Source: an uncultured Psychroserpens sp.
GTDB taxonomy: Bacteria > Bacteroidota > Bacteroidia > Flavobacteriales > Flavobacteriaceae
NCBI RefSeq assembly: GCF_947500255.1
Contig: NZ_CANMRL010000002.1
Coordinates: 310,001-374,000, forward strand
Direction: 5' to 3'
Length of the DNA: 64,000 nucleotides
Below the pieces are notes generated by a model that saw only the letters and a list, made by a program, of their open reading frames with translations, was not told the DNA's origin and searched no databases. Made by a program: the position numbers and the translations under genes. Shown here one piece after another: positions 1 to 64,000 of this stretch. The first letter of the stretch is position 1; the number at the start of each line of letters is the position of its first letter.

Positions 1-1
1 A

Positions 2-844
2 AATTTATTCATACTAATATTCCTTGTCCCAATTTTAACGGTAGCTCAAGATGATTTACTAAATGAAATTGATACTGAAGACACTAATAATGACTACGCT
101 ACAGCTGCATTTAAAGGTTTAAAAGTTGTTAATTTTGAATCTACAAAACTTGTAGCAAAACAAGAATTCACACTTATTGTATCACATAGATTTGGAAGTA
201 TTGAAAACGGGTTTGACAGTTTTTTTGGTTTAGATGATGCAGTAACACGACTAAACTTTGTCTATGGTATTTCAGATGGTTTTAATGTTGGTGTTTCACG
301 TAGCTCTTTTCAAAAAATTTACCAAGCCTCTGTCAAGTATAGACTATTAAGGCAACAGGAAAATGGATGTCCTTTTACAATTGTTGGATTTAATGCTGTT
401 CTTATTAATACTGCTCTTGAAAAAGATAATTTACCAAAGTTAGAATTTATAGACCGTTTAGGATATACAACGCAACTTATTATATCTCGTAAAGTAAATA
501 CCAACTTTTCAGTAGAGTTGGCACCTACTTTCTTTCATGACAATTATGTACAGCAAAATAATCAGGATAATTCCCAGTTCGCTTTAGGACTAGGAACACG
601 CTATAAGCTATCAAAACGCTGGTCTATTAATGCTGATTATGGCTGGCATCTCAATAGAGCAGATAATTCACCTTTCAAGAACCCATTATCTATTGGTTTC
701 GATTTGGAAACAGGAGGACATGTATTTCAAATGCATTTCTCAAATGCTCAAGCCATGAATGCTAATGGATTTTTAGGGCAAGCTACAGGTGATTGGACCG
801 ATGGCAATATTTATTTTGGCTTTAATCTAAGTCGTATATTTTAA
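2..844 (+). CDS. DUF5777-like outer-membrane beta-barrel protein (5' end outside window)
   Basis: The frame is already open at the left edge and 280 residues are visible before the TAA. It begins inside a hydrophobic signal-peptide tail ending ...ILTVAQ, so only a few N-terminal residues are missing. The rest alternates hydrophobic and polar residues in short runs and ends in an aromatic residue (FNLSRIF), as outer-membrane barrels usually do. I recall barrels of this kind (DUF5777) beside c-type cytochrome and YceI genes in Flavobacteriaceae; this is memory, not a search. The cytochrome gene follows after 18 nt on the same strand, so an operon is likely. The molecular function is unknown; a pore or a structural barrel are both possible. 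Confidence 0.75.
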   Translation, partial: NLFILIFLVPILTVAQDDLLNEIDTEDTNNDYATAAFKGLKVVNFESTKLVAKQEFTLIVSHRFGSIENGFDSFFGLDDAVTRLNFVYGISDGFNVGVSRSSFQKIYQASVKYRLLRQQENGCPFTIVGFNAVLINTALEKDNLPKLEFIDRLGYTTQLIISRKVNTNFSVELAPTFFHDNYVQQNNQDNSQFALGLGTRYKLSKRWSINADYGWHLNRADNSPFKNPLSIGFDLETGGHVFQMHFSNAQAMNANGFLGQATGDWTDGNIYFGFNLSRIF

Positions 845-862
845 ACTAAAAAAATTAAACAA

Positions 863-1225
863 ATGAAATATCCACATAAACTTTGCATTATATGCATTTT
901 AATATGCTTTAGTTGCAGTAACACAAGTGAAGAGGACTTGATAGATGCTACACCAATTCCTACAACAGTCACCTATATTGATAATGTAAAATCTATTATT
1001 GATAATAACTGCATATCCTGTCATAGTAATCCTCCAATTAATGGCGCTCCAATTTCATTGGTCACATTTGACAATGTAAAAAGTGCTGTTGAAAACAATG
1101 GTTTAATTGATCGCATCTCGTCTAATGATCAAGGTTTTTTAATGCCTTTTGGAGGGCCACGTTTACCACAAACCCTAATAGACCTTGTCGTGCAATGGGA
1201 AGCCGATGGATTACTTGAAGAATAA
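863..1225 (+). CDS. small c-type cytochrome lipoprotein
   Basis: A 120-residue lipoprotein with one covalent haem site. The N-terminus is hydrophobic and ends in a lipobox-like CFSC, with Cys18 as the probable lipidated residue. The haem-binding CxxCH is at residues 50-54 (CISCH), and Met94 in the GFLMPFGG segment is the likely distal ligand. Only one CxxCH is present, so this is a monohaem electron carrier, probably on the periplasmic side. It lies between the barrel gene and the YceI gene, with 18 and 19 nt spacers, in an apparent operon. The electron donor and acceptor are not evident. Confidence 0.85.
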   Translation: MKYPHKLCIICILICFSCSNTSEEDLIDATPIPTTVTYIDNVKSIIDNNCISCHSNPPINGAPISLVTFDNVKSAVENNGLIDRISSNDQGFLMPFGGPRLPQTLIDLVVQWEADGLLEE

Positions 1226-1244
1226 ACATAAAATCTATTACAAA

Positions 1245-1781
1245 ATGAAAAAAATCATATATCTAGTTGCTCTTGTCTGTATAAATATGACAGCACAAAA
1301 TAAGTTTATCACAAAAACTGGAGTTATCAATTTTGAAGCATCTGTACCTTCTTTTGAGGAAGTCGCTGCAAAGAATAATTCAGTAACCGCAATTATTAAT
1401 ACTGAAAATGGAGAGTTTGCGGCTTTGGCCTTAGTGAAAGGGTTTCGATTCAAGAATGCTCTAATGGAAGAACATTTCAATGAAAATTATGCAGAGTCTG
1501 ATCAATTTCCGAAAGCAACTTTTAAAGGAAAAATTGATAATTTCGATTTAAAAAAAGACACTTCTACTTATAATATTGAAGGTTCTTTAACTTTTCACGG
1601 AAAAACGAAGGTCTTGAAAGATCTAGCAGTAACTATTAATATTAAAGAGAATACAATAATCATGAATGGAAAGTTTGTTGCCAAAGCATCAGATTTTGAT
1701 ATCGATATCCCAAAAATTGTAAGTAATAAAATTGCGGAAGATGTAATGGTATCTTTTGAATTTGAGCTAAACAAAAAATAA
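1245..1781 (+). CDS. YceI family periplasmic protein
   Basis: A 178-residue secreted protein. The start at 1245 is chosen because it opens directly into a signal peptide (MKKIIYLVALVCINMTAQ); an in-frame extension back to 1185 overlaps the cytochrome gene and has no export signal. The mature part matches the YceI lipocalin-like fold: a FEASVPSFEEVAAKN segment, then FNENYAESDQFPKATFKG, typical of the family's (y)xEs..fP.a.F.g motif. YceI proteins bind isoprenoid-type lipids or quinones. Third gene of the barrel/cytochrome/YceI cluster, which suggests a role beside an envelope redox step; that is inference. Confidence 0.85.
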   Translation: MKKIIYLVALVCINMTAQNKFITKTGVINFEASVPSFEEVAAKNNSVTAIINTENGEFAALALVKGFRFKNALMEEHFNENYAESDQFPKATFKGKIDNFDLKKDTSTYNIEGSLTFHGKTKVLKDLAVTINIKENTIIMNGKFVAKASDFDIDIPKIVSNKIAEDVMVSFEFELNKK

Positions 1782-1782
1782 A

Positions 1783-1803
1783 GGCCATCGTTTTAGGATG
1801 GCC
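1783..1803. terminator. hairpin between convergent genes
   Basis: A perfect 7-bp stem, GGCCATC at 1783-1789 with GATGGCC at 1797-1803 and a 7-nt loop, sits just past the YceI stop. The downstream T-tract is poor, so it is a weak intrinsic terminator or processed 3' end. It is placed to serve the + strand operon and possibly the convergent T9SS gene. Confidence 0.5.
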
Positions 1804-1831
1804 AATTCATAAATATTTTAGTTGGTCATAT

Positions 1832-2605
1832 TTATTGCTTGATAAATCGTTTGGTTTGGGTAACATCATCACTTGTAACTCTAACAATATAAACGCCAGT
1901 ATTCCATTTACTAACATCTATAGATAAGTTTTGGATACCACTTATTTCTTTTTCAATAACTTTTTTACCTAGTAAATCAAATACTCTAAGTGTTGCATTT
2001 TCAACACTACCAGGAATTTCTATATTAAGGTTCAATGAAGCAGGGTTAGGCGAAATTGTAAATTTATTGATGCCGTCAAAGTCATCGACTCCAAGTAACG
2101 TATCCCAAAATGTCACTCCTGAATCTGCCGACCCTCCAGTGAATGCGTAAGGAGGTGCTACATTAATAAATGTTCCTGCAGTCCAAAAACCATTAGTTAC
2201 AGCTTGAGCTTCTCTACCAATACCACCAGCTCCCCATTGAGTGAAATCAATCATATTCGCAGCTACACCAAAGCTTCCTGTTGGTAAATATAATCCTAAA
2301 TCGGAAGAGGCGTCAGTTAAAACATTACCATTTGAAAATGAAACGGTAACCTCTACTTCCGCATTTGGTGCAAAATTAACGAGATCACCACTTAATAAGG
2401 TCATACTACTCAATGCATTGTAAGAAAACCTGGCACAAAGCCTATATGCAGAAATGTCTTCAGTAGTAGCGCCAAAATTTTTGATTTTTACTCTTTCCGT
2501 AGCAGGATCTACCTCAATAATTCTAAATTGAGCATTTGCATTTTGGATAGAGAATCCAAAACAAAAAAGCAGAATAAGTAGATAAAAAGTGTATTTTTTT
2601 CTCAT
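1832..2605 (-). CDS. T9SS-secreted protein with lamin-tail-like domain
   Basis: A 257-residue exported protein. Residues 1 to about 26 are a signal peptide ending NANAQ. The next segment (IIEVDPATERVKIKNFG...) resembles a lamin-tail (LTD) beta-sandwich: a statement about a value, then a feature of a surface with hydrophobic strands. From about residue 178 there is a T9SS type A sorting domain, with SPNPAS, the FDLLGKKV strand and the terminal GVYIVRVT...TKRFIKQ. Such proteins are exported through the outer membrane and the C-terminal domain is removed. First of three tandem genes with closely similar sorting domains (also 2738-3607 and 3744-4544). No catalytic motif is visible. Confidence 0.8.
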   Translation of the reverse strand: MRKKYTFYLLILLFCFGFSIQNANAQFRIIEVDPATERVKIKNFGATTEDISAYRLCARFSYNALSSMTLLSGDLVNFAPNAEVEVTVSFSNGNVLTDASSDLGLYLPTGSFGVAANMIDFTQWGAGGIGREAQAVTNGFWTAGTFINVAPPYAFTGGSADSGVTFWDTLLGVDDFDGINKFTISPNPASLNLNIEIPGSVENATLRVFDLLGKKVIEKEISGIQNLSIDVSKWNTGVYIVRVTSDDVTQTKRFIKQ

Positions 2606-2682
2606 AATATTTCAATTATAAATGATTTAGGCTTCAACAAGTTAGTGATTTTTTTAATTGGTTTGAGAAAAATTAACAAAAT

Positions 2683-2719
2683 AAAAAGACCCATTAATTA
2701 AAAACTAATGGGTCTTTTT
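2683..2719 (-). terminator. intrinsic terminator of the second T9SS gene
   Basis: A 14-bp stem, 2683-2696 with 2706-2719 (AAAAAGACCCATTA / TAATGGGTCTTTTT), with a 9-nt loop. It lies 19 nt past the stop of the gene at 2738-3607 and ends in a U-run when read on the minus strand. The A/T flanks would let it work in both directions. Confidence 0.85.
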
Positions 2720-2737
2720 ATAATTCTTTTTAAGTAC

Positions 2738-3607
2738 TTATTGCTTTACAAAGCGTTTAGTTATCGTTTGTTTGTCATTTGACACTCTAACCAAATATAC
2801 TCCTGAATTCCAATTAGATACATCTATCGATGATTCTAAGGCGCTTAAACTTTTAGAATATACTTTTTTACCTAAAACATTGTAAACAGTCACATTTGCA
2901 TTGTCTAAAGTATTAGATAATTTGATGTTTAATTTAGATGACGCTGGATTTGGAGAGATTTCAAAATCATTTTGAACTTGAACATCTTGAGTACTTAATG
3001 TCGTAGATGCTGTAATATTATCAATACCAATAGTCGCTTCAATTGCATTAACTGCAGTACTCCATGCAGGAGTATCATTGCTTAAAATACGCATTGCATT
3101 TACATTTGATAAGGCATCATTAACAGAGGATGAACCAGAGATAACGGTAAAGTCAGCTGGAGAAATAGGAATTGTTATTGATGTCCAACCAGAACCTGCA
3201 GCAACAGCAACAGCATTAGTTGTACAAATTCTAGTCCCACTACCTTGGAATGCCACCCTTAAATTTAAATCATTAATAGTAACATTTACATCCATTTTGA
3301 TAGCAATGATTCCTTCAGAAATATAGTTTGATCCCCATTGAGAAGAACCACCTGCATTAAATATAACCATCTTACTTGCGACCATTCCATTCATTCCGTT
3401 TGATGAATATGTCAAGAAATTATCACCAGCACCATTTGGTCCTCCATCACTAACATTCATAGGCAAATCGTCAGGCCCTGCGGCTCCACCAATGACCCAA
3501 TTTTGAACAGTACCATCTTCAAAATCATCAACTTGTCCTGCCATAACTTGAGACAAAGCAATTGAAGATGTTAATAATAAGGATAAAAAAAGTAGTTTTG
3601 TTTTCAT
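2738..3607 (-). CDS. T9SS-secreted protein with CBM-like N-terminal domain
   Basis: A 289-residue exported protein. The signal peptide ends about ALSQ (residue 20). The segment VDDFEDGTVQNWVIGG followed by a Gly/Asn-rich beta-rich region resembles the opening of carbohydrate-binding-type jelly-roll domains (a 'DFEDGT...W' start). From about residue 215 comes a type A sorting domain (FEISPNPASSKLNIKL, VYNVLGKKVYSK, GVYLVRVSND, terminal KRFVKQ). It has its own terminator at 2683-2719. A role in binding a surface or polysaccharide is inference; no active-site residues are seen. Confidence 0.78.
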   Translation of the reverse strand: MKTKLLFLSLLLTSSIALSQVMAGQVDDFEDGTVQNWVIGGAAGPDDLPMNVSDGGPNGAGDNFLTYSSNGMNGMVASKMVIFNAGGSSQWGSNYISEGIIAIKMDVNVTINDLNLRVAFQGSGTRICTTNAVAVAAGSGWTSITIPISPADFTVISGSSSVNDALSNVNAMRILSNDTPAWSTAVNAIEATIGIDNITASTTLSTQDVQVQNDFEISPNPASSKLNIKLSNTLDNANVTVYNVLGKKVYSKSLSALESSIDVSNWNSGVYLVRVSNDKQTITKRFVKQ

Positions 3608-3694
3608 AGTTTTTCTTTTTCAGCACTCCAAATATAAAACATTTTATATTTAAACTAAACAGATATCAAAAATGAAGCCAATTATATAAAGTAA

Positions 3695-3721
3695 AAAGCC
3701 ATTAATTAAATTAATGGCTTT
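3695..3721 (-). terminator. intrinsic terminator of the DOMON-like T9SS gene
   Basis: An 11-bp stem, AAAGCCATTAA at 3695-3705 with TTAATGGCTTT at 3711-3721 and a 5-nt loop, located 22 nt past the stop of the gene at 3744-4544. On the minus strand it is followed by a short U-run. Confidence 0.8.
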
Positions 3722-3743
3722 AAAATAAAAATACATTTTCTTT

Positions 3744-4544
3744 TTATTGCTTTACAAAACGCTTCATCTTTGAATTGTTTTTTGTAGTAACCTTTATTAC
3801 ATATATACCAGTACTCCAATTGGAAACATCAACTATTGATGACAAAGAATTTAATTTCTTAGAAAATACTTTTTTTCCTAAAACATTATAAACTTCAATT
3901 TTAGTATCATCAGTATATGTTGGTAATTCAATCTTAAAACTAGTTTTAGCAGGATTTGGCGAAATTTCGAAATCGTTAACCTCTTGCTCCACTTCACTTA
4001 AAGTTAAAGATTGCATAGTAATCCCTCTACTTTCTGTTCCATGCCATTCTAAAGTATATCCTTCAAAACGTGATCTTGCCCAAGCCAATTCTATAGATGT
4101 CGCCGAAGCTGAAAACACATAATCGTTATTATTACCTGTGTTAGTTGCTCTTGTAGCAATTATTGTCCTTACACCAGAATTCAAAGTGTTTGATGTTATG
4201 GACCAATCCCTCTCTCCTTCCAAGTCTTCAGTAGGAACAATTCCTGTAGCATCATCTCCAGGCGTTTGTCCTTCAAAACCAAAATATCTATCTGTCAACC
4301 TTGAACCATCATAAATAACGACATCATCACCAGCAGTCATGCCCTGAACTCCAAATCCTAAACCTAACCATCTATTGTCAGGTCCTATCATTGTTAAGGT
4401 AACAATAGAAGATGTTACATCAATTTGAACAGAATATTCTAAACCAGAGGTATTAGAAAGATTTATCAAACCAGTTGAATATGTTTGACTAAATCCAAAA
4501 TTAAAGCAAAGCAAAGCTAATAGTGCAATTGTAATTTTTTTCAT
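3744..4544 (-). CDS. T9SS-secreted protein with DOMON-like domain
   Basis: A 266-residue exported protein with a signal peptide ending FGFSQ. Residues about 22-170 read like a DOMON domain: WLGLGFG, then M..GDDVVIYDG, DRYFGF and a later RDWS strand. This beta-sandwich binds haem or sugars in other proteins. The rest is a type A sorting domain (FEISPNPAKTSFKIEL, VYNVLGKKVFSK, GIYVIKV, terminal KRFVKQ). Its ATG lies one base after the stop of the ankyrin gene, so the two are probably translationally coupled. Which ligand it binds cannot be read from the sequence. Confidence 0.78.
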   Translation of the reverse strand: MKKITIALLALLCFNFGFSQTYSTGLINLSNTSGLEYSVQIDVTSSIVTLTMIGPDNRWLGLGFGVQGMTAGDDVVIYDGSRLTDRYFGFEGQTPGDDATGIVPTEDLEGERDWSITSNTLNSGVRTIIATRATNTGNNNDYVFSASATSIELAWARSRFEGYTLEWHGTESRGITMQSLTLSEVEQEVNDFEISPNPAKTSFKIELPTYTDDTKIEVYNVLGKKVFSKKLNSLSSIVDVSNWSTGIYVIKVTTKNNSKMKRFVKQ

Positions 4545-4545
4545 A

Positions 4546-5076
4546 TTATTTTTCTTTATTTATAAGCTTAATGATTGTATCATTTTGTGTCATAGCAGCA
4601 TAATCCTTGGCATTTTTCCCTCTATTATCTTTGAAATTTATATCGGCATTGGCATCCATCAATAGTTTTATTATTTCCTCATTGCGAAAAATGATAGCAT
4701 AATGTAGAGGTGTCGTTCCATTAACGTCTGCCGAATTTGGATTTGCCTTTAATTTAAGTAGATGTTTAACAATTAAAGGTCTGTTCTTGTAAACAGCTGC
4801 CATTAAGGGTGTGCCGTAGTCACTATTACCATCTATATCTTCTACATTAGAAGCTAAAAATAAAGCGACCTCTTCATTTCCCTTATAACACGCGAGAGTT
4901 AATGGACAATAGCCATTACTATCTACAGCATTTATCGTATCCAAATTTATGGCCATCAAAGTTTTTACATCTGTAACTGTGCCAGAGCGAGCTACATCGA
5001 AAATATTTTTTTGTGCAAAACCATGAAAAACCGACAAAAACAAACAGTAAATCAAGCAAAACTTTTTGATATTCAA
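4546..5076 (-). CDS. exported ankyrin-repeat protein
   Basis: A 176-residue protein with a signal peptide (residues 1-21, ending HGFAQ) and about four ankyrin repeats, recognisable by NGYCPLTLACYKGNEEVALF, YGTPLMAAVYKNRPLIVKHL, NGTTPLHYAIIFRNEEIIKL and a last partial copy. The start is a TTG; no in-frame ATG precedes the signal peptide. Ankyrin repeats bind other proteins, and the signal peptide places it in the periplasm. It lies directly upstream of the DOMON-like cargo gene with a 1-nt gap, so the two proteins probably work together, but no partner can be named. Confidence 0.85.
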   Translation of the reverse strand: MNIKKFCLIYCLFLSVFHGFAQKNIFDVARSGTVTDVKTLMAINLDTINAVDSNGYCPLTLACYKGNEEVALFLASNVEDIDGNSDYGTPLMAAVYKNRPLIVKHLLKLKANPNSADVNGTTPLHYAIIFRNEEIIKLLMDANADINFKDNRGKNAKDYAAMTQNDTIIKLINKEK

Positions 5077-5155
5077 AACAATAGATTTGAGAAATTTTAA
5101 GCTAAAATAGTAATTAAAAGGCGATTAAGACAAGCCGTTTATCGAAAAAAACAAC

Positions 5156-8008
5156 TTATTTACTCAAATACATTTTACGTCTCGAATACAAGTTGTAAAA
5201 TTCATCATCTTTTAAACTATCAATAAACAGGATACTTTCTCCTGTACTTTTCATCTCTGGCCCTAATTTTTTATTCACATTAGGAAATTTGTTAAATGAA
5301 AATACTGGCTGTTTGATGGCATAACCTTCTAAATGCGGTTTAAAATCAAAATCGGTAACTTTTTTCTCACCTAACATAACTTTAGTAGCATAATTAACGT
5401 AAGGTTCGCCATAAGCTTTTGCAATAAAAGGTACTGTTCTCGAGGCTCTAGGATTTGCTTCAATGATATAAACCATATCATCTTTTACTGCAAATTGAAT
5501 ATTAATTAATCCAACCGTATTCAATGCTAATGCTATCTTTTTGGTATGATCTTTAATTTGTTGCATCACAAATTCTCCTAGATTGAAAGGTGGTAATGTT
5601 GCATTACTATCTCCAGAATGGATACCACAAGGCTCAATATGCTCCATAATACCAATAATATAAACATTTTCACCGTCGCAAATAGCATCAGCTTCTGCTT
5701 CAATTGCACCATCTAAATAATGGTCTAACAATAATTTATTATTTGGGATTTTGCGTAATAAATCCACAACATGTTCTTCCAGCTCTTTTTTATTGATGAC
5801 AATCTTCATGCCTTGACCACCTAATACATAAGATGGTCTCACCAAAATCGGGAAATCCAATTTATCTGCAACTGCTAAAGCTTCGTCTGCCGTTGAGGCC
5901 GTGTCAAATTCTGGATAAGGAATATTGTTTTCTTTAAGTAATGTTGAAAAACTCCCTCTATCTTCAGCTAAATCTAAAGATTGATAAGTTGTTCCAATAA
6001 TTTTTATGCCGTAACGGTCTAATTTCTCTGCCAATTTTAAAGCGGTCTGTCCTCCTAATTGCACAATAACACCCTCAGGCTTTTCATGTCTAATAATATC
6101 GTAGATATGTTCCCAAAATACTGGTTCAAAATACAATTTATCAGCAATATCAAAATCTGTTGAAACCGTTTCAGGATTACAGTTGATCATAATTGTTTCG
6201 TAGCCACACTCAGCACTAGCCAATACACCATGAACACAACAATAATCAAACTCAATACCTTGTCCGATTCGATTTGGACCTGATCCTAAAACAATAATTT
6301 TCTTTTTATCAGAAACAACACTTTCAGTAGCAGAAAACTTCTCTCCATTAGGTGTTTCAACTTCATTTTCGAAGGTAGAATAGTAATATGGCGTTTGTGC
6401 CTTGAACTCCGCAGCACAAGTATCTACTAGCTTATAGACACGATTAATGTTAAATTCGTCTCGTTTATTGTACACTTGGCTTTCTAAACATTTAAGCATA
6501 TGTGCAATTTGACGATCACCATATCCTTTTTGTTTTGCTTCAAGTAGCAAATCCCGCTCGATAGTATCAATAGTAAATGTCGAAATTTCTTTTTCTAAGT
6601 GGTACAGTTCTTCATATTGCTTTAAGAACCACATATCGATTTTAGTGATTTCATGAATTCTACTCAAAGGGATTCCCATTTGAATGGCGTCATAAATAGC
6701 AAATACACGATCCCAACTAGCATAAGTAAGTTTATCGATAATTTGTTGGTAATCTTTATAACCTTTTCCGTCTGCACCTAAACCATTACGTTTAATCTCC
6801 AAGGATTGTGTGGCTTTATGCAATGCCTCTTGAAACGAACGACCAATGGCCATTACTTCTCCTACTGCTTTCATTTGAAGACCAAGTGTTCTATCTGACC
6901 CTTCAAACTTATCAAAATTCCAACGTGGGATCTTAACAATAACATAATCCAAAGTTGGTTCAAATAAGGCAGAAGTAGATTTTGTAATTTGGTTACTCAA
7001 TTCATCAAGTGTATAACCTAAAGCCAACTTTGCAGCAATTTTTGCAATTGGATAACCAGTAGCTTTACTTGCTAATGCAGAAGAACGTGACACACGAGGG
7101 TTAATTTCAATAGCAATTATTTCTTCCTCCTCGTCTGGACTTACAGCGAACTGTACATTACAACCACCAGCAAAATCACCAATACTTCTCATCATATGAA
7201 TAGCCATATCACGCATTTTCTGAAAAGTCTTGTCAGAAAGTGTCATGGCAGGTGCTACTGTGATAGAATCACCTGTATGAATCCCCATAGGATCCATGTT
7301 TTCTATAGTACATATGATAACAACATTATCATTTTTATCTCTTAATAGCTCTAATTCGTATTCTTTCCAACCCATCATCGCCTTATCAATCATAACCTCA
7401 TGGATTGGAGAAATTTCTAAACCTCGTGTTAGAGACTCATCAAACTCATCTTCATTATAAACTATTGAGGCACCTGCTCCACCTAAAGTAAAAGATGCTC
7501 TAATACACAGAGGAAAACCGAACTCTTGGGCGATTTCCTTTCCTTTTAAAAAGGACGTAGCTGTTTCTTGGGGTGCCATGCCAACACCGATTTCTAACAT
7601 TAATTCTCTGAACTTTTCTCTATCTTCTGTAATATTGATGGCATCAATATTTACACCTATAATCTCTACATCAAAATCTTTCCATATTCCTTTTTCATCA
7701 GCTTCAATACACAAGTTCAAGGCTGTTTGGCCTCCCATAGTTGGCAATACAGCATCAATATGTGGATGTTCTTTTAGTATTTTAATAATTGACTTTGTAG
7801 TTAAAGGCAACAAATACACATGATCTGCCATAGATGGATCGGTCATAATTGTTGCTGGATTTGAATTGATAAGAACAGTTTCAATTCCGTCTTCACGAAG
7901 TGAACGTAACGCTTGTGATCCAGAATAATCAAACTCACAGGCTTGACCAATGATTATTGGCCCAGAACCAATGATTAGGATAGATTTTAATTTTTCGTTT
8001 TTTGGCAT
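5156..8008 (-). CDS. carB: carbamoyl-phosphate synthase large subunit
   Basis: A 950-residue enzyme making carbamoyl phosphate from bicarbonate, ATP and ammonia for pyrimidine and arginine synthesis. Two duplicated synthetase halves are evident: GPIIIGQACEFDYSG near the N-terminus and GPNRIGQGIEFDYCC near residue 570, each followed by an ATP-grasp domain (FTLGGAGASIVYN; SYVLGGQGMKIVIN). The start at 8008 (MPKNEKLKS) is preferred: a 24-codon extension to 8080 would run through the rpmH terminator and adds nothing family-like. The protein ends just after the second ATP-grasp half (YNLYSRRKMYLSK), so the C-terminal allosteric MGS-like domain of the 1073-residue E. coli enzyme is absent. I recall this shorter form as usual in Flavobacteriaceae. 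carA is not in the window. Confidence 0.96.
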   Translation of the reverse strand: MPKNEKLKSILIIGSGPIIIGQACEFDYSGSQALRSLREDGIETVLINSNPATIMTDPSMADHVYLLPLTTKSIIKILKEHPHIDAVLPTMGGQTALNLCIEADEKGIWKDFDVEIIGVNIDAINITEDREKFRELMLEIGVGMAPQETATSFLKGKEIAQEFGFPLCIRASFTLGGAGASIVYNEDEFDESLTRGLEISPIHEVMIDKAMMGWKEYELELLRDKNDNVVIICTIENMDPMGIHTGDSITVAPAMTLSDKTFQKMRDMAIHMMRSIGDFAGGCNVQFAVSPDEEEEIIAIEINPRVSRSSALASKATGYPIAKIAAKLALGYTLDELSNQITKSTSALFEPTLDYVIVKIPRWNFDKFEGSDRTLGLQMKAVGEVMAIGRSFQEALHKATQSLEIKRNGLGADGKGYKDYQQIIDKLTYASWDRVFAIYDAIQMGIPLSRIHEITKIDMWFLKQYEELYHLEKEISTFTIDTIERDLLLEAKQKGYGDRQIAHMLKCLESQVYNKRDEFNINRVYKLVDTCAAEFKAQTPYYYSTFENEVETPNGEKFSATESVVSDKKKIIVLGSGPNRIGQGIEFDYCCVHGVLASAECGYETIMINCNPETVSTDFDIADKLYFEPVFWEHIYDIIRHEKPEGVIVQLGGQTALKLAEKLDRYGIKIIGTTYQSLDLAEDRGSFSTLLKENNIPYPEFDTASTADEALAVADKLDFPILVRPSYVLGGQGMKIVINKKELEEHVVDLLRKIPNNKLLLDHYLDGAIEAEADAICDGENVYIIGIMEHIEPCGIHSGDSNATLPPFNLGEFVMQQIKDHTKKIALALNTVGLINIQFAVKDDMVYIIEANPRASRTVPFIAKAYGEPYVNYATKVMLGEKKVTDFDFKPHLEGYAIKQPVFSFNKFPNVNKKLGPEMKSTGESILFIDSLKDDEFYNLYSRRKMYLSK

Positions 8009-8028
8009 GTTTATTTTTTTTATGGTTG

Positions 8029-8055
8029 CAAAAATAGGTAACAAATGGGTACAAA
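8029..8055 (-). promoter_or_regulatory. possible carB promoter
   Basis: On the minus strand TATTTTTG (8029-8036) matches the -7 element TAnnTTTG and lies 21 nt upstream of the chosen carB start. A TTTG at 8052-8055 is only 15 nt further up, shorter than the usual 19-20, and coincides with the rpmH terminator U-run. Read-through from rpmH is an alternative. Confidence 0.4.
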
Positions 8056-8081
8056 AAAAGGTGTTACACCTAAGTAACACC
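8053..8081 (-). terminator. intrinsic terminator of rpmH
   Basis: On the minus strand GGTGTTAC and GTAACACC (8074-8081 with 8060-8067) form a perfect 8-bp stem with a 6-nt loop, followed by seven U (the A-run at 8053-8059). It lies 27 nt past the rpmH stop and between rpmH and the chosen carB start. Confidence 0.85.
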
Positions 8082-8107
8082 CTTAAAATATTAACAATTG
8101 TTAATCA

Positions 8108-8269
8108 TTATCTTTTATGTCTTGTTTCAGATGATACAGACAATTTCTTTCTTCCTTTAGCTCTTCTACGTGCTAAAACTTTTCTTCCGTTTACAGAAGC
8201 CATTCTTTCTCTGAAACCGTGCTTGTTCCTTCTCTTTCTTTTTGACGGTTGAAACGTTCTTTTTGGCAT
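8108..8269 (-). CDS. rpmH: 50S ribosomal protein L34
   Basis: A 53-residue, highly basic protein beginning [18 protein letters not shown] and containing GFRERM and [17 protein letters not shown], the unmistakable L34 signature. It is slightly longer than E. coli L34 (46 residues) because of a short C-terminal tail. A full Bacteroidetes promoter lies upstream (8334-8364) and an intrinsic terminator downstream (8053-8081), so it can be transcribed alone. The carB gene follows on the same strand. Confidence 0.98.
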
Positions 8270-8333
8270 TGTCTTATATTTTTATAAACTAATATTCTTT
8301 TTTATAAATTGAGAGCTGTCTCAAAACTGGGTG

Positions 8334-8364
8334 CAAATATACAAAGAGTTTTTACTTTGACAAA
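8334..8364 (-). promoter_or_regulatory. rpmH promoter (Bacteroidetes type)
   Basis: On the minus strand TTTG (8361-8364), 19 nt, then TATATTTG (8334-8341): an exact match to the TTTG-N19-TAnnTTTG consensus. Transcription would start near 8327, giving a leader of about 58 nt to the rpmH ATG. Confidence 0.8.
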
Positions 8365-8464
8365 TCTAAATATAAAATTATTTTAGATATTTATATCAGG
8401 CTATATTCTAGCAACAAATTGACAAAAAATTAGTTTCTTTGTAAATCGAAAAAAGAGGAACGAA

Positions 8465-9364
8465 ATGAAGTTTAATATATTACGATTTTTAGTCGCATTT
8501 CTGGTGACTATAAACGTCTCGACTGCACAAACTAGCCTAGTCTACAATCTCAAAATAGGAGATCAATTTAAGGTGCAGCAAACTGCTAATCAAGACATTA
8601 CACAAGATATGAATGGTCAAAAACACGAAATGACCAATCTTATAGAAGGTGATTTCACATTTACAATTGAAGGTGTCAATGATAGTTTATATACGATCAA
8701 ATTTAAGTTTGACCGTTTTAAAATGGAATCTAAATCAAACCTTGCAGGCAATATCATGTCTGTAAATACTGTAGATCCAGTGACTGAAGGTGACATCGAA
8801 GCAAAAATATTCGCTCAACTCATCAATACAGATCTTACTATGGAAATGTATAAAAATGGTAAAATTAAGTCTATTGAAGGCGCTGAGGCCTTAATTGACA
8901 AAATGGTCAATGCTGTTGGTGATATTGACGAATTCACAAAAGAAGTCATGAAAGAAGGAATGCGAGGAGAATTTAGCAACGAAAGCCTTGCTAAAAGTTT
9001 TGAACAGATGACTTACATCTACCCTTCTACTGAAACCAAGAAAGGAGATTCATGGAATAATACATTTGAAGGTGATTTATCTGCAGAAAATACTTGGACA
9101 TTAGATGACATAAAAAAAGACGATGTTATGATAAGTGGAGTTAGTACAATTACCTTTAAAACTAATGATGAAGATGTTGAAATGAATTTGGCTGGAGATA
9201 TGACTAGTACTATTATTACATCACTAGAAACTGGATTTGTGAAATCCATGTCTAGCAAATCTGTTGCAACAGGTAACTCCATCATGCATAAAATGAATGC
9301 TATGAAGTTACCAACATCAATTACTACAAACGTTACTTACAAAATAGAAAAACATGTTCAATAA
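8465..9364 (+). CDS. secreted DUF6263-like protein
   Basis: A 299-residue protein with a signal peptide ending about VSTAQ (residue 22). The mature part begins LVYNLKIGDQFKVQQ and is rich in beta strands with conserved-looking GDSWNNTFEGDL and NVTYKIE segments. I recall this layout (long antiparallel beta protein starting 'Y.LK.Gd...') as DUF6263 of Bacteroidetes; the assignment is by memory. No enzyme motif is seen. Its last 11 nt overlap the next gene, which suggests translational coupling with the membrane TPR protein. Confidence 0.65.
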   Translation: MKFNILRFLVAFLVTINVSTAQTSLVYNLKIGDQFKVQQTANQDITQDMNGQKHEMTNLIEGDFTFTIEGVNDSLYTIKFKFDRFKMESKSNLAGNIMSVNTVDPVTEGDIEAKIFAQLINTDLTMEMYKNGKIKSIEGAEALIDKMVNAVGDIDEFTKEVMKEGMRGEFSNESLAKSFEQMTYIYPSTETKKGDSWNNTFEGDLSAENTWTLDDIKKDDVMISGVSTITFKTNDEDVEMNLAGDMTSTIITSLETGFVKSMSSKSVATGNSIMHKMNAMKLPTSITTNVTYKIEKHVQ

Positions 9365-9914
9365 AAACATAAAACTTGTCATTGCTGGATTAATAATAGC
9401 CTATGCCGTATATCAATTTATTGAAGGCTACATTGGCAATGGTATCATGTACATATTACTATCGCTTATTTTTATCTTTTTATATTTTAAAAACGAGTTT
9501 ATCCTACTGGCTTTTTTAAAACTAAGAAAACAAGATTTTGAAGGTGCCAAAAATTGGTTGAATAAAATCAAAAATCCATCAAGTGCTCTTGTGAAAAAAC
9601 AGGAAGGGTACTATAACTATCTACATGGTGTTATGGTATCACAAACCAACATGAATGAAGCAGAAAAGTACTTTAAAAAAGCACTGGGCTTAGGATTATC
9701 AATGGACCATGACGTAGCGATGGCAAAATTAAACCTAGCTGGAATTGCCTTTAGTAAGCGTCGACCAATTGAAGCAAAACAATTGCTCAATGAAGCTCAA
9801 AAACTTGATAAAAGAGGCATCTTGACCGAACAAATTAAAATGATGAAAGATGGGATGAAAAAATCCCAAGGCCCAAAGCAACACTACGGAAATCGTAATA
9901 TGAGACGACGTTAA
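9354..9914 (+). CDS. membrane protein with tetratricopeptide-like C-terminus
   Basis: A 186-residue protein. Residues about 7-50 form two adjacent membrane helices (LVIAGLIIAYAVYQFI; GIMYILLSLIFIFLYF). Residues about 60-165 are helical and TPR-like, with an EAEKYFKKALGLGLSM repeat and a following KLNLAGIAFSKRRPIEAKQL repeat. The C-terminus is very basic (NRNMRRR). It overlaps the preceding gene by 11 nt. TPR units usually bind proteins; with the membrane anchor, a scaffold facing the cytoplasm is plausible. The function is unknown. Confidence 0.75.
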   Translation: MFNKNIKLVIAGLIIAYAVYQFIEGYIGNGIMYILLSLIFIFLYFKNEFILLAFLKLRKQDFEGAKNWLNKIKNPSSALVKKQEGYYNYLHGVMVSQTNMNEAEKYFKKALGLGLSMDHDVAMAKLNLAGIAFSKRRPIEAKQLLNEAQKLDKRGILTEQIKMMKDGMKKSQGPKQHYGNRNMRRR

Positions 9915-10058
9915 AACGCTCTCTTTCAGATGTATTTCATCGATGTTTTGTTAAAAAACGCTTCGTTTCTCCACGATTTTGACTTTTTAACGACTTTTTT
10001 TGATGCCATTTTACAGGCTCAATAAATTTGTAACTTATTAACCTACAAAAGATTAGAC

Positions 10059-10748
10059 ATGCGAGTTTATAGTTGTATACTAATGTTTACATGTATGTTT
10101 TTGGCATTCCCTCAACAGCAAAAAATATACTTCGATACCCAAATCGCCAAACATTTAAAAGCATATAGGGCTAAGTCTGAGGTTGCCATTCAAAATGGTG
10201 ACAACATTTATGCTGGGTTTTTATTTGATTCTATTTTTAATAATTACCTAAAGCATAGTTATATTAGAGATATCTCCCTAAACAAAGTAAAAGGAGGTTC
10301 CTTAAAAACGTCGACTCTCGACAAACCTTTTCTTTTAATTACTAAATCTTCTTGGGAGCAAATTAATCTGGAAGAGATTAATGAAATTAACCGAATGTCT
10401 AAACTCTATAAAGATCAAATTGACATCATAATCTTGTTTTGGGATTCAAAAACTAAAGCTAAGGCGCTTTCTAAAAACTATAATTCTAATGTTATAATCA
10501 CCTATGTTGATGAACGTAAGAATAATTCAAACCACATTATTGCAACATTTAAGCACTCCTTTGGAGCACCAGCATGTTTCTACATTTCAGAAGAAAAACA
10601 ACTCGTTCGAATTGACAAGAAATTTACTATAGTTAAAGATGAAAATAGATCTGAAGTAGCATTTAACGTAATCCATGAAAAGATCAAATGGATGCTTTTC
10701 AAAGAAGAGCCTAATTCTGAAGGTCTTATTATTTCTACTGTTAATTAA
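10059..10748 (+). CDS. secreted protein of unknown function, possibly thioredoxin-like
   Basis: A 229-residue protein with an N-terminal hydrophobic export segment (residues 1-18, ending LAFPQ). Residues about 85-200 have the order of a thioredoxin-fold protein: KPFLLITKSSW, a long helix, then DIIILFWDSKTKAKAL, VIITYVDE and FGAPACFYIS with a cis-Pro-like APA. The CxxC active site is missing, so redox catalysis is unlikely. It stands alone between the TPR gene and the convergent transglycosylase. The fold assignment is an inference from strand order only. Confidence 0.5.
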   Translation: MRVYSCILMFTCMFLAFPQQQKIYFDTQIAKHLKAYRAKSEVAIQNGDNIYAGFLFDSIFNNYLKHSYIRDISLNKVKGGSLKTSTLDKPFLLITKSSWEQINLEEINEINRMSKLYKDQIDIIILFWDSKTKAKALSKNYNSNVIITYVDERKNNSNHIIATFKHSFGAPACFYISEEKQLVRIDKKFTIVKDENRSEVAFNVIHEKIKWMLFKEEPNSEGLIISTVN

Positions 10749-10764
10749 TTATAAAGGCTATCCA

Positions 10765-11712
10765 TTAAGGCTTTACTGAGTAATAGCCCTCTTTAGGAAT
10801 ATCTATAAAATACTTTTTTCTGGATGCATTGTTAAGCTTTGGCTCTCTTAACCAAGGATTGTGAATTTTCAATATCTTATAATTAATTCCGAAGCGCTCT
10901 GCAAATTTTGTAAAGTCGGTAACTACAGTATCTACTTCCACTTTGTAGGTTGGAATCGTTTTATAAAGATCTTCCGAAGTAAAGTTAAAACCATATTTTT
11001 TAGGATGATTTAGAATCTCTTTAAGCGCTACAATTCTAAAGAGATAACGTCCAGTCTCCTCGCCTAACAATAAATCGTAATAATTAGACACACCTTGCTC
11101 TTTTAATCGTCTAGAAACACCTGCATTACCTGCATTGTATGCTGCTGCTGCTAATGTCCACGACCCCAAGTTTTTTTTAGATCTCAATAAGTATTTACAA
11201 GCCACTTCTGTAGCCTTTTCCAAATGATAACGTTCATCAACATTATTATTAATCTCTAATCCATTCTCTCTACCTGTTGTTTTCATAATTTGCCAAACAC
11301 CTCGCGCTCCTGCTGGAGATACAGCATTGGTTAGTCCACTTTCAATAACAGCTAAATACTTAAAATCTTCAGGAATTCCATTCTTCTTTAAGATAGGTTC
11401 TATAATTGGAAAATACTTCTCGGCACGTTTGAACATTAATAGACCATTAGATTGCCAATAGGTATTGACAAGTAACTCTCTATCCATTCGTTCTAATATA
11501 TCGGGATCTTGTAATGGCATATTTTCTCCTGCAAAATTCAAATCGTCAGGAACAGATATTGCATATACGTTATAATCGTTAATCACTTTGATAGGCTCTG
11601 CTACCTCTTGATCAGAAGGTGATTTTTCTGCTTGAACTGCAAAAATAAACAGTCCAGACACACATATAAGACCAATTGTTGCTAAAATATTCTTAATCAT
11701 TGTCATATTCAT
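10765..11712 (-). CDS. lytic transglycosylase (SLT / GH23 family)
   Basis: A 315-residue exported enzyme that cleaves peptidoglycan glycan strands, forming 1,6-anhydromuropeptides. The SLT domain is clear: YLAVIESGLTN with the catalytic Glu, SPAGARGVWQIMKTTG, and AAAAYNAGNAGVSRRL. The C-terminal part (TDFTKFAERFGINYKILK...) resembles a degenerate LysM. The start at 11712 is set by the promoter at 11749-11779 and the membrane or signal segment that follows; ATGs at 11706 and 11700 are equally possible. It is downstream of, and on the same strand as, the alpha/beta hydrolase, but has its own promoter. Confidence 0.88.
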   Translation of the reverse strand: MNMTMIKNILATIGLICVSGLFIFAVQAEKSPSDQEVAEPIKVINDYNVYAISVPDDLNFAGENMPLQDPDILERMDRELLVNTYWQSNGLLMFKRAEKYFPIIEPILKKNGIPEDFKYLAVIESGLTNAVSPAGARGVWQIMKTTGRENGLEINNNVDERYHLEKATEVACKYLLRSKKNLGSWTLAAAAYNAGNAGVSRRLKEQGVSNYYDLLLGEETGRYLFRIVALKEILNHPKKYGFNFTSEDLYKTIPTYKVEVDTVVTDFTKFAERFGINYKILKIHNPWLREPKLNNASRKKYFIDIPKEGYYSVKP

Positions 11713-11748
11713 TTTATTTAGGGGACAGTCATTTAATCGACTGCAAGT

Positions 11749-11779
11749 CAAATGTATAAAATTAAATCGTTGGTTTCAA
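11749..11779 (-). promoter_or_regulatory. promoter of the lytic transglycosylase gene
   Basis: On the minus strand TACATTTG (11749-11756) matches TAnnTTTG, with TTG 20 nt further up (11777-11779). It lies in the short gap after the hydrolase stop and gives a leader of about 30 nt. Confidence 0.6.
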
Positions 11780-11780
11780 G

Positions 11781-12443
11781 CTAGTCTAAAATTAGTTTTG
11801 GTAAATTTTCGTTAAACCATTTATATTTATTGATGACCATGATATGAGATCCACCTTTAATAACGATACAATCTCCTGCACATGAATGTGGAAAAACAGC
11901 ATCTTTATCGCCATGGATATAAATAGCTTTTTCATTGGGCGCTTCTTGATTCCATTCGATCACATTTTCAATAGCCCAATCTAGGTATTGTTTATCACTC
12001 ACAGACAGATATTTTTTATAAAGTTCTATACGCTTGGTAATCGTTTCACCAAAAGCATATTTTGCTAAAAAGTCTATATTACCAACCAATTGTGTAGGTA
12101 ATAGTTTGTAGGCCTTGGTATATTTCATAAGCTTCATACGTTTAGGCAACTCATGTTTTGATTTCACGCTAGACACGACAAACAGCTTTCGCAAACTCAT
12201 ATACTTACTCATCTCTTGGACTAGAATACCTCCAAAAGACACACCCAACAACACAACATTTTCATGTTTAATATTTGCAATCATACGTTTAGCATAAGAC
12301 TCCAGAGATTCTTTTTTATGAGGAATCATCCATTCTAACCAATGTATCTCAAACTGCTCTTCAGGGAGTTTTATATGCTCAAATATAGTTGGGTTGGCTG
12401 CCATTCCTGGCATAAGATATATATGTATAATTTCTTGCTGCAT
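11781..12443 (-). CDS. alpha/beta hydrolase
   Basis: A 220-residue cytoplasmic protein (no signal peptide) with the catalytic layout of a small alpha/beta hydrolase. An HxYxMPGMA segment forms the oxyanion loop, the nucleophile Ser is in VVLLGVSFGGILVQE, the acid is in IYIHGDKDAVFP, and the His is in GGSHIMV. The substrate cannot be told. It is shorter than most esterases (about 250-300), lacking a large cap domain. The divergent neighbour is the GNAT-like gene at 12560. Confidence 0.85.
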   Translation of the reverse strand: MQQEIIHIYLMPGMAANPTIFEHIKLPEEQFEIHWLEWMIPHKKESLESYAKRMIANIKHENVVLLGVSFGGILVQEMSKYMSLRKLFVVSSVKSKHELPKRMKLMKYTKAYKLLPTQLVGNIDFLAKYAFGETITKRIELYKKYLSVSDKQYLDWAIENVIEWNQEAPNEKAIYIHGDKDAVFPHSCAGDCIVIKGGSHIMVINKYKWFNENLPKLILD

Positions 12444-12487
12444 AAGTGTTTAAAATAAAGACTCTTTAATATCTGTGATATTTTTCG

Positions 12488-12495
12488 TAAATTTG
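12488..12495 (+). promoter_or_regulatory. -7 element of the GNAT-like gene
   Basis: TAAATTTG matches TAnnTTTG and is followed by C, as often seen. The -33 region has only TTTA at about the right distance. The ATG of the small acetyltransferase-like gene lies 65 nt downstream. Confidence 0.55.
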
Positions 12496-12559
12496 CACTA
12501 CAAAACTATACAAAAGTATAGTTCCACCCTACCGACCATTGAATTAAATACAAATTATT

Positions 12560-12856
12560 ATGATTGATGCTGCTGAATTAACAGACAATGACTTTTTACG
12601 CCAATTCGAATTAAAAGTAGACGGTGAACTTGCAAAAATTGAGTATTCTCTACAAGATCGAAAAATCTTTTTAACAAAGCTTATTATTCCAGACAGAGTC
12701 ACAAATGACGAGTTTGAAGAAGAGTTTTTAACACTCGTTTTTGAAAACATTGCCGAACGCAACATAAGTGTTGTACCAACAAGCCCAGAGATTGCAAAAT
12801 TTATAAGGCGACACCGAAAATATAAAAAGATGTTACCTGTAGGTATCAGAATATAA
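12560..12856 (+). CDS. small GNAT-like acetyltransferase (YjdJ type)
   Basis: A 98-residue cytoplasmic protein matching the short, stand-alone GCN5-related N-acetyltransferase family. It has FELKVDGELAKIEYSL, then LTKLIIPDRV, a 'FEEEFLTLVFENIAERN' helix and the terminal VVPTSPEIAKFIRRHRKYKKM, equivalent to the family's '...P.C.fv..fi..hp.y..l'. Members have about 90-100 residues and bind acetyl-CoA; their substrate is not known. It ends in a strong terminator (12869-12895). Confidence 0.8.
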   Translation: MIDAAELTDNDFLRQFELKVDGELAKIEYSLQDRKIFLTKLIIPDRVTNDEFEEEFLTLVFENIAERNISVVPTSPEIAKFIRRHRKYKKMLPVGIRI

Positions 12857-12868
12857 CTCATAAATCAT

Positions 12869-12895
12869 CCGAAGCTTTAAAACTTCGGTTTTTTT
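12869..12895 (+). terminator. intrinsic terminator of the GNAT-like gene
   Basis: CCGAAG (12869-12874) pairs with CTTCGG (12883-12888) around an 8-nt loop, followed by seven T. The T-run overlaps the stop codon of the convergent mtaB gene (12894-12896). Read on the other strand the U-run is weak, so it works mainly for the + strand gene. Confidence 0.85.
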
Positions 12896-14219
12896 ATACC
12901 ACCTTCTCTTCAACAAACTCAAATCTCACACTACCATCATCATCAATCTTTGACAATTCTACATCTTGTAATGTATTAACTAGTGCCGGATTCCAAGGTG
13001 CTTTCACCTTAACGTAGTTTTCTGTAAATCCGTGAATGTAACCTTCTTTGTTTTCACCTTCAAATAAAACTGTACGAGTACTCCCTATTTGGCTTTCATA
13101 GAATGCTCTTCTCTTTTTAGCTGAAAGTCCACGAAGCATTTTACTGCGTTTAGCTCTTACCTTTTTAGGCACAACGCCGTTTAAAGACGCTGCAACTGTA
13201 TTATCACGTTCAGAATAGGTAAATACGTGCAAGTAGGAGATATCGAGTTCATTTAAAAAATTATAGGTCTCCAAGAATAACTCATCTGTTTCTCCAGGAA
13301 ACCCAACAATAACATCAACACCAATACAAGCATGAGGCATAACGTCTTTAATCTTGGTCACACGATCTACATACAATTCTTTCATATAGCGACGACGCAT
13401 CAACTTGAGAAGCTCGTTGCTTCCACTTTGTAACGGAATATGAAAATGAGGTACAAACGTTTTACTCTTCGATACAAAATCTATGGTCTCATTTTTTAGT
13501 AAATTAGGTTCAATAGAGGAGATACGTAAACGTTCTATCCCTTCAACATCATCTAAAGCTTGAACTAATTCAAAAAATGTATGTTCATGTTTTTTATTTC
13601 CGAATTCTCCTTTTCCGTAGTCACCAATATTAACGCCTGTCAATACAATTTCCTTGATGTTCTTTGCCAAAATCTCTTTAGCATTTTGAAGTACATTCTC
13701 TAAAGTATCACTTCTAGAAATTCCACGTGCCAAAGGAATCGTACAATACGTACACTTATAATCACAACCATCTTGTACTTTTAAAAAGGCACGCGTACGG
13801 TCTCCAAACGAATAACTACCTACATAGAAATCTGCGTCTTGTATTTCGCAGCTATGCACTTCTCCCATATCATTTTTAGACAGATCATTGAGATAGTCGG
13901 TAATTTTAAATTTTTCAGTAGCACCAAGTACCAAATCGACGCCTTCAACATCTGCCAATTCTTGAGGTTTCAATTGTGCATAACAACCCACTGCTGCGAC
14001 AAAGGCTTCAGGGTTTAATTTTTGTGCTTGTTTTACAATAGATTTAAAACGTTTATCAGCATTCTCAGTTACAGAACAGGTATTGATAACATATATATCT
14101 GCTTTCTCTTTAAAATCAACACGCTCAAACCCTTCCGAAGAAAAATTTCTAGCAATTGTAGAGGTTTCAGAAAAATTGAGTTTACAACCCAATGTATAAA
14201 ATGCGACTTTTTTATCCAT
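12894..14219 (-). CDS. mtaB: tRNA (ms2t6A37) methylthiotransferase MtaB
   Basis: A 441-residue radical-SAM enzyme that adds a methylthio group to t6A at position 37 of tRNAs reading ANN codons. The N-terminal cluster cysteines are in YTLGCKLN, INTCSVTE and AAVGCYAQL. The radical SAM cysteines are in GCDYKCTYCTIPLARG (CxxxCxxC), and a TRAM-like C-terminal domain follows. GCKLN rather than GCQMN points to MtaB rather than MiaB. The length fits the family. It is transcribed from the promoter at 14289-14319 and ends in the convergent terminator. Confidence 0.93.
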   Translation of the reverse strand: MDKKVAFYTLGCKLNFSETSTIARNFSSEGFERVDFKEKADIYVINTCSVTENADKRFKSIVKQAQKLNPEAFVAAVGCYAQLKPQELADVEGVDLVLGATEKFKITDYLNDLSKNDMGEVHSCEIQDADFYVGSYSFGDRTRAFLKVQDGCDYKCTYCTIPLARGISRSDTLENVLQNAKEILAKNIKEIVLTGVNIGDYGKGEFGNKKHEHTFFELVQALDDVEGIERLRISSIEPNLLKNETIDFVSKSKTFVPHFHIPLQSGSNELLKLMRRRYMKELYVDRVTKIKDVMPHACIGVDVIVGFPGETDELFLETYNFLNELDISYLHVFTYSERDNTVAASLNGVVPKKVRAKRSKMLRGLSAKKRRAFYESQIGSTRTVLFEGENKEGYIHGFTENYVKVKAPWNPALVNTLQDVELSKIDDDGSVRFEFVEEKVV

Positions 14220-14288
14220 ATAATGATCTCGTATTTCCTTTAGCTCAGAAATCTATTTATATTTACTCGTTTCTAAATTTAGAGTGCG

Positions 14289-14319
14289 CAAATTTACGTA
14301 ATTGTTAGACTTCTCACAA
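14289..14319 (-). promoter_or_regulatory. mtaB promoter
   Basis: On the minus strand TTG (14317-14319), 20 nt, then TAAATTTG (14289-14296) and GC. This is a good Bacteroidetes promoter and would give a leader of about 62 nt to the mtaB ATG. Confidence 0.7.
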
Positions 14320-14364
14320 TTTCTCAACAATCTCTGAGCTTAAAAACCAATAATTTACAGATAT

Positions 14365-15516
14365 ATGTCTAAAGCTGAAGCTAGAATAAAGGAGGTTATT
14401 TCATTTTTACAAAATAAAGATACGGTTCTTGGATACCGAAAATTAATGGATTGTGCTATTGACACGCAAGATCTAGATATTTATAGAGAAGTGATCGCGC
14501 TTACCGATTGGAAAGAACAATTTCCAGAGAAAGAAGATGAACTTATAGAAAAGTCACTTTCTATTTTAGAGCGAATTTCGAAAGTTCCAATTTCAGAATA
14601 TGAAACGAATAATCCAGTGGTTATTGGCGAACAATTGACAAAAAGCTATGGTTATAATCGTTTTAAGCTTGGACCAATTTCTGTTAAGATTCATAAAGGT
14701 GAAGTCTATGGATTGGTTGGTGAAAACGGAAATGGTAAAACCACATTATTACGTCTTTTGGCAAAGGAACTTAAGTATAATGAAGGTCATTTAGATTTTA
14801 GATTTGATACGATCTATAATTCAGATTATGATTTAAGAACCAACTTGGTGTACATACCACAACGTACACAAAAATGGTATGGCAGCCTAAAAGACAATCT
14901 TAAGTTTGTATTGTCAAATTATGGCATACCTCCAGAGGAAAATGAAACTCGTGTGTTGATGATGATTGCGCGTTTTGGGTTATGGAATTACAAACATTTA
15001 AAATGGAACGAACTGTCTTCTGGGTACAAAATGCGTTTTGAATTGGCTCGAACATTACTGAGACAGCCAGAATTATTGCTATTAGACGAGCCTTTAGCAA
15101 ACTTAGATGTATTGGCACAACAAGTAATTTTAGAGGACTTAAAATCGATGTGCAATTCTATAAATAATCCGATTGCTCTTATTTTAAGTTCACAGCAATT
15201 GTATGAGGTTGAAAAAATTTCGGATAAAGTTATCTATTTAAAAGATGGTAAATACAAAGACAATAAAACCACTATTGCTGATGAAAAGAATCAACTTATA
15301 GTAGAGATTGATTGTGAGGCCAAACGTGATACTTTGCTATCAATTTTTAAAGATCTACAATTAGAAAAACTGATTTATAATGGTGGGATTTATGTCGCCT
15401 ATTTTAAGGACGACACCACCTTTTCTTCAGTATTAGAATTATTGGGAAAACATCAAATCGATGTCACCTACACCAGAAACATAAGTAAATCTACTAGACG
15501 ATTCTTCGTTTCATAA
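14365..15516 (+). CDS. ABC transporter ATP-binding protein with N-terminal extension
   Basis: A 383-residue ABC ATPase. The first ~85 residues are a helical extension, unusual for this class. The nucleotide-binding domain follows: Walker A GENGNGKTT, Q-loop VYIPQR, signature LSSGYKMRFE, and Walker B ELLLLDEPLANLD. The switch (H-loop) region reads LILSSQQLYEVEKISDK, so Gln stands where His normally sits. It is followed at 10 nt by a large membrane protein and then by a binding lipoprotein, so it probably energises a transport or envelope-remodelling step. The substrate is unknown. Confidence 0.88.
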   Translation: MSKAEARIKEVISFLQNKDTVLGYRKLMDCAIDTQDLDIYREVIALTDWKEQFPEKEDELIEKSLSILERISKVPISEYETNNPVVIGEQLTKSYGYNRFKLGPISVKIHKGEVYGLVGENGNGKTTLLRLLAKELKYNEGHLDFRFDTIYNSDYDLRTNLVYIPQRTQKWYGSLKDNLKFVLSNYGIPPEENETRVLMMIARFGLWNYKHLKWNELSSGYKMRFELARTLLRQPELLLLDEPLANLDVLAQQVILEDLKSMCNSINNPIALILSSQQLYEVEKISDKVIYLKDGKYKDNKTTIADEKNQLIVEIDCEAKRDTLLSIFKDLQLEKLIYNGGIYVAYFKDDTTFSSVLELLGKHQIDVTYTRNISKSTRRFFVS

Positions 15517-15526
15517 TCCATTTTAG

Positions 15527-17311
15527 ATGAAAGCATTTATATATAAAACCAATCAATATTTACTGGAACGTTTTCCAACCGTATGGAATACAAGACTCAT
15601 TTGGATGTTGCTCACCGCATTCTTGTTGCATCTTCTATTTTTTATCATAGGGTTTTTCACGCTGTCCAATCCTAAGATTCTACAAGAGCCTTTTATAGAT
15701 TACATCTTCTTTGAAAATGGCACTGTTTTTTTGTCGTCAATAATTTCGCTATTACTCATTGTGATTTGGCTCATCTTTATGTTTAAAAACAATGCATTTA
15801 AAAACTTCTATCCTACTAGCCAATCTAAACTTTTTGGACAATTTCTATGTTATTTACTAATCATTTTCTCGTGTACGACCTTTAATTTATCTTATGAGTA
15901 TGGCATGAAAACTTATATTGCCACGTCTTACCATGATGATCAAATAAATAAAGAAATAGAAATAGCTAATGATGTTAATATGTTTCTGTCGGAAAGTGTT
16001 TCTAATTACACTGTAGACAAACGACGTTTCCCAAAACCATTTTACGAACTGTATTGTGAAGATCGAGAAAAATTTATCGACTATGAAAAGCCCCACATTA
16101 ACTTTTTAGACGAATCTTTTCAATTTTACACCTTGACCACAAAAGAGGTCCCAATAAATAACAATCGTGCTATTTCGCTAGAATCTGATAGTATTTATGA
16201 CAATTTTGTGTTTAGTAAAACGAAAGGCGCTACAGAGGTCTACTACTTTAAAGATTCTGTCGTTGATTACACCTCGTTTCTAAAATCGGCAAAACCAAGT
16301 TACTATAATATGTCTTCGACATTTTATGTATCAAAAAATGACACGCTTAATGATGACTTTCACTTATTTAGTTACAATAATTATCAAAGTTATGATTATG
16401 ATAATTATTACAACAGGCCAGAGTTTTCGATACGTCATCAATTGAGAAACCAAAGAAATTATGAACTTCTTAAACACAATAATCGTATAGAAATTAAGAC
16501 ATTAATGGAGGCTTTTTTAAGGTTTTCAAATCATTATAAAATTGATCATAACCTTTCTGCAGAGCAATGGCTCGAGATGGTTTATCATCCCGAAGATGAT
16601 TTTGAAGTCAAACACTTTATTAGAGATAATCCTAAAGATGATTATGATTATGTGAGTCCAGCCTCATTGGAACAAACAGAAATTCAAAAGTTTTATAAAG
16701 ATCATTTATCTGATTTCCATTATGATAAAGATGCCTTAGAAAATGTATTTAGAAATATTGAATACGTTAAAAGCAGTAACCCTTTTATGGAAAGTATTCA
16801 TTTCTCGATGTGGTTTACATTTATATTGGCTATTATCATCTTTATGTTTAGAATTACTGGGCTAAAACCATTATTATTTAGCATTATCACTGTTGGATTA
16901 CTTACGCTTTTTGTGACACTAATAACGGCATTACTATTTTATGCTGTGCGTGGCAGTGATAATGAAGCTATTTATTTCATATCATATTTTGGACTTTTCC
17001 TAGGCTCGTTAATTTTAGCTATCCCACTATTTTTTATTGATAAAGTCAAAAAACTCATCGTGGCTATTTGTGTGAATATATCGATTTTTGGTTTTGCCTT
17101 ATATGTTTTTTTAATTCTTGCTATCATTTCAATGCATCAAAATGACGCATGTGACATGGATATCTATTTATATAAACAAAACCTTCAATGTCCTACAATA
17201 CTAGGTGCTCTCGATGAGAATTGGAGTTTTGTGCTATTTGCAATTGCGCTTATATTTATCTTTTTATATTCGAAAGTTATAAAGAAATGGAAATCACTCC
17301 CTGAAGGTTAA
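15527..17311 (+). CDS. multi-spanning membrane protein, probable ABC permease partner
   Basis: A 594-residue protein with about three membrane helices near the N-terminus (residues 25-125) and about five near the C-terminus (residues 425-590). Between them is a large, Tyr/Asn/Asp-rich loop of about 300 residues (YNNYQSYDYDNYYNRPEF). I do not recognise the family. The layout, with helices flanking a large extracytoplasmic loop beside an ATPase, suggests an ABC-2 or MacB-like permease. It lies 10 nt after the ATPase gene and 3 nt before the binding-protein gene, so all three are likely co-transcribed. Confidence 0.7.
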   Translation: MKAFIYKTNQYLLERFPTVWNTRLIWMLLTAFLLHLLFFIIGFFTLSNPKILQEPFIDYIFFENGTVFLSSIISLLLIVIWLIFMFKNNAFKNFYPTSQSKLFGQFLCYLLIIFSCTTFNLSYEYGMKTYIATSYHDDQINKEIEIANDVNMFLSESVSNYTVDKRRFPKPFYELYCEDREKFIDYEKPHINFLDESFQFYTLTTKEVPINNNRAISLESDSIYDNFVFSKTKGATEVYYFKDSVVDYTSFLKSAKPSYYNMSSTFYVSKNDTLNDDFHLFSYNNYQSYDYDNYYNRPEFSIRHQLRNQRNYELLKHNNRIEIKTLMEAFLRFSNHYKIDHNLSAEQWLEMVYHPEDDFEVKHFIRDNPKDDYDYVSPASLEQTEIQKFYKDHLSDFHYDKDALENVFRNIEYVKSSNPFMESIHFSMWFTFILAIIIFMFRITGLKPLLFSIITVGLLTLFVTLITALLFYAVRGSDNEAIYFISYFGLFLGSLILAIPLFFIDKVKKLIVAICVNISIFGFALYVFLILAIISMHQNDACDMDIYLYKQNLQCPTILGALDENWSFVLFAIALIFIFLYSKVIKKWKSLPEG

Positions 17312-17314
17312 TCT

Positions 17315-18919
17315 ATGAACAACTTTAAATACATACTGCTTTCCCTTTTAGTTATTTCTATGTTCTTTTCATGCGGAAATAGTACGAATTCAACAAAAGA
17401 CCATCTCGTATTTAGATATAATGAGCACAAAAACATTGGGTCTTTAGATCCGGCTTTTGCTAAAGACAATGCTGATATTTGGGCTATCAACCAGTTGTTT
17501 AATGGCTTGGTACAAATGGACGAAAATTTAAATGTTCAACCTTGTATTGCAAAAGATTGGACGATTTCCGACGATGCACTTACTTATACGTTTTCACTTC
17601 GAAATGATGTTACATTTCATCCTCATGAATTATTTGGTAAAGATTCTACACGAACCGTAACCGCTAATGATTTTGAATATAGTTTATTTAGATTATGCGA
17701 CAGTAAAACGGCTTCTCCAGGTAGTTGGGTGGTTAATAACCTCTGGGATATTGAAGCAAAAAATGATTCTCTGAGAATTATTTTAAAATCTCCAGACCCT
17801 TCTTTCATTGGAAAGCTTACAATGAAGTACTGCTCTGTTGTACCAAAAGAAATTGTAACCTACTACAATAGTGATTTTAGAGCTAACCCAATAGGTACAG
17901 GTCCATTTAAACTAAAACGTTGGGAAGAAAATTTAAAACTCGTTTTCCGAAGAAATGATCAGTATTTTGAAACAGACACCAATGGAGATCAATTACCATA
18001 TTTGGAAGCTGTTGCAATAACCTTTTTACCAGATAAGCAGAGTGAATTTCTACAATTTGCTCAAGGAAACATTGATTTTGTGTCTGGGTTGGATGCCTCA
18101 TATAAGGATGAGATTTTAACTGCAAGCGGTAATTTACGTGATAGCTACGAAACAGATGTGAATATGATTCGGGGACCATATTTAAATACCGAATATTTGG
18201 CATTTTTTATGGATTCTGAAATCCCCGAAATGCAATCACAAACCTTACGTCAAGCCATAAATTATGGATTCGACAAACAAAAGATGATGACCTATTTACG
18301 CAATGGTATTGGTATTCCTGCTCATGGTGGTTTTATTCCAAAAGGTTTACCAGGATATAGTGAAACTATAGGATTTGATTATCAACCTGAAAAAGCAAAG
18401 CAATTGGTACAGCAATTTAAAACAGATACTGGAATCAATACCCCAGAAATTACAATTACAACAACTAGTAATTATTTAAGCTTTTGTGAATACATACAGC
18501 GAGAGCTGCAAAAAATTGGAATAATAGTTAATGTAGATGTCGTACCAGCTGCAACATTAAAAGATGCAAAGGCTAATGGTAAATTAGATATGTTTAGAGC
18601 GAGTTGGGTTGCCGATTATCCTGATGCTGAAAATTATTTATCTCTCTATTCAAGTAAGAATTTTGCGCCTAATGGTCCAAACTATACACATTTTACAAGT
18701 AAAACATTTGATGAATGGTACCAAAGTGCTTTTACTATCACAGATCCCAAAGTGCGTGAAACATTGTATACTAAAATGGACAGTTTAGTGATGGCTAATA
18801 CACCTATTGTCCCTTTGTTTTATGATGAAGTGGTAAGGTTTACAAGGAAAAATGTAACTGGATTAGGAATAAATCCAATTAATTTACTAGACCTAAAACG
18901 CGTTAGAAAAAATAAATAG
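17315..18919 (+). CDS. ABC substrate-binding lipoprotein, peptide/Opp type (SBP family 5)
   Basis: A 534-residue lipoprotein with lipobox SMFFSCG (Cys20). The mature protein matches the OppA/DppA class: SLDPAFAKDNADIWAINQLF near the start, LNVQPCIAKDWTISDD, and the conserved NPIGTGPFKLKRWE, followed by the FLPDKQSEFLQFAQGNID lobe. Proteins of this class capture oligopeptides or similar solutes for import. No Opp-type permease pair is present; the two upstream genes look like an ABC ATPase and an unfamiliar membrane protein. Convergent neighbour 6 nt away. Confidence 0.9.
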   Translation: MNNFKYILLSLLVISMFFSCGNSTNSTKDHLVFRYNEHKNIGSLDPAFAKDNADIWAINQLFNGLVQMDENLNVQPCIAKDWTISDDALTYTFSLRNDVTFHPHELFGKDSTRTVTANDFEYSLFRLCDSKTASPGSWVVNNLWDIEAKNDSLRIILKSPDPSFIGKLTMKYCSVVPKEIVTYYNSDFRANPIGTGPFKLKRWEENLKLVFRRNDQYFETDTNGDQLPYLEAVAITFLPDKQSEFLQFAQGNIDFVSGLDASYKDEILTASGNLRDSYETDVNMIRGPYLNTEYLAFFMDSEIPEMQSQTLRQAINYGFDKQKMMTYLRNGIGIPAHGGFIPKGLPGYSETIGFDYQPEKAKQLVQQFKTDTGINTPEITITTTSNYLSFCEYIQRELQKIGIIVNVDVVPAATLKDAKANGKLDMFRASWVADYPDAENYLSLYSSKNFAPNGPNYTHFTSKTFDEWYQSAFTITDPKVRETLYTKMDSLVMANTPIVPLFYDEVVRFTRKNVTGLGINPINLLDLKRVRKNK

Positions 18920-18924
18920 GGCTA

Positions 18925-19257
18925 TTATATATTATCTGAATTTTTACCGATATCCTGAATTTCATTCGTGTCGATAACAACATTTTTTTTCCAGGCTTTC
19001 TTCAAAATCGAATATAAAAGATACACAGCGCCAAGTGCTATTGGTAAAGCTATTATTGTCAATAATAATGTATTCTCCCAGTCAATACCTAATCCAAAAA
19101 CCTCATCAGCAATCCCTAAAAGGACACCACCAATCAATGCAGCCACATAATAAGATACAACACCTAGAATTGCAAAAACCCACTTGTTTTGATTGTGCTC
19201 TTCTGCTAATCTAAAAAAACTTCTTCCAATGAATATTATGAGTAGAATTTCTAGCAT
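18925..19257 (-). CDS. small membrane protein of unknown function
   Basis: A 110-residue protein with three hydrophobic segments (residues about 1-15, 25-50 and 62-85) and a charged C-terminal tail (KKAWKKNVVIDTNE). The first helix runs into a RSFFRLAEEHNQNKW stretch seen in a Flavobacteriaceae membrane family of unknown role. It lies in a tight convergent arrangement with the binding-protein gene. No function can be read from it. Confidence 0.7.
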   Translation of the reverse strand: MLEILLIIFIGRSFFRLAEEHNQNKWVFAILGVVSYYVAALIGGVLLGIADEVFGLGIDWENTLLLTIIALPIALGAVYLLYSILKKAWKKNVVIDTNEIQDIGKNSDNI

Positions 19258-19305
19258 GGTTTTATTTAAATTAATGGTTAGTACACCAAAACTAAGGAAA
19301 TAAAC

Positions 19306-20205
19306 CTAATTTATTGTGAAATAATAAATATCATCTTCACCTTTTCCTTTAGGTCGTCGTGATGAGAAGTAACCTTCGGTCTTACTATCATTAATGACAT
19401 AGCAAAAATCATCACTTCTGCTATTGATAGGTTTTGGTAATAATTGAGGTTCTTCGGTTTCTGGATCTCCTTTCAGATTATAGCTGTAGATATCCAATCC
19501 GCCAACACCGCCAACACGATCTGATGCAAAGTATAATACATTATCCTTGCTCACAAATGGAAACATATCTTTGCGTGGTGAATTGATCTTTTTGCCTAAA
19601 TTTTCAACCTCTCCATATTTACCATCACCTAATATTTTCACTTTAAAAAGATCAGTTTGTCCGTGAGCTCCATGTGCATTTGATGTGAAATATATTGTAG
19701 ATCCATCTGGACTTAATACTGCATGTCCATAATTATATTTTGGATCACAAAATGGCAAGGGTTCAAAATTTGTCCAACCGCGACCTTCTATATATTCACC
19801 ACGTTGAATATTTAGATTAATTGATTTTAATTTTCGTTTATACGATTTACCACGTTTCATAAAATTTGTCGTGATATACATATACTTACCATCAGGACTA
19901 AAACCTGCACTTGAGGTATTAAAAACAAAATCTTCAGATTTAATAAACTGTTTAGAGTTGATGATTTCACCATCTTTAGTTTTTTCGGCTTCAAACATTG
20001 TATAGATTAATCGCTTGTCGTGATCTCGTCTTGCTCTATTTCTGTTATCAAGCATGTAAGAGGTATAATATACCTTATCGCCTTTATAAAAAACGACACC
20101 ATATTGACTTTTGTCGTCATTAATCTTTAGGTTTTTAATTGTGTAGGTTTGGGCAAACCCGAAATTAATTGTCAATACTAAAATGATACTGCAAATAAAC
20201 TTCAT
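19306..20205 (-). CDS. exported PD40/TolB-like beta-propeller protein
   Basis: A 299-residue secreted protein. The start at 20205 opens into a signal peptide ending NFGFAQ; the frame extends to 20238, but that would overlap the GlmU-family gene and precede the export signal. Repeated PD40 blades are visible: SAGFSPDGKYMYITTNF, AVLSPDGSTIYFTSNA and FVSKDNVLYFASDR. The end, NDSKTEGYFSSRRPKGKGEDD, is typical of OmpA-linked propellers, but no OmpA domain follows. Such propellers bind proteins or peptidoglycan-associated partners in the periplasm. It lies 17 nt after the GlmU-family gene and is likely co-transcribed with it. Confidence 0.83.
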   Translation of the reverse strand: MKFICSIILVLTINFGFAQTYTIKNLKINDDKSQYGVVFYKGDKVYYTSYMLDNRNRARRDHDKRLIYTMFEAEKTKDGEIINSKQFIKSEDFVFNTSSAGFSPDGKYMYITTNFMKRGKSYKRKLKSINLNIQRGEYIEGRGWTNFEPLPFCDPKYNYGHAVLSPDGSTIYFTSNAHGAHGQTDLFKVKILGDGKYGEVENLGKKINSPRKDMFPFVSKDNVLYFASDRVGGVGGLDIYSYNLKGDPETEEPQLLPKPINSRSDDFCYVINDSKTEGYFSSRRPKGKGEDDIYYFTIN

Positions 20206-20222
20206 GTTTCTATAATTTAATA

Positions 20223-21398
20223 TTAGCTTTTTCTCCATTTTTTTGTCTCTTCAAAAACATGCTCCAAAATGGCTTTATCAACTTCGGAAAAATCAATGTT
20301 TCTCCGTTTCATTACAACTTCAGCTACTTCAAACGCCTTTTTGGTCACATATGTTGTAAAACCAGAATGTCCTCCCCATGAAAAACTAGGAATGAAATTT
20401 CTTGGAAATCCGCTTCCGAAGATATTAGCACTTACTCCAACAACTGTACCAGTATTAAACATGGTATTGATTCCACATTTACTATGATCACCCATCATAA
20501 GTCCACAAAACTGCAATCCTGTTCTTGCAAAACCTTCTGTTTGATAATCCCAAAGTCTTACTTCGGCATAGTTATTCTTTAAATTTGAGTTATTAGTATC
20601 TGCACCGAGATTACACCATTCGCCTAGCACGGAATTACCCAAGAATCCATCATGACCTTTATTTGAATATCCAAAAATAACTGAGTTATTAACTTCACCA
20701 CCTACTTTACTATGAGGTCCAACAGTGGTAGGTCCGTAAATCTTAGCACCTAACTTTACAGTAGCATGATCACATAAAGCGAAAGGGCCTCTAATGATAC
20801 TACCTTCCATAATTTCGGCATCTTTGCCAATATAAATAGGACCAGAATTAGCATTTAAGGTTACATATTCAAGTTTGGCTCCTTCTTCAATAAAAACATT
20901 TTGTGTTCCAAGAACTTGATTAGAACTTGGTATGGGTTGTGATTGACGATCTCGTGTTAACAAATCAAAATCGGCTTGAATAGCATCACCATTAGTAGCA
21001 AAAATATCCCAAGTATGTTCAATTTTCAAAACAGGCTCATCATACTCTATAGCTTCATAAGTTTCAAAATTAATTTCATCTTGAGTATTTTTTGAAAAAA
21101 ACGCGATAACATCCTCATTTTGAAATACAGCTTGATTCTCTTCTAAACCTTTAATAATAGCCACCAATTCTTTATTAGGTAAATAGGATGCATTTATCAT
21201 GACATTTTCATCCATTTCAACCATTGGATATTTTTCAGACAAATACTCTTCGGTTAAGGTTGTGATGGTAAAGCCTAAATGTTTTTCCCATTTTTCTCTA
21301 ATGGTAAGTATACCTACTCTAATGTCGGCTACTGGCCTTGTGAAAGTAAAAGGCAATAAATTAGGACGTGATGGACCATCAAAAAGAATATAATTCAT
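20223..21398 (-). CDS. GlmU-family putative sugar nucleotidyltransferase
   Basis: A 391-residue cytoplasmic protein. The first ~180 residues (LFDGPSRPNLLPFTFTRPV) resemble the truncated nucleotidyltransferase half of GlmU-like proteins of Bacteroidetes. Residues about 190-350 are a left-handed beta-helix (hexapeptide repeats: IYIGKDAEIMEGSIIRGP, KIYGPTTVGPHSKVG, NSVIFGYSNKGHDG). The canonical LAAGxGTRM pyrophosphorylase loop is absent at the N-terminus, so activity on UDP-GlcNAc precursors is uncertain. It probably belongs to an envelope-sugar pathway. Own start at 21398 (ATG). Confidence 0.8.
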   Translation of the reverse strand: MNYILFDGPSRPNLLPFTFTRPVADIRVGILTIREKWEKHLGFTITTLTEEYLSEKYPMVEMDENVMINASYLPNKELVAIIKGLEENQAVFQNEDVIAFFSKNTQDEINFETYEAIEYDEPVLKIEHTWDIFATNGDAIQADFDLLTRDRQSQPIPSSNQVLGTQNVFIEEGAKLEYVTLNANSGPIYIGKDAEIMEGSIIRGPFALCDHATVKLGAKIYGPTTVGPHSKVGGEVNNSVIFGYSNKGHDGFLGNSVLGEWCNLGADTNNSNLKNNYAEVRLWDYQTEGFARTGLQFCGLMMGDHSKCGINTMFNTGTVVGVSANIFGSGFPRNFIPSFSWGGHSGFTTYVTKKAFEVAEVVMKRRNIDFSEVDKAILEHVFEETKKWRKS

Positions 21399-21443
21399 GA
21401 TAACTAGTAGTTAGATGTTAAAAGTAAATCAATTATATAAAAC

Positions 21444-21475
21444 AAAAAAGCCTTCGGGACAAATCCTGAAGGCTT
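21444..21475 (-). terminator. intrinsic terminator of rpmE type B
   Basis: AAGCCTTC (21448-21455) pairs with GAAGGCTT (21468-21475), continued by GGA/TCC around a CAAA loop with one mismatch. On the minus strand it is followed by a U-run (A-run 21444-21449). It lies 21 nt past the L31 stop. Confidence 0.82.
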
Positions 21476-21496
21476 ACTATATCATATAGCTTAAGC

Positions 21497-21748
21497 TTAT
21501 TTTTTAAACTTAGCGTATTTGTTTTTAAACTTATCAATACGTCCTGCTGTATCTACTAATTTAGACTTACCAGTATAATATGGGTGAGACGTTCTAGAAA
21601 TTTCCAATTTAATTACTGGATACTCAACACCATCAACTTCAATTGTTTCACTAGTCTCAGCAGTAGATTTAGTTAAAAACACGTCATCATTAGACATATC
21701 TTTGAATGCTACTAATCTATAATTTTCTGGATGTATTCCTTTTTTCAT
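21497..21748 (-). CDS. rpmE2: 50S ribosomal protein L31, type B
   Basis: An 83-residue ribosomal protein starting MKKGIHPENYRLVAFKD and containing ISRTSHPYYTGKSKLVDTAGRIDKF. It has no cysteine at all, so it lacks the CxxC zinc site of type A L31; this is the zinc-independent type B form. It has a -7 element upstream at 21786-21793 and a terminator downstream, so it is a single-gene unit. Confidence 0.96.
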   Translation of the reverse strand: MKKGIHPENYRLVAFKDMSNDDVFLTKSTAETSETIEVDGVEYPVIKLEISRTSHPYYTGKSKLVDTAGRIDKFKNKYAKFKK

Positions 21749-21785
21749 CTCTTTAAACTTTAAAATCCTTACTATTTTGGAGGTG

Positions 21786-21793
21786 CAAATTTA
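21786..21793 (-). promoter_or_regulatory. -7 element of rpmE type B
   Basis: On the minus strand TAAATTTG followed by C, 38 nt upstream of the L31 ATG. The -33 region is not an exact TTTG. No zinc-uptake-regulator (Zur) type palindrome is obvious around it. Confidence 0.55.
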
Positions 21794-21909
21794 AGTAATT
21801 TTTGTAAATTACCAATAATTTATTTCTTTTTTTATTTCGTAGATATTTGTAACAAATATAAACATATAGATACTAACTAACATAATCACTAAATAATCAA
21901 CTAACAATT

Positions 21910-22443
21910 ATGGAAAAATCAATTAAATCGTCATCGATTAACTATGGCATATACTTAGCTTTAGCCCTTGTTTTATACACTGTTTTATGCTATGTCATTA
22001 ATGTGGAAATGGTAGTCAATTTTTGGATAAATATTCTAGTTATTCCATTGACAATTATAGCAGTAGGTGTTATTTCTAGTGCAAAAGCAAAAAGTATATT
22101 AGGAGGATTTATGTCGTTCAAACAAGCGTTTACCGCTTATTTCATTCCTATTGCCATAGCAGTAACTATTAGTACAATTACGACAGTTATTCTTTATAAT
22201 TACATCGATCCTGATACTGCAGATTACATAAAAGAAATGGTAATAACTAAAACTAGAGATTTCATGGAAGGTTTCGGAGCACCACAGAGTGATATCAACG
22301 AAGCTATAGCAGAAATGGAAGGTCAAGACATGTTTGCACCTGCAACACAATTAAGATCTTTAGCGCAAAGTTTAGTATTCTTCATTGTTATAGGATTAAT
22401 TGTGTCTTTAATCATGAAGAAAAAAGACCCTAATGAAGCTTAA
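21910..22443 (+). CDS. DUF4199 family membrane protein
   Basis: A 177-residue inner-membrane protein with four hydrophobic helices (residues about 12-32, 36-54, 73-95 and 150-170). Features recalled for DUF4199 are the N-terminal SINYGIYLALALVLYT, the amphipathic SILGGFMSFKQAFTAYF loop and the ITTVILYNYIDPD segment. The function is not known. It is followed at 43 nt by the glycosyltransferase gene, a neighbourhood I recall from other Flavobacteriaceae, but no role is inferred from that. Confidence 0.85.
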   Translation: MEKSIKSSSINYGIYLALALVLYTVLCYVINVEMVVNFWINILVIPLTIIAVGVISSAKAKSILGGFMSFKQAFTAYFIPIAIAVTISTITTVILYNYIDPDTADYIKEMVITKTRDFMEGFGAPQSDINEAIAEMEGQDMFAPATQLRSLAQSLVFFIVIGLIVSLIMKKKDPNEA

Positions 22444-22486
22444 ATAATTTCAGTATTTTTGAACTTTAAACATTCAAAATCACTAC

Positions 22487-23434
22487 ATGAACATATCAGT
22501 AGTCATACCACTACTTAATGAGCAAGAGTCATTAACCGAATTACACGATTGGATTGCAAAAGTCATGCAATCCAATCGTTTTTCTTATGAAATCATTTTT
22601 ATAGATGATGGTAGCACAGATGAATCTTGGTCAACTATTATGCAATTATCTCAAAAAGACAGCAATGTTAAAGGGATACGTTTTTTAAAAAACTTCGGAA
22701 AATCACAAGCACTCCATGCTGGATTTGCTAAAGCAGAAGGTGACGTTGTAATTACAATGGATGCAGATTTACAAGATAATCCTGAAGAAATTCCGGAACT
22801 ATACAATATGATCGTTGTCGAGAAATTTGATTTGGTATCTGGATGGAAAAAGAAACGCTATGATTCTGTAATTGCAAAAAACCTTCCTTCTAAGTTATTC
22901 AATTGGGCTGCTCGAAGAACCTCTGGTGTTAAACTTAACGATTTTAATTGCGGACTTAAAGCTTACAATAAAAATGTTGTTAAAAACATTGATGTCAATG
23001 GTGAAATGCATCGTTACATTCCTGTACTAGCCAAAAATGCTGGATTTACTAATATAGGCGAAAAAATTGTGCAACATCAAGCCAGAAAATACGGAGAGAC
23101 TAAATTTGGTATGGATCGTTTTATTAATGGTTTTTTAGACTTAATAACCATTTGGTTTTTATCCCGCTTTGGAAAACGCCCAATGCACCTGTTTGGAGCT
23201 TTAGGTGTTATTATGTTTGGGATAGGGTTTGTTTTTGCGTTTTACTTAGGAATTGATAAGCTATTCTTAAATCCTACAGGACGATTAATTACAGATCGTC
23301 CACAATTTTACATTGCACTCACCACAATGATTCTTGGTTCTCAATTTTTCGTAGCTGGATTTTTAGGCGAATTGATCTTGCGTTCTAAAAGAGATAGAAG
23401 TCGCTATTTGATAAAACAAGAACTTAATTTTTAA
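22487..23434 (+). CDS. GT2 family glycosyltransferase, membrane-anchored (DPM1/GtrB-like)
   Basis: A 315-residue enzyme. The GT-A catalytic domain has VVIPLLNEQESLTEL at the start, IIFIDDGSTDES and the metal-binding MDADLQDNPEEI. The acceptor region contains FNWAARRTSGVKLNDFNCG and RKYGETKFG. Two C-terminal membrane helices (residues about 230-255 and 265-290) place it with GtrB/ArnC-type transferases that move a sugar from a nucleotide to polyprenyl phosphate. The sugar is unknown. It follows the DUF4199 gene in the same direction. Confidence 0.9.
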   Translation: MNISVVIPLLNEQESLTELHDWIAKVMQSNRFSYEIIFIDDGSTDESWSTIMQLSQKDSNVKGIRFLKNFGKSQALHAGFAKAEGDVVITMDADLQDNPEEIPELYNMIVVEKFDLVSGWKKKRYDSVIAKNLPSKLFNWAARRTSGVKLNDFNCGLKAYNKNVVKNIDVNGEMHRYIPVLAKNAGFTNIGEKIVQHQARKYGETKFGMDRFINGFLDLITIWFLSRFGKRPMHLFGALGVIMFGIGFVFAFYLGIDKLFLNPTGRLITDRPQFYIALTTMILGSQFFVAGFLGELILRSKRDRSRYLIKQELNF

Positions 23435-23484
23435 CACTAGCCCAAATTATCGAAACCTTAGTCATTCAAAATTATTGAATTACG

Positions 23485-23492
23485 TATTTTTG
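23485..23492 (+). promoter_or_regulatory. -7 element of the phosphosugar mutase gene
   Basis: TATTTTTG followed by C, 17 nt upstream of the mutase ATG. No clear TTTG is seen in the -33 region. It probably starts the two-gene unit of mutase and ABC exporter. Confidence 0.5.
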
Positions 23493-23509
23493 CAGCATAA
23501 TTAATACAC

Positions 23510-25240
23510 ATGATACATATTGAACCTCAACTATTAGAACGTGTCAACACATGGTTAACACCAACTTTTGATCAAGAGACTCAAAATTTTATAAAAGATT
23601 TAATAGCTAATAACCCAACCGAATTAAAAGAGAGCTTCTACAAAGATCTCGAATTTGGAACTGGCGGAATGCGAGGCGTCATGGGAATTGGCACCAACCG
23701 TATAAATAAATTCACTCTTGGTAAAAACACGCAAGGGCTGAGCAATTATCTTAAATCGCAATTCCCTTCTGAAACGTTAAAGGTTGCTATAGCTTACGAT
23801 TGCAGGCATAATAGTAAATCATTAGCAAAAGTTGTAGCCGATGTATTTTCGGCAAACGGAATACACGTTTATCTTTTTGAGGATTTGCGTCCAACACCTG
23901 AATTATCGTTTGCACTCAAACATCTAGGTTGCCATTGTGGAATTGTATTAACTGCATCTCATAATCCTCCAGAGTATAATGGTTACAAGGTCTATTGGCA
24001 AGATGGCGGACAACTTGTTCCTCCTCAAGACGCTGAGATTATTGCCGAAATTAATCGTTTAGATTATGCCGAAATAAAATTTGAAGCTAATGACCAAAAT
24101 ATTGAATATATAGGAAAAGCTGTTGATGATGTATTTATTGATAATGCTGTCAAGAATGGTAGTTTTAGCACAACAAAAGAAGCGAAAGAACACTTAAATA
24201 TTGTCTTTACGTCTTTGCATGGCACATCTATTACTGCAATACCAGAAACTCTTGAACGCGCAGGATATACTAATGTTCATATCGTTGAAGAACAACGTGA
24301 ACCTAATGGTGATTTTCCAACAGTCAAATCTCCAAACCCTGAAGAACCTGAAGCCTTAAAAATGGCTATGCAACTCGCAGATAAAGTAGATGGCGATATT
24401 GTAGTAGGTACAGATCCTGATTGTGACCGTCTTGGTGTCGTTGTTAGAAATCTAGAAAATGAATTGGTGATTCTCAACGGAAATCAAACTATGATTTTAA
24501 TGACCAACTTCTTATTGAAACAATGGAGAGACTCTGGTCGTATAAATGGGAATCAGTTTGTGGGTTCAACAATTGTATCAACACCAATGATGTCTGTTTT
24601 AACCAACGCCTATGGTGTCGAATGTAAAATTGGACTTACAGGTTTTAAATGGATAGCAAAAATGATCAAAGACTTCCCTGATGTTGATTTTATTGGTGGT
24701 GGTGAAGAAAGTTTTGGATTCATGGTAGGCGATTTTGTGAGAGACAAGGATGCTGTAACATCAACCCTCTTAGCTTGTGAAATTGCGGCTCAGGCAAAAG
24801 CCAAAGGGATTAGTATGTATAAAGAACTAATCGACTTGTATATCGAACATGGGTTTTACAAAGAACGTTTAGTATCATTCACTAAAAAAGGAATTGAAGG
24901 TGCACAAGAGATTAAACAAATGATGATCGATGCACGTCAAAATCCGTTAAAAGAGGTTAATGGTTCAAAAGTAGTACGTATTGAAGACTACCAATTGTCA
25001 ACTATTAAACACATAAGTACTGGAGAAGAAACTGCTCTTGACATTCCTAAATCTAATGTGCTTATTTATTATACCGAAGACGGTAGTAAGATTGCGTTGC
25101 GCCCAAGTGGAACAGAACCTAAGATAAAATTCTATATTAGTGTCAATACAAACTTAGACAATATGGCAGCATTTAAGGCTACGGAACAAAAGTTGGAAGC
25201 TCGTATTGATGCCATCTTAAAAGATATGAAACTCAGTTAA
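23510..25240 (+). CDS. phospho-sugar mutase (PGM/PMM superfamily)
   Basis: A 576-residue cytoplasmic enzyme interconverting hexose 1- and 6-phosphates. All four motifs are intact: [15 protein letters not shown] near the start; the phosphoserine loop [13 protein letters not shown]; the metal loop [10 protein letters not shown]; and the sugar loop [13 protein letters not shown] with the C-terminal phosphate-binding [12 protein letters not shown]. The length fits the eukaryote/Bacteroidetes PGM2-like branch. The stop overlaps the ATG of the ABC exporter by 1 nt (TAATG), so translation is probably coupled. Confidence 0.94.
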
Positions 25241-27078
25241 TGAATTATTTCAAACAAATATTAGGTTTTGCAAGACCATATAAAAAATTTGCAGCTCTAA
25301 ATATTATCTGTAATATTTTTTATGCCTTATTTAGTGCATTATCGTTTATAGCATTAATCCCAATGCTCGATGTGCTCTTTCCTACGGATCAACCTTGTGA
25401 AGAGCAAGAAGCAATTGTGAAACCTGTATGGACTGGCATCTCTAACACCATGGACTATTTTAAAGATTTCATGGCATATAGAGTTGATGGTTTTGCTCAA
25501 GATGACCCTTCAAAAGCTCTTCTTTTGGTTATATCCTTGGTCATTTTACTCTTTTTCTTGAAAAACATCTTTAATTATTTAGCGATGTATTTTATTACAT
25601 TTTTAAGAAATGGTGTTTTAAAAGATTTAAGAAATGCCATTTTTGATAAAATCACACAACTACCTATTGCTTTCTTTTCTGAAAAACGAAAAGGAGATAC
25701 TATGGCAAGAATTTCTAATGATGTACAGGAAATTCAAGGATCTTTCTTATCCATTTTAGAACTTATTGTTAGAGAGCCATTAACCATCATTTTTACTATT
25801 GTAATGATGCTTTTGATTAGTGCTAAACTAACACTCTTTGTGTTTGTTTTTATTCCAATTTCAGGGTTTATCATCTCTAGAATTGGTAAATCATTAAAAA
25901 AGAAATCTGACAGAGTTCAAAAAGAACAAGGGACTTTTCTATCTATTATAGAGGAAACCTTAGGTGGATTAAAAGTTATTAAAGGATTTAATGGAGAAAC
26001 CTCATTTTTAAATAAGTTTAAAGCTTCAACCACCCGTTTTTATCACTTTTCAAACAAATTATTAAATCGTCAAAACTTTGCTTCACCAACAAGTGAATTT
26101 TTAGGTATCACTGTTATTGCTATTTTATTATGGTATGGAGGAAGAATGGTACTCATAGATGGAACACTTGATGGAAGCTCATTTATTGCTTACATGGGAT
26201 TAGCTTATAACATCCTTACGCCTGCAAAAGCTATAAGTAAAGCGAGTTATAGTGTAAAGAAAGGAAATGCAGCAGCAGAGCGTGTTTTAGAAATACTTAA
26301 CACAACATCAACATTAGAAGATCGACCAGATGCTATCTATAAAAATGACTTTACCTCAGAAATTGCATTAAATAATATCTCGTTTAAATATGAAGAAGAT
26401 TTAGTTCTTAAAAATTTCTCCATTAAGGTTCCTAAAGGAAAAAGCGTTGCACTGGTTGGACAATCTGGAAGTGGAAAATCGACCATTGCTAATTTAGTTA
26501 CTCGTTTTTATGATGTAACCGATGGTAGTATCTCAATTGACGGAACAGATATTAAACACCTTACTAAACATTCGTTAAGAGGACTAATGGGATTAGTGAC
26601 ACAAGACTCTATATTATTTAATGATACTGTTAGAAATAATATTCTATTAGGAAAAGAAGATGCTACTGATGATGACATTATAGAAGCTCTAAAAATTGCT
26701 AATGCCTGGGAATTTGTTGAAAATCTAAAAGGTGGATTAGATTTTAATATTGGTGATTCTGGTGGTAAAATTTCTGGAGGACAAAAACAGCGCTTAAGTA
26801 TTGCTAGAGCTGTATTGAAAAATCCGCCTATTATGATTTTAGATGAAGCAACGTCTGCTCTTGATACTGAAAGTGAGCGTTTGGTTCAAAATGCTTTGGA
26901 GAACATGATGAAAAATAGAACATCAATCATTATAGCCCATAGATTATCTACTATTCAAAATGCCGACGAGATTATCGTAATGAATAAAGGTGAAATAGCC
27001 GAGCAAGGCACTCATGATGAGCTCATAGCGAAACAAGGAGTTTATAAGAAATTAGTTGATATGCAAAGTTTTGAATAA
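25240..27078 (+). CDS. MsbA-like ABC transporter (fused permease and ATPase)
   Basis: A 612-residue inner-membrane exporter half-transporter. Residues about 20-340 form the six-helix permease domain; the ATPase follows with Walker A VGQSGSGKST, Q-loop VTQDS, signature ISGGQKQRL, Walker B IMILDEATSALD and H-loop IIAHRLST, all intact. It dimerises to flip lipids or lipid-linked compounds; MsbA (lipid A core) is the nearest familiar example, but the substrate cannot be fixed from sequence. Coupled to the phosphosugar mutase gene, ending in a strong terminator at 27115-27144. Confidence 0.9.
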   Translation: MNYFKQILGFARPYKKFAALNIICNIFYALFSALSFIALIPMLDVLFPTDQPCEEQEAIVKPVWTGISNTMDYFKDFMAYRVDGFAQDDPSKALLLVISLVILLFFLKNIFNYLAMYFITFLRNGVLKDLRNAIFDKITQLPIAFFSEKRKGDTMARISNDVQEIQGSFLSILELIVREPLTIIFTIVMMLLISAKLTLFVFVFIPISGFIISRIGKSLKKKSDRVQKEQGTFLSIIEETLGGLKVIKGFNGETSFLNKFKASTTRFYHFSNKLLNRQNFASPTSEFLGITVIAILLWYGGRMVLIDGTLDGSSFIAYMGLAYNILTPAKAISKASYSVKKGNAAAERVLEILNTTSTLEDRPDAIYKNDFTSEIALNNISFKYEEDLVLKNFSIKVPKGKSVALVGQSGSGKSTIANLVTRFYDVTDGSISIDGTDIKHLTKHSLRGLMGLVTQDSILFNDTVRNNILLGKEDATDDDIIEALKIANAWEFVENLKGGLDFNIGDSGGKISGGQKQRLSIARAVLKNPPIMILDEATSALDTESERLVQNALENMMKNRTSIIIAHRLSTIQNADEIIVMNKGEIAEQGTHDELIAKQGVYKKLVDMQSFE

Positions 27079-27114
27079 GTAACAATTTCCAAAGAAAATA
27101 AAAACAAAAAACAG

Positions 27115-27144
27115 AAAAGGATGCAACATAAATTGCATCCTTTT
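27115..27144 (+). terminator. intrinsic terminator after the ABC exporter
   Basis: A perfect 12-bp stem, AAAAGGATGCAA (27115-27126) with TTGCATCCTTTT (27133-27144) and a 6-nt loop, ending in T-rich sequence 37 nt past the stop. Confidence 0.88.
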
Positions 27145-27374
27145 CGTTTCTATTACCATATTTGGGGACAATGGTAATATTAAAGTAGGTTAGGCTGTGA
27201 CAAACATAGATGAAATAAATGTAGTATGCAAGAAAAAAATGCATTTCATCGTTATTTTTTCACACTTTATCGATAGTATTTTATTTAAACTATTGAATTT
27301 CAATGTTTTAAAAAAAATATTTTTTTTCATTAAACTTTCATTAAATTGAAACGTCTAAATAAAAAATAGTTTTA
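27145..27374 (+). other. gap between the ABC exporter terminator and the first ECF sigma gene
   Basis: No gene is seen in this 230-nt stretch. It holds a 9-bp inverted repeat, TATTACCAT (27151-27159) with ATGGTAATA (27171-27179) around an 11-nt loop containing GGGG, and an AT-rich region leading to the sigma-factor TTG start. No match to the usual TTTG/TAnnTTTG promoter was found directly upstream of 27375; the sigma gene may be read from an ECF-type promoter that I cannot recognise with confidence. Confidence 0.5.
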
Positions 27375-27917
27375 TTGGATAACGAACAAGATTTTATACA
27401 GCGCTTATCAAACTCATCTACTAAAGAAGCCGCCTTTAAAGAACTTTTAAAGCTCTATAAGGAACGTTTGTACTGGCATATACGTCATATCGTAAAATCC
27501 CATGACGATACCGACGATGTTTTACAAAACACATTTATCAAAATCTATAAAAATATCCATAACTTTAAAGGAGATAGTAAGTTGTATTCTTGGATGTATC
27601 GTATTGCTACTAATGAATCTATTACTTATATCAACAGAAATGCAAAACGTCTGAATATATCTAATGAAGAAACACATCAACATCTGGTAAACAATATAAA
27701 AGCTGATGTTTATTTTGAAGGTGATACTATTCAATATAAATTGCAGCAAGCAATCGCGACATTGCCAGAAAAGCAACAAATGGTATTTAATATGAAATAT
27801 TTTCAAGATATAAAATACAAAGAGATGTCTGATATTTTAGAAACTAGTGAAGGTGCACTTAAAGCATCATATCATATTGCAGTAAAAAAAATAGAAGCCT
27901 TTTTAACCCAAGATTAA
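27375..27917 (+). CDS. ECF-type RNA polymerase sigma factor
   Basis: A 180-residue sigma-70 factor of the extracytoplasmic-function class. Region 2 is seen as HIRHIVKSHDDTDDVLQNTF and SWMYRIATNESITY; region 4 as LPEKQQMVFNMKYFQDIKYKEM with the helix-turn-helix SEGALKASYHIAVKKIE. The start is a TTG; an in-frame stop at 27360-27362 and the lack of any early ATG leave no better choice. First gene of a three-gene cassette with a single-pass membrane protein and a periplasmic Spy/CpxP-like protein (27948-28990). It probably governs a small envelope response regulon. Confidence 0.93.
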   Translation: MDNEQDFIQRLSNSSTKEAAFKELLKLYKERLYWHIRHIVKSHDDTDDVLQNTFIKIYKNIHNFKGDSKLYSWMYRIATNESITYINRNAKRLNISNEETHQHLVNNIKADVYFEGDTIQYKLQQAIATLPEKQQMVFNMKYFQDIKYKEMSDILETSEGALKASYHIAVKKIEAFLTQD

Positions 27918-27947
27918 ACCAATTACAGACTTAAGAGTCTTATAATT

Positions 27948-28448
27948 ATGAAACAGAAAAAATTAGATACTATTAAAACTTCAGGGTTTAAAACACCTAA
28001 GGATTACTTTTCTCAAGTAGAAGAGCAAATTCTTAATGAAGTGAAGTTAATAGATAAAGTTGACCAATCTGGTTTTGATGTTCCTGAATCCTATTTTGAT
28101 TCAATAGAGAAAGATATCTTGGATAAGATTAATTCTGAACATGACTCGAAAGTTGTGTCATTAGTGAATTGGAAAAAGATAATGTATACCACTGCCATTG
28201 CAGCATCTTTAATTTTAATGTTTAATGTATTTTTCAATACTGATGAAAATGTAACTTGGGAAAATCTAGACACCGCTTCTATTGAAAACTATATAGAGGT
28301 AGAAGATTATACAACCTACGAATTAGCATCGCTTTTAACAGAAGACGAATTAAACAAAGACAATTTTATAGAAAACGATATACCTGAAAATTCAATAGAA
28401 ACTTATCTATTAGATAATGTAGAACTTGAAGACCTGATTATAGAATAA
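27948..28448 (+). CDS. single-pass membrane protein, candidate anti-sigma factor
   Basis: A 166-residue protein. Residues 1-72 are cytoplasmic and carry two copies of a 'SGFxxPxxYF' motif (SGFKTPKDYFSQ and SGFDVPESYFDS); one membrane helix follows at about residues 78-94 (IMYTTAIAASLILMFNVFF); the C-terminal half is acidic and extracytoplasmic. Located between an ECF sigma gene and a periplasmic sensor-like gene, it is the natural anti-sigma candidate, though it has no recognisable ZAS zinc motif (HxxxCxxC). The duplicated motif could be the sigma-binding face; that is inference. Confidence 0.75.
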   Translation: MKQKKLDTIKTSGFKTPKDYFSQVEEQILNEVKLIDKVDQSGFDVPESYFDSIEKDILDKINSEHDSKVVSLVNWKKIMYTTAIAASLILMFNVFFNTDENVTWENLDTASIENYIEVEDYTTYELASLLTEDELNKDNFIENDIPENSIETYLLDNVELEDLIIE

Positions 28449-28540
28449 TTATTATGAAACATCTCTTAGTTACCACAAATAAAAAGCTTAATCAAACTCA
28501 GATGTTCCATGTTACAACTGAAAAGAATAAACGTGTACAC

Positions 28541-28990
28541 ATGAAAAAAACACTTATAACTATATTGTTTATTGCATTAACGATAAGTGCATTCGGACAA
28601 AGAAAAGAACGACAAGAGCGATTAAAAGCACTAAAAGTAGCGTTCATCACTGAAAAACTAGAACTTACATCGGATGAAGCTGAAAAGTTTTGGCCAGTGT
28701 ATAATGCCATAGAAGAGAAAAAAGAAGTCTTAAGAAAAGAAGTGCAAACTATACGCAGAGAATTAGACTTTGATGCCTTAACAGATACTGAAGCCAATAA
28801 ACTACTTAAAGATTTGATGGGACTTGAAAACAGAAAGCATAATCTGCAAATCAAACAAGTAAATGATTTACTACAAGTGATACCTGCTAAAAAAATCATC
28901 TTACTAAAAGTAGTAGAAGAACAGTTTAAAGCTCAAATGCTAAAAGAATTGAGAAAACGACGTGAAAAATTTAAAAAGAATACACCTTAA
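28541..28990 (+). CDS. periplasmic sensor of ECF sigma factor (Spy/CpxP-like)
   Basis: A 149-residue secreted helical protein. The start at 28541 opens directly into a signal peptide (MKKTLITILFIALTISAFGQ); the frame extends upstream to 28454 but without an export signal. The mature part has LTSDEAEKFWPVYNAIEEK and NKLLKDLMGLENRKHNLQ, the helix pattern of Spy/CpxP chaperones. In Bacteroidetes I recall such genes, always next to an ECF sigma gene, being named sensors of the sigma factor. It closes the cassette 27375-28990 and is followed by a terminator. Confidence 0.85.
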   Translation: MKKTLITILFIALTISAFGQRKERQERLKALKVAFITEKLELTSDEAEKFWPVYNAIEEKKEVLRKEVQTIRRELDFDALTDTEANKLLKDLMGLENRKHNLQIKQVNDLLQVIPAKKIILLKVVEEQFKAQMLKELRKRREKFKKNTP

Positions 28991-28995
28991 CATTC

Positions 28996-29021
28996 AAGAA
29001 GCCTAAACAGGCTTCTTTTTT
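28996..29021 (+). terminator. intrinsic terminator of the first ECF cassette
   Basis: AAGAAGCCT (28996-29004) pairs with AGGCTTCTT (29009-29017) around a 4-nt loop, followed by six T. The T-run reaches the stop codon of the convergent BNR-repeat gene (29020-29022). Confidence 0.88.
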
Positions 29022-30150
29022 ATTTAAAGGTTAATTTAGACACACGTTCACGACCTGCAGCATAAGCCACACTATCATTTAAAAATCGAATCGTATAAAA
29101 CCCTTCATCACTTAAATGAGTCCAAGTATTTCCATAATCGCTTGAGTAATCAATCCCCTTAAAACCTACAGCAACTAGTGCTTTACCATTACTATTAGGT
29201 ATATATTTTACACAGCTTCTGTAACCAGGTGATTGATTCTTAGCTACTAATTGCCAGGTTTTTCCACCATCTTGTGTTCTAATTTTATTCGCGCTACTAT
29301 CTGCTGGTTTTGTATAGTCTCCTCCTATAGCAAAACCATTTGTCTCATCATAAAAATCGATAGAATACATTCCTGTGGTTTCCAAACCTTGAACAATAGG
29401 CGTTTCAAAAACATTCCAAGTTTTTCCTTTATCTGCTGAATATAAAATGCGACTCGACTTTCCGCCTGTAGCTACCCATACCTTATCGCCTACTATTGCA
29501 ATATTTGTATCACTTGCAGCAAAAGCGGCTTCTCCCTCTTTCGATTTTGGTAGAACATCACAAGATAACTTGGTCCATGTATTCCCGCCATCGCGTGTAA
29601 TGATCACACTCATACACTCATCGGTTGGATCTCCTATAGCAATACCCTCTTGATCATTCCAAAACTCCATAGAGTCATAAAACGCTTTGGGATGCTCTTC
29701 TTTATAAACAACCTTAATCTTATCTTCTTCAATGTTGAGTTTATAGATTAATGCAGGTGAACCAATACTAATACCATAACCATGTTTCTCTGTTGCCGAC
29801 AATGCTCTAAAATTTGGTACAATTGAATCATATGTTAATGAAATAGGAAAAACAATATCATAATTTTTAGAGGCATATAACTCCTCATTAGCTAAAAACT
29901 CAAATACTCCTTTTGGACCTATAGCCCCAAATTCGCCTTTTGATGTTAAAAATGCGAGACCTTCTAAGCCATCAACTAATTCAATAGCTCTAACATTCAA
30001 CAAAGAATCTTGAAGAATGGTTTCTATCTCAACCGTTGTAAATTGCTTTTTATCTAACTGACGTGTTTTCTTATTCTGTCTATTCAATCCGAAACCATAT
30101 ATAGAAATGATTAAAATCGGACCTATTAAAAGGAGGAGCACTTTTTTCAT
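29020..30150 (-). CDS. exported BNR/YCF48-like beta-propeller protein
   Basis: A 376-residue protein with an N-terminal membrane or signal segment (MKKVLLLLIGPILIISIYGF); the start at 30150 is chosen for it, with an ATG at 30156 also possible. Several BNR/Asp-box repeats are seen: ITRDGGNTWTKLSCD, YSADKGKTWNVFETP, RTQDGGKTWQLVAKN and YSSDYGNTWTHLSDEG, which form a beta-propeller. A photosystem-assembly (YCF48) type fold is the nearest familiar relative. It sits between the two ECF cassettes and ends at the terminator of the first one. Confidence 0.85.
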   Translation of the reverse strand: MKKVLLLLIGPILIISIYGFGLNRQNKKTRQLDKKQFTTVEIETILQDSLLNVRAIELVDGLEGLAFLTSKGEFGAIGPKGVFEFLANEELYASKNYDIVFPISLTYDSIVPNFRALSATEKHGYGISIGSPALIYKLNIEEDKIKVVYKEEHPKAFYDSMEFWNDQEGIAIGDPTDECMSVIITRDGGNTWTKLSCDVLPKSKEGEAAFAASDTNIAIVGDKVWVATGGKSSRILYSADKGKTWNVFETPIVQGLETTGMYSIDFYDETNGFAIGGDYTKPADSSANKIRTQDGGKTWQLVAKNQSPGYRSCVKYIPNSNGKALVAVGFKGIDYSSDYGNTWTHLSDEGFYTIRFLNDSVAYAAGRERVSKLTFK

Positions 30151-30294
30151 GAGCATCAAATTTCTATAAAAATAAAAAAGCTCCATGACATAATCACGAA
30201 GCTTGTCAAATTAACATTAAAGACATCAATCAAATCTCTATATTAATTTATTCCTTTTGATGTAGTAATAGAAAAAAACTTGCGCTACATAACT

Positions 30295-30325
30295 AAAAAG
30301 CGCATCAATAATATTGAAGCGCTTT
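30295..30325 (-). terminator. intrinsic terminator of the second ECF cassette
   Basis: AAAGCGC (30297-30303) pairs with GCGCTTT (30319-30325); the interior TCAAT and ATTGA pair too, giving a long stem with one mismatch. On the minus strand a U-run follows (A-run 30295-30299). It lies 26 nt past the Spy/CpxP-like stop. Confidence 0.85.
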
Positions 30326-30351
30326 CAAAAAGACTCAAACATCTATTAACA

Positions 30352-30798
30352 TCACTTACGTTTTTGTCTTCTTTTCTTTTTTATAGCCTTAAAAACAATT
30401 TTCTTAAACTGTTCTTTTTGTTCATTTGTACATAACTCTTGAATCGCTCTAAAGTGATAATACGTTTTAGCATCTCTTTTCGCTTCTTGCGTCCCTATTA
30501 ATTGGGTTAGAGAATCTACGGTTACTGTAGATATATTTTCTTCAGAAATTTCAGTAAACAAGTGCCCTTTTAGCTCTTTAATAGTATCAGAAATCACTTT
30601 CATTTCAACCTCATGTTGATCATTTAGTGCTTTAAATTGTTGCATTTGAGAACTATCAAACTTTAATTCTTTTGCAATAAACCCTCCCGAACTACCTCTT
30701 TTTTTACCTTTAGAATGACCAAGATGATTAATCAAGAAAAAAATATTGGTAACCGCTAGGAATATAATAAGTACGTATAAGATTTTATTGGTCTTCAT
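30352..30798 (-). CDS. Spy/CpxP-like periplasmic protein of the second ECF cassette
   Basis: A 148-residue protein with one N-terminal membrane helix (residues 7-25, ILYVLIIFLAVTNIFFLIN). A periplasmic helical domain follows: LKFDSSQMQQFKALNDQHEV, a long middle helix, and CTNEQKEQFKKIVFKAIKK, the classic Spy/CpxP hairpin with an LT..Q-like FDSSQ. The C-terminus is strongly basic. It overlaps the preceding gene by 14 nt, so it is translationally coupled. By position it mirrors the sensor at 28541-28990. It may sense misfolded envelope proteins. Confidence 0.85.
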   Translation of the reverse strand: MKTNKILYVLIIFLAVTNIFFLINHLGHSKGKKRGSSGGFIAKELKFDSSQMQQFKALNDQHEVEMKVISDTIKELKGHLFTEISEENISTVTVDSLTQLIGTQEAKRDAKTYYHFRAIQELCTNEQKEQFKKIVFKAIKKKRRQKRK

Positions 30799-31117
30799 AA
30801 GTATCAGTTAATAAACTATTGCTTTCATGTGTGGTCAAATCATATAACTCAGCAAAATCTGAAATATAATCGTCATAGGTTGAGTTATTAATTTGCGTTA
30901 GAGTAAAAACATTCAAAACGATAAAACAAAATAACGTTGCCAGTTGAAATTTTGGAGTAAACCAAGTCCAATTCACCTGCCTCATTTCTCTTTTTTCAGA
31001 AAACAAAACACTCAACATTTTGTCTTTAAAAAAAGGAGACACCTTAACATCTTTAATAGTATCGACACTATTTAAAACAGTATTGACCTTATCCTGTATA
31101 TCTTTATTTGTTTTCAT
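30785..31117 (-). CDS. small single-pass membrane protein, candidate anti-sigma factor
   Basis: A 110-residue protein (start at 31117; an ATG at 31123 is also possible). The cytoplasmic half contains SPFFKDKMLSVLFSEKREMRQ; a membrane helix follows (residues about 57-75, FQLATLFCFIVLNVFTLTQ), and an acidic tail lies outside. No ZAS zinc motif is present. It sits between the second ECF sigma gene and the Spy/CpxP-like gene and so is the likely anti-sigma factor, shorter than its counterpart at 27948-28448 (166 residues). The two show no clear mutual similarity beyond size and topology. Confidence 0.72.
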   Translation of the reverse strand: MKTNKDIQDKVNTVLNSVDTIKDVKVSPFFKDKMLSVLFSEKREMRQVNWTWFTPKFQLATLFCFIVLNVFTLTQINNSTYDDYISDFAELYDLTTHESNSLLTDTYEDQ

Positions 31118-31159
31118 TATCATTTCTTTAGATGTTAATTATATATAAAACTTGCGCTG

Positions 31160-31735
31160 TTAATTATTTTTATAAAAATTATCCAAGGTCTTCTGTAAAT
31201 TCTTTTTTGCTCTAAAAATCAACGATTCAACAGAAGAGAGACTCTTTTGGGTAATATCACTTACTTCCTGATAACTCTTCCCATCAATTTTATTTAAAGT
31301 AAATACTAATCGCTGAGCTTCAGGTAGATTATTTATCGCTAAAAATAATAGTTCATTGATTTCTTTATTCTCCAGAATAATCCCTGGATGGTTCATTTCA
31401 GTAAAATAATTCGTTCTATCTATTTCAAAGTGTTGTCCAGTTATAGATTGCATGAAGGCAAAACGTTTCTTTGTATTTCGCTTTCTTATAAATTCTAAAC
31501 ACTTATTTGTCGTGATTCTGTAAATCCAGGTAGATAATTTAGATTGCTCCTTAAATTTAGAGATCGATCTATACACTTCTACAAAAACCTCTTGTGCGAT
31601 ATCTTCCGCATCTTGTCTATTAGGGACAAAAGATAAACAGGTTCCAAATACTTTTTGTTGATAGTCGTCTAAGAGCTTGCTGTAAGATGCTCTACTTCCA
31701 CTTTTTAATGCTTCTATATATTCGGTTTCTGTCAA
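31160..31735 (-). CDS. ECF-type RNA polymerase sigma factor
   Basis: A 191-residue sigma factor. Region 2: CLSFVPNRQDAEDIAQEVF and STWIYRITTNKCLEFIRKR; region 4: LPEAQRLVFTLNKIDGKSYQEV and a helix-turn-helix ending SLSSVESLIFRAKKNLQ. The start is again a TTG; an in-frame stop lies at 31751-31753 and no ATG intervenes. It heads a cassette whose order (sigma, membrane protein, Spy/CpxP-like protein) is the same as in the convergent cassette at 27375-28990. Confidence 0.93.
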   Translation of the reverse strand: MTETEYIEALKSGSRASYSKLLDDYQQKVFGTCLSFVPNRQDAEDIAQEVFVEVYRSISKFKEQSKLSTWIYRITTNKCLEFIRKRNTKKRFAFMQSITGQHFEIDRTNYFTEMNHPGIILENKEINELLFLAINNLPEAQRLVFTLNKIDGKSYQEVSDITQKSLSSVESLIFRAKKNLQKTLDNFYKNN

Positions 31736-31859
31736 AAAAAGAAAACTAGATTAATTTAATTAGTTTTAGATGTGTTTTAGGATAAAAACTTGTGCGAAAA
31801 AATTATTTCTTAAAAGATAACACTTTATCTTAAACACTTCAATATCTAAACTTTTAATG

Positions 31860-31867
31860 TACCTTTG
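31860..31867 (+). promoter_or_regulatory. -7 element of the RsmB-like gene
   Basis: TACCTTTG followed by C, 18 nt upstream of the methyltransferase ATG. A -33 TTTG is not evident at the expected distance. Confidence 0.5.
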
Positions 31868-31885
31868 CATGCTTAATTTTTTATA

Positions 31886-33100
31886 ATGCGTTTACACAGA
31901 AACTTATGCTTTGCGGTTATTGATGGGTTAACACTCATCTTCAATGAAGGCAAATATGCAGATAAAGTCATTCAACAACTACTTAAACGTGATAAACGTT
32001 GGGGAAGTCGTGATCGTGCCTTTGTTGCCGAAACAACTTACGACATAGTACGTTGGAAACGATTATATGCTGAAATTGCCGAAGTTAAAGCACCTTACGA
32101 TAGAGATAATTTATGGCGCATTTTTGCAGTCTGGGCAACCTTAAGAGGTATCAAATTACCAGATTGGAAATATTTTGAAAATACGCCTCAACGAAAAATC
32201 AAAGGTCGTTTTGATGAATTATCTCAAACAAGAAAATTTAAAGAATCCATCCCTGATTGGTTGGATGAACTAGGAGCTAAAGAGTTAGGCGAGTCTATTT
32301 GGACTAAAGAAATTACTGCGCTTAACCAACAAGCTGATGTGATCTTAAGAGTGAATACACTCAAAACTACAAAGGAGAAATTACAAGCACTCTTATTTGA
32401 CGACAATATAGAAACAGAGTCAATTAAAGGCTATCCAAATGCGCTTAAATTAAGAGAAAGAGCAAACGTATTTCAAACGGAGTCATTTAAAAATGGTTTT
32501 TTTGAAGTTCAAGATGCGTCATCGCAATTAGTAGCAGAATTTTTGGACGTTAAACCTGGAATGCGAGTGGTAGACACCTGTGCAGGTGCAGGAGGAAAAG
32601 CTTTGCATTTAGCTTCTTTAATGGAAAATAAAGGTCAGGTTATTGCCTTAGATATTTATGCCAATAAATTACATGAACTTAAACGTAGAGCTAAGCGTAA
32701 TGGTGCTTTTAATATTGAAACAAGACCAATAGAATCTACTAAAGTTGTTAAGAAGTTATATGATAAAGCCGATCGCGTTTTAATTGATGCTCCTTGCTCT
32801 GGCTTAGGTGTTCTTAGACGAAACCCAGACGCTAAGTGGAAATTACAGCCTGAGTTTATTGATTCTATTAAAACAACTCAACAAGAGATCTTACAACAAT
32901 ATTCAAGAATAGTAAAGTCTGGTGGGAAATTGGTTTATGCGACGTGCTCTATTCTTCCTTCTGAAAATAAGAATCAAGTTGATGCCTTTTTAGCATCTGA
33001 ATTCGGTAAAGATTTTAAATTAATAAAAGATAAAAGTATATTGTCTCATGAATCTGGATATGATGGATTCTATATGGCATTGCTGGAAAAGAAAAAATAA
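31886..33100 (+). CDS. RsmB/NSUN-family RNA cytosine-C5 methyltransferase
   Basis: A 404-residue SAM-dependent enzyme. The SAM-binding loop VDTCAGAGGKALHLA, the catalytic-cysteine motif DAPCSGLGVLRRNPDAKW and the second cysteine motif ATCSILPSENKNQ are all present, as in 16S rRNA m5C967 methyltransferase RsmB. The N-terminal ~150 residues are a helical NusB-like region. The target nucleotide is probably in 16S rRNA but is not proven; another m5C methylase of the family is possible. The secreted nuclease gene begins 11 nt later. Confidence 0.88.
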   Translation: MRLHRNLCFAVIDGLTLIFNEGKYADKVIQQLLKRDKRWGSRDRAFVAETTYDIVRWKRLYAEIAEVKAPYDRDNLWRIFAVWATLRGIKLPDWKYFENTPQRKIKGRFDELSQTRKFKESIPDWLDELGAKELGESIWTKEITALNQQADVILRVNTLKTTKEKLQALLFDDNIETESIKGYPNALKLRERANVFQTESFKNGFFEVQDASSQLVAEFLDVKPGMRVVDTCAGAGGKALHLASLMENKGQVIALDIYANKLHELKRRAKRNGAFNIETRPIESTKVVKKLYDKADRVLIDAPCSGLGVLRRNPDAKWKLQPEFIDSIKTTQQEILQQYSRIVKSGGKLVYATCSILPSENKNQVDAFLASEFGKDFKLIKDKSILSHESGYDGFYMALLEKKK

Positions 33101-33111
33101 TACCCAAATAC

Positions 33112-35016
33112 ATGAAGCATTTTTACACCTTACTCATTACGCTTATAACATTAACCGCTTCGGCACAGGTTCCTGCTGGATATTACGACTATGCAACCGG
33201 ATCAGGTTATACGCTAAAAACACAATTATTTAAGATCATCAATAATGTAGATGATCCTGAAATTAATAACAGTATTGAAGAATTTCAAACTGTAGAAAGC
33301 TACAATTCCTTAGATGGATTTAATGCTACATACGAGCTAGATTTTTATTATGAGGTTAATGGCAATACTACCATTTTAGATATGTACTCTGAAAATCCTT
33401 CTGGAGCAGATCCATATAATTACACACCAGTTGTTGATGAATGTGGAAATTTCAACGGAGAAGGTGTTTGCTATAACAAAGAGCATGTTATTCCACAGTC
33501 CGTTTTTAGCTCACAACTACCAATGTATAGTGATGCACATCATTTAATACCTACCGATGGGCGTGTTAATGGGTTTAGAAGTAATTTTCCGTTTGGAAAT
33601 GTGGATAACAGCCAATTAGTATCTCAGTCTGGTATTTCTAATCCTACGCAAAATGGCTCCAAATTAGGTGAATATTTAGATTTAGGATATCCTGTGGATT
33701 ACAATGGTGACGTTTTTGAACCTATAGACGAGTTTAAAGGTGACATTGCGCGAATCTATTTTTACTTTGTGACACGATATGAAGATCAAGTAAGCAACTG
33801 GTCGTCGTATGCTATGTTTAATGGTAGCTCAGACCAAGTTTTAGCTGAACCTTTTCTTAGTGTTTTAATCGACTGGCATTTAAATGATCCTGTTTCTCAA
33901 AAAGAAATTGATAGAAACAATAATATCTATTACAACCATCAAAATAACAGAAACCCATTTGTAGATCACCCTGAATATGTGGCTTTAATTTGGAATACGA
34001 CTCCTGATACTGAAGCACCTTCAGATGTTACAGATCTTGCAGCGTCTAATCCAACTGATAATACTATTGATCTATCTTGGACTGCAGCAACAGATAATAT
34101 TGCAGTATCTTCATATGACATTTATGTAGATGGTGTGAATACATTCAACACCTCTAATACCACGTTCACAGTTCCAGGACTTACCGCAGACACTAACTAT
34201 TGCTTTACAATTAAAGCTAAAGATGCCTCTGGTAACGAATCCAATTTCAGCAATCAAGCTTGTGAAATGACTACAAACAATGGAAGTTCTGGAGGTGATA
34301 TAGATATTTTCTTTTCAGAATACATTGAAGGTTCAGGAACCAACAAAGTTTTAGAAATTGCCAATTTCACTGGAGCTGCAGTTGACATGTCTATTTATAC
34401 CTTAAAACTTAGTGCAAACGGAAATGCTAACTGGAGCACCACTTATACATTTCCGAATAATACAACTATTAACAATCAAGACGTCTATGTGATAGCCAAT
34501 GGAGGCTCAATCGTTTGTACTTCTGAATATGACGATATCAACAATGCCATAACTTCATTTAATGGAAATGATGCTATTGGACTATTTAAGAATGATATAT
34601 TGATCGATATCTTAGGCGATTTTAATAGTAGTGCTAATTATGCACAAAATACAACCTTGGTTAGAAAACCAGAAATAGATCGCCCTACAACAACTTTTGA
34701 CATCAACGAATGGAATAGTTTTGCATCTAATAATTGTGATGATCTTGGAACACATATCCAAACTTTAGATGTTGAAGACTTTATAGTATCAGATATTAAA
34801 TTATATCCAAATCCGGTAAAAGGTAATGAAGTCACTATAGTATCGAATGAGGCTATTTCAGTTGAAGTTTATGATTTATTGGGTAAAAAAGTGAGCGAGC
34901 AAAACATCACATTAGAACATCAAACTCTTGATATCTCAGGATTATCAAAAGGGATGTACATCATTAGACTTAATTCATCTAAAGGAAGTATTACAAAAAA
35001 ATTAATTAGACAATAA
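33112..35016 (+). CDS. T9SS-secreted endonuclease I family protein (with FN3 and LTD-like domains)
   Basis: A 634-residue exported nuclease. A signal peptide ends LTASAQ. The endonuclease I domain (residues about 20-290) holds NKEHVIPQSVF and DAHHLIPTDGRVNGFRSN, the His-Me finger site. Then come a fibronectin type III domain (about 300-385), a lamin-tail-like domain (about 395-545, FSEYIEGSGTNKVLEIANF) and a type A sorting domain (LYPNPVKG, VYDLLGKKV, GMYIIRLN). It probably degrades extracellular DNA for nutrients or biofilm dispersal. It follows the RsmB-like gene by 11 nt; it ends at a shared terminator (35033-35067). Confidence 0.92.
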   Translation: MKHFYTLLITLITLTASAQVPAGYYDYATGSGYTLKTQLFKIINNVDDPEINNSIEEFQTVESYNSLDGFNATYELDFYYEVNGNTTILDMYSENPSGADPYNYTPVVDECGNFNGEGVCYNKEHVIPQSVFSSQLPMYSDAHHLIPTDGRVNGFRSNFPFGNVDNSQLVSQSGISNPTQNGSKLGEYLDLGYPVDYNGDVFEPIDEFKGDIARIYFYFVTRYEDQVSNWSSYAMFNGSSDQVLAEPFLSVLIDWHLNDPVSQKEIDRNNNIYYNHQNNRNPFVDHPEYVALIWNTTPDTEAPSDVTDLAASNPTDNTIDLSWTAATDNIAVSSYDIYVDGVNTFNTSNTTFTVPGLTADTNYCFTIKAKDASGNESNFSNQACEMTTNNGSSGGDIDIFFSEYIEGSGTNKVLEIANFTGAAVDMSIYTLKLSANGNANWSTTYTFPNNTTINNQDVYVIANGGSIVCTSEYDDINNAITSFNGNDAIGLFKNDILIDILGDFNSSANYAQNTTLVRKPEIDRPTTTFDINEWNSFASNNCDDLGTHIQTLDVEDFIVSDIKLYPNPVKGNEVTIVSNEAISVEVYDLLGKKVSEQNITLEHQTLDISGLSKGMYIIRLNSSKGSITKKLIRQ

Positions 35017-35032
35017 CATTTGTTTATATACT

Positions 35033-35067
35033 AAAAAAAAGCGACTCCTGAGAGTCGCTTTTTTTTT
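35033..35067. terminator. bidirectional intrinsic terminator (nuclease / bestrophin)
   Basis: GCGACTC (35041-35047) pairs with GAGTCGC (35052-35058), flanked by an A-run (35033-35040) and a T-run (35059-35067). It sits between the convergent secreted nuclease and bestrophin genes and can serve both. Confidence 0.92.
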
Positions 35068-36169
35068 ACATGATAATATCATTTTTCCATTCATAAGGTT
35101 CAGGAATATTAGTGTCATCAATGAGCTGTCTAATATCTATTTCAATACCACGACTCATATTAGTTATTGGCACATCATTTGGTCCTCCTTCAAAAGGATT
35201 TTCAGTATTTTCTCCTATAGCTTCCATAGTATGAAATACCCAAGCTAAAAGTGTGCTAAACGGAATAGAAAACCAAACAAAATGCTGGGCAATAAATTCT
35301 TGTATTCTATGCAATGCGGATGTGTGGGTTGCATGTCCTTCCAAATCTGTCACAATGTGTTTCCCAATATCTTCAAATCCTTCCATAATTCCGAAAGGCA
35401 ATAAAATAATAAAGAGCCAAACAAACATATAGTTTAATGTTGCAAATTGTCTTGGATAAGGGAAGTTCTTTATACGTTCACTTTTTCCTTGTAGCGCATA
35501 AAACTCCACCAGCATATTTGATAATTCCATATGTCTAAAGTCTTCGATTAAATCGTTTTGCTTTAGCTCTTTTAAGCGTCTAGATTGGATACCTAATAGT
35601 TGTGAAGCTCTATTGCCTTTAGCAAATACTTCGTTGTATTCATTTTCAGAAATATAACCTTTAATGGCCTCTTCAATAGGAATGGTGTCTTCACAAACAA
35701 GATAATGTTTCTCTCTAAATTCTCGATTAGATCTTCCCGACTTCAAATGTTGCTCCCAAGGTTTATCTGCTCTTAATTGATAACGTAATGCTGTTAACCA
35801 TGCCACATGACGATGCACTAATTCTTTATGAATGGTGTGTAATTTTTCATCAGATAATGGTTCTTTGGTATGATCATTATTAATAAAATCTTTGACCATG
35901 ATTGTCCATGAACGTGATGCATTAACAATACCTCCCCAAATTTTACGCGCTTCCCATAGCCTATCATACGAAGCGTTATTTTTAAAACTAACAATAAATG
36001 CCACCGCTGTACCCATAACTCCTAAAGGTAACCAAGGCACATGCAGCCATTTAAGTCCAACAACATCAAATAAAACTACTGGGATAGTGGAAAGAATAAA
36101 GAATAAAAAAATATGACGACGCGTCCATTTAATGACGCCTTTAACTGGGAATATCCGTCTTGTATACAT
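35066..36169 (-). CDS. bestrophin family anion channel
   Basis: A 367-residue inner-membrane protein of the bestrophin/YneE family. The N-terminal MYTRRIFPVKGVIKWTRR and the first helix FFILSTIPVVLFDVVGL are followed by the conserved MGTAVAFIVSFKNNASYDRLWEARKIWG. Later comes a PFGIMEGFEDIG loop and the second pair of helices, ending NPFEGGPNDVPITNMSRGIEID, all typical of bacterial bestrophins. They conduct anions, and their gating in bacteria is poorly known. It ends at the bidirectional terminator. Confidence 0.92.
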   Translation of the reverse strand: MYTRRIFPVKGVIKWTRRHIFLFFILSTIPVVLFDVVGLKWLHVPWLPLGVMGTAVAFIVSFKNNASYDRLWEARKIWGGIVNASRSWTIMVKDFINNDHTKEPLSDEKLHTIHKELVHRHVAWLTALRYQLRADKPWEQHLKSGRSNREFREKHYLVCEDTIPIEEAIKGYISENEYNEVFAKGNRASQLLGIQSRRLKELKQNDLIEDFRHMELSNMLVEFYALQGKSERIKNFPYPRQFATLNYMFVWLFIILLPFGIMEGFEDIGKHIVTDLEGHATHTSALHRIQEFIAQHFVWFSIPFSTLLAWVFHTMEAIGENTENPFEGGPNDVPITNMSRGIEIDIRQLIDDTNIPEPYEWKNDIIM

Positions 36170-36296
36170 AGAATTGGTTTAAGTTAACTAAAAGTAAAAA
36201 AATAAGAACAATAAACACAGTATTGATTGTGAATTAATTGGTGGATAACTCAAAATATTCAATGCTATTATCTAAATAAGTTACACTGAAAAAGTG

Positions 36297-36304
36297 TAAA
36301 TTTG
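36297..36304 (+). promoter_or_regulatory. -7 element of purL
   Basis: TAAATTTG, an exact TAnnTTTG, 32 nt upstream of the purL ATG at 36337. It overlaps the first codon of a longer in-frame reading start at 36304, which supports the downstream start. No exact TTTG is present at -33. Confidence 0.6.
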
Positions 36305-36336
36305 TGCTTTCAAAAAACAACACAAAATACGAAATA

Positions 36337-39300
36337 ATGATTCATTTCTTCGGAAACCAAAACAGCAAGGTATTTGCTGTTCAAGCAACAAAAGAATTAT
36401 CAATTGAAACCATAGCTAAATTAACGTGGCTATTTGGCGACCAACCTAAACTAGAACAAGCATCTCTCGATGCTTTTTTTGTTGGTCCTCGTGCAGCAAT
36501 GATTACACCTTGGAGTACCAATGCTGTTGAGATTACTCAAAATATGGGAATAAAAAACATTATTCGTATTGAAGAGTTTGAAGCCTGCCCAAAAGATTTT
36601 ATAGAGTATGACCCAATGATTTCCGAAAAATATAACGGATTAGATCAAGAGTCGTTCACCATCGATATACAACCTGAAGATATATTAGACATTGAAGATA
36701 TTTCTGCTTATAACCAACAAGAAGGTTTAGCTTTAAATGACGAAGAAATAGAATACCTTGAAGGTGTCTCAAAAAAAATAGGACGTCCTCTAACCGACTC
36801 AGAAGTTTTTGGGTTTTCACAAGTGAATAGTGAACACTGTCGTCATAAAATTTTCAATGGCACCTTTGTGATTGACGGAGAAGAAAAATCTACATCACTT
36901 TTTAAAATGATTAAAGAAACGTCTAAGCAAAATCCAAATGATATTGTTTCGGCCTATAAAGATAATGTTGCTTTCATTAAAGGACCTAAGGTTGAACAGT
37001 TTGCTCCTAAGCGCGCAGATGTTCCTGATTTTTATGAAACCAAATCGTTTGAATCTGTTATTTCTCTTAAAGCCGAGACGCATAATTTCCCTACAACCGT
37101 CGAACCTTTTAATGGTGCAGCTACTGGATCTGGTGGTGAAATCCGCGATCGACTTGCTGGAGGAAAAGGTTCATTACCCTTAGCTGGAACAGCTGTTTAT
37201 ATGACTTCATATTCACGTTTAGAAGAGAATCGTCCTTGGGAACAAAAACTTGAAGCTAGACCTTGGCTCTATCAAACACCAATGGATATTTTGATTAAAG
37301 CGAGTAATGGTGCTTCAGATTTTGGAAACAAATTTGGGCAACCGCTTATTTGTGGTTCTGTACTTACTTTCGAACATGAAGAGGATGCTAGAAAGTTAGG
37401 TTTTGATAAAGTGATTATGCAAGCTGGTGGCATAGGTTACGGAAAATTAGACCAAGCTATTAAAGCCGTACCTGAATCTGGTGATAAAATTGTAGTACTT
37501 GGTGGTGAAAATTATCGTATCGGAATGGGAGGTGCTGCTGTATCAAGTGCAGATACAGGAGAATTCTCTACAGGAATTGAACTTAATGCAGTACAGCGTT
37601 CAAATCCTGAAATGCAAAAACGAGCAGCCAATGTAGTACGTGGTATGGTAGAAAGTGAAAACAACCATATCATTTCTATTCATGATCATGGTGCTGGTGG
37701 ACACCTTAATTGCTTAAGTGAATTAATTGAAGACACAGGTGGATGCATAGACTTAGATAAATTACCTGTAGGCGATCCTACACTTTCTGATAAAGAAATT
37801 ATTGGAAACGAATCTCAAGAACGTATGGGATTATTAATTGCTGAAAAACACTTAGATCATATCAGTAAAATTGCTGAACGTGAACGTTCTCCATTATATA
37901 CCGTCGGAAATGTAACAGATGACAAACATTTTTGCTTTAAGTCAGAAACGAAAGGTAACAAGCCAATGGATTTAGCATTGGAAGATATGTTCGGTAGTTC
38001 TCCAAAAACGATAATGACCGATATTTCTTTACACAGAGTTTATAGCGATGTTGCTTATAATCCTGACGAGTTTTATAATTACCTAGATCAAGTTTTACAA
38101 CTTGAAGCAGTCGCTTGTAAAGATTGGCTGACCAACAAAGTAGATCGCTGTGTAGGTGGAAAAGTTGCAAAGCAACAATGTGCTGGACCATTACAATTAC
38201 CATTAAATAATGTTGGTGTAATGGCTTTAGATTATAATGGAAAAGAAGGTATTGCCACATCAATTGGTCACTCGCCTATTTCGGGACTAATTAACCCTGA
38301 AGCGGGAAGTAGAAATAGTATTACAGAAGCATTAACCAATATTATTTGGGCGCCCTTAAAAGATGGTCTAAAAAGCGTCTCATTATCTGCTAACTGGATG
38401 TGGCCATGTAAAAATGAAGGTGAAGATGCAAGATTATATAAAGCTGTAAAAGCGATCTCAGAGTTTGCTATCGATTTAGGAATTAATGTTCCTACAGGAA
38501 AAGATTCATTATCGATGAAACAGAAATATCCAAACGAGGAAGTAATCTCTCCAGGAACTGTTATTATTTCTGCGGCAGCGAATTGCAATAATATCAAAAA
38601 TGTAGTTGAGCCTGTGTTTAATAAAAATGCTGGAGATATCTATTACATTAATTTATCTCAAGACCATTTTAAATTAGGCGGAAGTTCTTTTGCCCAAATT
38701 TTAAATAAGATAGGAAATGATGTTCCAAATGTACAAGATGCTTTGTATGTAAAGACTGTTTTCAATACACTTCAACAATTAATTAAAGATCAGCAAATTG
38801 TAGCAGGACATGACGTGGCTTCTGGTGGTTTAATTACAACAGTATTGGAATTATGTTTTGCCGACACCAATTTAGGAGCAGAATTAGATCTTACTGCTTT
38901 AGGGGAAAAAGATTCGCTTAAACTATTATTTGCTGAGAATTCTGGTATCGTATTTCAAGCTAAAGACCAGTCTATTGAGCACATCCTATCAGAAGCTAAT
39001 ATCGAATTTTTCAATATTGGAAAAGTTACCGATACAGATGTTCTTGGCATTATAAATAATAATGAAGTGTTTACAATGACCGTATCCAGATTACGAGATA
39101 TGTGGTATAAGACTTCTTTCTTATTGGATCAAAAACAAACCGCAAATGACTTGGCCGAAGCACGTTTTAAAAATTATTCGAAGCAACCATTAACCTATAC
39201 GTTTCCGAAGCAATTTACTGGCCAATTACCAATTATAGATGCAACCAAACCTAGACCTAAAGCTGCAATTCTTCGTGAAAAAGGGAGTAACTCCGAGCGT

Positions 39301-39999
39301 GAAATGGCTAATGCTATGTATTTGGCTGGTTTTGATGTTAAAGACGTCCATATGACCGATTTAATTTCTGGACGCGAAACACTCGAAGATATTCAGTTTC
39401 TTGGTGCTGTTGGTGGTTTTTCTAACAGTGATGTTTTAGGATCTGCAAAAGGTTGGGCTGGAGCCATCAAATATAACGACAATGCAAATAAAGCCATTAA
39501 AAATTTCTTTGAAAGAGAAGATACACTGTCGGTTGGCATCTGCAATGGTTGTCAATTATTCATGGAATTAGAATTAATTAATCCTGAGCACAATACACAT
39601 GGCAAAATGCTACACAACGATTCTAAAAAACATGAAAGTGCATTTACATCAGTTACTGTTCAAGAGAATAACTCTGTAATGTTATCCACTTTGAAAGATG
39701 CAACTTTGGGTGTTTGGATTAGCCATGGTGAAGGAAAATTTAATCTTCCAAATCCTGAGGAAGATTACAATATCGTTGCAAAATATGGCTACGATGCATA
39801 TCCTTCAAATCCTAATGGATCAGATTATAATACGGCTATGATGTGTGATAAAACTGGACGTCATTTAGTGATGATGCCGCATATTGAACGTTCGACATTT
39901 CAATGGAATTGGGCTCATTATCCAGAAAACAGACAAGATGATGTATCGCCTTGGATTGAAGCGTTTGTGAATGCTAGAAGATGGGTAGAAAACAAATAA
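36337..39999 (+). CDS. purL: phosphoribosylformylglycinamidine synthase, single-chain
   Basis: A 1220-residue purine-pathway enzyme converting FGAR to FGAM with glutamine and ATP. The start at 36337 (MIHFFGNQN) is set by the -7 element and family length; an in-frame start at 36304 would include the promoter. The FGAM domains are clear: FSQVNSEHCRHKIFNG, LKAETHNFPTTVEPFNGAA and DHGAGGHLNCLSELI. The C-terminal glutaminase has EKGSNSEREMANAMY and ICNGCQLFMELE with the nucleophile Cys. This is the large, one-chain form (about 1200-1300 residues). Transcribed on its own. Confidence 0.97.
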   Translation: MIHFFGNQNSKVFAVQATKELSIETIAKLTWLFGDQPKLEQASLDAFFVGPRAAMITPWSTNAVEITQNMGIKNIIRIEEFEACPKDFIEYDPMISEKYNGLDQESFTIDIQPEDILDIEDISAYNQQEGLALNDEEIEYLEGVSKKIGRPLTDSEVFGFSQVNSEHCRHKIFNGTFVIDGEEKSTSLFKMIKETSKQNPNDIVSAYKDNVAFIKGPKVEQFAPKRADVPDFYETKSFESVISLKAETHNFPTTVEPFNGAATGSGGEIRDRLAGGKGSLPLAGTAVYMTSYSRLEENRPWEQKLEARPWLYQTPMDILIKASNGASDFGNKFGQPLICGSVLTFEHEEDARKLGFDKVIMQAGGIGYGKLDQAIKAVPESGDKIVVLGGENYRIGMGGAAVSSADTGEFSTGIELNAVQRSNPEMQKRAANVVRGMVESENNHIISIHDHGAGGHLNCLSELIEDTGGCIDLDKLPVGDPTLSDKEIIGNESQERMGLLIAEKHLDHISKIAERERSPLYTVGNVTDDKHFCFKSETKGNKPMDLALEDMFGSSPKTIMTDISLHRVYSDVAYNPDEFYNYLDQVLQLEAVACKDWLTNKVDRCVGGKVAKQQCAGPLQLPLNNVGVMALDYNGKEGIATSIGHSPISGLINPEAGSRNSITEALTNIIWAPLKDGLKSVSLSANWMWPCKNEGEDARLYKAVKAISEFAIDLGINVPTGKDSLSMKQKYPNEEVISPGTVIISAAANCNNIKNVVEPVFNKNAGDIYYINLSQDHFKLGGSSFAQILNKIGNDVPNVQDALYVKTVFNTLQQLIKDQQIVAGHDVASGGLITTVLELCFADTNLGAELDLTALGEKDSLKLLFAENSGIVFQAKDQSIEHILSEANIEFFNIGKVTDTDVLGIINNNEVFTMTVSRLRDMWYKTSFLLDQKQTANDLAEARFKNYSKQPLTYTFPKQFTGQLPIIDATKPRPKAAILREKGSNSEREMANAMYLAGFDVKDVHMTDLISGRETLEDIQFLGAVGGFSNSDVLGSAKGWAGAIKYNDNANKAIKNFFEREDTLSVGICNGCQLFMELELINPEHNTHGKMLHNDSKKHESAFTSVTVQENNSVMLSTLKDATLGVWISHGEGKFNLPNPEEDYNIVAKYGYDAYPSNPNGSDYNTAMMCDKTGRHLVMMPHIERSTFQWNWAHYPENRQDDVSPWIEAFVNARRWVENK

Positions 40000-40081
40000 T
40001 TATAATTTAGATTTAAAATTTAGTCTATTGCTTTCTTAATTCAGATTAATGTATTACTTTACCTACAATTAATCCTGATCA

Positions 40082-40885
40082 ATGACGCTGAATTATTATG
40101 AAAACAAAGTTCCTCATCTTATAGAGGAATATTACCAATTGTCTTTTTCTGAAGACGCTGTTCCATTTCAATCTACTGTATTACCTATCGGACTTACGCA
40201 CTTAACGAACATTTTTTATGGCGATCAAAAAGCAGTTTTGAATACAAAGGAGATGCGTATTTCTGATATTACAATTAGTGGGCAATTCTTTAGATCCTAC
40301 CAATTACATTGTTTATCTAAAGCCATGTCGTTTGGAGTTAGCTTTCATCCCACTGCACTATTCAAAATTTTAAATACCGACATTTCCAAATTACAGGATA
40401 AGCATATGTCGTTATTAGATTTTCATCCAGAATTATATTCTAAAATGAAACCTCTATTTGAGAATTTTTCTGGTCCAGAAGATATGGTAAAACGTTTAGA
40501 TCATTTCTTTTCTAAACTAAATCTTACAATTAATAAGACTACCAAAAACATTGATATAGCTATAGATCTCATAAAAAACAAGGAAGGACTTTTAAGTGTT
40601 CATAGTATTTTGGAGCATATTAATATGTCTCAAAAAACACTGGAAACTCAGTTCAAAAAAATTGTAGGGCTAACACCTGGAAAGTATGTGAGACTATATC
40701 GTTTTTTAAAACTAATGCGGAAATATGAAAATCAAGAGATTGCGATAAAGGATCTTATGTTTATGTTTGACTATTATGATCGGTCTCATTTTTCTAAAGA
40801 TTTCAAGTTATTTATGAATGAAACTCCTAAATCCTATTTCAAAAAAGATTATCCATTATTAAAAGCTGTTTTTAAAAATAATTAG
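40082..40885 (+). CDS. AraC-family transcriptional regulator
   Basis: A 267-residue regulator. The C-terminal ~95 residues are an AraC DNA-binding domain with two helix-turn-helix units: LSVHSILEHINMSQKTLETQ followed by F..IVGLTPGKYVRLYRF, and KDLMFMFDYYDRSHFSKDFK with TPKSYFKK. The N-terminal ~165 residues (ENKVPHLIEEYYQLSF...) resemble the DUF6597-type ligand domain; the effector is unknown. It stands alone before the acyl-CoA synthetase, and whether it regulates that gene is not visible. Confidence 0.9.
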   Translation: MTLNYYENKVPHLIEEYYQLSFSEDAVPFQSTVLPIGLTHLTNIFYGDQKAVLNTKEMRISDITISGQFFRSYQLHCLSKAMSFGVSFHPTALFKILNTDISKLQDKHMSLLDFHPELYSKMKPLFENFSGPEDMVKRLDHFFSKLNLTINKTTKNIDIAIDLIKNKEGLLSVHSILEHINMSQKTLETQFKKIVGLTPGKYVRLYRFLKLMRKYENQEIAIKDLMFMFDYYDRSHFSKDFKLFMNETPKSYFKKDYPLLKAVFKNN

Positions 40886-41136
40886 TTACGATTTTTTACA
40901 CCGTTATACTATTTATAAATTATAAATTTACTATCTGAAATGTAAGTCAGTTTGTAAAATTAATAGTAAGGGTTTATTAGTTTTTAGTTATTTGTAGTAA
41001 AAAGACTTGACTATTTCATTTTAGTTAAAATTCAATAAATTAAGGAGTTGTGTCATTGCAACTCCTTTTTTCATTTACACATTTGAAATTCACTTTTAAT
41101 TTCATATTTTGCAATACTACAATCTTATCAAACATA
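40886..41136 (+). other. gap between the AraC gene and the acyl-CoA synthetase
   Basis: No coding sequence is seen. The stretch is very AT-rich. A terminator (41042-41071) lies 156 nt past the AraC stop, so either the AraC mRNA has a long 3' tail or a short RNA is made here. A TTTG and a loosely TAnnTTTG-like TAGTTATTTG occur before it, too poor to call a promoter. Confidence 0.4.
41042..41071 (+). terminator. intrinsic terminator upstream of the acyl-CoA synthetase
   Basis: AAGGAGTTG (41042-41050) pairs with CAACTCCTT (41059-41067) around an 8-nt loop, followed by T (to 41071). A long in-frame extension of the synthetase frame begins at 41050 inside this hairpin, which argues for the downstream start at 41137. 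Confidence 0.85.
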
Positions 41137-42909
41137 ATGACAGAAATAACAAGATTATTTGATTTTCCATACTATCAACTAGAGGTTCATAATTTAGATG
41201 CCGCATTAGTAACAAAATATGATGGAAAATGGATTAAAACATCGACAAAAGATTACTTAGATAAAGCTAATGCAGTAAGTAGAGCTTTACTAAAACTAGG
41301 GATTCAAAAAAATGATAAGATTGCTGTTATTTCAACAGCAAATAGAACCGAATGGAATATTATGGATGTCGGAATCCTTCAAACTGGAGCTCAAAACATT
41401 CCAATTTACCCAACTATTTGTGCCGAAGATTATGAATATGTTCTCAATCATAGTGAATCTACATATTGCTTTGTTTCAGATATCGAAGTTTTAGAAAAAG
41501 TTAGAAAGGTTCAAGCAAATACGAAATTAAAAGATGTGTATTCTTTTGATCATATTGAAGGTTGTAAACATTATTCTGAACTATTTGAACTTGGAAAAGA
41601 TGAAAGCACACAATCCGATGTTGAAGCTAGAAAAGATAATGTAGATCCTCACGATCTTGCAACAATAATATACACCTCTGGTACTACAGGAAAACCTAAA
41701 GGTGTCATGCTTACTCACCACAACATTACGAGTAATGCATTAGATGCTTCTGAACGATTACCAATAATTAGCGGTAGTCAAACACGAGTACTTAGCTTTT
41801 TACCGATATGCCATATTTTTGAACGTGTTCTTATTTATATCTATCAATATGCTGGCACTACTATATATTTTGCTGAAGGTATTGACAAAATTGGCGATAA
41901 CGCTAAAGAGATAAAACCCAATTTAATGAGTGTAGTTCCACGACTACTTGAAAAAGTTTTCGATAAGATCATGCTAAAAGGAGAAGATCTTTCAGGAATT
42001 AAGAAAGGCTTATTCTTTTGGGCTGTAAAATTAGGTGAACAATGGGAACCTTATGGTAAAAATGGAGCTTGGTACGAATTTAAACTTAAGATTGCTAGCA
42101 AATTAATTTTTAGTAAATGGAGAGCAGCATTAGGCGGCGAATTATCAACAATGGTATCGGGAAGTGCGCCTCTACAGCCAAGGTTGTCTAGAATATTTTC
42201 TGCTGCAGGAATGAAAGTCATGCAAGGTTATGGTTTAACTGAAACATCTCCAGTAGTTTCTGTAGAAATGTATGCCAATAATTTATTTAAAATAGGGACT
42301 GTAGGAAAAGTGATTAAAAACGTAGAAGTCAAAATTGCTGAAGATGGAGAAATCTTGATCAAAGGTCCTAATGTTATGAAAGGATACTACAAAGATCCAG
42401 ATAAAACTGCTAGCGTTATGACTGGTGATTACTTTCATACAGGAGACAAAGGCGAAATAGATCAGGACGGATTTTTAAAGATTACAGGGCGTAAAAAAGA
42501 GATGTTTAAAACCTCAGGTGGGAAATATGTGATTCCGCCACTGCTAGAAAACGACATGAAGCAATCGCTTTTCATTGAACAAATAATGGTTGTTGGTGAA
42601 AGTGAAAAAATGCCAGCTGCCATCATACAACCAAATTTTGATTTTATTCGAGATTGGATAGATCATAAAGACCATCAAATTGGGACATCAGATGAAGAGA
42701 TTGCGACCTCAGATATAGTAATCAAACGTATTCAAAAGGAAATTGATAAGTATAATAAAAACTTCGGAAAATGGGAACAGATCAAACGTTTCGAACTCAC
42801 TCCCGATGTTTGGTCTATAGATGGTGGACATTTAACGCCTACAATGAAAATGAAACGTGATGTTATAAAAGGAATCTATCAAGACCTTTATGATAAAATC
42901 TACAGGTAA
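41137..42909 (+). CDS. long-chain fatty acyl-CoA synthetase (AMP-forming)
   Basis: A 590-residue cytoplasmic enzyme activating fatty acids with ATP and CoA, the entry step to beta-oxidation. The start at 41137 (MTEITRLFDF) follows the terminator. Motifs: the AMP-binding P-loop TIIYTSGTTGKPKGVML, the YGLTETSPVVS motif, and HTGDKGEIDQDGFLKITGRK with the catalytic Lys in KEMFKTSGGKYV. Length and sequence fit the FadD/AAE-15 group. It is transcribed separately from the fad operon at 44.6-50.5 kb, and I find no copy of that operon's operator here. Confidence 0.93.
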   Translation: MTEITRLFDFPYYQLEVHNLDAALVTKYDGKWIKTSTKDYLDKANAVSRALLKLGIQKNDKIAVISTANRTEWNIMDVGILQTGAQNIPIYPTICAEDYEYVLNHSESTYCFVSDIEVLEKVRKVQANTKLKDVYSFDHIEGCKHYSELFELGKDESTQSDVEARKDNVDPHDLATIIYTSGTTGKPKGVMLTHHNITSNALDASERLPIISGSQTRVLSFLPICHIFERVLIYIYQYAGTTIYFAEGIDKIGDNAKEIKPNLMSVVPRLLEKVFDKIMLKGEDLSGIKKGLFFWAVKLGEQWEPYGKNGAWYEFKLKIASKLIFSKWRAALGGELSTMVSGSAPLQPRLSRIFSAAGMKVMQGYGLTETSPVVSVEMYANNLFKIGTVGKVIKNVEVKIAEDGEILIKGPNVMKGYYKDPDKTASVMTGDYFHTGDKGEIDQDGFLKITGRKKEMFKTSGGKYVIPPLLENDMKQSLFIEQIMVVGESEKMPAAIIQPNFDFIRDWIDHKDHQIGTSDEEIATSDIVIKRIQKEIDKYNKNFGKWEQIKRFELTPDVWSIDGGHLTPTMKMKRDVIKGIYQDLYDKIYR

Positions 42910-43045
42910 TCACTCTATTTCATACGCGTAACTGGTTTATAATACTTTATTAGACCTTTTTTCGTTCTTTTTTCAAACCTAAAAATTGTTCGACTTACTG
43001 TTGATATGGATAGCTTTGCTTCATAATCTTTAAATGTTATCAATC

Positions 43046-43474
43046 ATGAAAAAATCAATTAAATTAGTAACCTGTTTGTTTTTACTTTTATCTCTTACTA
43101 TTCATGCCCAACAAAACAGTCAACACATTCAACAATGTGATGCCGTCACACTTAACAGAAACATCCAGTTAGATGGAAGTTCAGACACTGAGGAAATTAA
43201 AATAGAAGTTGCGAGCAATGCAAAAAAATTGCATATAGGAATAAATAGTACGATCAAGTCTGGCTATTTAACCGTTGAGGTTTATGATCCAAAAGGGAAT
43301 AAAAAAGGCAATTTCTCAATTGAAAGTCAAGTCAAATCTAGTAGTAAGAAAAAAGAATTGGTATGCGGTCAAATGCAAAAACATATTGATGAACCTATAA
43401 AAGGTGACTGGGTGATTAAACTCATTCCAAATAATGTGGCTGGAGATATTTCTATTTGTACATCTATGATGTAA
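43046..43474 (+). CDS. small secreted protein of unknown function
   Basis: A 142-residue protein with a signal peptide (start at 43046, ending about LTIHAQQ). The mature part is beta-rich: DAVTLNRNIQLDGSSDTEEI, then TVEVYDPKGNKKGNF and CGQMQKHIDEPIKGDWVIKL, resembling a small Ig- or PPC-like beta sandwich with two paired cysteines possible. I do not recognise the family. It lies 20 nt upstream of the membrane-bound LuxR-type gene and is probably co-expressed; a role as ligand or partner is inference only. Confidence 0.65.
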   Translation: MKKSIKLVTCLFLLLSLTIHAQQNSQHIQQCDAVTLNRNIQLDGSSDTEEIKIEVASNAKKLHIGINSTIKSGYLTVEVYDPKGNKKGNFSIESQVKSSSKKKELVCGQMQKHIDEPIKGDWVIKLIPNNVAGDISICTSMM

Positions 43475-43494
43475 TTAAAACCTAAACTAACTAA

Positions 43495-44526
43495 ATGCAA
43501 ATAAACAAAAGACTTATAAACTTTATTAGACTTGTTTTTTTGCAATTGATTTTTACAATAGCTAGTTTCAATTGCAATTCACAGTCTGCATCAAAAAACG
43601 AACAGTCAATCAAAGGTAAACTACAGTTAGATTCCGTATGGGAACCTGTGGTTTACCTATCACATATTCCTACCTTTAAAGACATGTATACCATGTCTAA
43701 TGAGATGATCATCGCTGAATCTAAAATTGATAGTTTTGGAAATTTTCACTTCTCCTCCAAGGCATTACCTATAAATGATAATTTATACAGAATACATGTT
43801 TCAAAAAAAGAAGCACCAGCTGCCTCATTGATTATTGGTGGTAAGGAAGAAAATCATATTTTTTTTATCGCCAACCAAAACACTCAAATATTTATAACCA
43901 ATACCAGTAGCGATAGTTTATTTAATAAGCATAGTATTAATGGATATCTACCAAATTATGATTTAAAGATAATCAATGACATAATTTATAAAAGCGAACA
44001 TGCAAAAACTAATTATGGCGCATTAAAAAAGGAGTTTGTGACCAAAACAATACACGAGCAACTACGACATATAGCAGATACATCTTCTCACCCTATAGTA
44101 TCGTTATATGCCCTTAATAATAGCAAATTCGAATCCACGTTTTTAGAAAATCAAAAGTTTTATGAAAACTACTTAATAAAATGGGAGCATGAAGATTCAG
44201 CCTATTTCAAAGAGCTAAGAGTTAAGTTCCCTAAAGAAGATAATAAATCAATATTTCGGTTTATAGTTATTGGTATATTCTTTTTCTTATTTGGGTTTGT
44301 CATAAATTATTTCTTTGGAGTAAAGCGAAGAAAAAGTAATAATCTGCTCAAATCTTTAAGCATCCAAGAACGAAAAATTTTCTCACTATTAAAAGACGGG
44401 AAATCAAATAAGGAGATTTCCGATGAATTAAATATTGGTTTAAGTACTGTCAAATCGCATGCAAGTAATATCTACGCTAAGCTTGGTATTAAATCAAGAA
44501 AGGAAATTTTAGATATTAACCTTTAG
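43495..44526 (+). CDS. membrane-anchored LuxR-type regulator with DUF4369-like ectodomain
   Basis: A 343-residue protein. Residues 1-29 are a signal or membrane segment ending in a lipobox-like FNCN. Residues about 35-150 (IKGKLQLDSVWEPVVYLSH...ESKIDSFGNFHFSSKA) look like a DUF4369-type beta domain. One membrane helix spans about 253-275 (RFIVIGIFFFLFGFVI); the LuxR helix-turn-helix is at 285-343 (ERKIFSLLKDGKSNKEISDE, then STVKSHASNIYAKLGIKSRK). The DNA-binding domain is therefore cytoplasmic and the ectodomain outside. Such one-piece sensors would act by ligand-driven dimerisation. Located between the acyl-CoA synthetase and the fad operon. Confidence 0.82.
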   Translation: MQINKRLINFIRLVFLQLIFTIASFNCNSQSASKNEQSIKGKLQLDSVWEPVVYLSHIPTFKDMYTMSNEMIIAESKIDSFGNFHFSSKALPINDNLYRIHVSKKEAPAASLIIGGKEENHIFFIANQNTQIFITNTSSDSLFNKHSINGYLPNYDLKIINDIIYKSEHAKTNYGALKKEFVTKTIHEQLRHIADTSSHPIVSLYALNNSKFESTFLENQKFYENYLIKWEHEDSAYFKELRVKFPKEDNKSIFRFIVIGIFFFLFGFVINYFFGVKRRKSNNLLKSLSIQERKIFSLLKDGKSNKEISDELNIGLSTVKSHASNIYAKLGIKSRKEILDINL

Positions 44527-44562
44527 GCCTCTTCTCATAATAATATAAATGCTTGATCAAAA

Positions 44563-44577
44563 TACTATGCACGCATA
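44563..44577 (+). promoter_or_regulatory. upstream operator half-site copy of the marR/fad promoter
   Basis: TACTATGCACGCATAA carries the left arm TACTATGC of the palindrome at 44591-44608 and a shortened right arm GCATA. Its centre lies 28 bp upstream of the second palindrome's centre, close to 2.7 helical turns. It also forms a 14-bp inverted repeat with the second copy. Confidence 0.65.
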
Positions 44578-44590
44578 ATTTTTTCACAAA

Positions 44591-44608
44591 TACTATGCGT
44601 GCATAGTA
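44591..44608 (+). promoter_or_regulatory. palindromic operator, probably for the MarR regulator
   Basis: TACTATGC-GT-GCATAGTA: perfect 8-bp arms with a 2-bp spacer, typical of a MarR-family dimer site. It sits just upstream of the -7 element at 44617-44624 and covers where the -33 element should be, so binding would block RNA polymerase. It lies 34 nt before the marR ATG, which suggests autoregulation and control of the fad genes. Confidence 0.75.
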
Positions 44609-44616
44609 TTTTTTAG

Positions 44617-44624
44617 TATATTTG
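44617..44624 (+). promoter_or_regulatory. -7 element of the marR-fad operon
   Basis: TATATTTG matches TAnnTTTG, 18 nt before the marR ATG, so the leader is very short (about 12 nt). Confidence 0.6.
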
Positions 44625-44641
44625 GGTTCAAAATTCAAATT

Positions 44642-45097
44642 ATGAAGGATAAAACGATTGACTATGTACTTAGAACCACTTGGTTAGCGGTCAATAAGAT
44701 GTATAATGAAGAAGCATCTCAATTTGACACCACTATGGCCACTGGTTTCGCTTTACTAAGTATTGATCCTGAAAATGGAACACCTTCCACTTCTCTTGGT
44801 CCAAAAATGGGAATGGAAGCTACGAGTTTATCACGTACACTTAAAACCATGGAAGAAAAAGGGTTAATCACAAGAAAACCCAATCCTGAAGATGGTCGTG
44901 GTGTCTTAATTCACCTCACAGAATTTGGTAGAGAAAAGAGAACTTATTCAAGAGAAAAAGTACTCACATTTAACGAAACAATTAGAGGTAATGTTTCGGA
45001 AGAAGAGCTAGCCAATTTTTATAAAGTGGCTGAAGTCATTAATAATATGATTTCCAACAAACAGATATACAACCAAAAAGAACACATTTTAAAATAA
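44642..45097 (+). CDS. MarR-family transcriptional regulator (fatty-acid operon)
   Basis: A 151-residue winged helix-turn-helix regulator. The DNA-binding part reads PKMGMEATSLSRTLKTMEE followed by KGLITRKPNPEDGRGVLIHL, with the wing DGRG. Its gene is the first of the fad operon, 1 nt before the dehydrogenase/hydratase gene, and the operators at 44563-44608 lie directly upstream. By analogy with FadR- or FabT-like regulators it probably represses the operon until an acyl-CoA binds; the ligand is inferred. Confidence 0.9.
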   Translation: MKDKTIDYVLRTTWLAVNKMYNEEASQFDTTMATGFALLSIDPENGTPSTSLGPKMGMEATSLSRTLKTMEEKGLITRKPNPEDGRGVLIHLTEFGREKRTYSREKVLTFNETIRGNVSEEELANFYKVAEVINNMISNKQIYNQKEHILK

Positions 45098-45098
45098 G

Positions 45099-47507
45099 AT
45101 GAGTAAACGTAGAATTAAAAAAATTGCCATTATTGGTTCAGGAATTATGGGAAGTGGTATCGCTTGCCATTTTGCCAATATTGGTGTTGATGTCTTACTA
45201 TTAGACATCGTTCCTAGAGAACTAAATGATAAAGAAAAAGCTAAGGGCTTAACTTTAGAAGATAAGGTCGTAAGAAATAGATTGGTTAATGATGCATTAA
45301 CTGCTTCAATAAAATCAAAACCTGCACCTCTTTATCATCCATCTTTTAAAAATAGAATCACTACTGGAAACCTAGAAGATGATATTGCAAAAGTAAAAGA
45401 TGTAGATTGGATTATGGAAGTTGTTGTTGAACGTTTAGATATCAAACAGCAAGTGTTTGAAAAACTAGAGCAACATAGAACACCAGGAACATTAATTACA
45501 TCAAATACATCTGGTATTCCTATTAAATTTATGAGTGAAGGACGAAGCGATGATTTCCAGAAGCATTTTTGTGGAACACACTTCTTTAATCCTGCACGAT
45601 ACTTAAAATTATTTGAAATCATTCCAGGACCTAAAACAGATGCATCCGTTTTAGAATTTTTAAATGGCTATGGTGAACAATTCCTTGGAAAGACATCAGT
45701 TGTTGCCAAAGACACACCTGCTTTTATTGGAAATAGAATTGGAATCTTTAGTATCATGAGTCTATTTCATGCGGTAAAAGATTTAGATCTCACTATCGAA
45801 GAAGTAGATAAATTATCAGGCCCTGTAATAGGTCGTCCAAAATCGGCAACCTTCCGTACAGTTGATGTTGTTGGTTTAGACACCTTAGTTCATGTAGCCA
45901 ATGGAATTAGAGAAAACTGCCCAAATGACGAACGTCATGAATTGTTCCAATTACCAGATTTCATTAACACTATGATGGAAAACAAATGGTTAGGTAGTAA
46001 AACTAAACAAGGTTTCTATAAAAAAAATGTATCCCCTGAAGGTAAAAAAGAAATTTTATCTCTAGACCTTAATACATTAGAATACCGTTCTGCTCAAAAA
46101 GCAAAATTTGCCACTTTAGAGCTTACAAAATCTATCGATAAGGTTGTTGACCGTTTTAAGGTATTAGTTAAAGGAAAAGATAAAGCTGGTGAATTTTACC
46201 GTAAAAGCTTTGCCGCATTGTTTGCCTATGTGTCAAATCGCATTCCTGAAATTACAGATGACCTATATAAAATAGACGATGCTATGAAAGCTGGATTTGG
46301 ATGGGAACATGGTCCTTTCCAAATTTGGGATGCTATTGGTGTAGAAAAGGGAATTGAGATTATGAAAGCTGAAGGTCTAGAACCTAATGCTTGGGTAAAT
46401 GAAATGTTAGCTTCTGGAAGCACGTCATTCTACAGTGTTAAAGCTGGTGCCACTTATGCATATGATATTCCGAAGAAATCTCAAGAAAAAATTCCTGGTC
46501 AAGATAGCTTTATCATTTTAGACAATATTAGAACATCTAATGAAGTGTTTAAAAACTCTGGTGTTGTTGTCGAAGATCTTGGTGATGGTATTCTTAATGT
46601 AGAATTCCAATCTAAAATGAATACGATTGGTGGTGATGTTTTAGCTGGATTAAATAAAGCTATAGATCTAGCCGAAAAAGATTTCGCTGGTTTAGTGGTA
46701 GGAAATCAAGGTGCTAATTTTTCAGTTGGCGCCAACATTGGAATGATTTTCATGATGGCAGCCGAGCAAGAGTATGACGAATTAAATATGGCTATCAAAT
46801 ATTTCCAAGATACCATGATGCGTATGCGCTACTCCTCTATTCCAACCATTTCTGCTCCTCATGGTATGACATTAGGTGGTGGATGTGAGTTATCAATGCA
46901 CGCAGATAAAGTTGTTGCAGCCGCTGAAACTTATATCGGACTTGTTGAGTTTGGTGTTGGTGTTATTCCTGGTGGTGGAGGTTCAAAAGAAATGGCTTTA
47001 AGAGCTCAAGACACATTTAGAAAAGGTGATGTTGAGCTAAACGTACTACAAGAATATTTCTTGACTATTGGTATGGCTAAGGTTGCAACCTCAGCTTATG
47101 AAGCTTTTGATTTAGGTGTACTTCAAAAAGGAAAAGATATCGTCGTTGTTAATAAGGATAGACAAATTGCAACTGCAAAAGCTCACGCTAAGTTACTCGC
47201 TGATGCTGGTTATACACAACCTGTAAAACGCAAGGATATAAAAGTACTTGGAAAACAAGCATTAGGTATGTTCTTGGTAGGAACAGATGCTATGGAAGCG
47301 AGTCACTACATTAGTGAACACGACCAAAAAATAGCTAATAAATTAGCATACGTGATGGCTGGTGGTGATCTATCTGAGCCAACGTTGGTTACAGAACAAT
47401 ATTTATTGGATTTAGAACGTGAAGCATTCCTTTCATTATGTACTGAACGTAAAACCTTAGAACGAATCCAACACATGTTAACCAAAGGAAAACCTTTAAG
47501 AAACTAA
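45099..47507 (+). CDS. fadN: 3-hydroxyacyl-CoA dehydrogenase / enoyl-CoA hydratase fusion (FadN type)
   Basis: An 802-residue enzyme of beta-oxidation. The NAD-binding dehydrogenase domain starts at residue 8 (IAIIGSGIMGSGIACHFANI) with the C-terminal HCDH domains next. The crotonase domain lies at about residues 510-700 (GLVVGNQGANFSVGANIGM; APHGMTLGGGCELSMHADK). The order dehydrogenase-hydratase is the reverse of E. coli FadB and matches B. subtilis FadN, as does the gene order fadN-fadA-fadE. It catalyses hydration of enoyl-CoA and NAD-linked oxidation of the hydroxyacyl-CoA. The thiolase gene begins 4 nt after it. Confidence 0.93.
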   Translation: MSKRRIKKIAIIGSGIMGSGIACHFANIGVDVLLLDIVPRELNDKEKAKGLTLEDKVVRNRLVNDALTASIKSKPAPLYHPSFKNRITTGNLEDDIAKVKDVDWIMEVVVERLDIKQQVFEKLEQHRTPGTLITSNTSGIPIKFMSEGRSDDFQKHFCGTHFFNPARYLKLFEIIPGPKTDASVLEFLNGYGEQFLGKTSVVAKDTPAFIGNRIGIFSIMSLFHAVKDLDLTIEEVDKLSGPVIGRPKSATFRTVDVVGLDTLVHVANGIRENCPNDERHELFQLPDFINTMMENKWLGSKTKQGFYKKNVSPEGKKEILSLDLNTLEYRSAQKAKFATLELTKSIDKVVDRFKVLVKGKDKAGEFYRKSFAALFAYVSNRIPEITDDLYKIDDAMKAGFGWEHGPFQIWDAIGVEKGIEIMKAEGLEPNAWVNEMLASGSTSFYSVKAGATYAYDIPKKSQEKIPGQDSFIILDNIRTSNEVFKNSGVVVEDLGDGILNVEFQSKMNTIGGDVLAGLNKAIDLAEKDFAGLVVGNQGANFSVGANIGMIFMMAAEQEYDELNMAIKYFQDTMMRMRYSSIPTISAPHGMTLGGGCELSMHADKVVAAAETYIGLVEFGVGVIPGGGGSKEMALRAQDTFRKGDVELNVLQEYFLTIGMAKVATSAYEAFDLGVLQKGKDIVVVNKDRQIATAKAHAKLLADAGYTQPVKRKDIKVLGKQALGMFLVGTDAMEASHYISEHDQKIANKLAYVMAGGDLSEPTLVTEQYLLDLEREAFLSLCTERKTLERIQHMLTKGKPLRN

Positions 47508-47511
47508 GACA

Positions 47512-48702
47512 ATGAAACAAGCATATATAGTAAAAGCATATAGAACAGCAGTTGGTAAAGCACCAAAAGGCGTGTTCCGTTTTAAAAGAGCCGATGAGTT
47601 AGGTGCTGAAACCATTCAGCATATGATGAAAGAATTACCTAATCTCGATGTCTCAAGAATTGATGATGTTATCGTAGGTAATGCAATGCCTGAAGGTTCA
47701 CAAGGTCTAAACATGGCCCGATTTATTTCTTTAATTGGACTAAACAGTGTCGATGTACCTGGTGTAACTGTCAACCGTTTTTGTTCTTCAGGAATTGAAA
47801 CTATTGGTATTGCAACAGCTAAGATTCAAGCTGGAATGGCAGATTGTATTATTGCTGGAGGATCAGAAAGTATGAGTTCTGTACCTATGACCGGATTCAA
47901 ACCAGAATTAAATTATGATACTGTTAAAGCTGGTCATGAAGAATATTATTGGGGAATGGGAAATACAGCAGAAGCTGTTGCTAATCAATTTAAAGTATCT
48001 CGTGAAGATCAAGATGAGTTTGCATACAACTCACATATGAAAGCATTACGAGCACAAGCTGAAAATCGTTTTCAAGATCAAATCGTTCCTATTACAGTTG
48101 ATCAAACTTATATTGATGAAAACGGAAAAAAAGCAACAAAATCTTACACTGTAACTAAAGATGAAGGTCCGAGAAAAGGAACTAATAAAGAAGCCTTAGC
48201 CAAACTTAGAGCAGTTTTTGCTGCTGGTGGAAGTGTAACGGCTGGTAACTCATCTCAAATGAGTGATGGTGCTGCCTTTGTTATGGTGATGAGTGAGGAT
48301 ATGGTTAAAGAATTAAATATCGAACCTATTGCACGTCTAGTAAACTATGCTGCTGCTGGAGTAGAACCTCGTATCATGGGAATTGGCCCTGTAAAAGCCA
48401 TCCCAAAAGCATTGAAACAAGCAGGATTACAACAATCAGATTTAGAATTAATCGAGCTCAACGAAGCCTTTGCTTCGCAATCATTAGCAGTTATTAGAGA
48501 ATTAGATTTAAATCCAGACATTATTAATGTTAATGGAGGTGCAATCGCTCTAGGGCATCCACTTGGGTGCACAGGTGCCAAACTATCGGTACAGCTATTT
48601 GATGAAATGCGTAAGCGCGATATGAAAGGTAAATATGGTGCAGTAACCATGTGTGTGGGAACAGGTCAAGGCGCCTGTGGCATCTTCGAATTTTTAAACT
48701 AA
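47512..48702 (+). CDS. fadA: acetyl-CoA acyltransferase (thiolase)
   Basis: A 396-residue thiolase that cleaves 3-ketoacyl-CoA. The nucleophile Cys is in VNRFCSSGIETI; the His and Cys of the active site are in GGAIALGHPLGCTGAK and MCVGTGQGACGIFEF. The length and motifs fit the degradative class. It lies between the FadN-type and FadE-type genes and is surely co-transcribed with them. Confidence 0.95.
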   Translation: MKQAYIVKAYRTAVGKAPKGVFRFKRADELGAETIQHMMKELPNLDVSRIDDVIVGNAMPEGSQGLNMARFISLIGLNSVDVPGVTVNRFCSSGIETIGIATAKIQAGMADCIIAGGSESMSSVPMTGFKPELNYDTVKAGHEEYYWGMGNTAEAVANQFKVSREDQDEFAYNSHMKALRAQAENRFQDQIVPITVDQTYIDENGKKATKSYTVTKDEGPRKGTNKEALAKLRAVFAAGGSVTAGNSSQMSDGAAFVMVMSEDMVKELNIEPIARLVNYAAAGVEPRIMGIGPVKAIPKALKQAGLQQSDLELIELNEAFASQSLAVIRELDLNPDIINVNGGAIALGHPLGCTGAKLSVQLFDEMRKRDMKGKYGAVTMCVGTGQGACGIFEFLN

Positions 48703-48729
48703 CAGAAAGAACAAAACAAAAATATAGCA

Positions 48730-50538
48730 ATGGAAACAACAGAAAAAGATATCTTAAGAGGAGGCCAATTTTTGGTAAAAGAAACCAAATGTGAGGACGT
48801 ATTTACTCCTGAAGATTTTTCAGAAGAACAGAAAATGATGAAAGAAGCGGTTATGGAATTTAATGACCGCGAAATTATAGCACATAAAGCACGTTTTGAA
48901 GCAAAAGATTATGCCTTAACTGAAGAATGCATGGTGAAAGCTGGGCAGCTCGGATTTTTAGGTGTTGCTGTTCCTGAAGCTTATGGCGGATTGGGAATGG
49001 GATTTGTATCTACGTGTTTAACCTGCGACTATATTTCTAGTGGTACAGGTTCTTTTAGTACAGCCTTTGGTGCACATACTGGAATTGGAACAATGCCAAT
49101 TACACTCTATGGAACAGAAGAACAAAAGCAAAAATATGTACCAAAATTAGCTTCTGGTGAATGGTTTGGTGCTTACTGTCTAACCGAACCTGGAGCTGGG
49201 TCTGACGCCAACTCTGGTAAAACTACTGCTGAATTATCGGCAGATGGTAAATCCTATAAAATCAACGGACAAAAAATGTGGATATCAAACGCAGGTTTTT
49301 GTAGTGTTATGATTGTATTTGCACGTATAGAAGATGATAAAAATATTACCGGATTTATTGTTGAATATGATGGAGAAAAACCTAATGGAATTACTTTAGG
49401 AGAAGAAGAACATAAATTAGGTATTCGTGCAAGTTCTACACGTCAAGTATTTTTTAATGATACTGTTGTTCCTGTAGAAAACATGTTAGCTGGTCGTGGT
49501 GAAGGATTTAAAATTGCTATGAATGCATTAAATGTTGGTCGTATTAAATTAGCTGCTGCTTGCTTAGATTCACAACGACGCATTCTTACAACTGCAGTAA
49601 ACTATGCCAACGAACGTAAGCAGTTTAAAACACCTATTGCAGATTTTGGAGCAATCAAAACAAAACTTGCACAAATGGCAACTAGTGCTTATGCTGGAGA
49701 ATCTGCAACATATAGAGCTGCAAAAAACATTGAAGATCGTATCGCCATTCGTGAAGCCTCAGGAAATACACATCAAGAAGCAGAATTGAAAGGCGTTGAA
49801 GAATATGCTATTGAATGTTCTATCTTAAAAGTTGCTGTTTCTGAAGATGTTCAAAATTGTGCAGATGAAGGTATCCAAATCTTTGGAGGAATGGGATTCT
49901 CTGAAGAGACACCTATGGAAGCAGCTTGGAGAGATGCTCGTATTGCGCGTATTTATGAAGGAACAAACGAAATTAACCGTATGCTTTCAGTTGGAATGCT
50001 TGTGAAGAAAGCTATGCGTGGTCATGTTGACCTTTTAGGTCCAGCAATGAAAGTACAGGAAGAATTAATGGGGATTCCTTCATTTGAAACTCCCGATTAT
50101 TCTGAGTTGTTTTCTGAAGAAAAAGCAATGATCGCCAAACTTAAAAAAGTATTCTTAATGGTTGCTGGTGCTGCTGTTCAAAAATTCGGACAAGATTTAG
50201 AAGAGCATCAACAGTTATTAATTGCTGCTGCTGATATCTTAATCGAAATCTATATGGCAGAATCTACGGTTTTAAGAACCGAGAAAAATGCGAAACGCTT
50301 TGGTCAAGAGGCTCAAAAAGTACAAATTGCCATGTCTAAATTATACTTATACAATGCCGTAAGTATTGTAGAAGGAAAAGGAAAAGAAAGTATTATTTCA
50401 TTTGCAGAAGGTGATGAACAACGTATGATGTTAATGGGACTAAAACGTTTTACAAAGTACCAAAACTACCCAGACATTGTTGATTTACGCAATGAAATTG
50501 CAGAAAAAGTTAAAGCAGAAAACAAATACTGTTTTTAA
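48730..50538 (+). CDS. fadE: acyl-CoA dehydrogenase (FadE type)
   Basis: A 602-residue FAD enzyme doing the first oxidation step of beta-oxidation. Motifs: CLTEPGAGSDANSGKT, WISNAGFCSVMIVFAR, RASSTRQVFFNDTVVP, then the C-terminal catalytic region QIFGGMGFSEETPMEAAWRD and ARIYEGTNEINR. The C-terminal ~170-residue extension is like that of B. subtilis FadE (about 590 residues), not of the ~380-residue short ACADs. Last gene of the operon, with a terminator at 50664-50691. Confidence 0.94.
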   Translation: METTEKDILRGGQFLVKETKCEDVFTPEDFSEEQKMMKEAVMEFNDREIIAHKARFEAKDYALTEECMVKAGQLGFLGVAVPEAYGGLGMGFVSTCLTCDYISSGTGSFSTAFGAHTGIGTMPITLYGTEEQKQKYVPKLASGEWFGAYCLTEPGAGSDANSGKTTAELSADGKSYKINGQKMWISNAGFCSVMIVFARIEDDKNITGFIVEYDGEKPNGITLGEEEHKLGIRASSTRQVFFNDTVVPVENMLAGRGEGFKIAMNALNVGRIKLAAACLDSQRRILTTAVNYANERKQFKTPIADFGAIKTKLAQMATSAYAGESATYRAAKNIEDRIAIREASGNTHQEAELKGVEEYAIECSILKVAVSEDVQNCADEGIQIFGGMGFSEETPMEAAWRDARIARIYEGTNEINRMLSVGMLVKKAMRGHVDLLGPAMKVQEELMGIPSFETPDYSELFSEEKAMIAKLKKVFLMVAGAAVQKFGQDLEEHQQLLIAAADILIEIYMAESTVLRTEKNAKRFGQEAQKVQIAMSKLYLYNAVSIVEGKGKESIISFAEGDEQRMMLMGLKRFTKYQNYPDIVDLRNEIAEKVKAENKYCF

Positions 50539-50663
50539 AGATTTTTTTTTTAGTTTGAGATGTCGACTTAAGTACATTATGAGCGGTAACATGGAGTTCT
50601 GTGCTTAATTAGACAATTAATGTTAGTAAAATTGAGACTAATTCAAATTTTCTAAACATGGAG

Positions 50664-50691
50664 AGCCAATCCACTTGTGGGATTGGCTTTT
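50664..50691 (+). terminator. intrinsic terminator of the fad operon
   Basis: AGCCAATCC (50664-50672) pairs with GGATTGGCT (50680-50688) around a 7-nt loop, followed by TTTTAATTTT. It lies 125 nt past the FadE-type stop and just before the convergent M56-amidase stop; the flank also offers a weak U-run to the other strand. Confidence 0.8.
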
Positions 50692-50707
50692 AATTTTATT
50701 ACCAATA

Positions 50708-52123
50708 TTAAAATTTGATTTTACTTGCTTTTAATAAGCCATTGTAGAGTGCTTTGGCTATCTTTTGTTGATGATTAGTATCATTTAATTTAGCCTTATC
50801 CTCTGCATTAGATAGAAATCCTAATTCTAAAAGTACTCCAGGGCAATTGATATCTTTTAAAATTTTAAAACTAGCCGTATTCATTTTAGCATTATCAAAA
50901 TTTCCTTCTAGTTGCTCATACAAGAGAGACATTCCGTATTTCATAGATTCGCTATTGGTTTTAGTATTATCATAATAAAACGCTTCTACACCATTTGCAT
51001 TCGCATTGGGAGCAGAATTACAATGCAAGCTAATCATAAGGTCTGGGTTTTGAGCATTAATAAATTTGACCCTGTCATTTAAAGACAAAAACTCATCCTC
51101 ATGTCTTAAGGTAATAATTTTAATGTTCTCATTACTGTATTGCGCCAAAGCATTAGAAATGTTTAGTACAATATTTTTTTCATTTAAATGCCCTGAATCT
51201 CTTCCGCCATGAGCGGCATCTATAACTACAACTAATGGTTTACTTAAATCCTTAAACGAGCTGAGCATAAAAATTCCAGAAAATAAAAGTAAAGCAGTTG
51301 TAACCTTTAATGTGCGTTTGAAAACTGATGATTTTGATCGATGTAACATAATAATTCTGTTTTTGATTTGAATGAAATTAAATCCGCTAGTAAAAGGAAC
51401 GCGGCATTCCGTAGGATTAGACCCAATGATGAGTTGGGAATACATATTAATATCTATTCCAGACTTCACAGTTAGGTGATCTGCAATAAACTCATGATTT
51501 TGTATGATAGCTTTTTTATACAGCCAAACAAAAGGATTAAACCACAATACACATAAGACCAATTCAATAAAAAGAACGTCTAAGCTATGCCAATGATTAC
51601 AATGTACAACCTCATGTTGAATCATAGAATTTGAATAGTGGTCTTCCTCAAGGCTTTCAGAATTGATAAACAAATAATTAAAAAAGCTTGAGGCATTTTT
51701 ACTTTCATTTCCTTCTATTAGCTTAAGATTAGCATAACGAATATAATCTTGCTTTGTAAGTTTAATGATACCCATTAGGTTTTTGACGAATCTAAATACA
51801 AAGCATAACGAAATAGCTAAATACACATACCAAATCATATTATATATTGTATGGTCTGGTTTTTTAATTTCAGATACGGTAACACCATTCATTGCTTGAT
51901 GAACAATCCCATTATTTTCTGAAGGCTGTATGGATAGCTCTGTGATACTAGGCACAGTATCTAATATCTCGATTTCCATTAGTGGTGCCAATAAGCATAA
52001 TATTAAAGTTATAAGCAGATAAGCACGATTAAACTGAAAGGTCTTTTGCTGTTTTAGAACAAAATGGTATACCAAAAAGGAACCGCCTAAACTCATCAAT
52101 GTATAGAATAAGTAGTTGATCAT
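50708..52123 (-). CDS. M56 (BlaR1-like) membrane metalloprotease fused to N-acetylmuramoyl-L-alanine amidase
   Basis: A 471-residue protein with about five membrane helices. The M56 protease domain has HEVVH (residues 170-174) and the third ligand Glu211 in NHEFIADH, so its zinc site is intact. After the last helix (about 271-290) comes an Amidase_3 domain with all four zinc/catalytic residues: His305 (DAAHGG), Glu315 (LNEKN), His367 (ISLHCNS) and Glu433 (LLELGFLSN). In BlaR1 the equivalent place holds a beta-lactam-binding domain. It is adjacent to its blaI partner (0 nt gap), so it probably signals from the wall by cleaving that repressor, while its own outer domain can cut peptides from peptidoglycan. 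The rarity of this fusion is not known to me. Confidence 0.9.
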   Translation of the reverse strand: MINYLFYTLMSLGGSFLVYHFVLKQQKTFQFNRAYLLITLILCLLAPLMEIEILDTVPSITELSIQPSENNGIVHQAMNGVTVSEIKKPDHTIYNMIWYVYLAISLCFVFRFVKNLMGIIKLTKQDYIRYANLKLIEGNESKNASSFFNYLFINSESLEEDHYSNSMIQHEVVHCNHWHSLDVLFIELVLCVLWFNPFVWLYKKAIIQNHEFIADHLTVKSGIDINMYSQLIIGSNPTECRVPFTSGFNFIQIKNRIIMLHRSKSSVFKRTLKVTTALLLFSGIFMLSSFKDLSKPLVVVIDAAHGGRDSGHLNEKNIVLNISNALAQYSNENIKIITLRHEDEFLSLNDRVKFINAQNPDLMISLHCNSAPNANANGVEAFYYDNTKTNSESMKYGMSLLYEQLEGNFDNAKMNTASFKILKDINCPGVLLELGFLSNAEDKAKLNDTNHQQKIAKALYNGLLKASKIKF

Positions 52124-52504
52124 TTATTTCTTTTTTTGATTAATTTTTTGTTGTAACAACTCTTGCAATTCCTCTAATTCTGTTACAGATAAATCTGCGT
52201 TTTTTGTAAAGAATGATGCAAACTGAGATTTTGAATCATTAAAAAAATGCTGGATCATACCATTTACTTGCTTAGAGAAATAATCATTTTTCTTTAAAAT
52301 TGGATAATACTGTTTATCCCTTCCTAAACGTTCAAAACCAATATAACCTTTATCACACATACGCTTTAAAAGAGTAGAAATAGTAGTATATGCAGGTCTA
52401 GGCGCAGGGAATTGTTCAACAATATCTTTCATGAATCCCTTTTTTAAAATCCATAGATACTTCATGATTTGCAATTCCGATTTATTTAACTGTTTTATAT
52501 CCAC
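52124..52504 (-). CDS. blaI: BlaI/MecI/CopY-family transcriptional repressor
   Basis: A 126-residue repressor. The winged helix reads LNKSELQIMKYLWILKKG followed by YTTISTLLKRMCDKGYIGFE and ERLGRDKQYYPIL, the typical BlaI/MecI N-terminus, with a dimerisation helix at the C-terminus. The start is GTG at 52504. It abuts the protease-amidase gene with no gap. A perfect BlaI-type palindrome overlaps its own promoter (52519-52534), so the operon is probably autorepressed. Release would follow cleavage by the M56 partner; that is inference. Confidence 0.93.
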   Translation of the reverse strand: MDIKQLNKSELQIMKYLWILKKGFMKDIVEQFPAPRPAYTTISTLLKRMCDKGYIGFERLGRDKQYYPILKKNDYFSKQVNGMIQHFFNDSKSQFASFFTKNADLSVTELEELQELLQQKINQKKK

Positions 52505-52518
52505 AATTATAGTTTTAA

Positions 52519-52554
52519 TACTACAAATGTAGTAATAAAATTTAACTGTACAAA
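52519..52554 (-). promoter_or_regulatory. blaI promoter with overlapping operator
   Basis: The palindrome TACTACA-AA-TGTAGTA (52519-52534) contains the TACA/TGTA core of BlaI/MecI/CopY operators. On the minus strand its second half makes TACATTTG (52524-52531), an exact -7 element, with TTTG (52551-52554) 19 nt upstream. The repressor would therefore cover the -7 directly. The site lies 15 nt upstream of the GTG start of blaI. Confidence 0.85.
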
Positions 52555-52608
52555 TTTTTTATAAAATGCCTATCAAAACTTTTATATCTTTATGCTAAAT
52601 CATTACTC

Positions 52609-53892
52609 ATGAAATCTTTAGTTACTCTACTCCTATTTCTAACAACCTTAGCATTACATTCTCAAGCGAATACCGAAGTTTTTCTATTCGATTTAGAAGC
52701 GAATAGTTCAAAAATTGAAGTAAAAAATGCCAAGAATTTATCAAATAATGAAGGCTACGATAATCAGCCTTCATTTCTAAATGATCGCTATATTTTATTT
52801 GCTTCGACTAGAAATGGTCAAACCGATATTGCCAAATATGATATGCGCTATGATTCTAAATCTTGGCTCAATTTCACAGAAGGTGGTGAATACACACCGC
52901 TTAAAATTCCAAATAAAAATGAAGTCTCAGCAGTACGCTTGGATAAAGATGGTAAACAACGCCTCTATGCATATAACATGAGTAATGGTGATTCTAATGA
53001 ACTCATCCAAGATCTAGTGGTTGCATATTACACATGGTATGATGAACAAACTATCGTATCAGCAGTTATCGAAGAGGATAATTTAAATTTATATACGACA
53101 AATCTAGAAGAAGGTAAAAGTCGAAAATATCAATTAAATGTTGGACGTTCATTTCATAAGATTCCAAATTCAAACCTTGTGAGTTATATTTCCAAAGACA
53201 ATGAAAAACAATGGCAAATAAAGTCATTAAATCCAATTTCTGGTGCCACAAAAGTAATTGCTAATACGATAGCAGGTGTTGAAGATATTTGTTGGTTAGA
53301 TAGTAAAACCATTCTTTCTGGAAAAGATAATATATTGTATAAATTAACTTTACAAAAAGATAATAACTGGAAAAAAATTGCCGATTTAACTGCAAACGGT
53401 ATTACTAAAATCACACGTTTGGCTGTAAATCCTGAAGGCACGAAGTTATTAATTGCTGGAGATATTAGTAACACGACTACAACAGATACAAAAACTACTG
53501 AAGAAACAACACAAACTCAAACCAACGAATCTGAAGAGTCTACAACTGAAAGTAACACTGCAATCTCTAAGGTCGAAGCCATTGTTCAAAGAAATTTAGA
53601 AGCCTATAATGCAAGAGATATTGATGCGTTTATGGCTGATTATGCAGATGATATAAAACTTTATAATTATCCAAACACCTTAAGTACAGAAGGAAAAGAA
53701 GCAATGCGAAAGGGTTACAAAGACTGGTTTGATCGCGTTCCAGATCTAAGAGCTTTTATCAAAAAACGCATTGTGATTGGTAACAAAGTTATTGATGAAG
53801 AACAAGTCACAGCTAATGGAAAAGTTTTTAATGCAGTAGCAATTTATGAAGTTGAAAATGGAAAGATTGTTAAAGTAACTTTTATTCAATAA
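52609..53892 (+). CDS. secreted beta-propeller protein fused to SnoaL-like domain
   Basis: A 427-residue exported protein. The signal peptide ends LALHSQA. Residues about 25-285 form a TolB-like propeller (QPSFLNDRYILFASTRNGQ; SAVRLDKDGKQRLYAY). A Thr/Glu-rich linker of about 30 residues follows (roughly 288-320), then a SnoaL/NTF2-like domain at about 322-427 (VQRNLEAYNARDIDAFMADY, FDRVPDLRAFIK). SnoaL domains bind small ligands or catalyse cyclisation; a role outside the cytoplasm is unusual but seen in Bacteroidetes. First of four genes on the + strand (to 56595). Confidence 0.82.
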   Translation: MKSLVTLLLFLTTLALHSQANTEVFLFDLEANSSKIEVKNAKNLSNNEGYDNQPSFLNDRYILFASTRNGQTDIAKYDMRYDSKSWLNFTEGGEYTPLKIPNKNEVSAVRLDKDGKQRLYAYNMSNGDSNELIQDLVVAYYTWYDEQTIVSAVIEEDNLNLYTTNLEEGKSRKYQLNVGRSFHKIPNSNLVSYISKDNEKQWQIKSLNPISGATKVIANTIAGVEDICWLDSKTILSGKDNILYKLTLQKDNNWKKIADLTANGITKITRLAVNPEGTKLLIAGDISNTTTTDTKTTEETTQTQTNESEESTTESNTAISKVEAIVQRNLEAYNARDIDAFMADYADDIKLYNYPNTLSTEGKEAMRKGYKDWFDRVPDLRAFIKKRIVIGNKVIDEEQVTANGKVFNAVAIYEVENGKIVKVTFIQ

Positions 53893-53983
53893 TCAGATTA
53901 ATTGATCTACTTAGAGCAAAAATGTCCACGTTATGCATCTTATAAACGTTATAGTAATAAGATGTTTAATTAAAAGATTTAAA

Positions 53984-54469
53984 ATGAAATACATATTTAT
54001 ACTCGTTTTTTGCATTAGCTTTTCAGGGTTTTCTCAAACTGTAACAAAAGCTTCAACAGACTCTCTTGCTCCAAAGCTTGAAAACATCAAATGGATTTCA
54101 GGCAACTGGAAAGGTGAAGCCTTTGGTGGCCAAGTAGAAGAAAATTGGAGCGAACCCTCTGGAGGTTCTATGATGGCTACTTTTAAATTGATTAACGATG
54201 GGAAAGTATCTTTCTATGAAATTGAAATTATTAGAGAAGTAGAAAATTCACTGGTTCTTCAGTTAAAACATTTTGATAATGATCTCAAAGGATGGGAAAC
54301 CAAGAATGAAACTGTTGACTTTCCATTAAAAAAAATTACACCAACTCAAGTGGTTTTTGAAGGTATGAGTTTTGAAAAAGTAAGCGATACCGAAATGAAC
54401 GTCTATGTCGACATTAAAAATGACAAAGGAGAAGTTGAGATCGTAAAATTTAATTATAAGAAAAGTTGA
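53984..54469 (+). CDS. secreted DUF6265-like protein
   Basis: A 161-residue protein with a signal peptide (start at 53984, ending about FSGFSQ); an in-frame extension from 53933 has no export signal. The mature part contains IKWISGNWKGEAFGGQVEEN and WSEPSGGSMMATFKLINDG, a beta-barrel fold like DUF6265 of Bacteroidetes (recognised by the W.G.W.G....E.W..P.GG.m.g pattern). The function is unknown. Its stop overlaps the next ATG by one base (TGATG), so it is translationally coupled to the CBM9-like gene. Confidence 0.75.
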   Translation: MKYIFILVFCISFSGFSQTVTKASTDSLAPKLENIKWISGNWKGEAFGGQVEENWSEPSGGSMMATFKLINDGKVSFYEIEIIREVENSLVLQLKHFDNDLKGWETKNETVDFPLKKITPTQVVFEGMSFEKVSDTEMNVYVDIKNDKGEVEIVKFNYKKS

Positions 54470-55230
54470 TGAGAAAGGTTTCGTGTTTAGTAGTTCTAAT
54501 TGTAATTGTATTTAGCTGTAAGCAAAATTCAAACAAGGCAAACAATAGTGTTACAACGAAACAAGAACATCAACTTTTAAACATCAAAAAATCCAAAACC
54601 AACATCGTATTAGATGGTAAGGCTGATGAAAATGCCTGGGAGAATGCAAGTTGGCATCCCATTGATCAATTATGGTTGGGTTCCTCATATTCTGAAAATG
54701 ACTTTTCGGGTCGTTACAAACTCACTTGGACCAATGAGGCACTTTATCTCTTAGCCGAAATAACAGATGATGTCCTTTTAGATAAAGAACCAGACCCTCT
54801 CAAAGCATGGTGGGACGATGACTGTTTAGAGATTTTTATTGACGAAAACAATAGTGGTGGACATCATCAATTTACTCACAATGCCTTTGCGTATCATATT
54901 GCACTAGATGGTAATGTTGTGGATATGTCTACTTCGGAAAAAGGCAAACTCTATAATTTGCATATAGAATCCAAAAGAGAAACTAAAGGAGACACCTCTA
55001 TATGGGAAGTTAAAATATTATTGTACGATGACACCTATACTGATGATGGTGTTAATACATCTATTACCTTAAAACCTAATAAAAAAGTTGGTTTTGCATT
55101 AGCATACTGTGACAATGATACTAGTGCGAACCGTGAAAATTTTATTGGATCTATCGCTGTAGAAGGTGACGATAAAAACCGAGGTTGGATAGATGCAGAT
55201 ATTTTCGGAACTTTATTACTCACAAAATAA
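54469..55230 (+). CDS. CBM9-like lipoprotein (sugar-binding domain)
   Basis: A 253-residue lipoprotein with lipobox IVFSCKQ (Cys17). The mature part is a family-9 carbohydrate-binding-like domain: IVLDGKADENAWENASW, RYKLTWTNEALYLLAEITD and WWDDDCLEIFIDENNSGG are the diagnostic segments. Such domains bind sugars or glycans. It is coupled to the preceding DUF6265-like gene and followed at 18 nt by an M28 peptidase, so the cluster 52609-56595 looks like an envelope or exported-polymer processing set; the target is not known. Confidence 0.85.
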   Translation: MRKVSCLVVLIVIVFSCKQNSNKANNSVTTKQEHQLLNIKKSKTNIVLDGKADENAWENASWHPIDQLWLGSSYSENDFSGRYKLTWTNEALYLLAEITDDVLLDKEPDPLKAWWDDDCLEIFIDENNSGGHHQFTHNAFAYHIALDGNVVDMSTSEKGKLYNLHIESKRETKGDTSIWEVKILLYDDTYTDDGVNTSITLKPNKKVGFALAYCDNDTSANRENFIGSIAVEGDDKNRGWIDADIFGTLLLTK

Positions 55231-55248
55231 AAGCAACTAAAAAATACT

Positions 55249-56595
55249 ATGAAACGATTAATAACACTAGTTTTTTTAACCTATTGTACATTTGCATTCG
55301 CGCAAACCAGCCCAAATATTTACGACATTATTGATGCGGTTTCCGAAGAACGTCTAAGACAGGATGTTAAAACTCTTGCCGATTTTGGTACTCGTAACAC
55401 CTTTAGTGACACCATTAGTGAGACAAGAGGTATTGGCGCTGCAAGGCGATGGATAAAAAATGAATTTGAAACTATTTCTAAAAGTTGTAATAACTGCCTG
55501 AATGTATTTTACCAAAAAGATTTTGTCACCAAAGAAGGCAATCGTCGTGTCCCAAAAGATGCTTGGGTGGTTAATGTGGTTGCCATTCAAAAAGGCACCA
55601 AATATCCTAACCGTTACGTTATCATGAGTGGCGATATCGACTCACGTGCTAGTAACACTATGGATTTCACCACAGACGCACCAGGTGCTAATGACAACGC
55701 TTCTGGAATGGCTGGAGCTATTGAAGCTGCCCGTGTGTTATCTAAATATCAATTTGAAAGTAGTATCGTCTATGTAGGTCTATCTGGTGAAGAACAGGGT
55801 TTATTTGGTGGTGCTGGATTAGCAGCCTATGCCAAAGAGCAAGATTGGGACATTATTGGTGTTTTAAATAATGATATGATTGGTAATATTGAAGGTGTAG
55901 ATGGAGTAATTGATAATCGAACATTCCGAATTTTCTCTGAACCTATTACCACAGCCGAAACAGACCCTGAAATATTAGCACGTCAAGCACGAGGTCGTCG
56001 TTTTTTTGGTGGTGAAGTTGATGGTACTTCGCGTCAGCTAGCCCGTTATGTGCATAATACTGTAAAAACGTATATGCCAGAGATGAATCCTATGATGGTT
56101 TATAGACTAGACCGTTTTGGTCGTGGTGGACATCACAGACCTTTTAATGATCTCGGATATCCTGGCATTAGAATTATGGAAGCCCATGAAAATTATACCC
56201 AACAACATCAAGATATTCGCACCGAAAATGACATTGCTTATGGTGATACCTTTGAGCATGTGAATTTTGGATACGCTAAAAAATTGACTGCTGTAAATGC
56301 TATCAATATGGCAAACTTAGCTTGGGCACCTCCTGCTCCATCAACTGTTGAAATTGGCGGAATTGTAGAAGCCTCTGTAAAACTAAAATGGAATGCCGTT
56401 GATGGCGCCAAAGGTTATAAGATTTATTGGAGAGATACCACATCTCCAACTTGGGATCATAGCAGATATGTAGGTAATGTCACCGAGTTTACTTTGGGTG
56501 GCATCGTTATAGATAATTTTTACTTTGGTGTTGCTGCTGTCGATGATGATGGTTTTGAAAGCGTTGTTGTATTTCCTAATAAGATTATGAGATAA
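55249..56595 (+). CDS. secreted M28 family aminopeptidase with FN3-like domain
   Basis: A 448-residue exported zinc peptidase. Signal peptide ends TFAFAQ. The M28 site is seen as MSGDIDSRASNTMDFTTDAP, then GANDNASGMAG with the bridging Asp, SGEEQGLFGGAGL with the catalytic Glu pair, and VLNNDMIGN; the last ligand His is in the HEHV-like TFEHVNFG region. Residues about 355-440 form a fibronectin-like domain (VKLKWNAVDGAKGYKIYWRD). It has no T9SS sorting domain, so it is probably periplasmic or outer-membrane-associated. Ends at a strong terminator. Confidence 0.88.
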   Translation: MKRLITLVFLTYCTFAFAQTSPNIYDIIDAVSEERLRQDVKTLADFGTRNTFSDTISETRGIGAARRWIKNEFETISKSCNNCLNVFYQKDFVTKEGNRRVPKDAWVVNVVAIQKGTKYPNRYVIMSGDIDSRASNTMDFTTDAPGANDNASGMAGAIEAARVLSKYQFESSIVYVGLSGEEQGLFGGAGLAAYAKEQDWDIIGVLNNDMIGNIEGVDGVIDNRTFRIFSEPITTAETDPEILARQARGRRFFGGEVDGTSRQLARYVHNTVKTYMPEMNPMMVYRLDRFGRGGHHRPFNDLGYPGIRIMEAHENYTQQHQDIRTENDIAYGDTFEHVNFGYAKKLTAVNAINMANLAWAPPAPSTVEIGGIVEASVKLKWNAVDGAKGYKIYWRDTTSPTWDHSRYVGNVTEFTLGGIVIDNFYFGVAAVDDDGFESVVVFPNKIMR

Positions 56596-56627
56596 AATAA
56601 TGGATATTTCAATACCGTACGATATAC

Positions 56628-56657
56628 AAAAAGGCTATCCATTAGGATAGCCTTTTT
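56628..56657. terminator. bidirectional intrinsic terminator (M28 / small T9SS gene)
   Basis: AAAAAGGCTATCC (56628-56640) pairs perfectly with GGATAGCCTTTTT (56645-56657), with a 4-nt loop. It lies between the convergent M28 and T9SS genes, 33 and 25 nt from their stops, and serves both. Confidence 0.92.
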
Positions 56658-56681
56658 GATGACTTAAAATAAAAAAACTAA

Positions 56682-57479
56682 CTAATTAACTAAAATCTTT
56701 TTCGAGTTAATACCGTTTTCAGCTTTTACAATCACAACATAAGCACCAGTTGTCATTGTATTAGTATTTATACTTAATTCGTTATTTGAATTTGAAGCAT
56801 TTGATCTATGAACAGATTGTCCAAGAATAGAGTATACTTCAACTGTATCTATTTTTAAATTTGCGTTGTTTAATATCTTGATTTGATCTGCAGATGTATC
56901 AAACATAATATCTAATGATTTATCTGCATCAAAATCTGTTGTACTTAATGTTTCTGGTTGCATGAATACAATTTCAAAACGGTTTAAGTAAAGACCAGCT
57001 GGAAGATTAATTTCGTATGCACCATCTTTAATACTATGGTATACACCTGTTTGAGTATCGTGAACAAAAATCTTCATTGCGTTTGGAATATTTTCCAATT
57101 TGTTAATTGAAATGGTGTTTATTCCACTTGTATTTGTGTGAATACCCAAAGCAATTACTGTTTCTTCGTTAATTTCACCAATAGCTTGGTTAATATATTT
57201 TCCTTGATCAATTACCCAATACATATCATCAGATTGTATGTTGTCAATTGCAGTATCATAATCTGCATCATATCCTTCTGTTGCATTTTCATCTTCTACA
57301 ACTAATATTTCTCTTTCGTAAGTTCCAGCAGAATTAAGTTGCAAACCTATTTTCTTTCTTAGGTCTGGATCATTAGGCGTATTAGCAAATACAAAATTTG
57401 AACACATTAATGCGATACAAAAAAGTAATGCAGATACTCTTGTTGTTTTTGAAATTTGAAAATTTGTAATCGTTTTCAT
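56682..57479 (-). CDS. small T9SS-secreted protein sharing the C-terminal module of the LamG protein
   Basis: A 265-residue exported protein. After a signal segment (residues about 1-33, ending NFVFAN), nearly the whole mature part (from DLRKKIGLQLNSAGTYERE, residue about 39) aligns with the last ~225 residues of the 1404-residue protein at 57981. Shared landmarks include DDMYWVIDQGKY, NTISINKLENIPNAMKIFVH, YSILGQSVHRS and the terminal TTGAYVVIVKAE. The sorting-type end is present although the SPNP motif is not. It has its own promoter module (57585-57823) and the bidirectional terminator. It appears to be a stand-alone duplicate of the large protein's C-terminus. Confidence 0.85.
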   Translation of the reverse strand: MKTITNFQISKTTRVSALLFCIALMCSNFVFANTPNDPDLRKKIGLQLNSAGTYEREILVVEDENATEGYDADYDTAIDNIQSDDMYWVIDQGKYINQAIGEINEETVIALGIHTNTSGINTISINKLENIPNAMKIFVHDTQTGVYHSIKDGAYEINLPAGLYLNRFEIVFMQPETLSTTDFDADKSLDIMFDTSADQIKILNNANLKIDTVEVYSILGQSVHRSNASNSNNELSINTNTMTTGAYVVIVKAENGINSKKILVN

Positions 57480-57584
57480 AATAGTAGGTTTTTAATGATG
57501 CCTTACATCATTGCTTAGTTAAATTCTCTTGTTTTTTTATTAAATGTTGTGCGCGAACTAAATGACATTTAGCGTTTACACGTT

Positions 57585-57655
57585 GAGGGAGAATACTTCG
57601 CTATTACGAAAAGTATTTTGGATTAATTTGAAATTGAAAGAAATATTATGAAAGT
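57585..57655 (-). promoter_or_regulatory. conserved leader element A with hairpin (small T9SS gene)
   Basis: About 71 nt matching the segment at 62293-62364 closely (shared GAGGGA, AAAAGTATTTTGGATTAATT and ATTATGAAAGT). In the transcript, AATACTT (57611-57617) pairs with AAGTATT (57592-57598). It lies 106-176 nt upstream of the ATG, inside the probable 5' UTR. Whether it acts as RNA or as a DNA site is open. Confidence 0.6.
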
Positions 57656-57656
57656 C

Positions 57657-57725
57657 AAATAGGTATTTTATTTCATAGGCTTGGGGCCAAATATTTAATT
57701 GTATGTAACACACAATTTCAATAAC
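57657..57725 (-). promoter_or_regulatory. conserved core promoter block A (small T9SS gene)
   Basis: A 69-nt block nearly identical to 62468-62538; 28 bases (57671-57698) are the same in both, including TAGGCTTGGGGCCAAATA. On the minus strand AATATTTG fits the -7 consensus at all but one position, with TTG 17 nt upstream. The spacer between them contains an inverted repeat, TTGTATGT-A-ACACACAA. It probably drives the gene at 56682. Confidence 0.7.
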
Positions 57726-57760
57726 AGTTCAAATATAGAACGGCAATATGAGGTGGTGTG

Positions 57761-57823
57761 AAATACTCGTTTAGATGCATAAAATACTCGTTATAATGAT
57801 TGAAATTGCATAAAATATCGATT
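57761..57823 (-). repeat. phased regulatory repeat array A
   Basis: Three copies of an 11-bp motif: AAATACTCGTT at 57761-57771, again at 57782-57792, and AAATATCGATT at 57813-57823. Their CG steps are 21 and 30 bp apart, near two and three helical turns, so all lie on about the same DNA face. The same spacings recur in array B. The array lies upstream of the core block when read in gene direction. Confidence 0.72.
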
Positions 57824-57928
57824 AAGTGACATTTATTTAACAACACATAAATGATTGAATATCAGAATATATAGCTTAAAAATCATTGAAATTTCGCACA
57901 TAACGAACATAGTATTCAGTAAAAACAA

Positions 57929-57953
57929 AAAGACCACCAAAAAGGTGATCTTT
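57929..57953 (-). terminator. intrinsic terminator of the LamG gene
   Basis: On the minus strand AAAGATCACC and GGTGGTCTTT (57944-57953 with 57929-57938) form a 10-bp stem with one G-U pair and a 5-nt loop, followed by U-rich sequence. It lies 28 nt past the stop of the large gene. Confidence 0.82.
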
Positions 57954-57980
57954 AAATTGACATAAAATTCTAAAAACTAT

Positions 57981-60900
57981 CTAATTAACTATAACTTTTG
58001 TAGAGTACCCTCCAGTTTCGGTTTCGACTTTTACAATATAAGCTCCAGCACTTAATGTACCTGTTTTTATTTTAATTTCACTTTCATTTACAAAATCATC
58101 TGATGCATATACAGACTGACCAAGAATGGTAAACAGTTCTATACTATCAATAATTAAATGTTTAGGGTTTAGTACAGAAATAACATCAGCTTCGCCATCA
58201 TAAATAACCTGTATGGTATCATCATCTAACTCTGTTGTTTCAACTCCTAATGTATCTTGATTATTAAACACAAGTTCAAAACGACTCAAATGTATACCCG
58301 AAGATAAGATTACCTCATAGTCTCCTTCTTTTAAATTATGATACAATCCAAGTTCGATATCGTGTAAAAAGATATCCATGTCCTCAGGTATGTTTTCCAA
58401 TTTATCAATCGAAATTGTGTTAGATCCAGTGTCATCAACATGAACCCCTAAAGGGAGAACTGTTTCAATGGTCATACTGTTAATACCTTGAATCACATAT
58501 TTACCTTGAGCAATTAACCAATACATATCATCTGCTTGGATATGATATAATTCAGCATCGTATCCCCAATCATAATCCATAGTAGCATTCTCATCAGCAG
58601 TTACCAATATCTTTCTTGTATAGGTTCCAGAAGAATTAAATTTTAATCCAATCTTCATTCTTAGATCACCTTCAGTCTCTGGTTCAGTTTCAGTTTCACC
58701 ATCTTCGGAAATTTGATTAGGTGCAGCATTACGCATAAATGTTGAAGAGCTTGTGGCTTCACTCATAAATACACGCTGACTATTTTTAAATCTAATCGTT
58801 CCTGTGTTTTCACCAACAACAAAGAATCCTTGTCCAACTGGAATGTATCGTCCAGGTAATTTATTACCTACTAAATTACTTTGATCTACATCTTCATCTG
58901 CAATACCATAAGCTGCTGCTGGAACTGCTCCAGCTAAATTATAAGTTGCATAACCGCCTTGATATTCGGCTAAAATATGAGATCCTCCACCCCAATGTTC
59001 CCAAAAATAGATGGTACCTGTTGTATTCCCCGCACCTTCAATTGTTGGTGCATTATCTAGAATAAAGGCATGTGCATCAATAGCAGAAGCATAAGGATTA
59101 CCAACTAAATAATCGTTTCCTGCACTAATTGGCAATGTGATATCTCCATTATTTGGTTTTCCGTTAACAACATAATTTTGTTCTTGTGACACATTACCAG
59201 AAGTATTGGCAACACCTTTCATTGTAAAGCCTTCACCTGGTTTTAAAGTTCCTGTACTTCTTACATGCTGCCATGCAGAATAGTCATCGTCTGGTTGATT
59301 TGCAAATTTCCATACCCAGTAATCTGCAATACCAATTGGTGATCCAGACGTACCATCGTATGAATTTGTAATAAAGTTTATGCTTAATGGTGACGAAGAG
59401 TTTGTTCCGTCTCTAAATACACTAGTCAAAGAATAGTTGGTATTATTAGCTGTTGTACTCGACACACCTACTGGTGATGACCAATAATTATAGGTAAACA
59501 TATCTCTAGTTCCTTGCTGATCTTTTTCCACAGACCCAGAACTTGCAACTTCTAAATCACTATCTTCAGATTGAATTAATTGTGATTCACCTTGTAAATC
59601 AATATCACCATTTAATCTTAAATAATGTGTTACTGTTAAACCATATCCAGTATTTGTCGAATTATTTCCGTCGACTGTAATTTTATTTGAATTCACAATC
59701 AAACCTAGCAATGATCTATTTTTTGAATTAATAGAAGCATTGTCCATCGTTAAATTATGAGATGTTTCGACAATATTCCAATCTACTGAAATGGCAGTGT
59801 TAGATATAGATGTCGCTCCAGGAATTGTTTGTCCTGAACCATTCACCCAAGAAGAACTTGATTCCCAGCTTCCATTTTGTGTAGACTTGTAAGGTAATGG
59901 AGCTGTTTGGGTATCAATAGCACTATTAGGTGTATTGTATAATCTACCATTTAGTGTAGTTTGCGATGATTTGTTAAATAAGCAATTTCCTCTTAAATGT
60001 GAAAACGGAAAGTAACCTTTCAAGTTCGTCCATGGTATGGAAGAAATATCATTTTTTGTAGGTGTAATCCCTTGTGATATAAAATATGAACCTGCTACAT
60101 TACTACCAGATTGCTCAATCTCTTGATTCATTATAAATCGCAATTGGTCTTCAGATAGTTCAACATCCCATATTCTAACTTCGTCAATATCTCCATTAAA
60201 AAAACGACCAGGTGTTTCACCAGAAGCTCCAATCATAAAAGACGATGTAGATGCAGCTGGAGCTGGCTTAATACCAGAACCATCAGCAACACCATCTACA
60301 TAAAGCGTCCCTTTAGTTCCGTTATACGTAAATGCTAAATGATGCCATTCTCCAGTTGGAATAACAACCGACGAAATAAGATATTGCAAACTTGAGGTAG
60401 CATCTCTCCATGTCACCTGAAATTTTCCATTGTTAGCAATTTTAAAATCATAGCCTTCGGCATTATTACTTGTCCTCTTAGAGATGATAGACCTGTTAGT
60501 ACCGCTTGTTCTTTTTACCCAAGCAGACATTGTAAAACTACCAGTATTTAAATCATAGTTATCGCCAAGGTCAACATAGTTAGACGTACCATCAAAGTTA
60601 AAATGATAAGAATCATTCATTTCTACTAATTTCGCTAAGGTGAAATAGTCACCATCTTCTAAATTTAATCCAGTAAAGCTTACGGTTTTAGTCGTGGCAT
60701 TATATGTTCCTGTAATATTTTTATAATTAGTTAAGTCGCTATTGCTTGAAATAATCAATTCTAGATCTGTACTACCAGATATACTCCATTGACTTAAATC
60801 AAAATCCAATTTAATGGTACCAACATCATTAGAGCTTTCTCTGGCTTTCCAAATTCTACCAATGGTAGAAGATACTCTTTCAGGAACTACTGAAGATTGC

Positions 60901-62195
60901 AACTGAATTGCTACTCCATTATTTCCTACCAATAAATAATCTCTATCATTAGAAATAGAATTAGATTCATCCTCCATAGTTAATACAGAAGTTTCCTTAG
61001 TTATTTCCGCAACATGGACACTCTTAGATTTTAGTTGTAATAAGCCAGAGTCATCATCTCTTGCTATGCCAAAAACATTATACCCAAATCCAGAGTTATC
61101 AGATCCAGTCCAAGCATAAGTTCCATTAGAAAGTACATAATCATTACTAGTACCAGAATATCCAAAAGTAGTTGTATGATTTGGTGAGTTTTCCCATCTG
61201 TAATATTCATCATTATAACCAAGAGTAATTCCATACTTAATGGCCATATAAGTTTCAACCTTTTGTCTTTCGGCTGCTGTTAATGCTCTATCATAAACAA
61301 TGATTTCAGCAACTCTTCCTTGTAATAAATTACCAATATCTGTATTACTATTATTTCTTCTTCCACCAATGATAACATCTTTATCTGTGGTTTCTCCAGT
61401 ACCAAAACCAGCATCACCATCTGTATAAGTTGTTAATGGATCGAGGTATCCGTTTACATATTTCTTTATTTTTCCTGATGCTTCATTAGGATCATTTGCC
61501 AATGAGGCTCCACTAATATCAACAACTAAAGATGAAATTTTTGGATCATTTCTGGCATGTGTAATTCCGTAGTTAATTCCACTATTGGGGTCAGATTGAC
61601 TGGTTCCTGAAGTTCTTCCAAGTGTATAATGCACCACACGATCTCTATCTCCTAACCATAATTGGTAACTTCTACTACTACCTGTTGCTCTTGACAATAT
61701 TGTTCCTGCTCCACTTTGATCAGTTAAAAAAGCCGCAAAGATTGACATACTTGAAGGATTTGTTATGGCAGCATCAGGAGACGGTGTTATATCTAAACCT
61801 GTTCCTGAAATAGAAGCTGTTGCTATTTTCATATACTCTCCACCACTTCTTGTAAATCGAAGTGCAGGATTAAAATTAATTGCATCAGTTATATAGGTAG
61901 GTCCATTAGTAGATCCCTTTACAATACTAAACGCGTTAGAAGAATTATCTCCCCAAGTATTCACACGTTGATTATTTGTAGTTGTACTTGTTGAAGCATC
62001 TGCCTTCATCCATAATTGCAATTGTGTACTCACATTACCAGGCGAAGTTGAGATAACCACAGAAGTTTCTGGAGCTTCATAAACTTGTTCACTCGTCTCT
62101 TGTCCAAATACAACAATGGTATTGAATAAAAAGAAGATGATTAGAATACATAATTTGGTAATAGCGGGTCTACCAAAATTCTTAATAGCTTTCAT
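57981..62195 (-). CDS. large LamG-domain T9SS-secreted protein
   Basis: A 1404-residue exported protein, probably a cell-surface or matrix adhesin. The signal peptide ends VVFGQ (residue 32). Two LamG/concanavalin-like domains are seen: one at about 50-325 (LQLWMKADASTSTTTNN at the start, LQGRVAEIIVYDRALTAAE at the end) and one at about 530-700 (FNFDGTSNYVDLGDNYDL; FNGDIDEVRIWDVELSEDQ). Between and after lie long Ser/Thr/Asn-rich beta regions, including NYWSSPVGVSSTTANNTN and LVGNPYASAIDAHAF. An acidic linker (ETETEPETEGD, about 1165-1176) leads to the C-terminal module shared with the protein at 56682. No enzyme motif is seen. Own promoter module at 62293-62636. Confidence 0.85.
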   Translation of the reverse strand: MKAIKNFGRPAITKLCILIIFFLFNTIVVFGQETSEQVYEAPETSVVISTSPGNVSTQLQLWMKADASTSTTTNNQRVNTWGDNSSNAFSIVKGSTNGPTYITDAINFNPALRFTRSGGEYMKIATASISGTGLDITPSPDAAITNPSSMSIFAAFLTDQSGAGTILSRATGSSRSYQLWLGDRDRVVHYTLGRTSGTSQSDPNSGINYGITHARNDPKISSLVVDISGASLANDPNEASGKIKKYVNGYLDPLTTYTDGDAGFGTGETTDKDVIIGGRRNNSNTDIGNLLQGRVAEIIVYDRALTAAERQKVETYMAIKYGITLGYNDEYYRWENSPNHTTTFGYSGTSNDYVLSNGTYAWTGSDNSGFGYNVFGIARDDDSGLLQLKSKSVHVAEITKETSVLTMEDESNSISNDRDYLLVGNNGVAIQLQSSVVPERVSSTIGRIWKARESSNDVGTIKLDFDLSQWSISGSTDLELIISSNSDLTNYKNITGTYNATTKTVSFTGLNLEDGDYFTLAKLVEMNDSYHFNFDGTSNYVDLGDNYDLNTGSFTMSAWVKRTSGTNRSIISKRTSNNAEGYDFKIANNGKFQVTWRDATSSLQYLISSVVIPTGEWHHLAFTYNGTKGTLYVDGVADGSGIKPAPAASTSSFMIGASGETPGRFFNGDIDEVRIWDVELSEDQLRFIMNQEIEQSGSNVAGSYFISQGITPTKNDISSIPWTNLKGYFPFSHLRGNCLFNKSSQTTLNGRLYNTPNSAIDTQTAPLPYKSTQNGSWESSSSWVNGSGQTIPGATSISNTAISVDWNIVETSHNLTMDNASINSKNRSLLGLIVNSNKITVDGNNSTNTGYGLTVTHYLRLNGDIDLQGESQLIQSEDSDLEVASSGSVEKDQQGTRDMFTYNYWSSPVGVSSTTANNTNYSLTSVFRDGTNSSSPLSINFITNSYDGTSGSPIGIADYWVWKFANQPDDDYSAWQHVRSTGTLKPGEGFTMKGVANTSGNVSQEQNYVVNGKPNNGDITLPISAGNDYLVGNPYASAIDAHAFILDNAPTIEGAGNTTGTIYFWEHWGGGSHILAEYQGGYATYNLAGAVPAAAYGIADEDVDQSNLVGNKLPGRYIPVGQGFFVVGENTGTIRFKNSQRVFMSEATSSSTFMRNAAPNQISEDGETETEPETEGDLRMKIGLKFNSSGTYTRKILVTADENATMDYDWGYDAELYHIQADDMYWLIAQGKYVIQGINSMTIETVLPLGVHVDDTGSNTISIDKLENIPEDMDIFLHDIELGLYHNLKEGDYEVILSSGIHLSRFELVFNNQDTLGVETTELDDDTIQVIYDGEADVISVLNPKHLIIDSIELFTILGQSVYASDDFVNESEIKIKTGTLSAGAYIVKVETETGGYSTKVIVN

Positions 62196-62292
62196 ACATA
62201 ATAATTTTTAAGGTGCATCGCACCACAGTAAATCCCTTACTTTTAGTTTAATTAGGTTAGGCAATGTTAACTAAAGCTAACACATAGCACTA

Positions 62293-62364
62293 TGAGGGAA
62301 ATACTTTCTAGCTATAAAAAGTATTTTGGATTAATTAGATATTGAATAAATATTATGAAAGTGT
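62293..62364 (-). promoter_or_regulatory. conserved leader element B with hairpin (LamG gene)
   Basis: Matches leader element A. In the transcript AATACTTT (62318-62325 on the + strand reads AAAGTATT) pairs with AAAGTATT (62300-62307): an 8-bp stem, one pair longer than in A. It lies 98-169 nt upstream of the LamG ATG. Confidence 0.6.
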
Positions 62365-62467
62365 ATTACCGATTTGGGTATTGCGAAATGTATTAAAACG
62401 ATCCTGAAATTGTCTGCTGAACAGACTTGGAAAGAAAAGAACATAACGCTGTAGTATTAACTACATT
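62365..62467 (-). other. segment present only upstream of the LamG gene
   Basis: About 103 nt lie between leader element B and core block B, where A has only a base or two. It holds two inverted repeats: GTCTG (62412-62416) with CAGAC (62422-62426), and TGTAGT (62450-62455) with ACTACA (62460-62465). Both could fold in the transcript. No coding sequence is seen. Confidence 0.5.
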
Positions 62468-62538
62468 AAATAGGTATTTTTGTTTCATAGGCTTGGGGCC
62501 AAATATTTAAAAGTGATATAAATCACAATTTCAATAAC
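62468..62538 (-). promoter_or_regulatory. conserved core promoter block B (LamG gene)
   Basis: A 71-nt block nearly identical to 57657-57725, with the 28-base identical core at 62483-62510. The spacer of the probable promoter holds GTGAT-ATAA-ATCAC (62513-62526), whose outer flank makes it read like a CRP/FNR-type TGTGA-N6-TCAC site, whereas copy A has a different inverted repeat at the same place. Confidence 0.7.
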
Positions 62539-62574
62539 GGCGTAAATGTATACTTACGCGATACAAGTATACAG

Positions 62575-62636
62575 AATAAATCGATTAAATGCATTAAATA
62601 TTCGACGAAATACATAAAAATGTTAAAAAAATCGCT
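62575..62636 (-). repeat. phased regulatory repeat array B
   Basis: Degenerate copies of the array A motif: AATAAATCGATT (62575-62586), AAATATTCGAC (62596-62606) and AAAAAATCGCT (about 62626-62636). Their CG steps lie at 62582, 62603 and 62633, i.e. 21 and 30 bp apart, the same as in array A, and the first is 44 bp from the core block against 43 bp in A. The rest of 62539-62743 is AT-rich with nothing else recognised. Confidence 0.65.
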
Positions 62637-62743
62637 GAAAAACAGCGCTAAGGCCTATAAAACACAAAAATTGTAAATATCACATAATCAGCATTTTAGT
62701 GATTTTAACATGTTAAAATTGTAAGTAAAGTCTTTAAAAAACC

Positions 62744-63307
62744 ATGGAATACTACTTCAAAACAGACATAGAATGGCGTAATTGGCTCCTTGAGAACCAC
62801 AATTCTTCAGCAGGTATCTACTTAATCTTTTATAAAGTTGAAAACAAAGAGGCGTCGATGCGTTGGGAAGAAGCCGTTAAAGTAGCACTTTGTTATGGTT
62901 GGATTGATTCTACTGTTAAAAGTCTTGGCAATGGAAAACGCAGGCAATATTTCTGTCCGAGAAAACCTAAAAGTGTTTGGAGTGCCTTAAACAAAAGACA
63001 CATTAAAGAACTTTCTGCTAAAAATCTAATTCATGAAAGTGGATTAAATAGTATAAGAACAGCTAAAAAGAATGGTAGTTGGACAGCATTAGACAACGTA
63101 GAAAAAGGAATAGTGCCTACCGAGTTGCAGTTAGAATTTGATAAAAACTCTAAGGCCTTTGAAAATTTTAAAAACTTTGCGCCTTCTTATAGAAAAGGCT
63201 ACTTATACTGGTTAAATCAAGCAAAACGTGAGGTGACGCGACAAAAAAGAATCGCAGAGATCATAAAACTTTGCGAAGCAAATATTAAAAGTAGAGCTAC
63301 TTGGTAG
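62744..63307 (+). CDS. YdeI/OmpD-associated family protein
   Basis: A 187-residue cytoplasmic protein of the YdeI family. Diagnostic segments are WRNWLLENHNSSAGIYLIFY, MRWEEAVKVALCYGWIDST, and the basic KRRQYFCPRKPKSVWSALNK. The C-terminal helix region has FAPSYRKGYLYWLNQAKRE, typical of the family's bacteriocin-tolerance members. The molecular role is unknown. Its stop codon (63305-63307) directly abuts the stop of the convergent response-regulator gene. Confidence 0.88.
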   Translation: MEYYFKTDIEWRNWLLENHNSSAGIYLIFYKVENKEASMRWEEAVKVALCYGWIDSTVKSLGNGKRRQYFCPRKPKSVWSALNKRHIKELSAKNLIHESGLNSIRTAKKNGSWTALDNVEKGIVPTELQLEFDKNSKAFENFKNFAPSYRKGYLYWLNQAKREVTRQKRIAEIIKLCEANIKSRATW

Positions 63308-64000
63308 CTAAAACATCAATTTTTTTATGTTATCCATATATCCTCTACTCACTCTTACGATGTCACCATTTAACATGGTTACATCATAACTTTTTGTATA
63401 CTTATTAAGTTCTTTTACTTTATTTAAATTGATTATAGAAGAACGATGTACTCTAATAAAAATGCTGCTATTAAGCTTCTCTTCCAATGTTGATATTCCG
63501 TAGTTACTCAAATAGGTCTTATCTGTTACAACAATTTTTGAATAATCACCATAAGCTTCAATTCTAACCACTTCTTCCAAGGCAATGGTTACCAATTTAT
63601 TTTGGCTCTGTACCAATATACGCTGTGGAGATTTTGTGGTATCCATTAATAAGCTCTCTGCCAATGGTCTTGCTTTATTTTGATTGCTGTTTTTTTCAGA
63701 TTTTTCAACTGCTGTTTTAAATCGTTCTTTAGTATATGGCTTTAAAAGATAATCTATAGCATGAACCTCAAAAGCTTTTAATGCGTATTTATCATAAGCC
63801 GTAGAAAAAATAATTTGTGGTAATTCCTCTAAATGTTTTAGTACATCAAACCCTGTCATTCCGGGCATTTGAATATCTAGAAAGATCAAATCTGGTTTAA
63901 ACTCATTAATCATTTTCACTGCATCTACACCATTATTAGCTTCTCCCAATAGGATTAAATGCGAAAAATCTTCAAGATATTCTCTTATGAGTTGTCGCCC
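63308..64000 (-). CDS. LytTR-family response regulator (5' end outside window)
   Basis: The frame stays open to the right edge, with 230 residues visible. The receiver domain has the phospho-acceptor Asp in PDLIFLDIQMPGMTG, the Thr/Lys switch residues in QIIFSTAYDKYALKAFEVHA and IDYLLKPYTKERF. The C-terminal LytTR DNA-binding domain is seen as RILVQSQNKLVTIALEEVVR, ISTLEEKLNSSIFIRVHRS and VRVSRGYMDNIKKL. Upstream in-frame residues (GRQLIREYLEDFSHLILLGE) show that the true start lies outside. Its partner is probably a LytS-type histidine kinase upstream, not seen here. Confidence 0.92.
   Translation of the reverse strand, partial: GRQLIREYLEDFSHLILLGEANNGVDAVKMINEFKPDLIFLDIQMPGMTGFDVLKHLEELPQIIFSTAYDKYALKAFEVHAIDYLLKPYTKERFKTAVEKSEKNSNQNKARPLAESLLMDTTKSPQRILVQSQNKLVTIALEEVVRIEAYGDYSKIVVTDKTYLSNYGISTLEEKLNSSIFIRVHRSSIINLNKVKELNKYTKSYDVTMLNGDIVRVSRGYMDNIKKLMF

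Follow-up and report, generated by a model that had tools for sequence, protein, structure and literature searches.

A putative two-part control region shared by two T9SS cargo genes of Psychroserpens, with relatives in other Flavobacteriaceae

In the literature that we covered, work on T9SS gene control deals mainly with the secretion machine of Porphyromonas and far less with the cargo of Flavobacteriaceae. In Porphyromonas gingivalis, T9SS-linked genes are controlled by the PorXY-SigP system, in which SigP is an ECF factor (accessible portion of PMC4800418). PorA of the same organism, a small 246-aa surface protein with a type A CTD, acts upstream of PorXY, and its homologues are reported in Porphyromonas only, according to the accessible sections of PMC7712824. 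The sigma-A promoter of Bacteroidota, as described for Flavobacterium psychrophilum, has TAnnTTTG as its -7 box; the available part of the same study (PMC9723704) names six sigma-factor motifs, none of them described there as an array of the kind reported here, and gives the ECF promoter a -10 box of the CGT type.

Here we describe two T9SS genes on the minus strand of the window, by which we mean the whole 64-kb stretch of DNA that was analysed. The small gene (56682..57479) encodes a 265-aa protein with an apparent signal peptide and a C-terminal region of ~230 aa, at the end of which lies a type A sorting domain (Por_Secre_tail, E 1.4e-8; TIGR04183 and homologues also served as basis). The 1404-aa product of the large gene (57981..62195) has a LamG-like domain (Laminin_G_3, E 1.1e-35), a ~230-aa C-terminal region like that of the small protein and likewise a type A sorting domain (Por_Secre_tail, E 2.7e-6). 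Both proteins pass the cut-offs of TIGR04183 and PF18962 and thus count as T9SS type A cargo. A terminator-like hairpin with a U-run can be read from the sequence 3′ of the large gene (57920..57954, minus strand), and a similar one is present in the alignment of the small gene within the genus; hence, the small gene is probably driven from its own promoter. We consider it reasonably probable that a control region of two parts, an activator-type sigma-A promoter combined with a post-transcriptional leader element, is present in a separate copy at each gene, and that the two copies stem from an old duplication.

An earlier note on this DNA had observed the same parts in the same order at both genes, and this is real in the window as well as in the copies of the genus. 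The orientation given there had to be corrected: with both genes on the minus strand, the order towards the gene is array, -7 box, core, leader and ATG. The core consists of 28 nt that are identical at both loci, as had been claimed (57671..57698 for the small gene and 62483..62510 for the large gene, minus strand), and contains the leader element UUUGGC-CCCAA-GCC. Even when 3 mismatches are allowed, the window has it nowhere else (none in 100 shuffles), and a 21-nt part of it is found at 2 places in the whole genome of origin with the same tolerance. The search of relatives for core and CG spacings that the note had suggested yielded 21 core copies (8 at the small gene, 13 at the large gene) in 13 of 23 Psychroserpens genomes, 8 of which hold both copies, while 10 of the 23 have no core match; P. 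burtonensis DSM 12212 is among those with the core. This recurrence of the layout argues that the duplication is old, and the eight genomes with both copies support the idea that functional-looking parts were kept by selection and that the copy is not a recent one.

Because the C-terminal region is common to both proteins (50% identity), the control region probably arose by duplication, and the same resemblance would fit an explanation by shared ancestry, in which gene conversion keeps the core identical and no shared regulation is involved. We regard this as very unlikely, since both gene classes keep spacing, -7 box, core and hairpin across species in spite of diverged linkers, and since related parts are also found in other genera.

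The array of the small gene (57767..57820, minus strand) has CGA at 57820, 57790 and 57769, and that of the large gene (62568..62634, minus strand) at 62634, 62604 and 62583, such that the spacing is 30 and 21 nt in both cases. These two CG spacings, already noticed earlier, hold up in the genus: triples at exactly 30 and 21 nt are present in 17/21 copies (8/8 at the small gene, 9/13 at the large gene), as compared to 12 of 4200 mononucleotide shuffles with a tolerance of ±1 nt. The -7 box, for which we used the consensus in the available part of PMC9723704, is TATATTTG at the small gene (57730..57737, minus strand, 32 nt from the last CGA) and TACATTTA at the large gene (62543..62550, minus strand, 33 nt). 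It lies 43-50 nt before the core in all 21 copies, as TAnnTTTG in 8/8 small-gene and as TAnnTTTR in 13/13 large-gene copies (G-ending in 2 of the 13), where these are raw counts, several copies having further matches of which the one at this distance was chosen. We read this first part, acting at the level of DNA, as a putative activator array belonging to a sigma-A promoter, in which CG sites in direct repeat follow one another at about two and three helical turns (21 and 30 nt) and the last of them lies 32-33 nt ahead of the TAnnTTTR box. If one activator bound both rows, the two genes would be co-regulated.

The core had been regarded as a part of the promoter, which was not borne out. It is most likely transcribed leader instead, because in 21/21 copies the TAnnTTTR box is situated downstream of the array and ahead of the core, and because no other part of the window matches TTAGTCCCAAACTAA...AACCNCTTATG as well as the core does; this leader element, known from T9SS genes of other genera, is a weak hairpin whose loop is C-rich. 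With a profile of 47 such leaders, none of them from the window and all chosen by eye for a recognisable element, the two cores ranked first (57661-57699, small gene, E 0.011) and second (large gene, E 0.016) among 29 window matches; the third (38279-38294, E 0.26) lies inside a 1231-aa ORF and was dismissed. An 8-member subgroup gave E 0.0022 and 0.0074 for the cores and 2.3 for the next match, values that are partly circular because the members had been chosen for likeness to the core.

Alternatively, the core itself could be a promoter, with TTTGGCC as -33 and TACCTATTT as -7 element, or its dyad TTGG-N2-CCAA an operator, and transcription would then start in the leader. The TTG-to-TACC spacing of 22-23 nt and the extreme conservation of the motif are compatible with this, and a dimeric protein would likewise go well with a short dyad. 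This seems unlikely to us, however: TACCTATTT is not TAnnTTTG, the upstream box is present in every copy, and the counterparts in other genera sit downstream of the -7 box and ahead of the start codon. Furthermore, in these counterparts some stems co-vary in pairs (TTGGT/ACCAA, TTGAT/GTCAA, ATAGT/ACTAT), yet the C-rich loop remains on the sense strand. Sigma-54 promoters follow the rule GG-N10-GC, and the core was rejected as one of these, since GG and GC are just 6 nt apart in its GGCCCCAAGCC.

A C-loop hairpin is found within 70 nt of the ATG in 37/66 genes of other genera and is missing in 29/66; a G-loop was seen in 0/66, and a distant region gave 0/65. Nineteen of 39 stems of the element are the identical TTAGT-ACTAA, RNAalifold returned no consensus structure for the other-genus element, and the distances do not distinguish anchoring to the promoter from anchoring to the start codon. 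In the window copies, only 3 G-C pairs flank the loop of the core. The compact form of other genera has a leader of ~38 nt, as estimated from box-to-ATG distances. Of 55 leaders, 43 have C at -6 and 37 have it at -3, while 51 have A at -12 and 46 at -13; in 15 T9SS genes of the own genome without the C-terminal domain, A was counted at -6 in 8 and at -3 in 6. The C positions contrast with F. johnsoniae, where initiation benefits from A at -3 and -6 (PMC6847099).

Between core and ATG, the two genes of the window share two leader repeats, one 79% (57592-57638 / 62300-62346) and the other 77% identical (57638-57668 / 62345-62375). Both also have AAATACCTATTT (57657..57668 at the small gene; 62468..62479 at the large gene, from sequence and genus alignment; minus strand), the counterpart of AAATACCTACTT, which in other genera is found ahead of the ATG of some genes. 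The extra ~103 nt between core and leader that had been noted for the large gene are there (62365..62467, minus strand), but they are not peculiar to this copy, as the large-gene copies of the genus carry such a stretch, a shorter one in L028. From core to leader motif CCAAAATACTTTT there are 159-177 nt in 11/12 large-gene copies (115 nt in L028) and 69-70 nt in 5/6 small-gene copies (168 nt in L026), the distances coming from 18 of the 21 copies, with the mislocated L035, L038 and L041 left out. The first ATG of a long ORF follows the core at a distance of 174-338 nt in the 20 of 21 copies measured.

The distal part of the leader can form a hairpin, AAUACUU..AAGUAUU, followed by UCCCUC (57585..57619 and 62293..62327, minus strand), as judged from single folds and pair counts. 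It occurs in the single folds of 21/21 copies, and in L027 folding is barely above shuffles (z -1.0). Two-sided changes affect 3/7 of its pairs (0/500 shuffles as high), each such change being supplied by a single sequence, in a structure picked from these same sequences; RNAalifold found no consensus structure in the genus copies. The second part of the control region would act as RNA: with a transcript start upstream of the core, core and distal hairpin with UCCCUC would be parts of the 5′ leader, and a putative factor recognising the C-rich motif there may set translation or stability. The long leader, conserved hairpin and C-rich motifs could also make up a riboswitch or a terminator-type attenuator sensing a small molecule. 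This is very improbable in our view, because the 7 weak Rfam matches in 56000-64000 include none at gathering score, because UCCCUC instead of a U-run follows the hairpin, and because the compact relatives would have leaders of only 38 nt.

The exact core is confined to these two genes in the own genome, the array is not. Of the proposal of a small regulon of surface proteins, the link to secreted surface proteins is supported. T9SS genes of other genera share the promoter array TGCATTTCATCGA(N)5TTTGCATTTCATGGA ~9 nt upstream of TAnnTTTG; the pattern is present in 75/199 Flavobacteriaceae genomes (reversed control 0), and its sites precede secreted giants, M14 peptidases, LRR proteins and others. 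With a consensus written from some of the genes scored later, 41/70 C-terminal-domain genes have an array with at least 24/33 matches, and in 34 of these 41 a -7 box follows after 6-13 nt, in 29/34 after exactly 9 nt. The other-genus genes were hand-picked from score-ranked homologues listed, and several of them have a wrongly assigned start (e.g., L111_4, L157, L167).

An array model of 36 sites from genera other than Psychroserpens (R1) recovered the large gene's array (62568-62614, E 4.4e-6) and, in the window, did not detect that of the small gene even at E<=10; a further match at 9931-9949 is a half site. Across genomes, where 150 candidates each were scored, the matches listed include the orthologous large-gene arrays of G001, G004, G005, G009 and G010, the window's own not being among those listed for G000. 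An own-genome match of the array pattern near a kinase-like gene (L209) was treated as chance because it sits inside an open frame. A sample of 90 array sites (30 returned loci and 60 hand-picked from the matches listed) led to 74 genes, 14 of which have the C-loop hairpin and 43 a CCC near the ATG; no regulator was recognised among them (25 of 35 Pfam families listed). In 13 other Flavobacteriaceae genomes, an array site lies directly behind porX, the site in the own genome being weaker and farther off; presence of porX as such does not discriminate, 190/199 genomes being above cut-off.

Related parts in compact form precede T9SS cargo genes of other Flavobacteriaceae, and since such relatives stand before many secreted-protein genes of the family, the shared control region looks like a widespread, undescribed switch. 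It is conceivable, if speculative, that it belongs to a family-wide, two-layer regulon of T9SS cargo, in which a putative activator would occupy tandem TGCATTTCATSGA sites and a putative RNA-binding factor or small RNA would read the C-rich hairpin next to the start codon, with its conserved non-optimal C at -3 and -6. The array behind porX would then couple the output of cargo to the response regulator of the T9SS. As the cis-module is recognisable, candidate regulon members can be listed by sequence alone, and the array, as a defined DNA bait, offers a route to the activator. To our knowledge, these bacteria do without Shine-Dalgarno signals, and the module raises the question whether a C-rich leader element controls surface proteins under these circumstances.

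A literature search, largely among openly available journal papers, found no description of the element. LytTR-type regulators such as AgrA and ComE bind direct repeats ~21 nt apart upstream of promoters, and the repeats of the array are 20-21 nt apart; a neighbouring LytTR gene (63308-64000) found no support as the dedicated regulator in the one genome examined, G010, which has a different-looking 317-aa ORF there. The 265-aa protein is like PorA in size and layout only, as far as the accessible text on PorA goes. With PorXY-SigP the likeness consists in the link to T9SS genes and in the array sites behind porX; according to the accessible account, SigP uses another motif and serves secretion-machine genes, whereas here the box is sigma-A-like (consensus TATATTTG, no CGT-type -10 box, for which reason an ECF promoter was discarded) and the genes are mostly cargo-like. 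Shared with the sigma-A promoter of F. psychrophilum, as far as its description was available, are the box and, in the compact form, TTTG ~20 nt upstream of it; the region described here has in addition a tandem array at a set distance and a conserved element in the leader.

The two T9SS type A cargo genes of the window lie on the minus strand, a small one of 265 aa (56682-57479) and a large one of 1404 aa with a LamG-like domain (57981-62195), and the last ~230 residues of their products are 50% identical. That both genes carry the same 28-nt core upstream (57671-57698 and 62483-62510), as the earlier note had claimed, was borne out: the two blocks are identical, and the window holds no other near-match. 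A 21-nt part of the core occurs at exactly two places in the 4.0-Mb source genome and, allowing up to 3 mismatches, at the same type of locus in 13 of 23 genomes of the genus, 8 of which have two copies 3.9-5.4 kb apart and 5 a single one. The exact core is also present in a record under the name Arcticiflavibacter luteus. The reversed pattern found no match in 57 genomes. Further 3-mismatch matches (G010:C1, G014:C1 and G041:C10; genome:contig) were taken as chance.

Twenty-one Psychroserpens copies were aligned, 13 from before the large and 8 from before the small gene. Farthest from the gene lies an array of CG sites, and the two CG spacings of the earlier note were indeed recovered: they are 30 and 21 nt in 17 of the 21 copies, and of 4200 shuffles 12 show them. 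Next comes a TAnnTTTR box, 43-50 nt upstream of the core in every copy, with a loosely kept GTTATTGAAATTGTG between box and core and ACCTATTT after the core. The first ATG of a long ORF is 174-338 nt from the core in the 20 copies measured; the remaining one, L039, has core surroundings identical to those of another copy. Between ACCTATTT and this ATG, and separated from ACCTATTT by an extra stretch in large-gene copies, is a hairpin, AAUACUU..AAGUAUU, followed by UCCCUC. It appears in the single folds of all 21 copies (z -1.0 to -6.3, mononucleotide shuffles), and 93.2% of its aligned pair cells are standard, versus 33.8-50.4% when the alignment is slid. Two-sided changes are found in 3 of 7 pairs, each in one sequence only. 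None of 500 shuffles reached these values for standard pairs and two-sided changes, but RNAalifold predicted no structure for this hairpin from the alignment of these copies.

Of 199 Flavobacteriaceae genomes, 118 contain matches to the C-terminal region shared by the two proteins; among the matches listed, most are in frames of about 1000-3000 aa. Short and long genes with this region also stand side by side in genomes G212, G135 and G129, and the source genome has a second such pair of 271 and 3108 aa (L099:2697-12973). The array of its short gene is clear (G000:C3:467580-467612), and the array score of its long gene is only 16/33.

In other genera, the upstream regions of genes with this domain have ...TTAGTCCCAAACTAA...TTTAACCNCTTATG in common. 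When defined as a stem of at least 5 bp of any sequence with CCC in the loop, within 70 nt of the ATG, a C-loop hairpin is present in 37 of 66 such genes (GGG loops, 0/66; distant region, 0/65) and in 4 of 19 genes of the source genome (3/4 with the domain, 1/15 without; GGG form, 1/19). The commonest stem is TTAGT-ACTAA (19/39), and some others differ in letters with pairing kept; RNAalifold found no structure on a plain alignment. A profile of 47 leaders, none from the window's genes, was searched on both strands of the 64-kb window, and because the two cores rank first and second of its 29 matches (E 0.011 and 0.016; next 0.26), the core most likely represents this wider leader element as it occurs in Psychroserpens, with the ATG shifted away. 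An 8-member subgroup, selected for resemblance to the core, gave E 0.0022 and 0.0074 (next 2.3). At the short domain gene of G135 (L113:5553-6045), the leader exceeds 200 nt and contains CCCCCAAAC, and a terminator-like hairpin seen by eye before the ATG hints at attenuation.

The array likewise extends beyond the genus. Its consensus, TGCATTTCATCGATTTTATTTGCATTTCATGGA, was derived from the same sequences that were then scored, and matches at 33/33 positions in three genera (loci L147, L160 and L170); with 20 dinucleotide shuffles of each sequence, the highest shuffle score is 18-23, and 15 T9SS genes of the source genome without the domain score 15-23. At least 24 matches are found in 41 of 70 domain genes (66 from other genera, 4 from the source genome), 34 of these 41 with a -7 box, which lies exactly 9 nt after the array in 29. 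With up to 3 mismatches, the pattern occurs in 75 of 199 genomes, and reversed control columns gave 0. A sequence model built from 36 sites, all from outside Psychroserpens, was run on 11 genomes of that genus, each of which yields 26-48 matches at E<=1 (best E 5e-8 to 5e-14), and on 8 genomes of other families, which yield 3-14; among these 8, the best E is above 0.03 in six, the exceptions being G036 (8.4e-6) and G040 (0.002). In the window, it detects the array of the large gene (E 4.4e-6), but not that of the small gene. Elsewhere in the window (9927-10059), a half-site of the array (TGTATTTCATCGATGTTTT) lies together with a TAAATTTG box upstream of a 229-aa ORF at 10059.

Ninety array sites were examined, and for 74 of them a start codon lies on the same strand no more than 420 nt away. 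Of these 74 genes, 43 carry CCC and 3 carry GGG at a distance of up to 55 nt from the ATG; a C-loop hairpin is present in 14, a G-loop hairpin in none. By reading of the sequences, 21 belong to one ~440-aa family (QQEKGI...NW); peptidase M14 matches 12 and LRR 2, and giants of the window's type are among the rest. Tiny PID-CTERM-like proteins, which would connect the array with a second route of surface sorting, are encoded at L262:194-382 (above the NCBIfam cut-off) and L311:1878-2078 (below it), and, as judged by eye, at L246:197-544. At L248:1143-5401, three ORFs follow an array: the first encodes the 436-aa QQEKGI protein, the second has 488 aa and the third looks PorP/SprF-like.

Ten of the 90 sites lie immediately behind the porX stop codon, antisense and pointing into porX, near base 100 as counted from the end on the site's side in the loci L257, L259, L265, L273, L277, L279, L280, L284, L287 and L296. 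Coordinates confirm these and add genomes G005, G073 and G153; in all 13 genomes, the gap between the last PorX codon and the site is only 3-8 nt, including the stop codon. The source genome (PorX, E 2.8e-255) has a weaker site (E 0.0035) 37 nt behind porX, at L249:294-326, and the gene adjoining it on the side away from porX is presumably tsaE-like. porX scores above cut-off in 190 of 199 genomes and is thus nearly universal, so that its presence alone is uninformative. The site behind porX is followed by no clear -7 box and so might serve as an operator instead of a promoter.

In the compact form, the distance from array to -7 box is almost constant, and the C-rich loop lies ~25 nt past the start of the box and ~25 nt upstream of the ATG. 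Judging from its position, an activator bound to the array could touch sigma-A polymerase. The leader-element hairpin is weak. Going by the sequences of 55 leaders, their start-codon context is unusual, with A at -12 in 51 and at -13 in 46, and C at -6 in 43 and at -3 in 37. In F. johnsoniae, by contrast, A at -3, -6, -12 and -13 is described as a positive determinant (PMC6847099). C at -6 and -3 would suit translation that needs help or is open to being held down.

No description of the array or the leader element was found in the portions consulted of PMC9723704, PMC4800418, PMC7712824, PMC6847099 and the further literature searched. Activator-type promoters with conserved leaders are already known as a general kind; within the literature searched, it is the combination of this array with this leader element that appears to be new.
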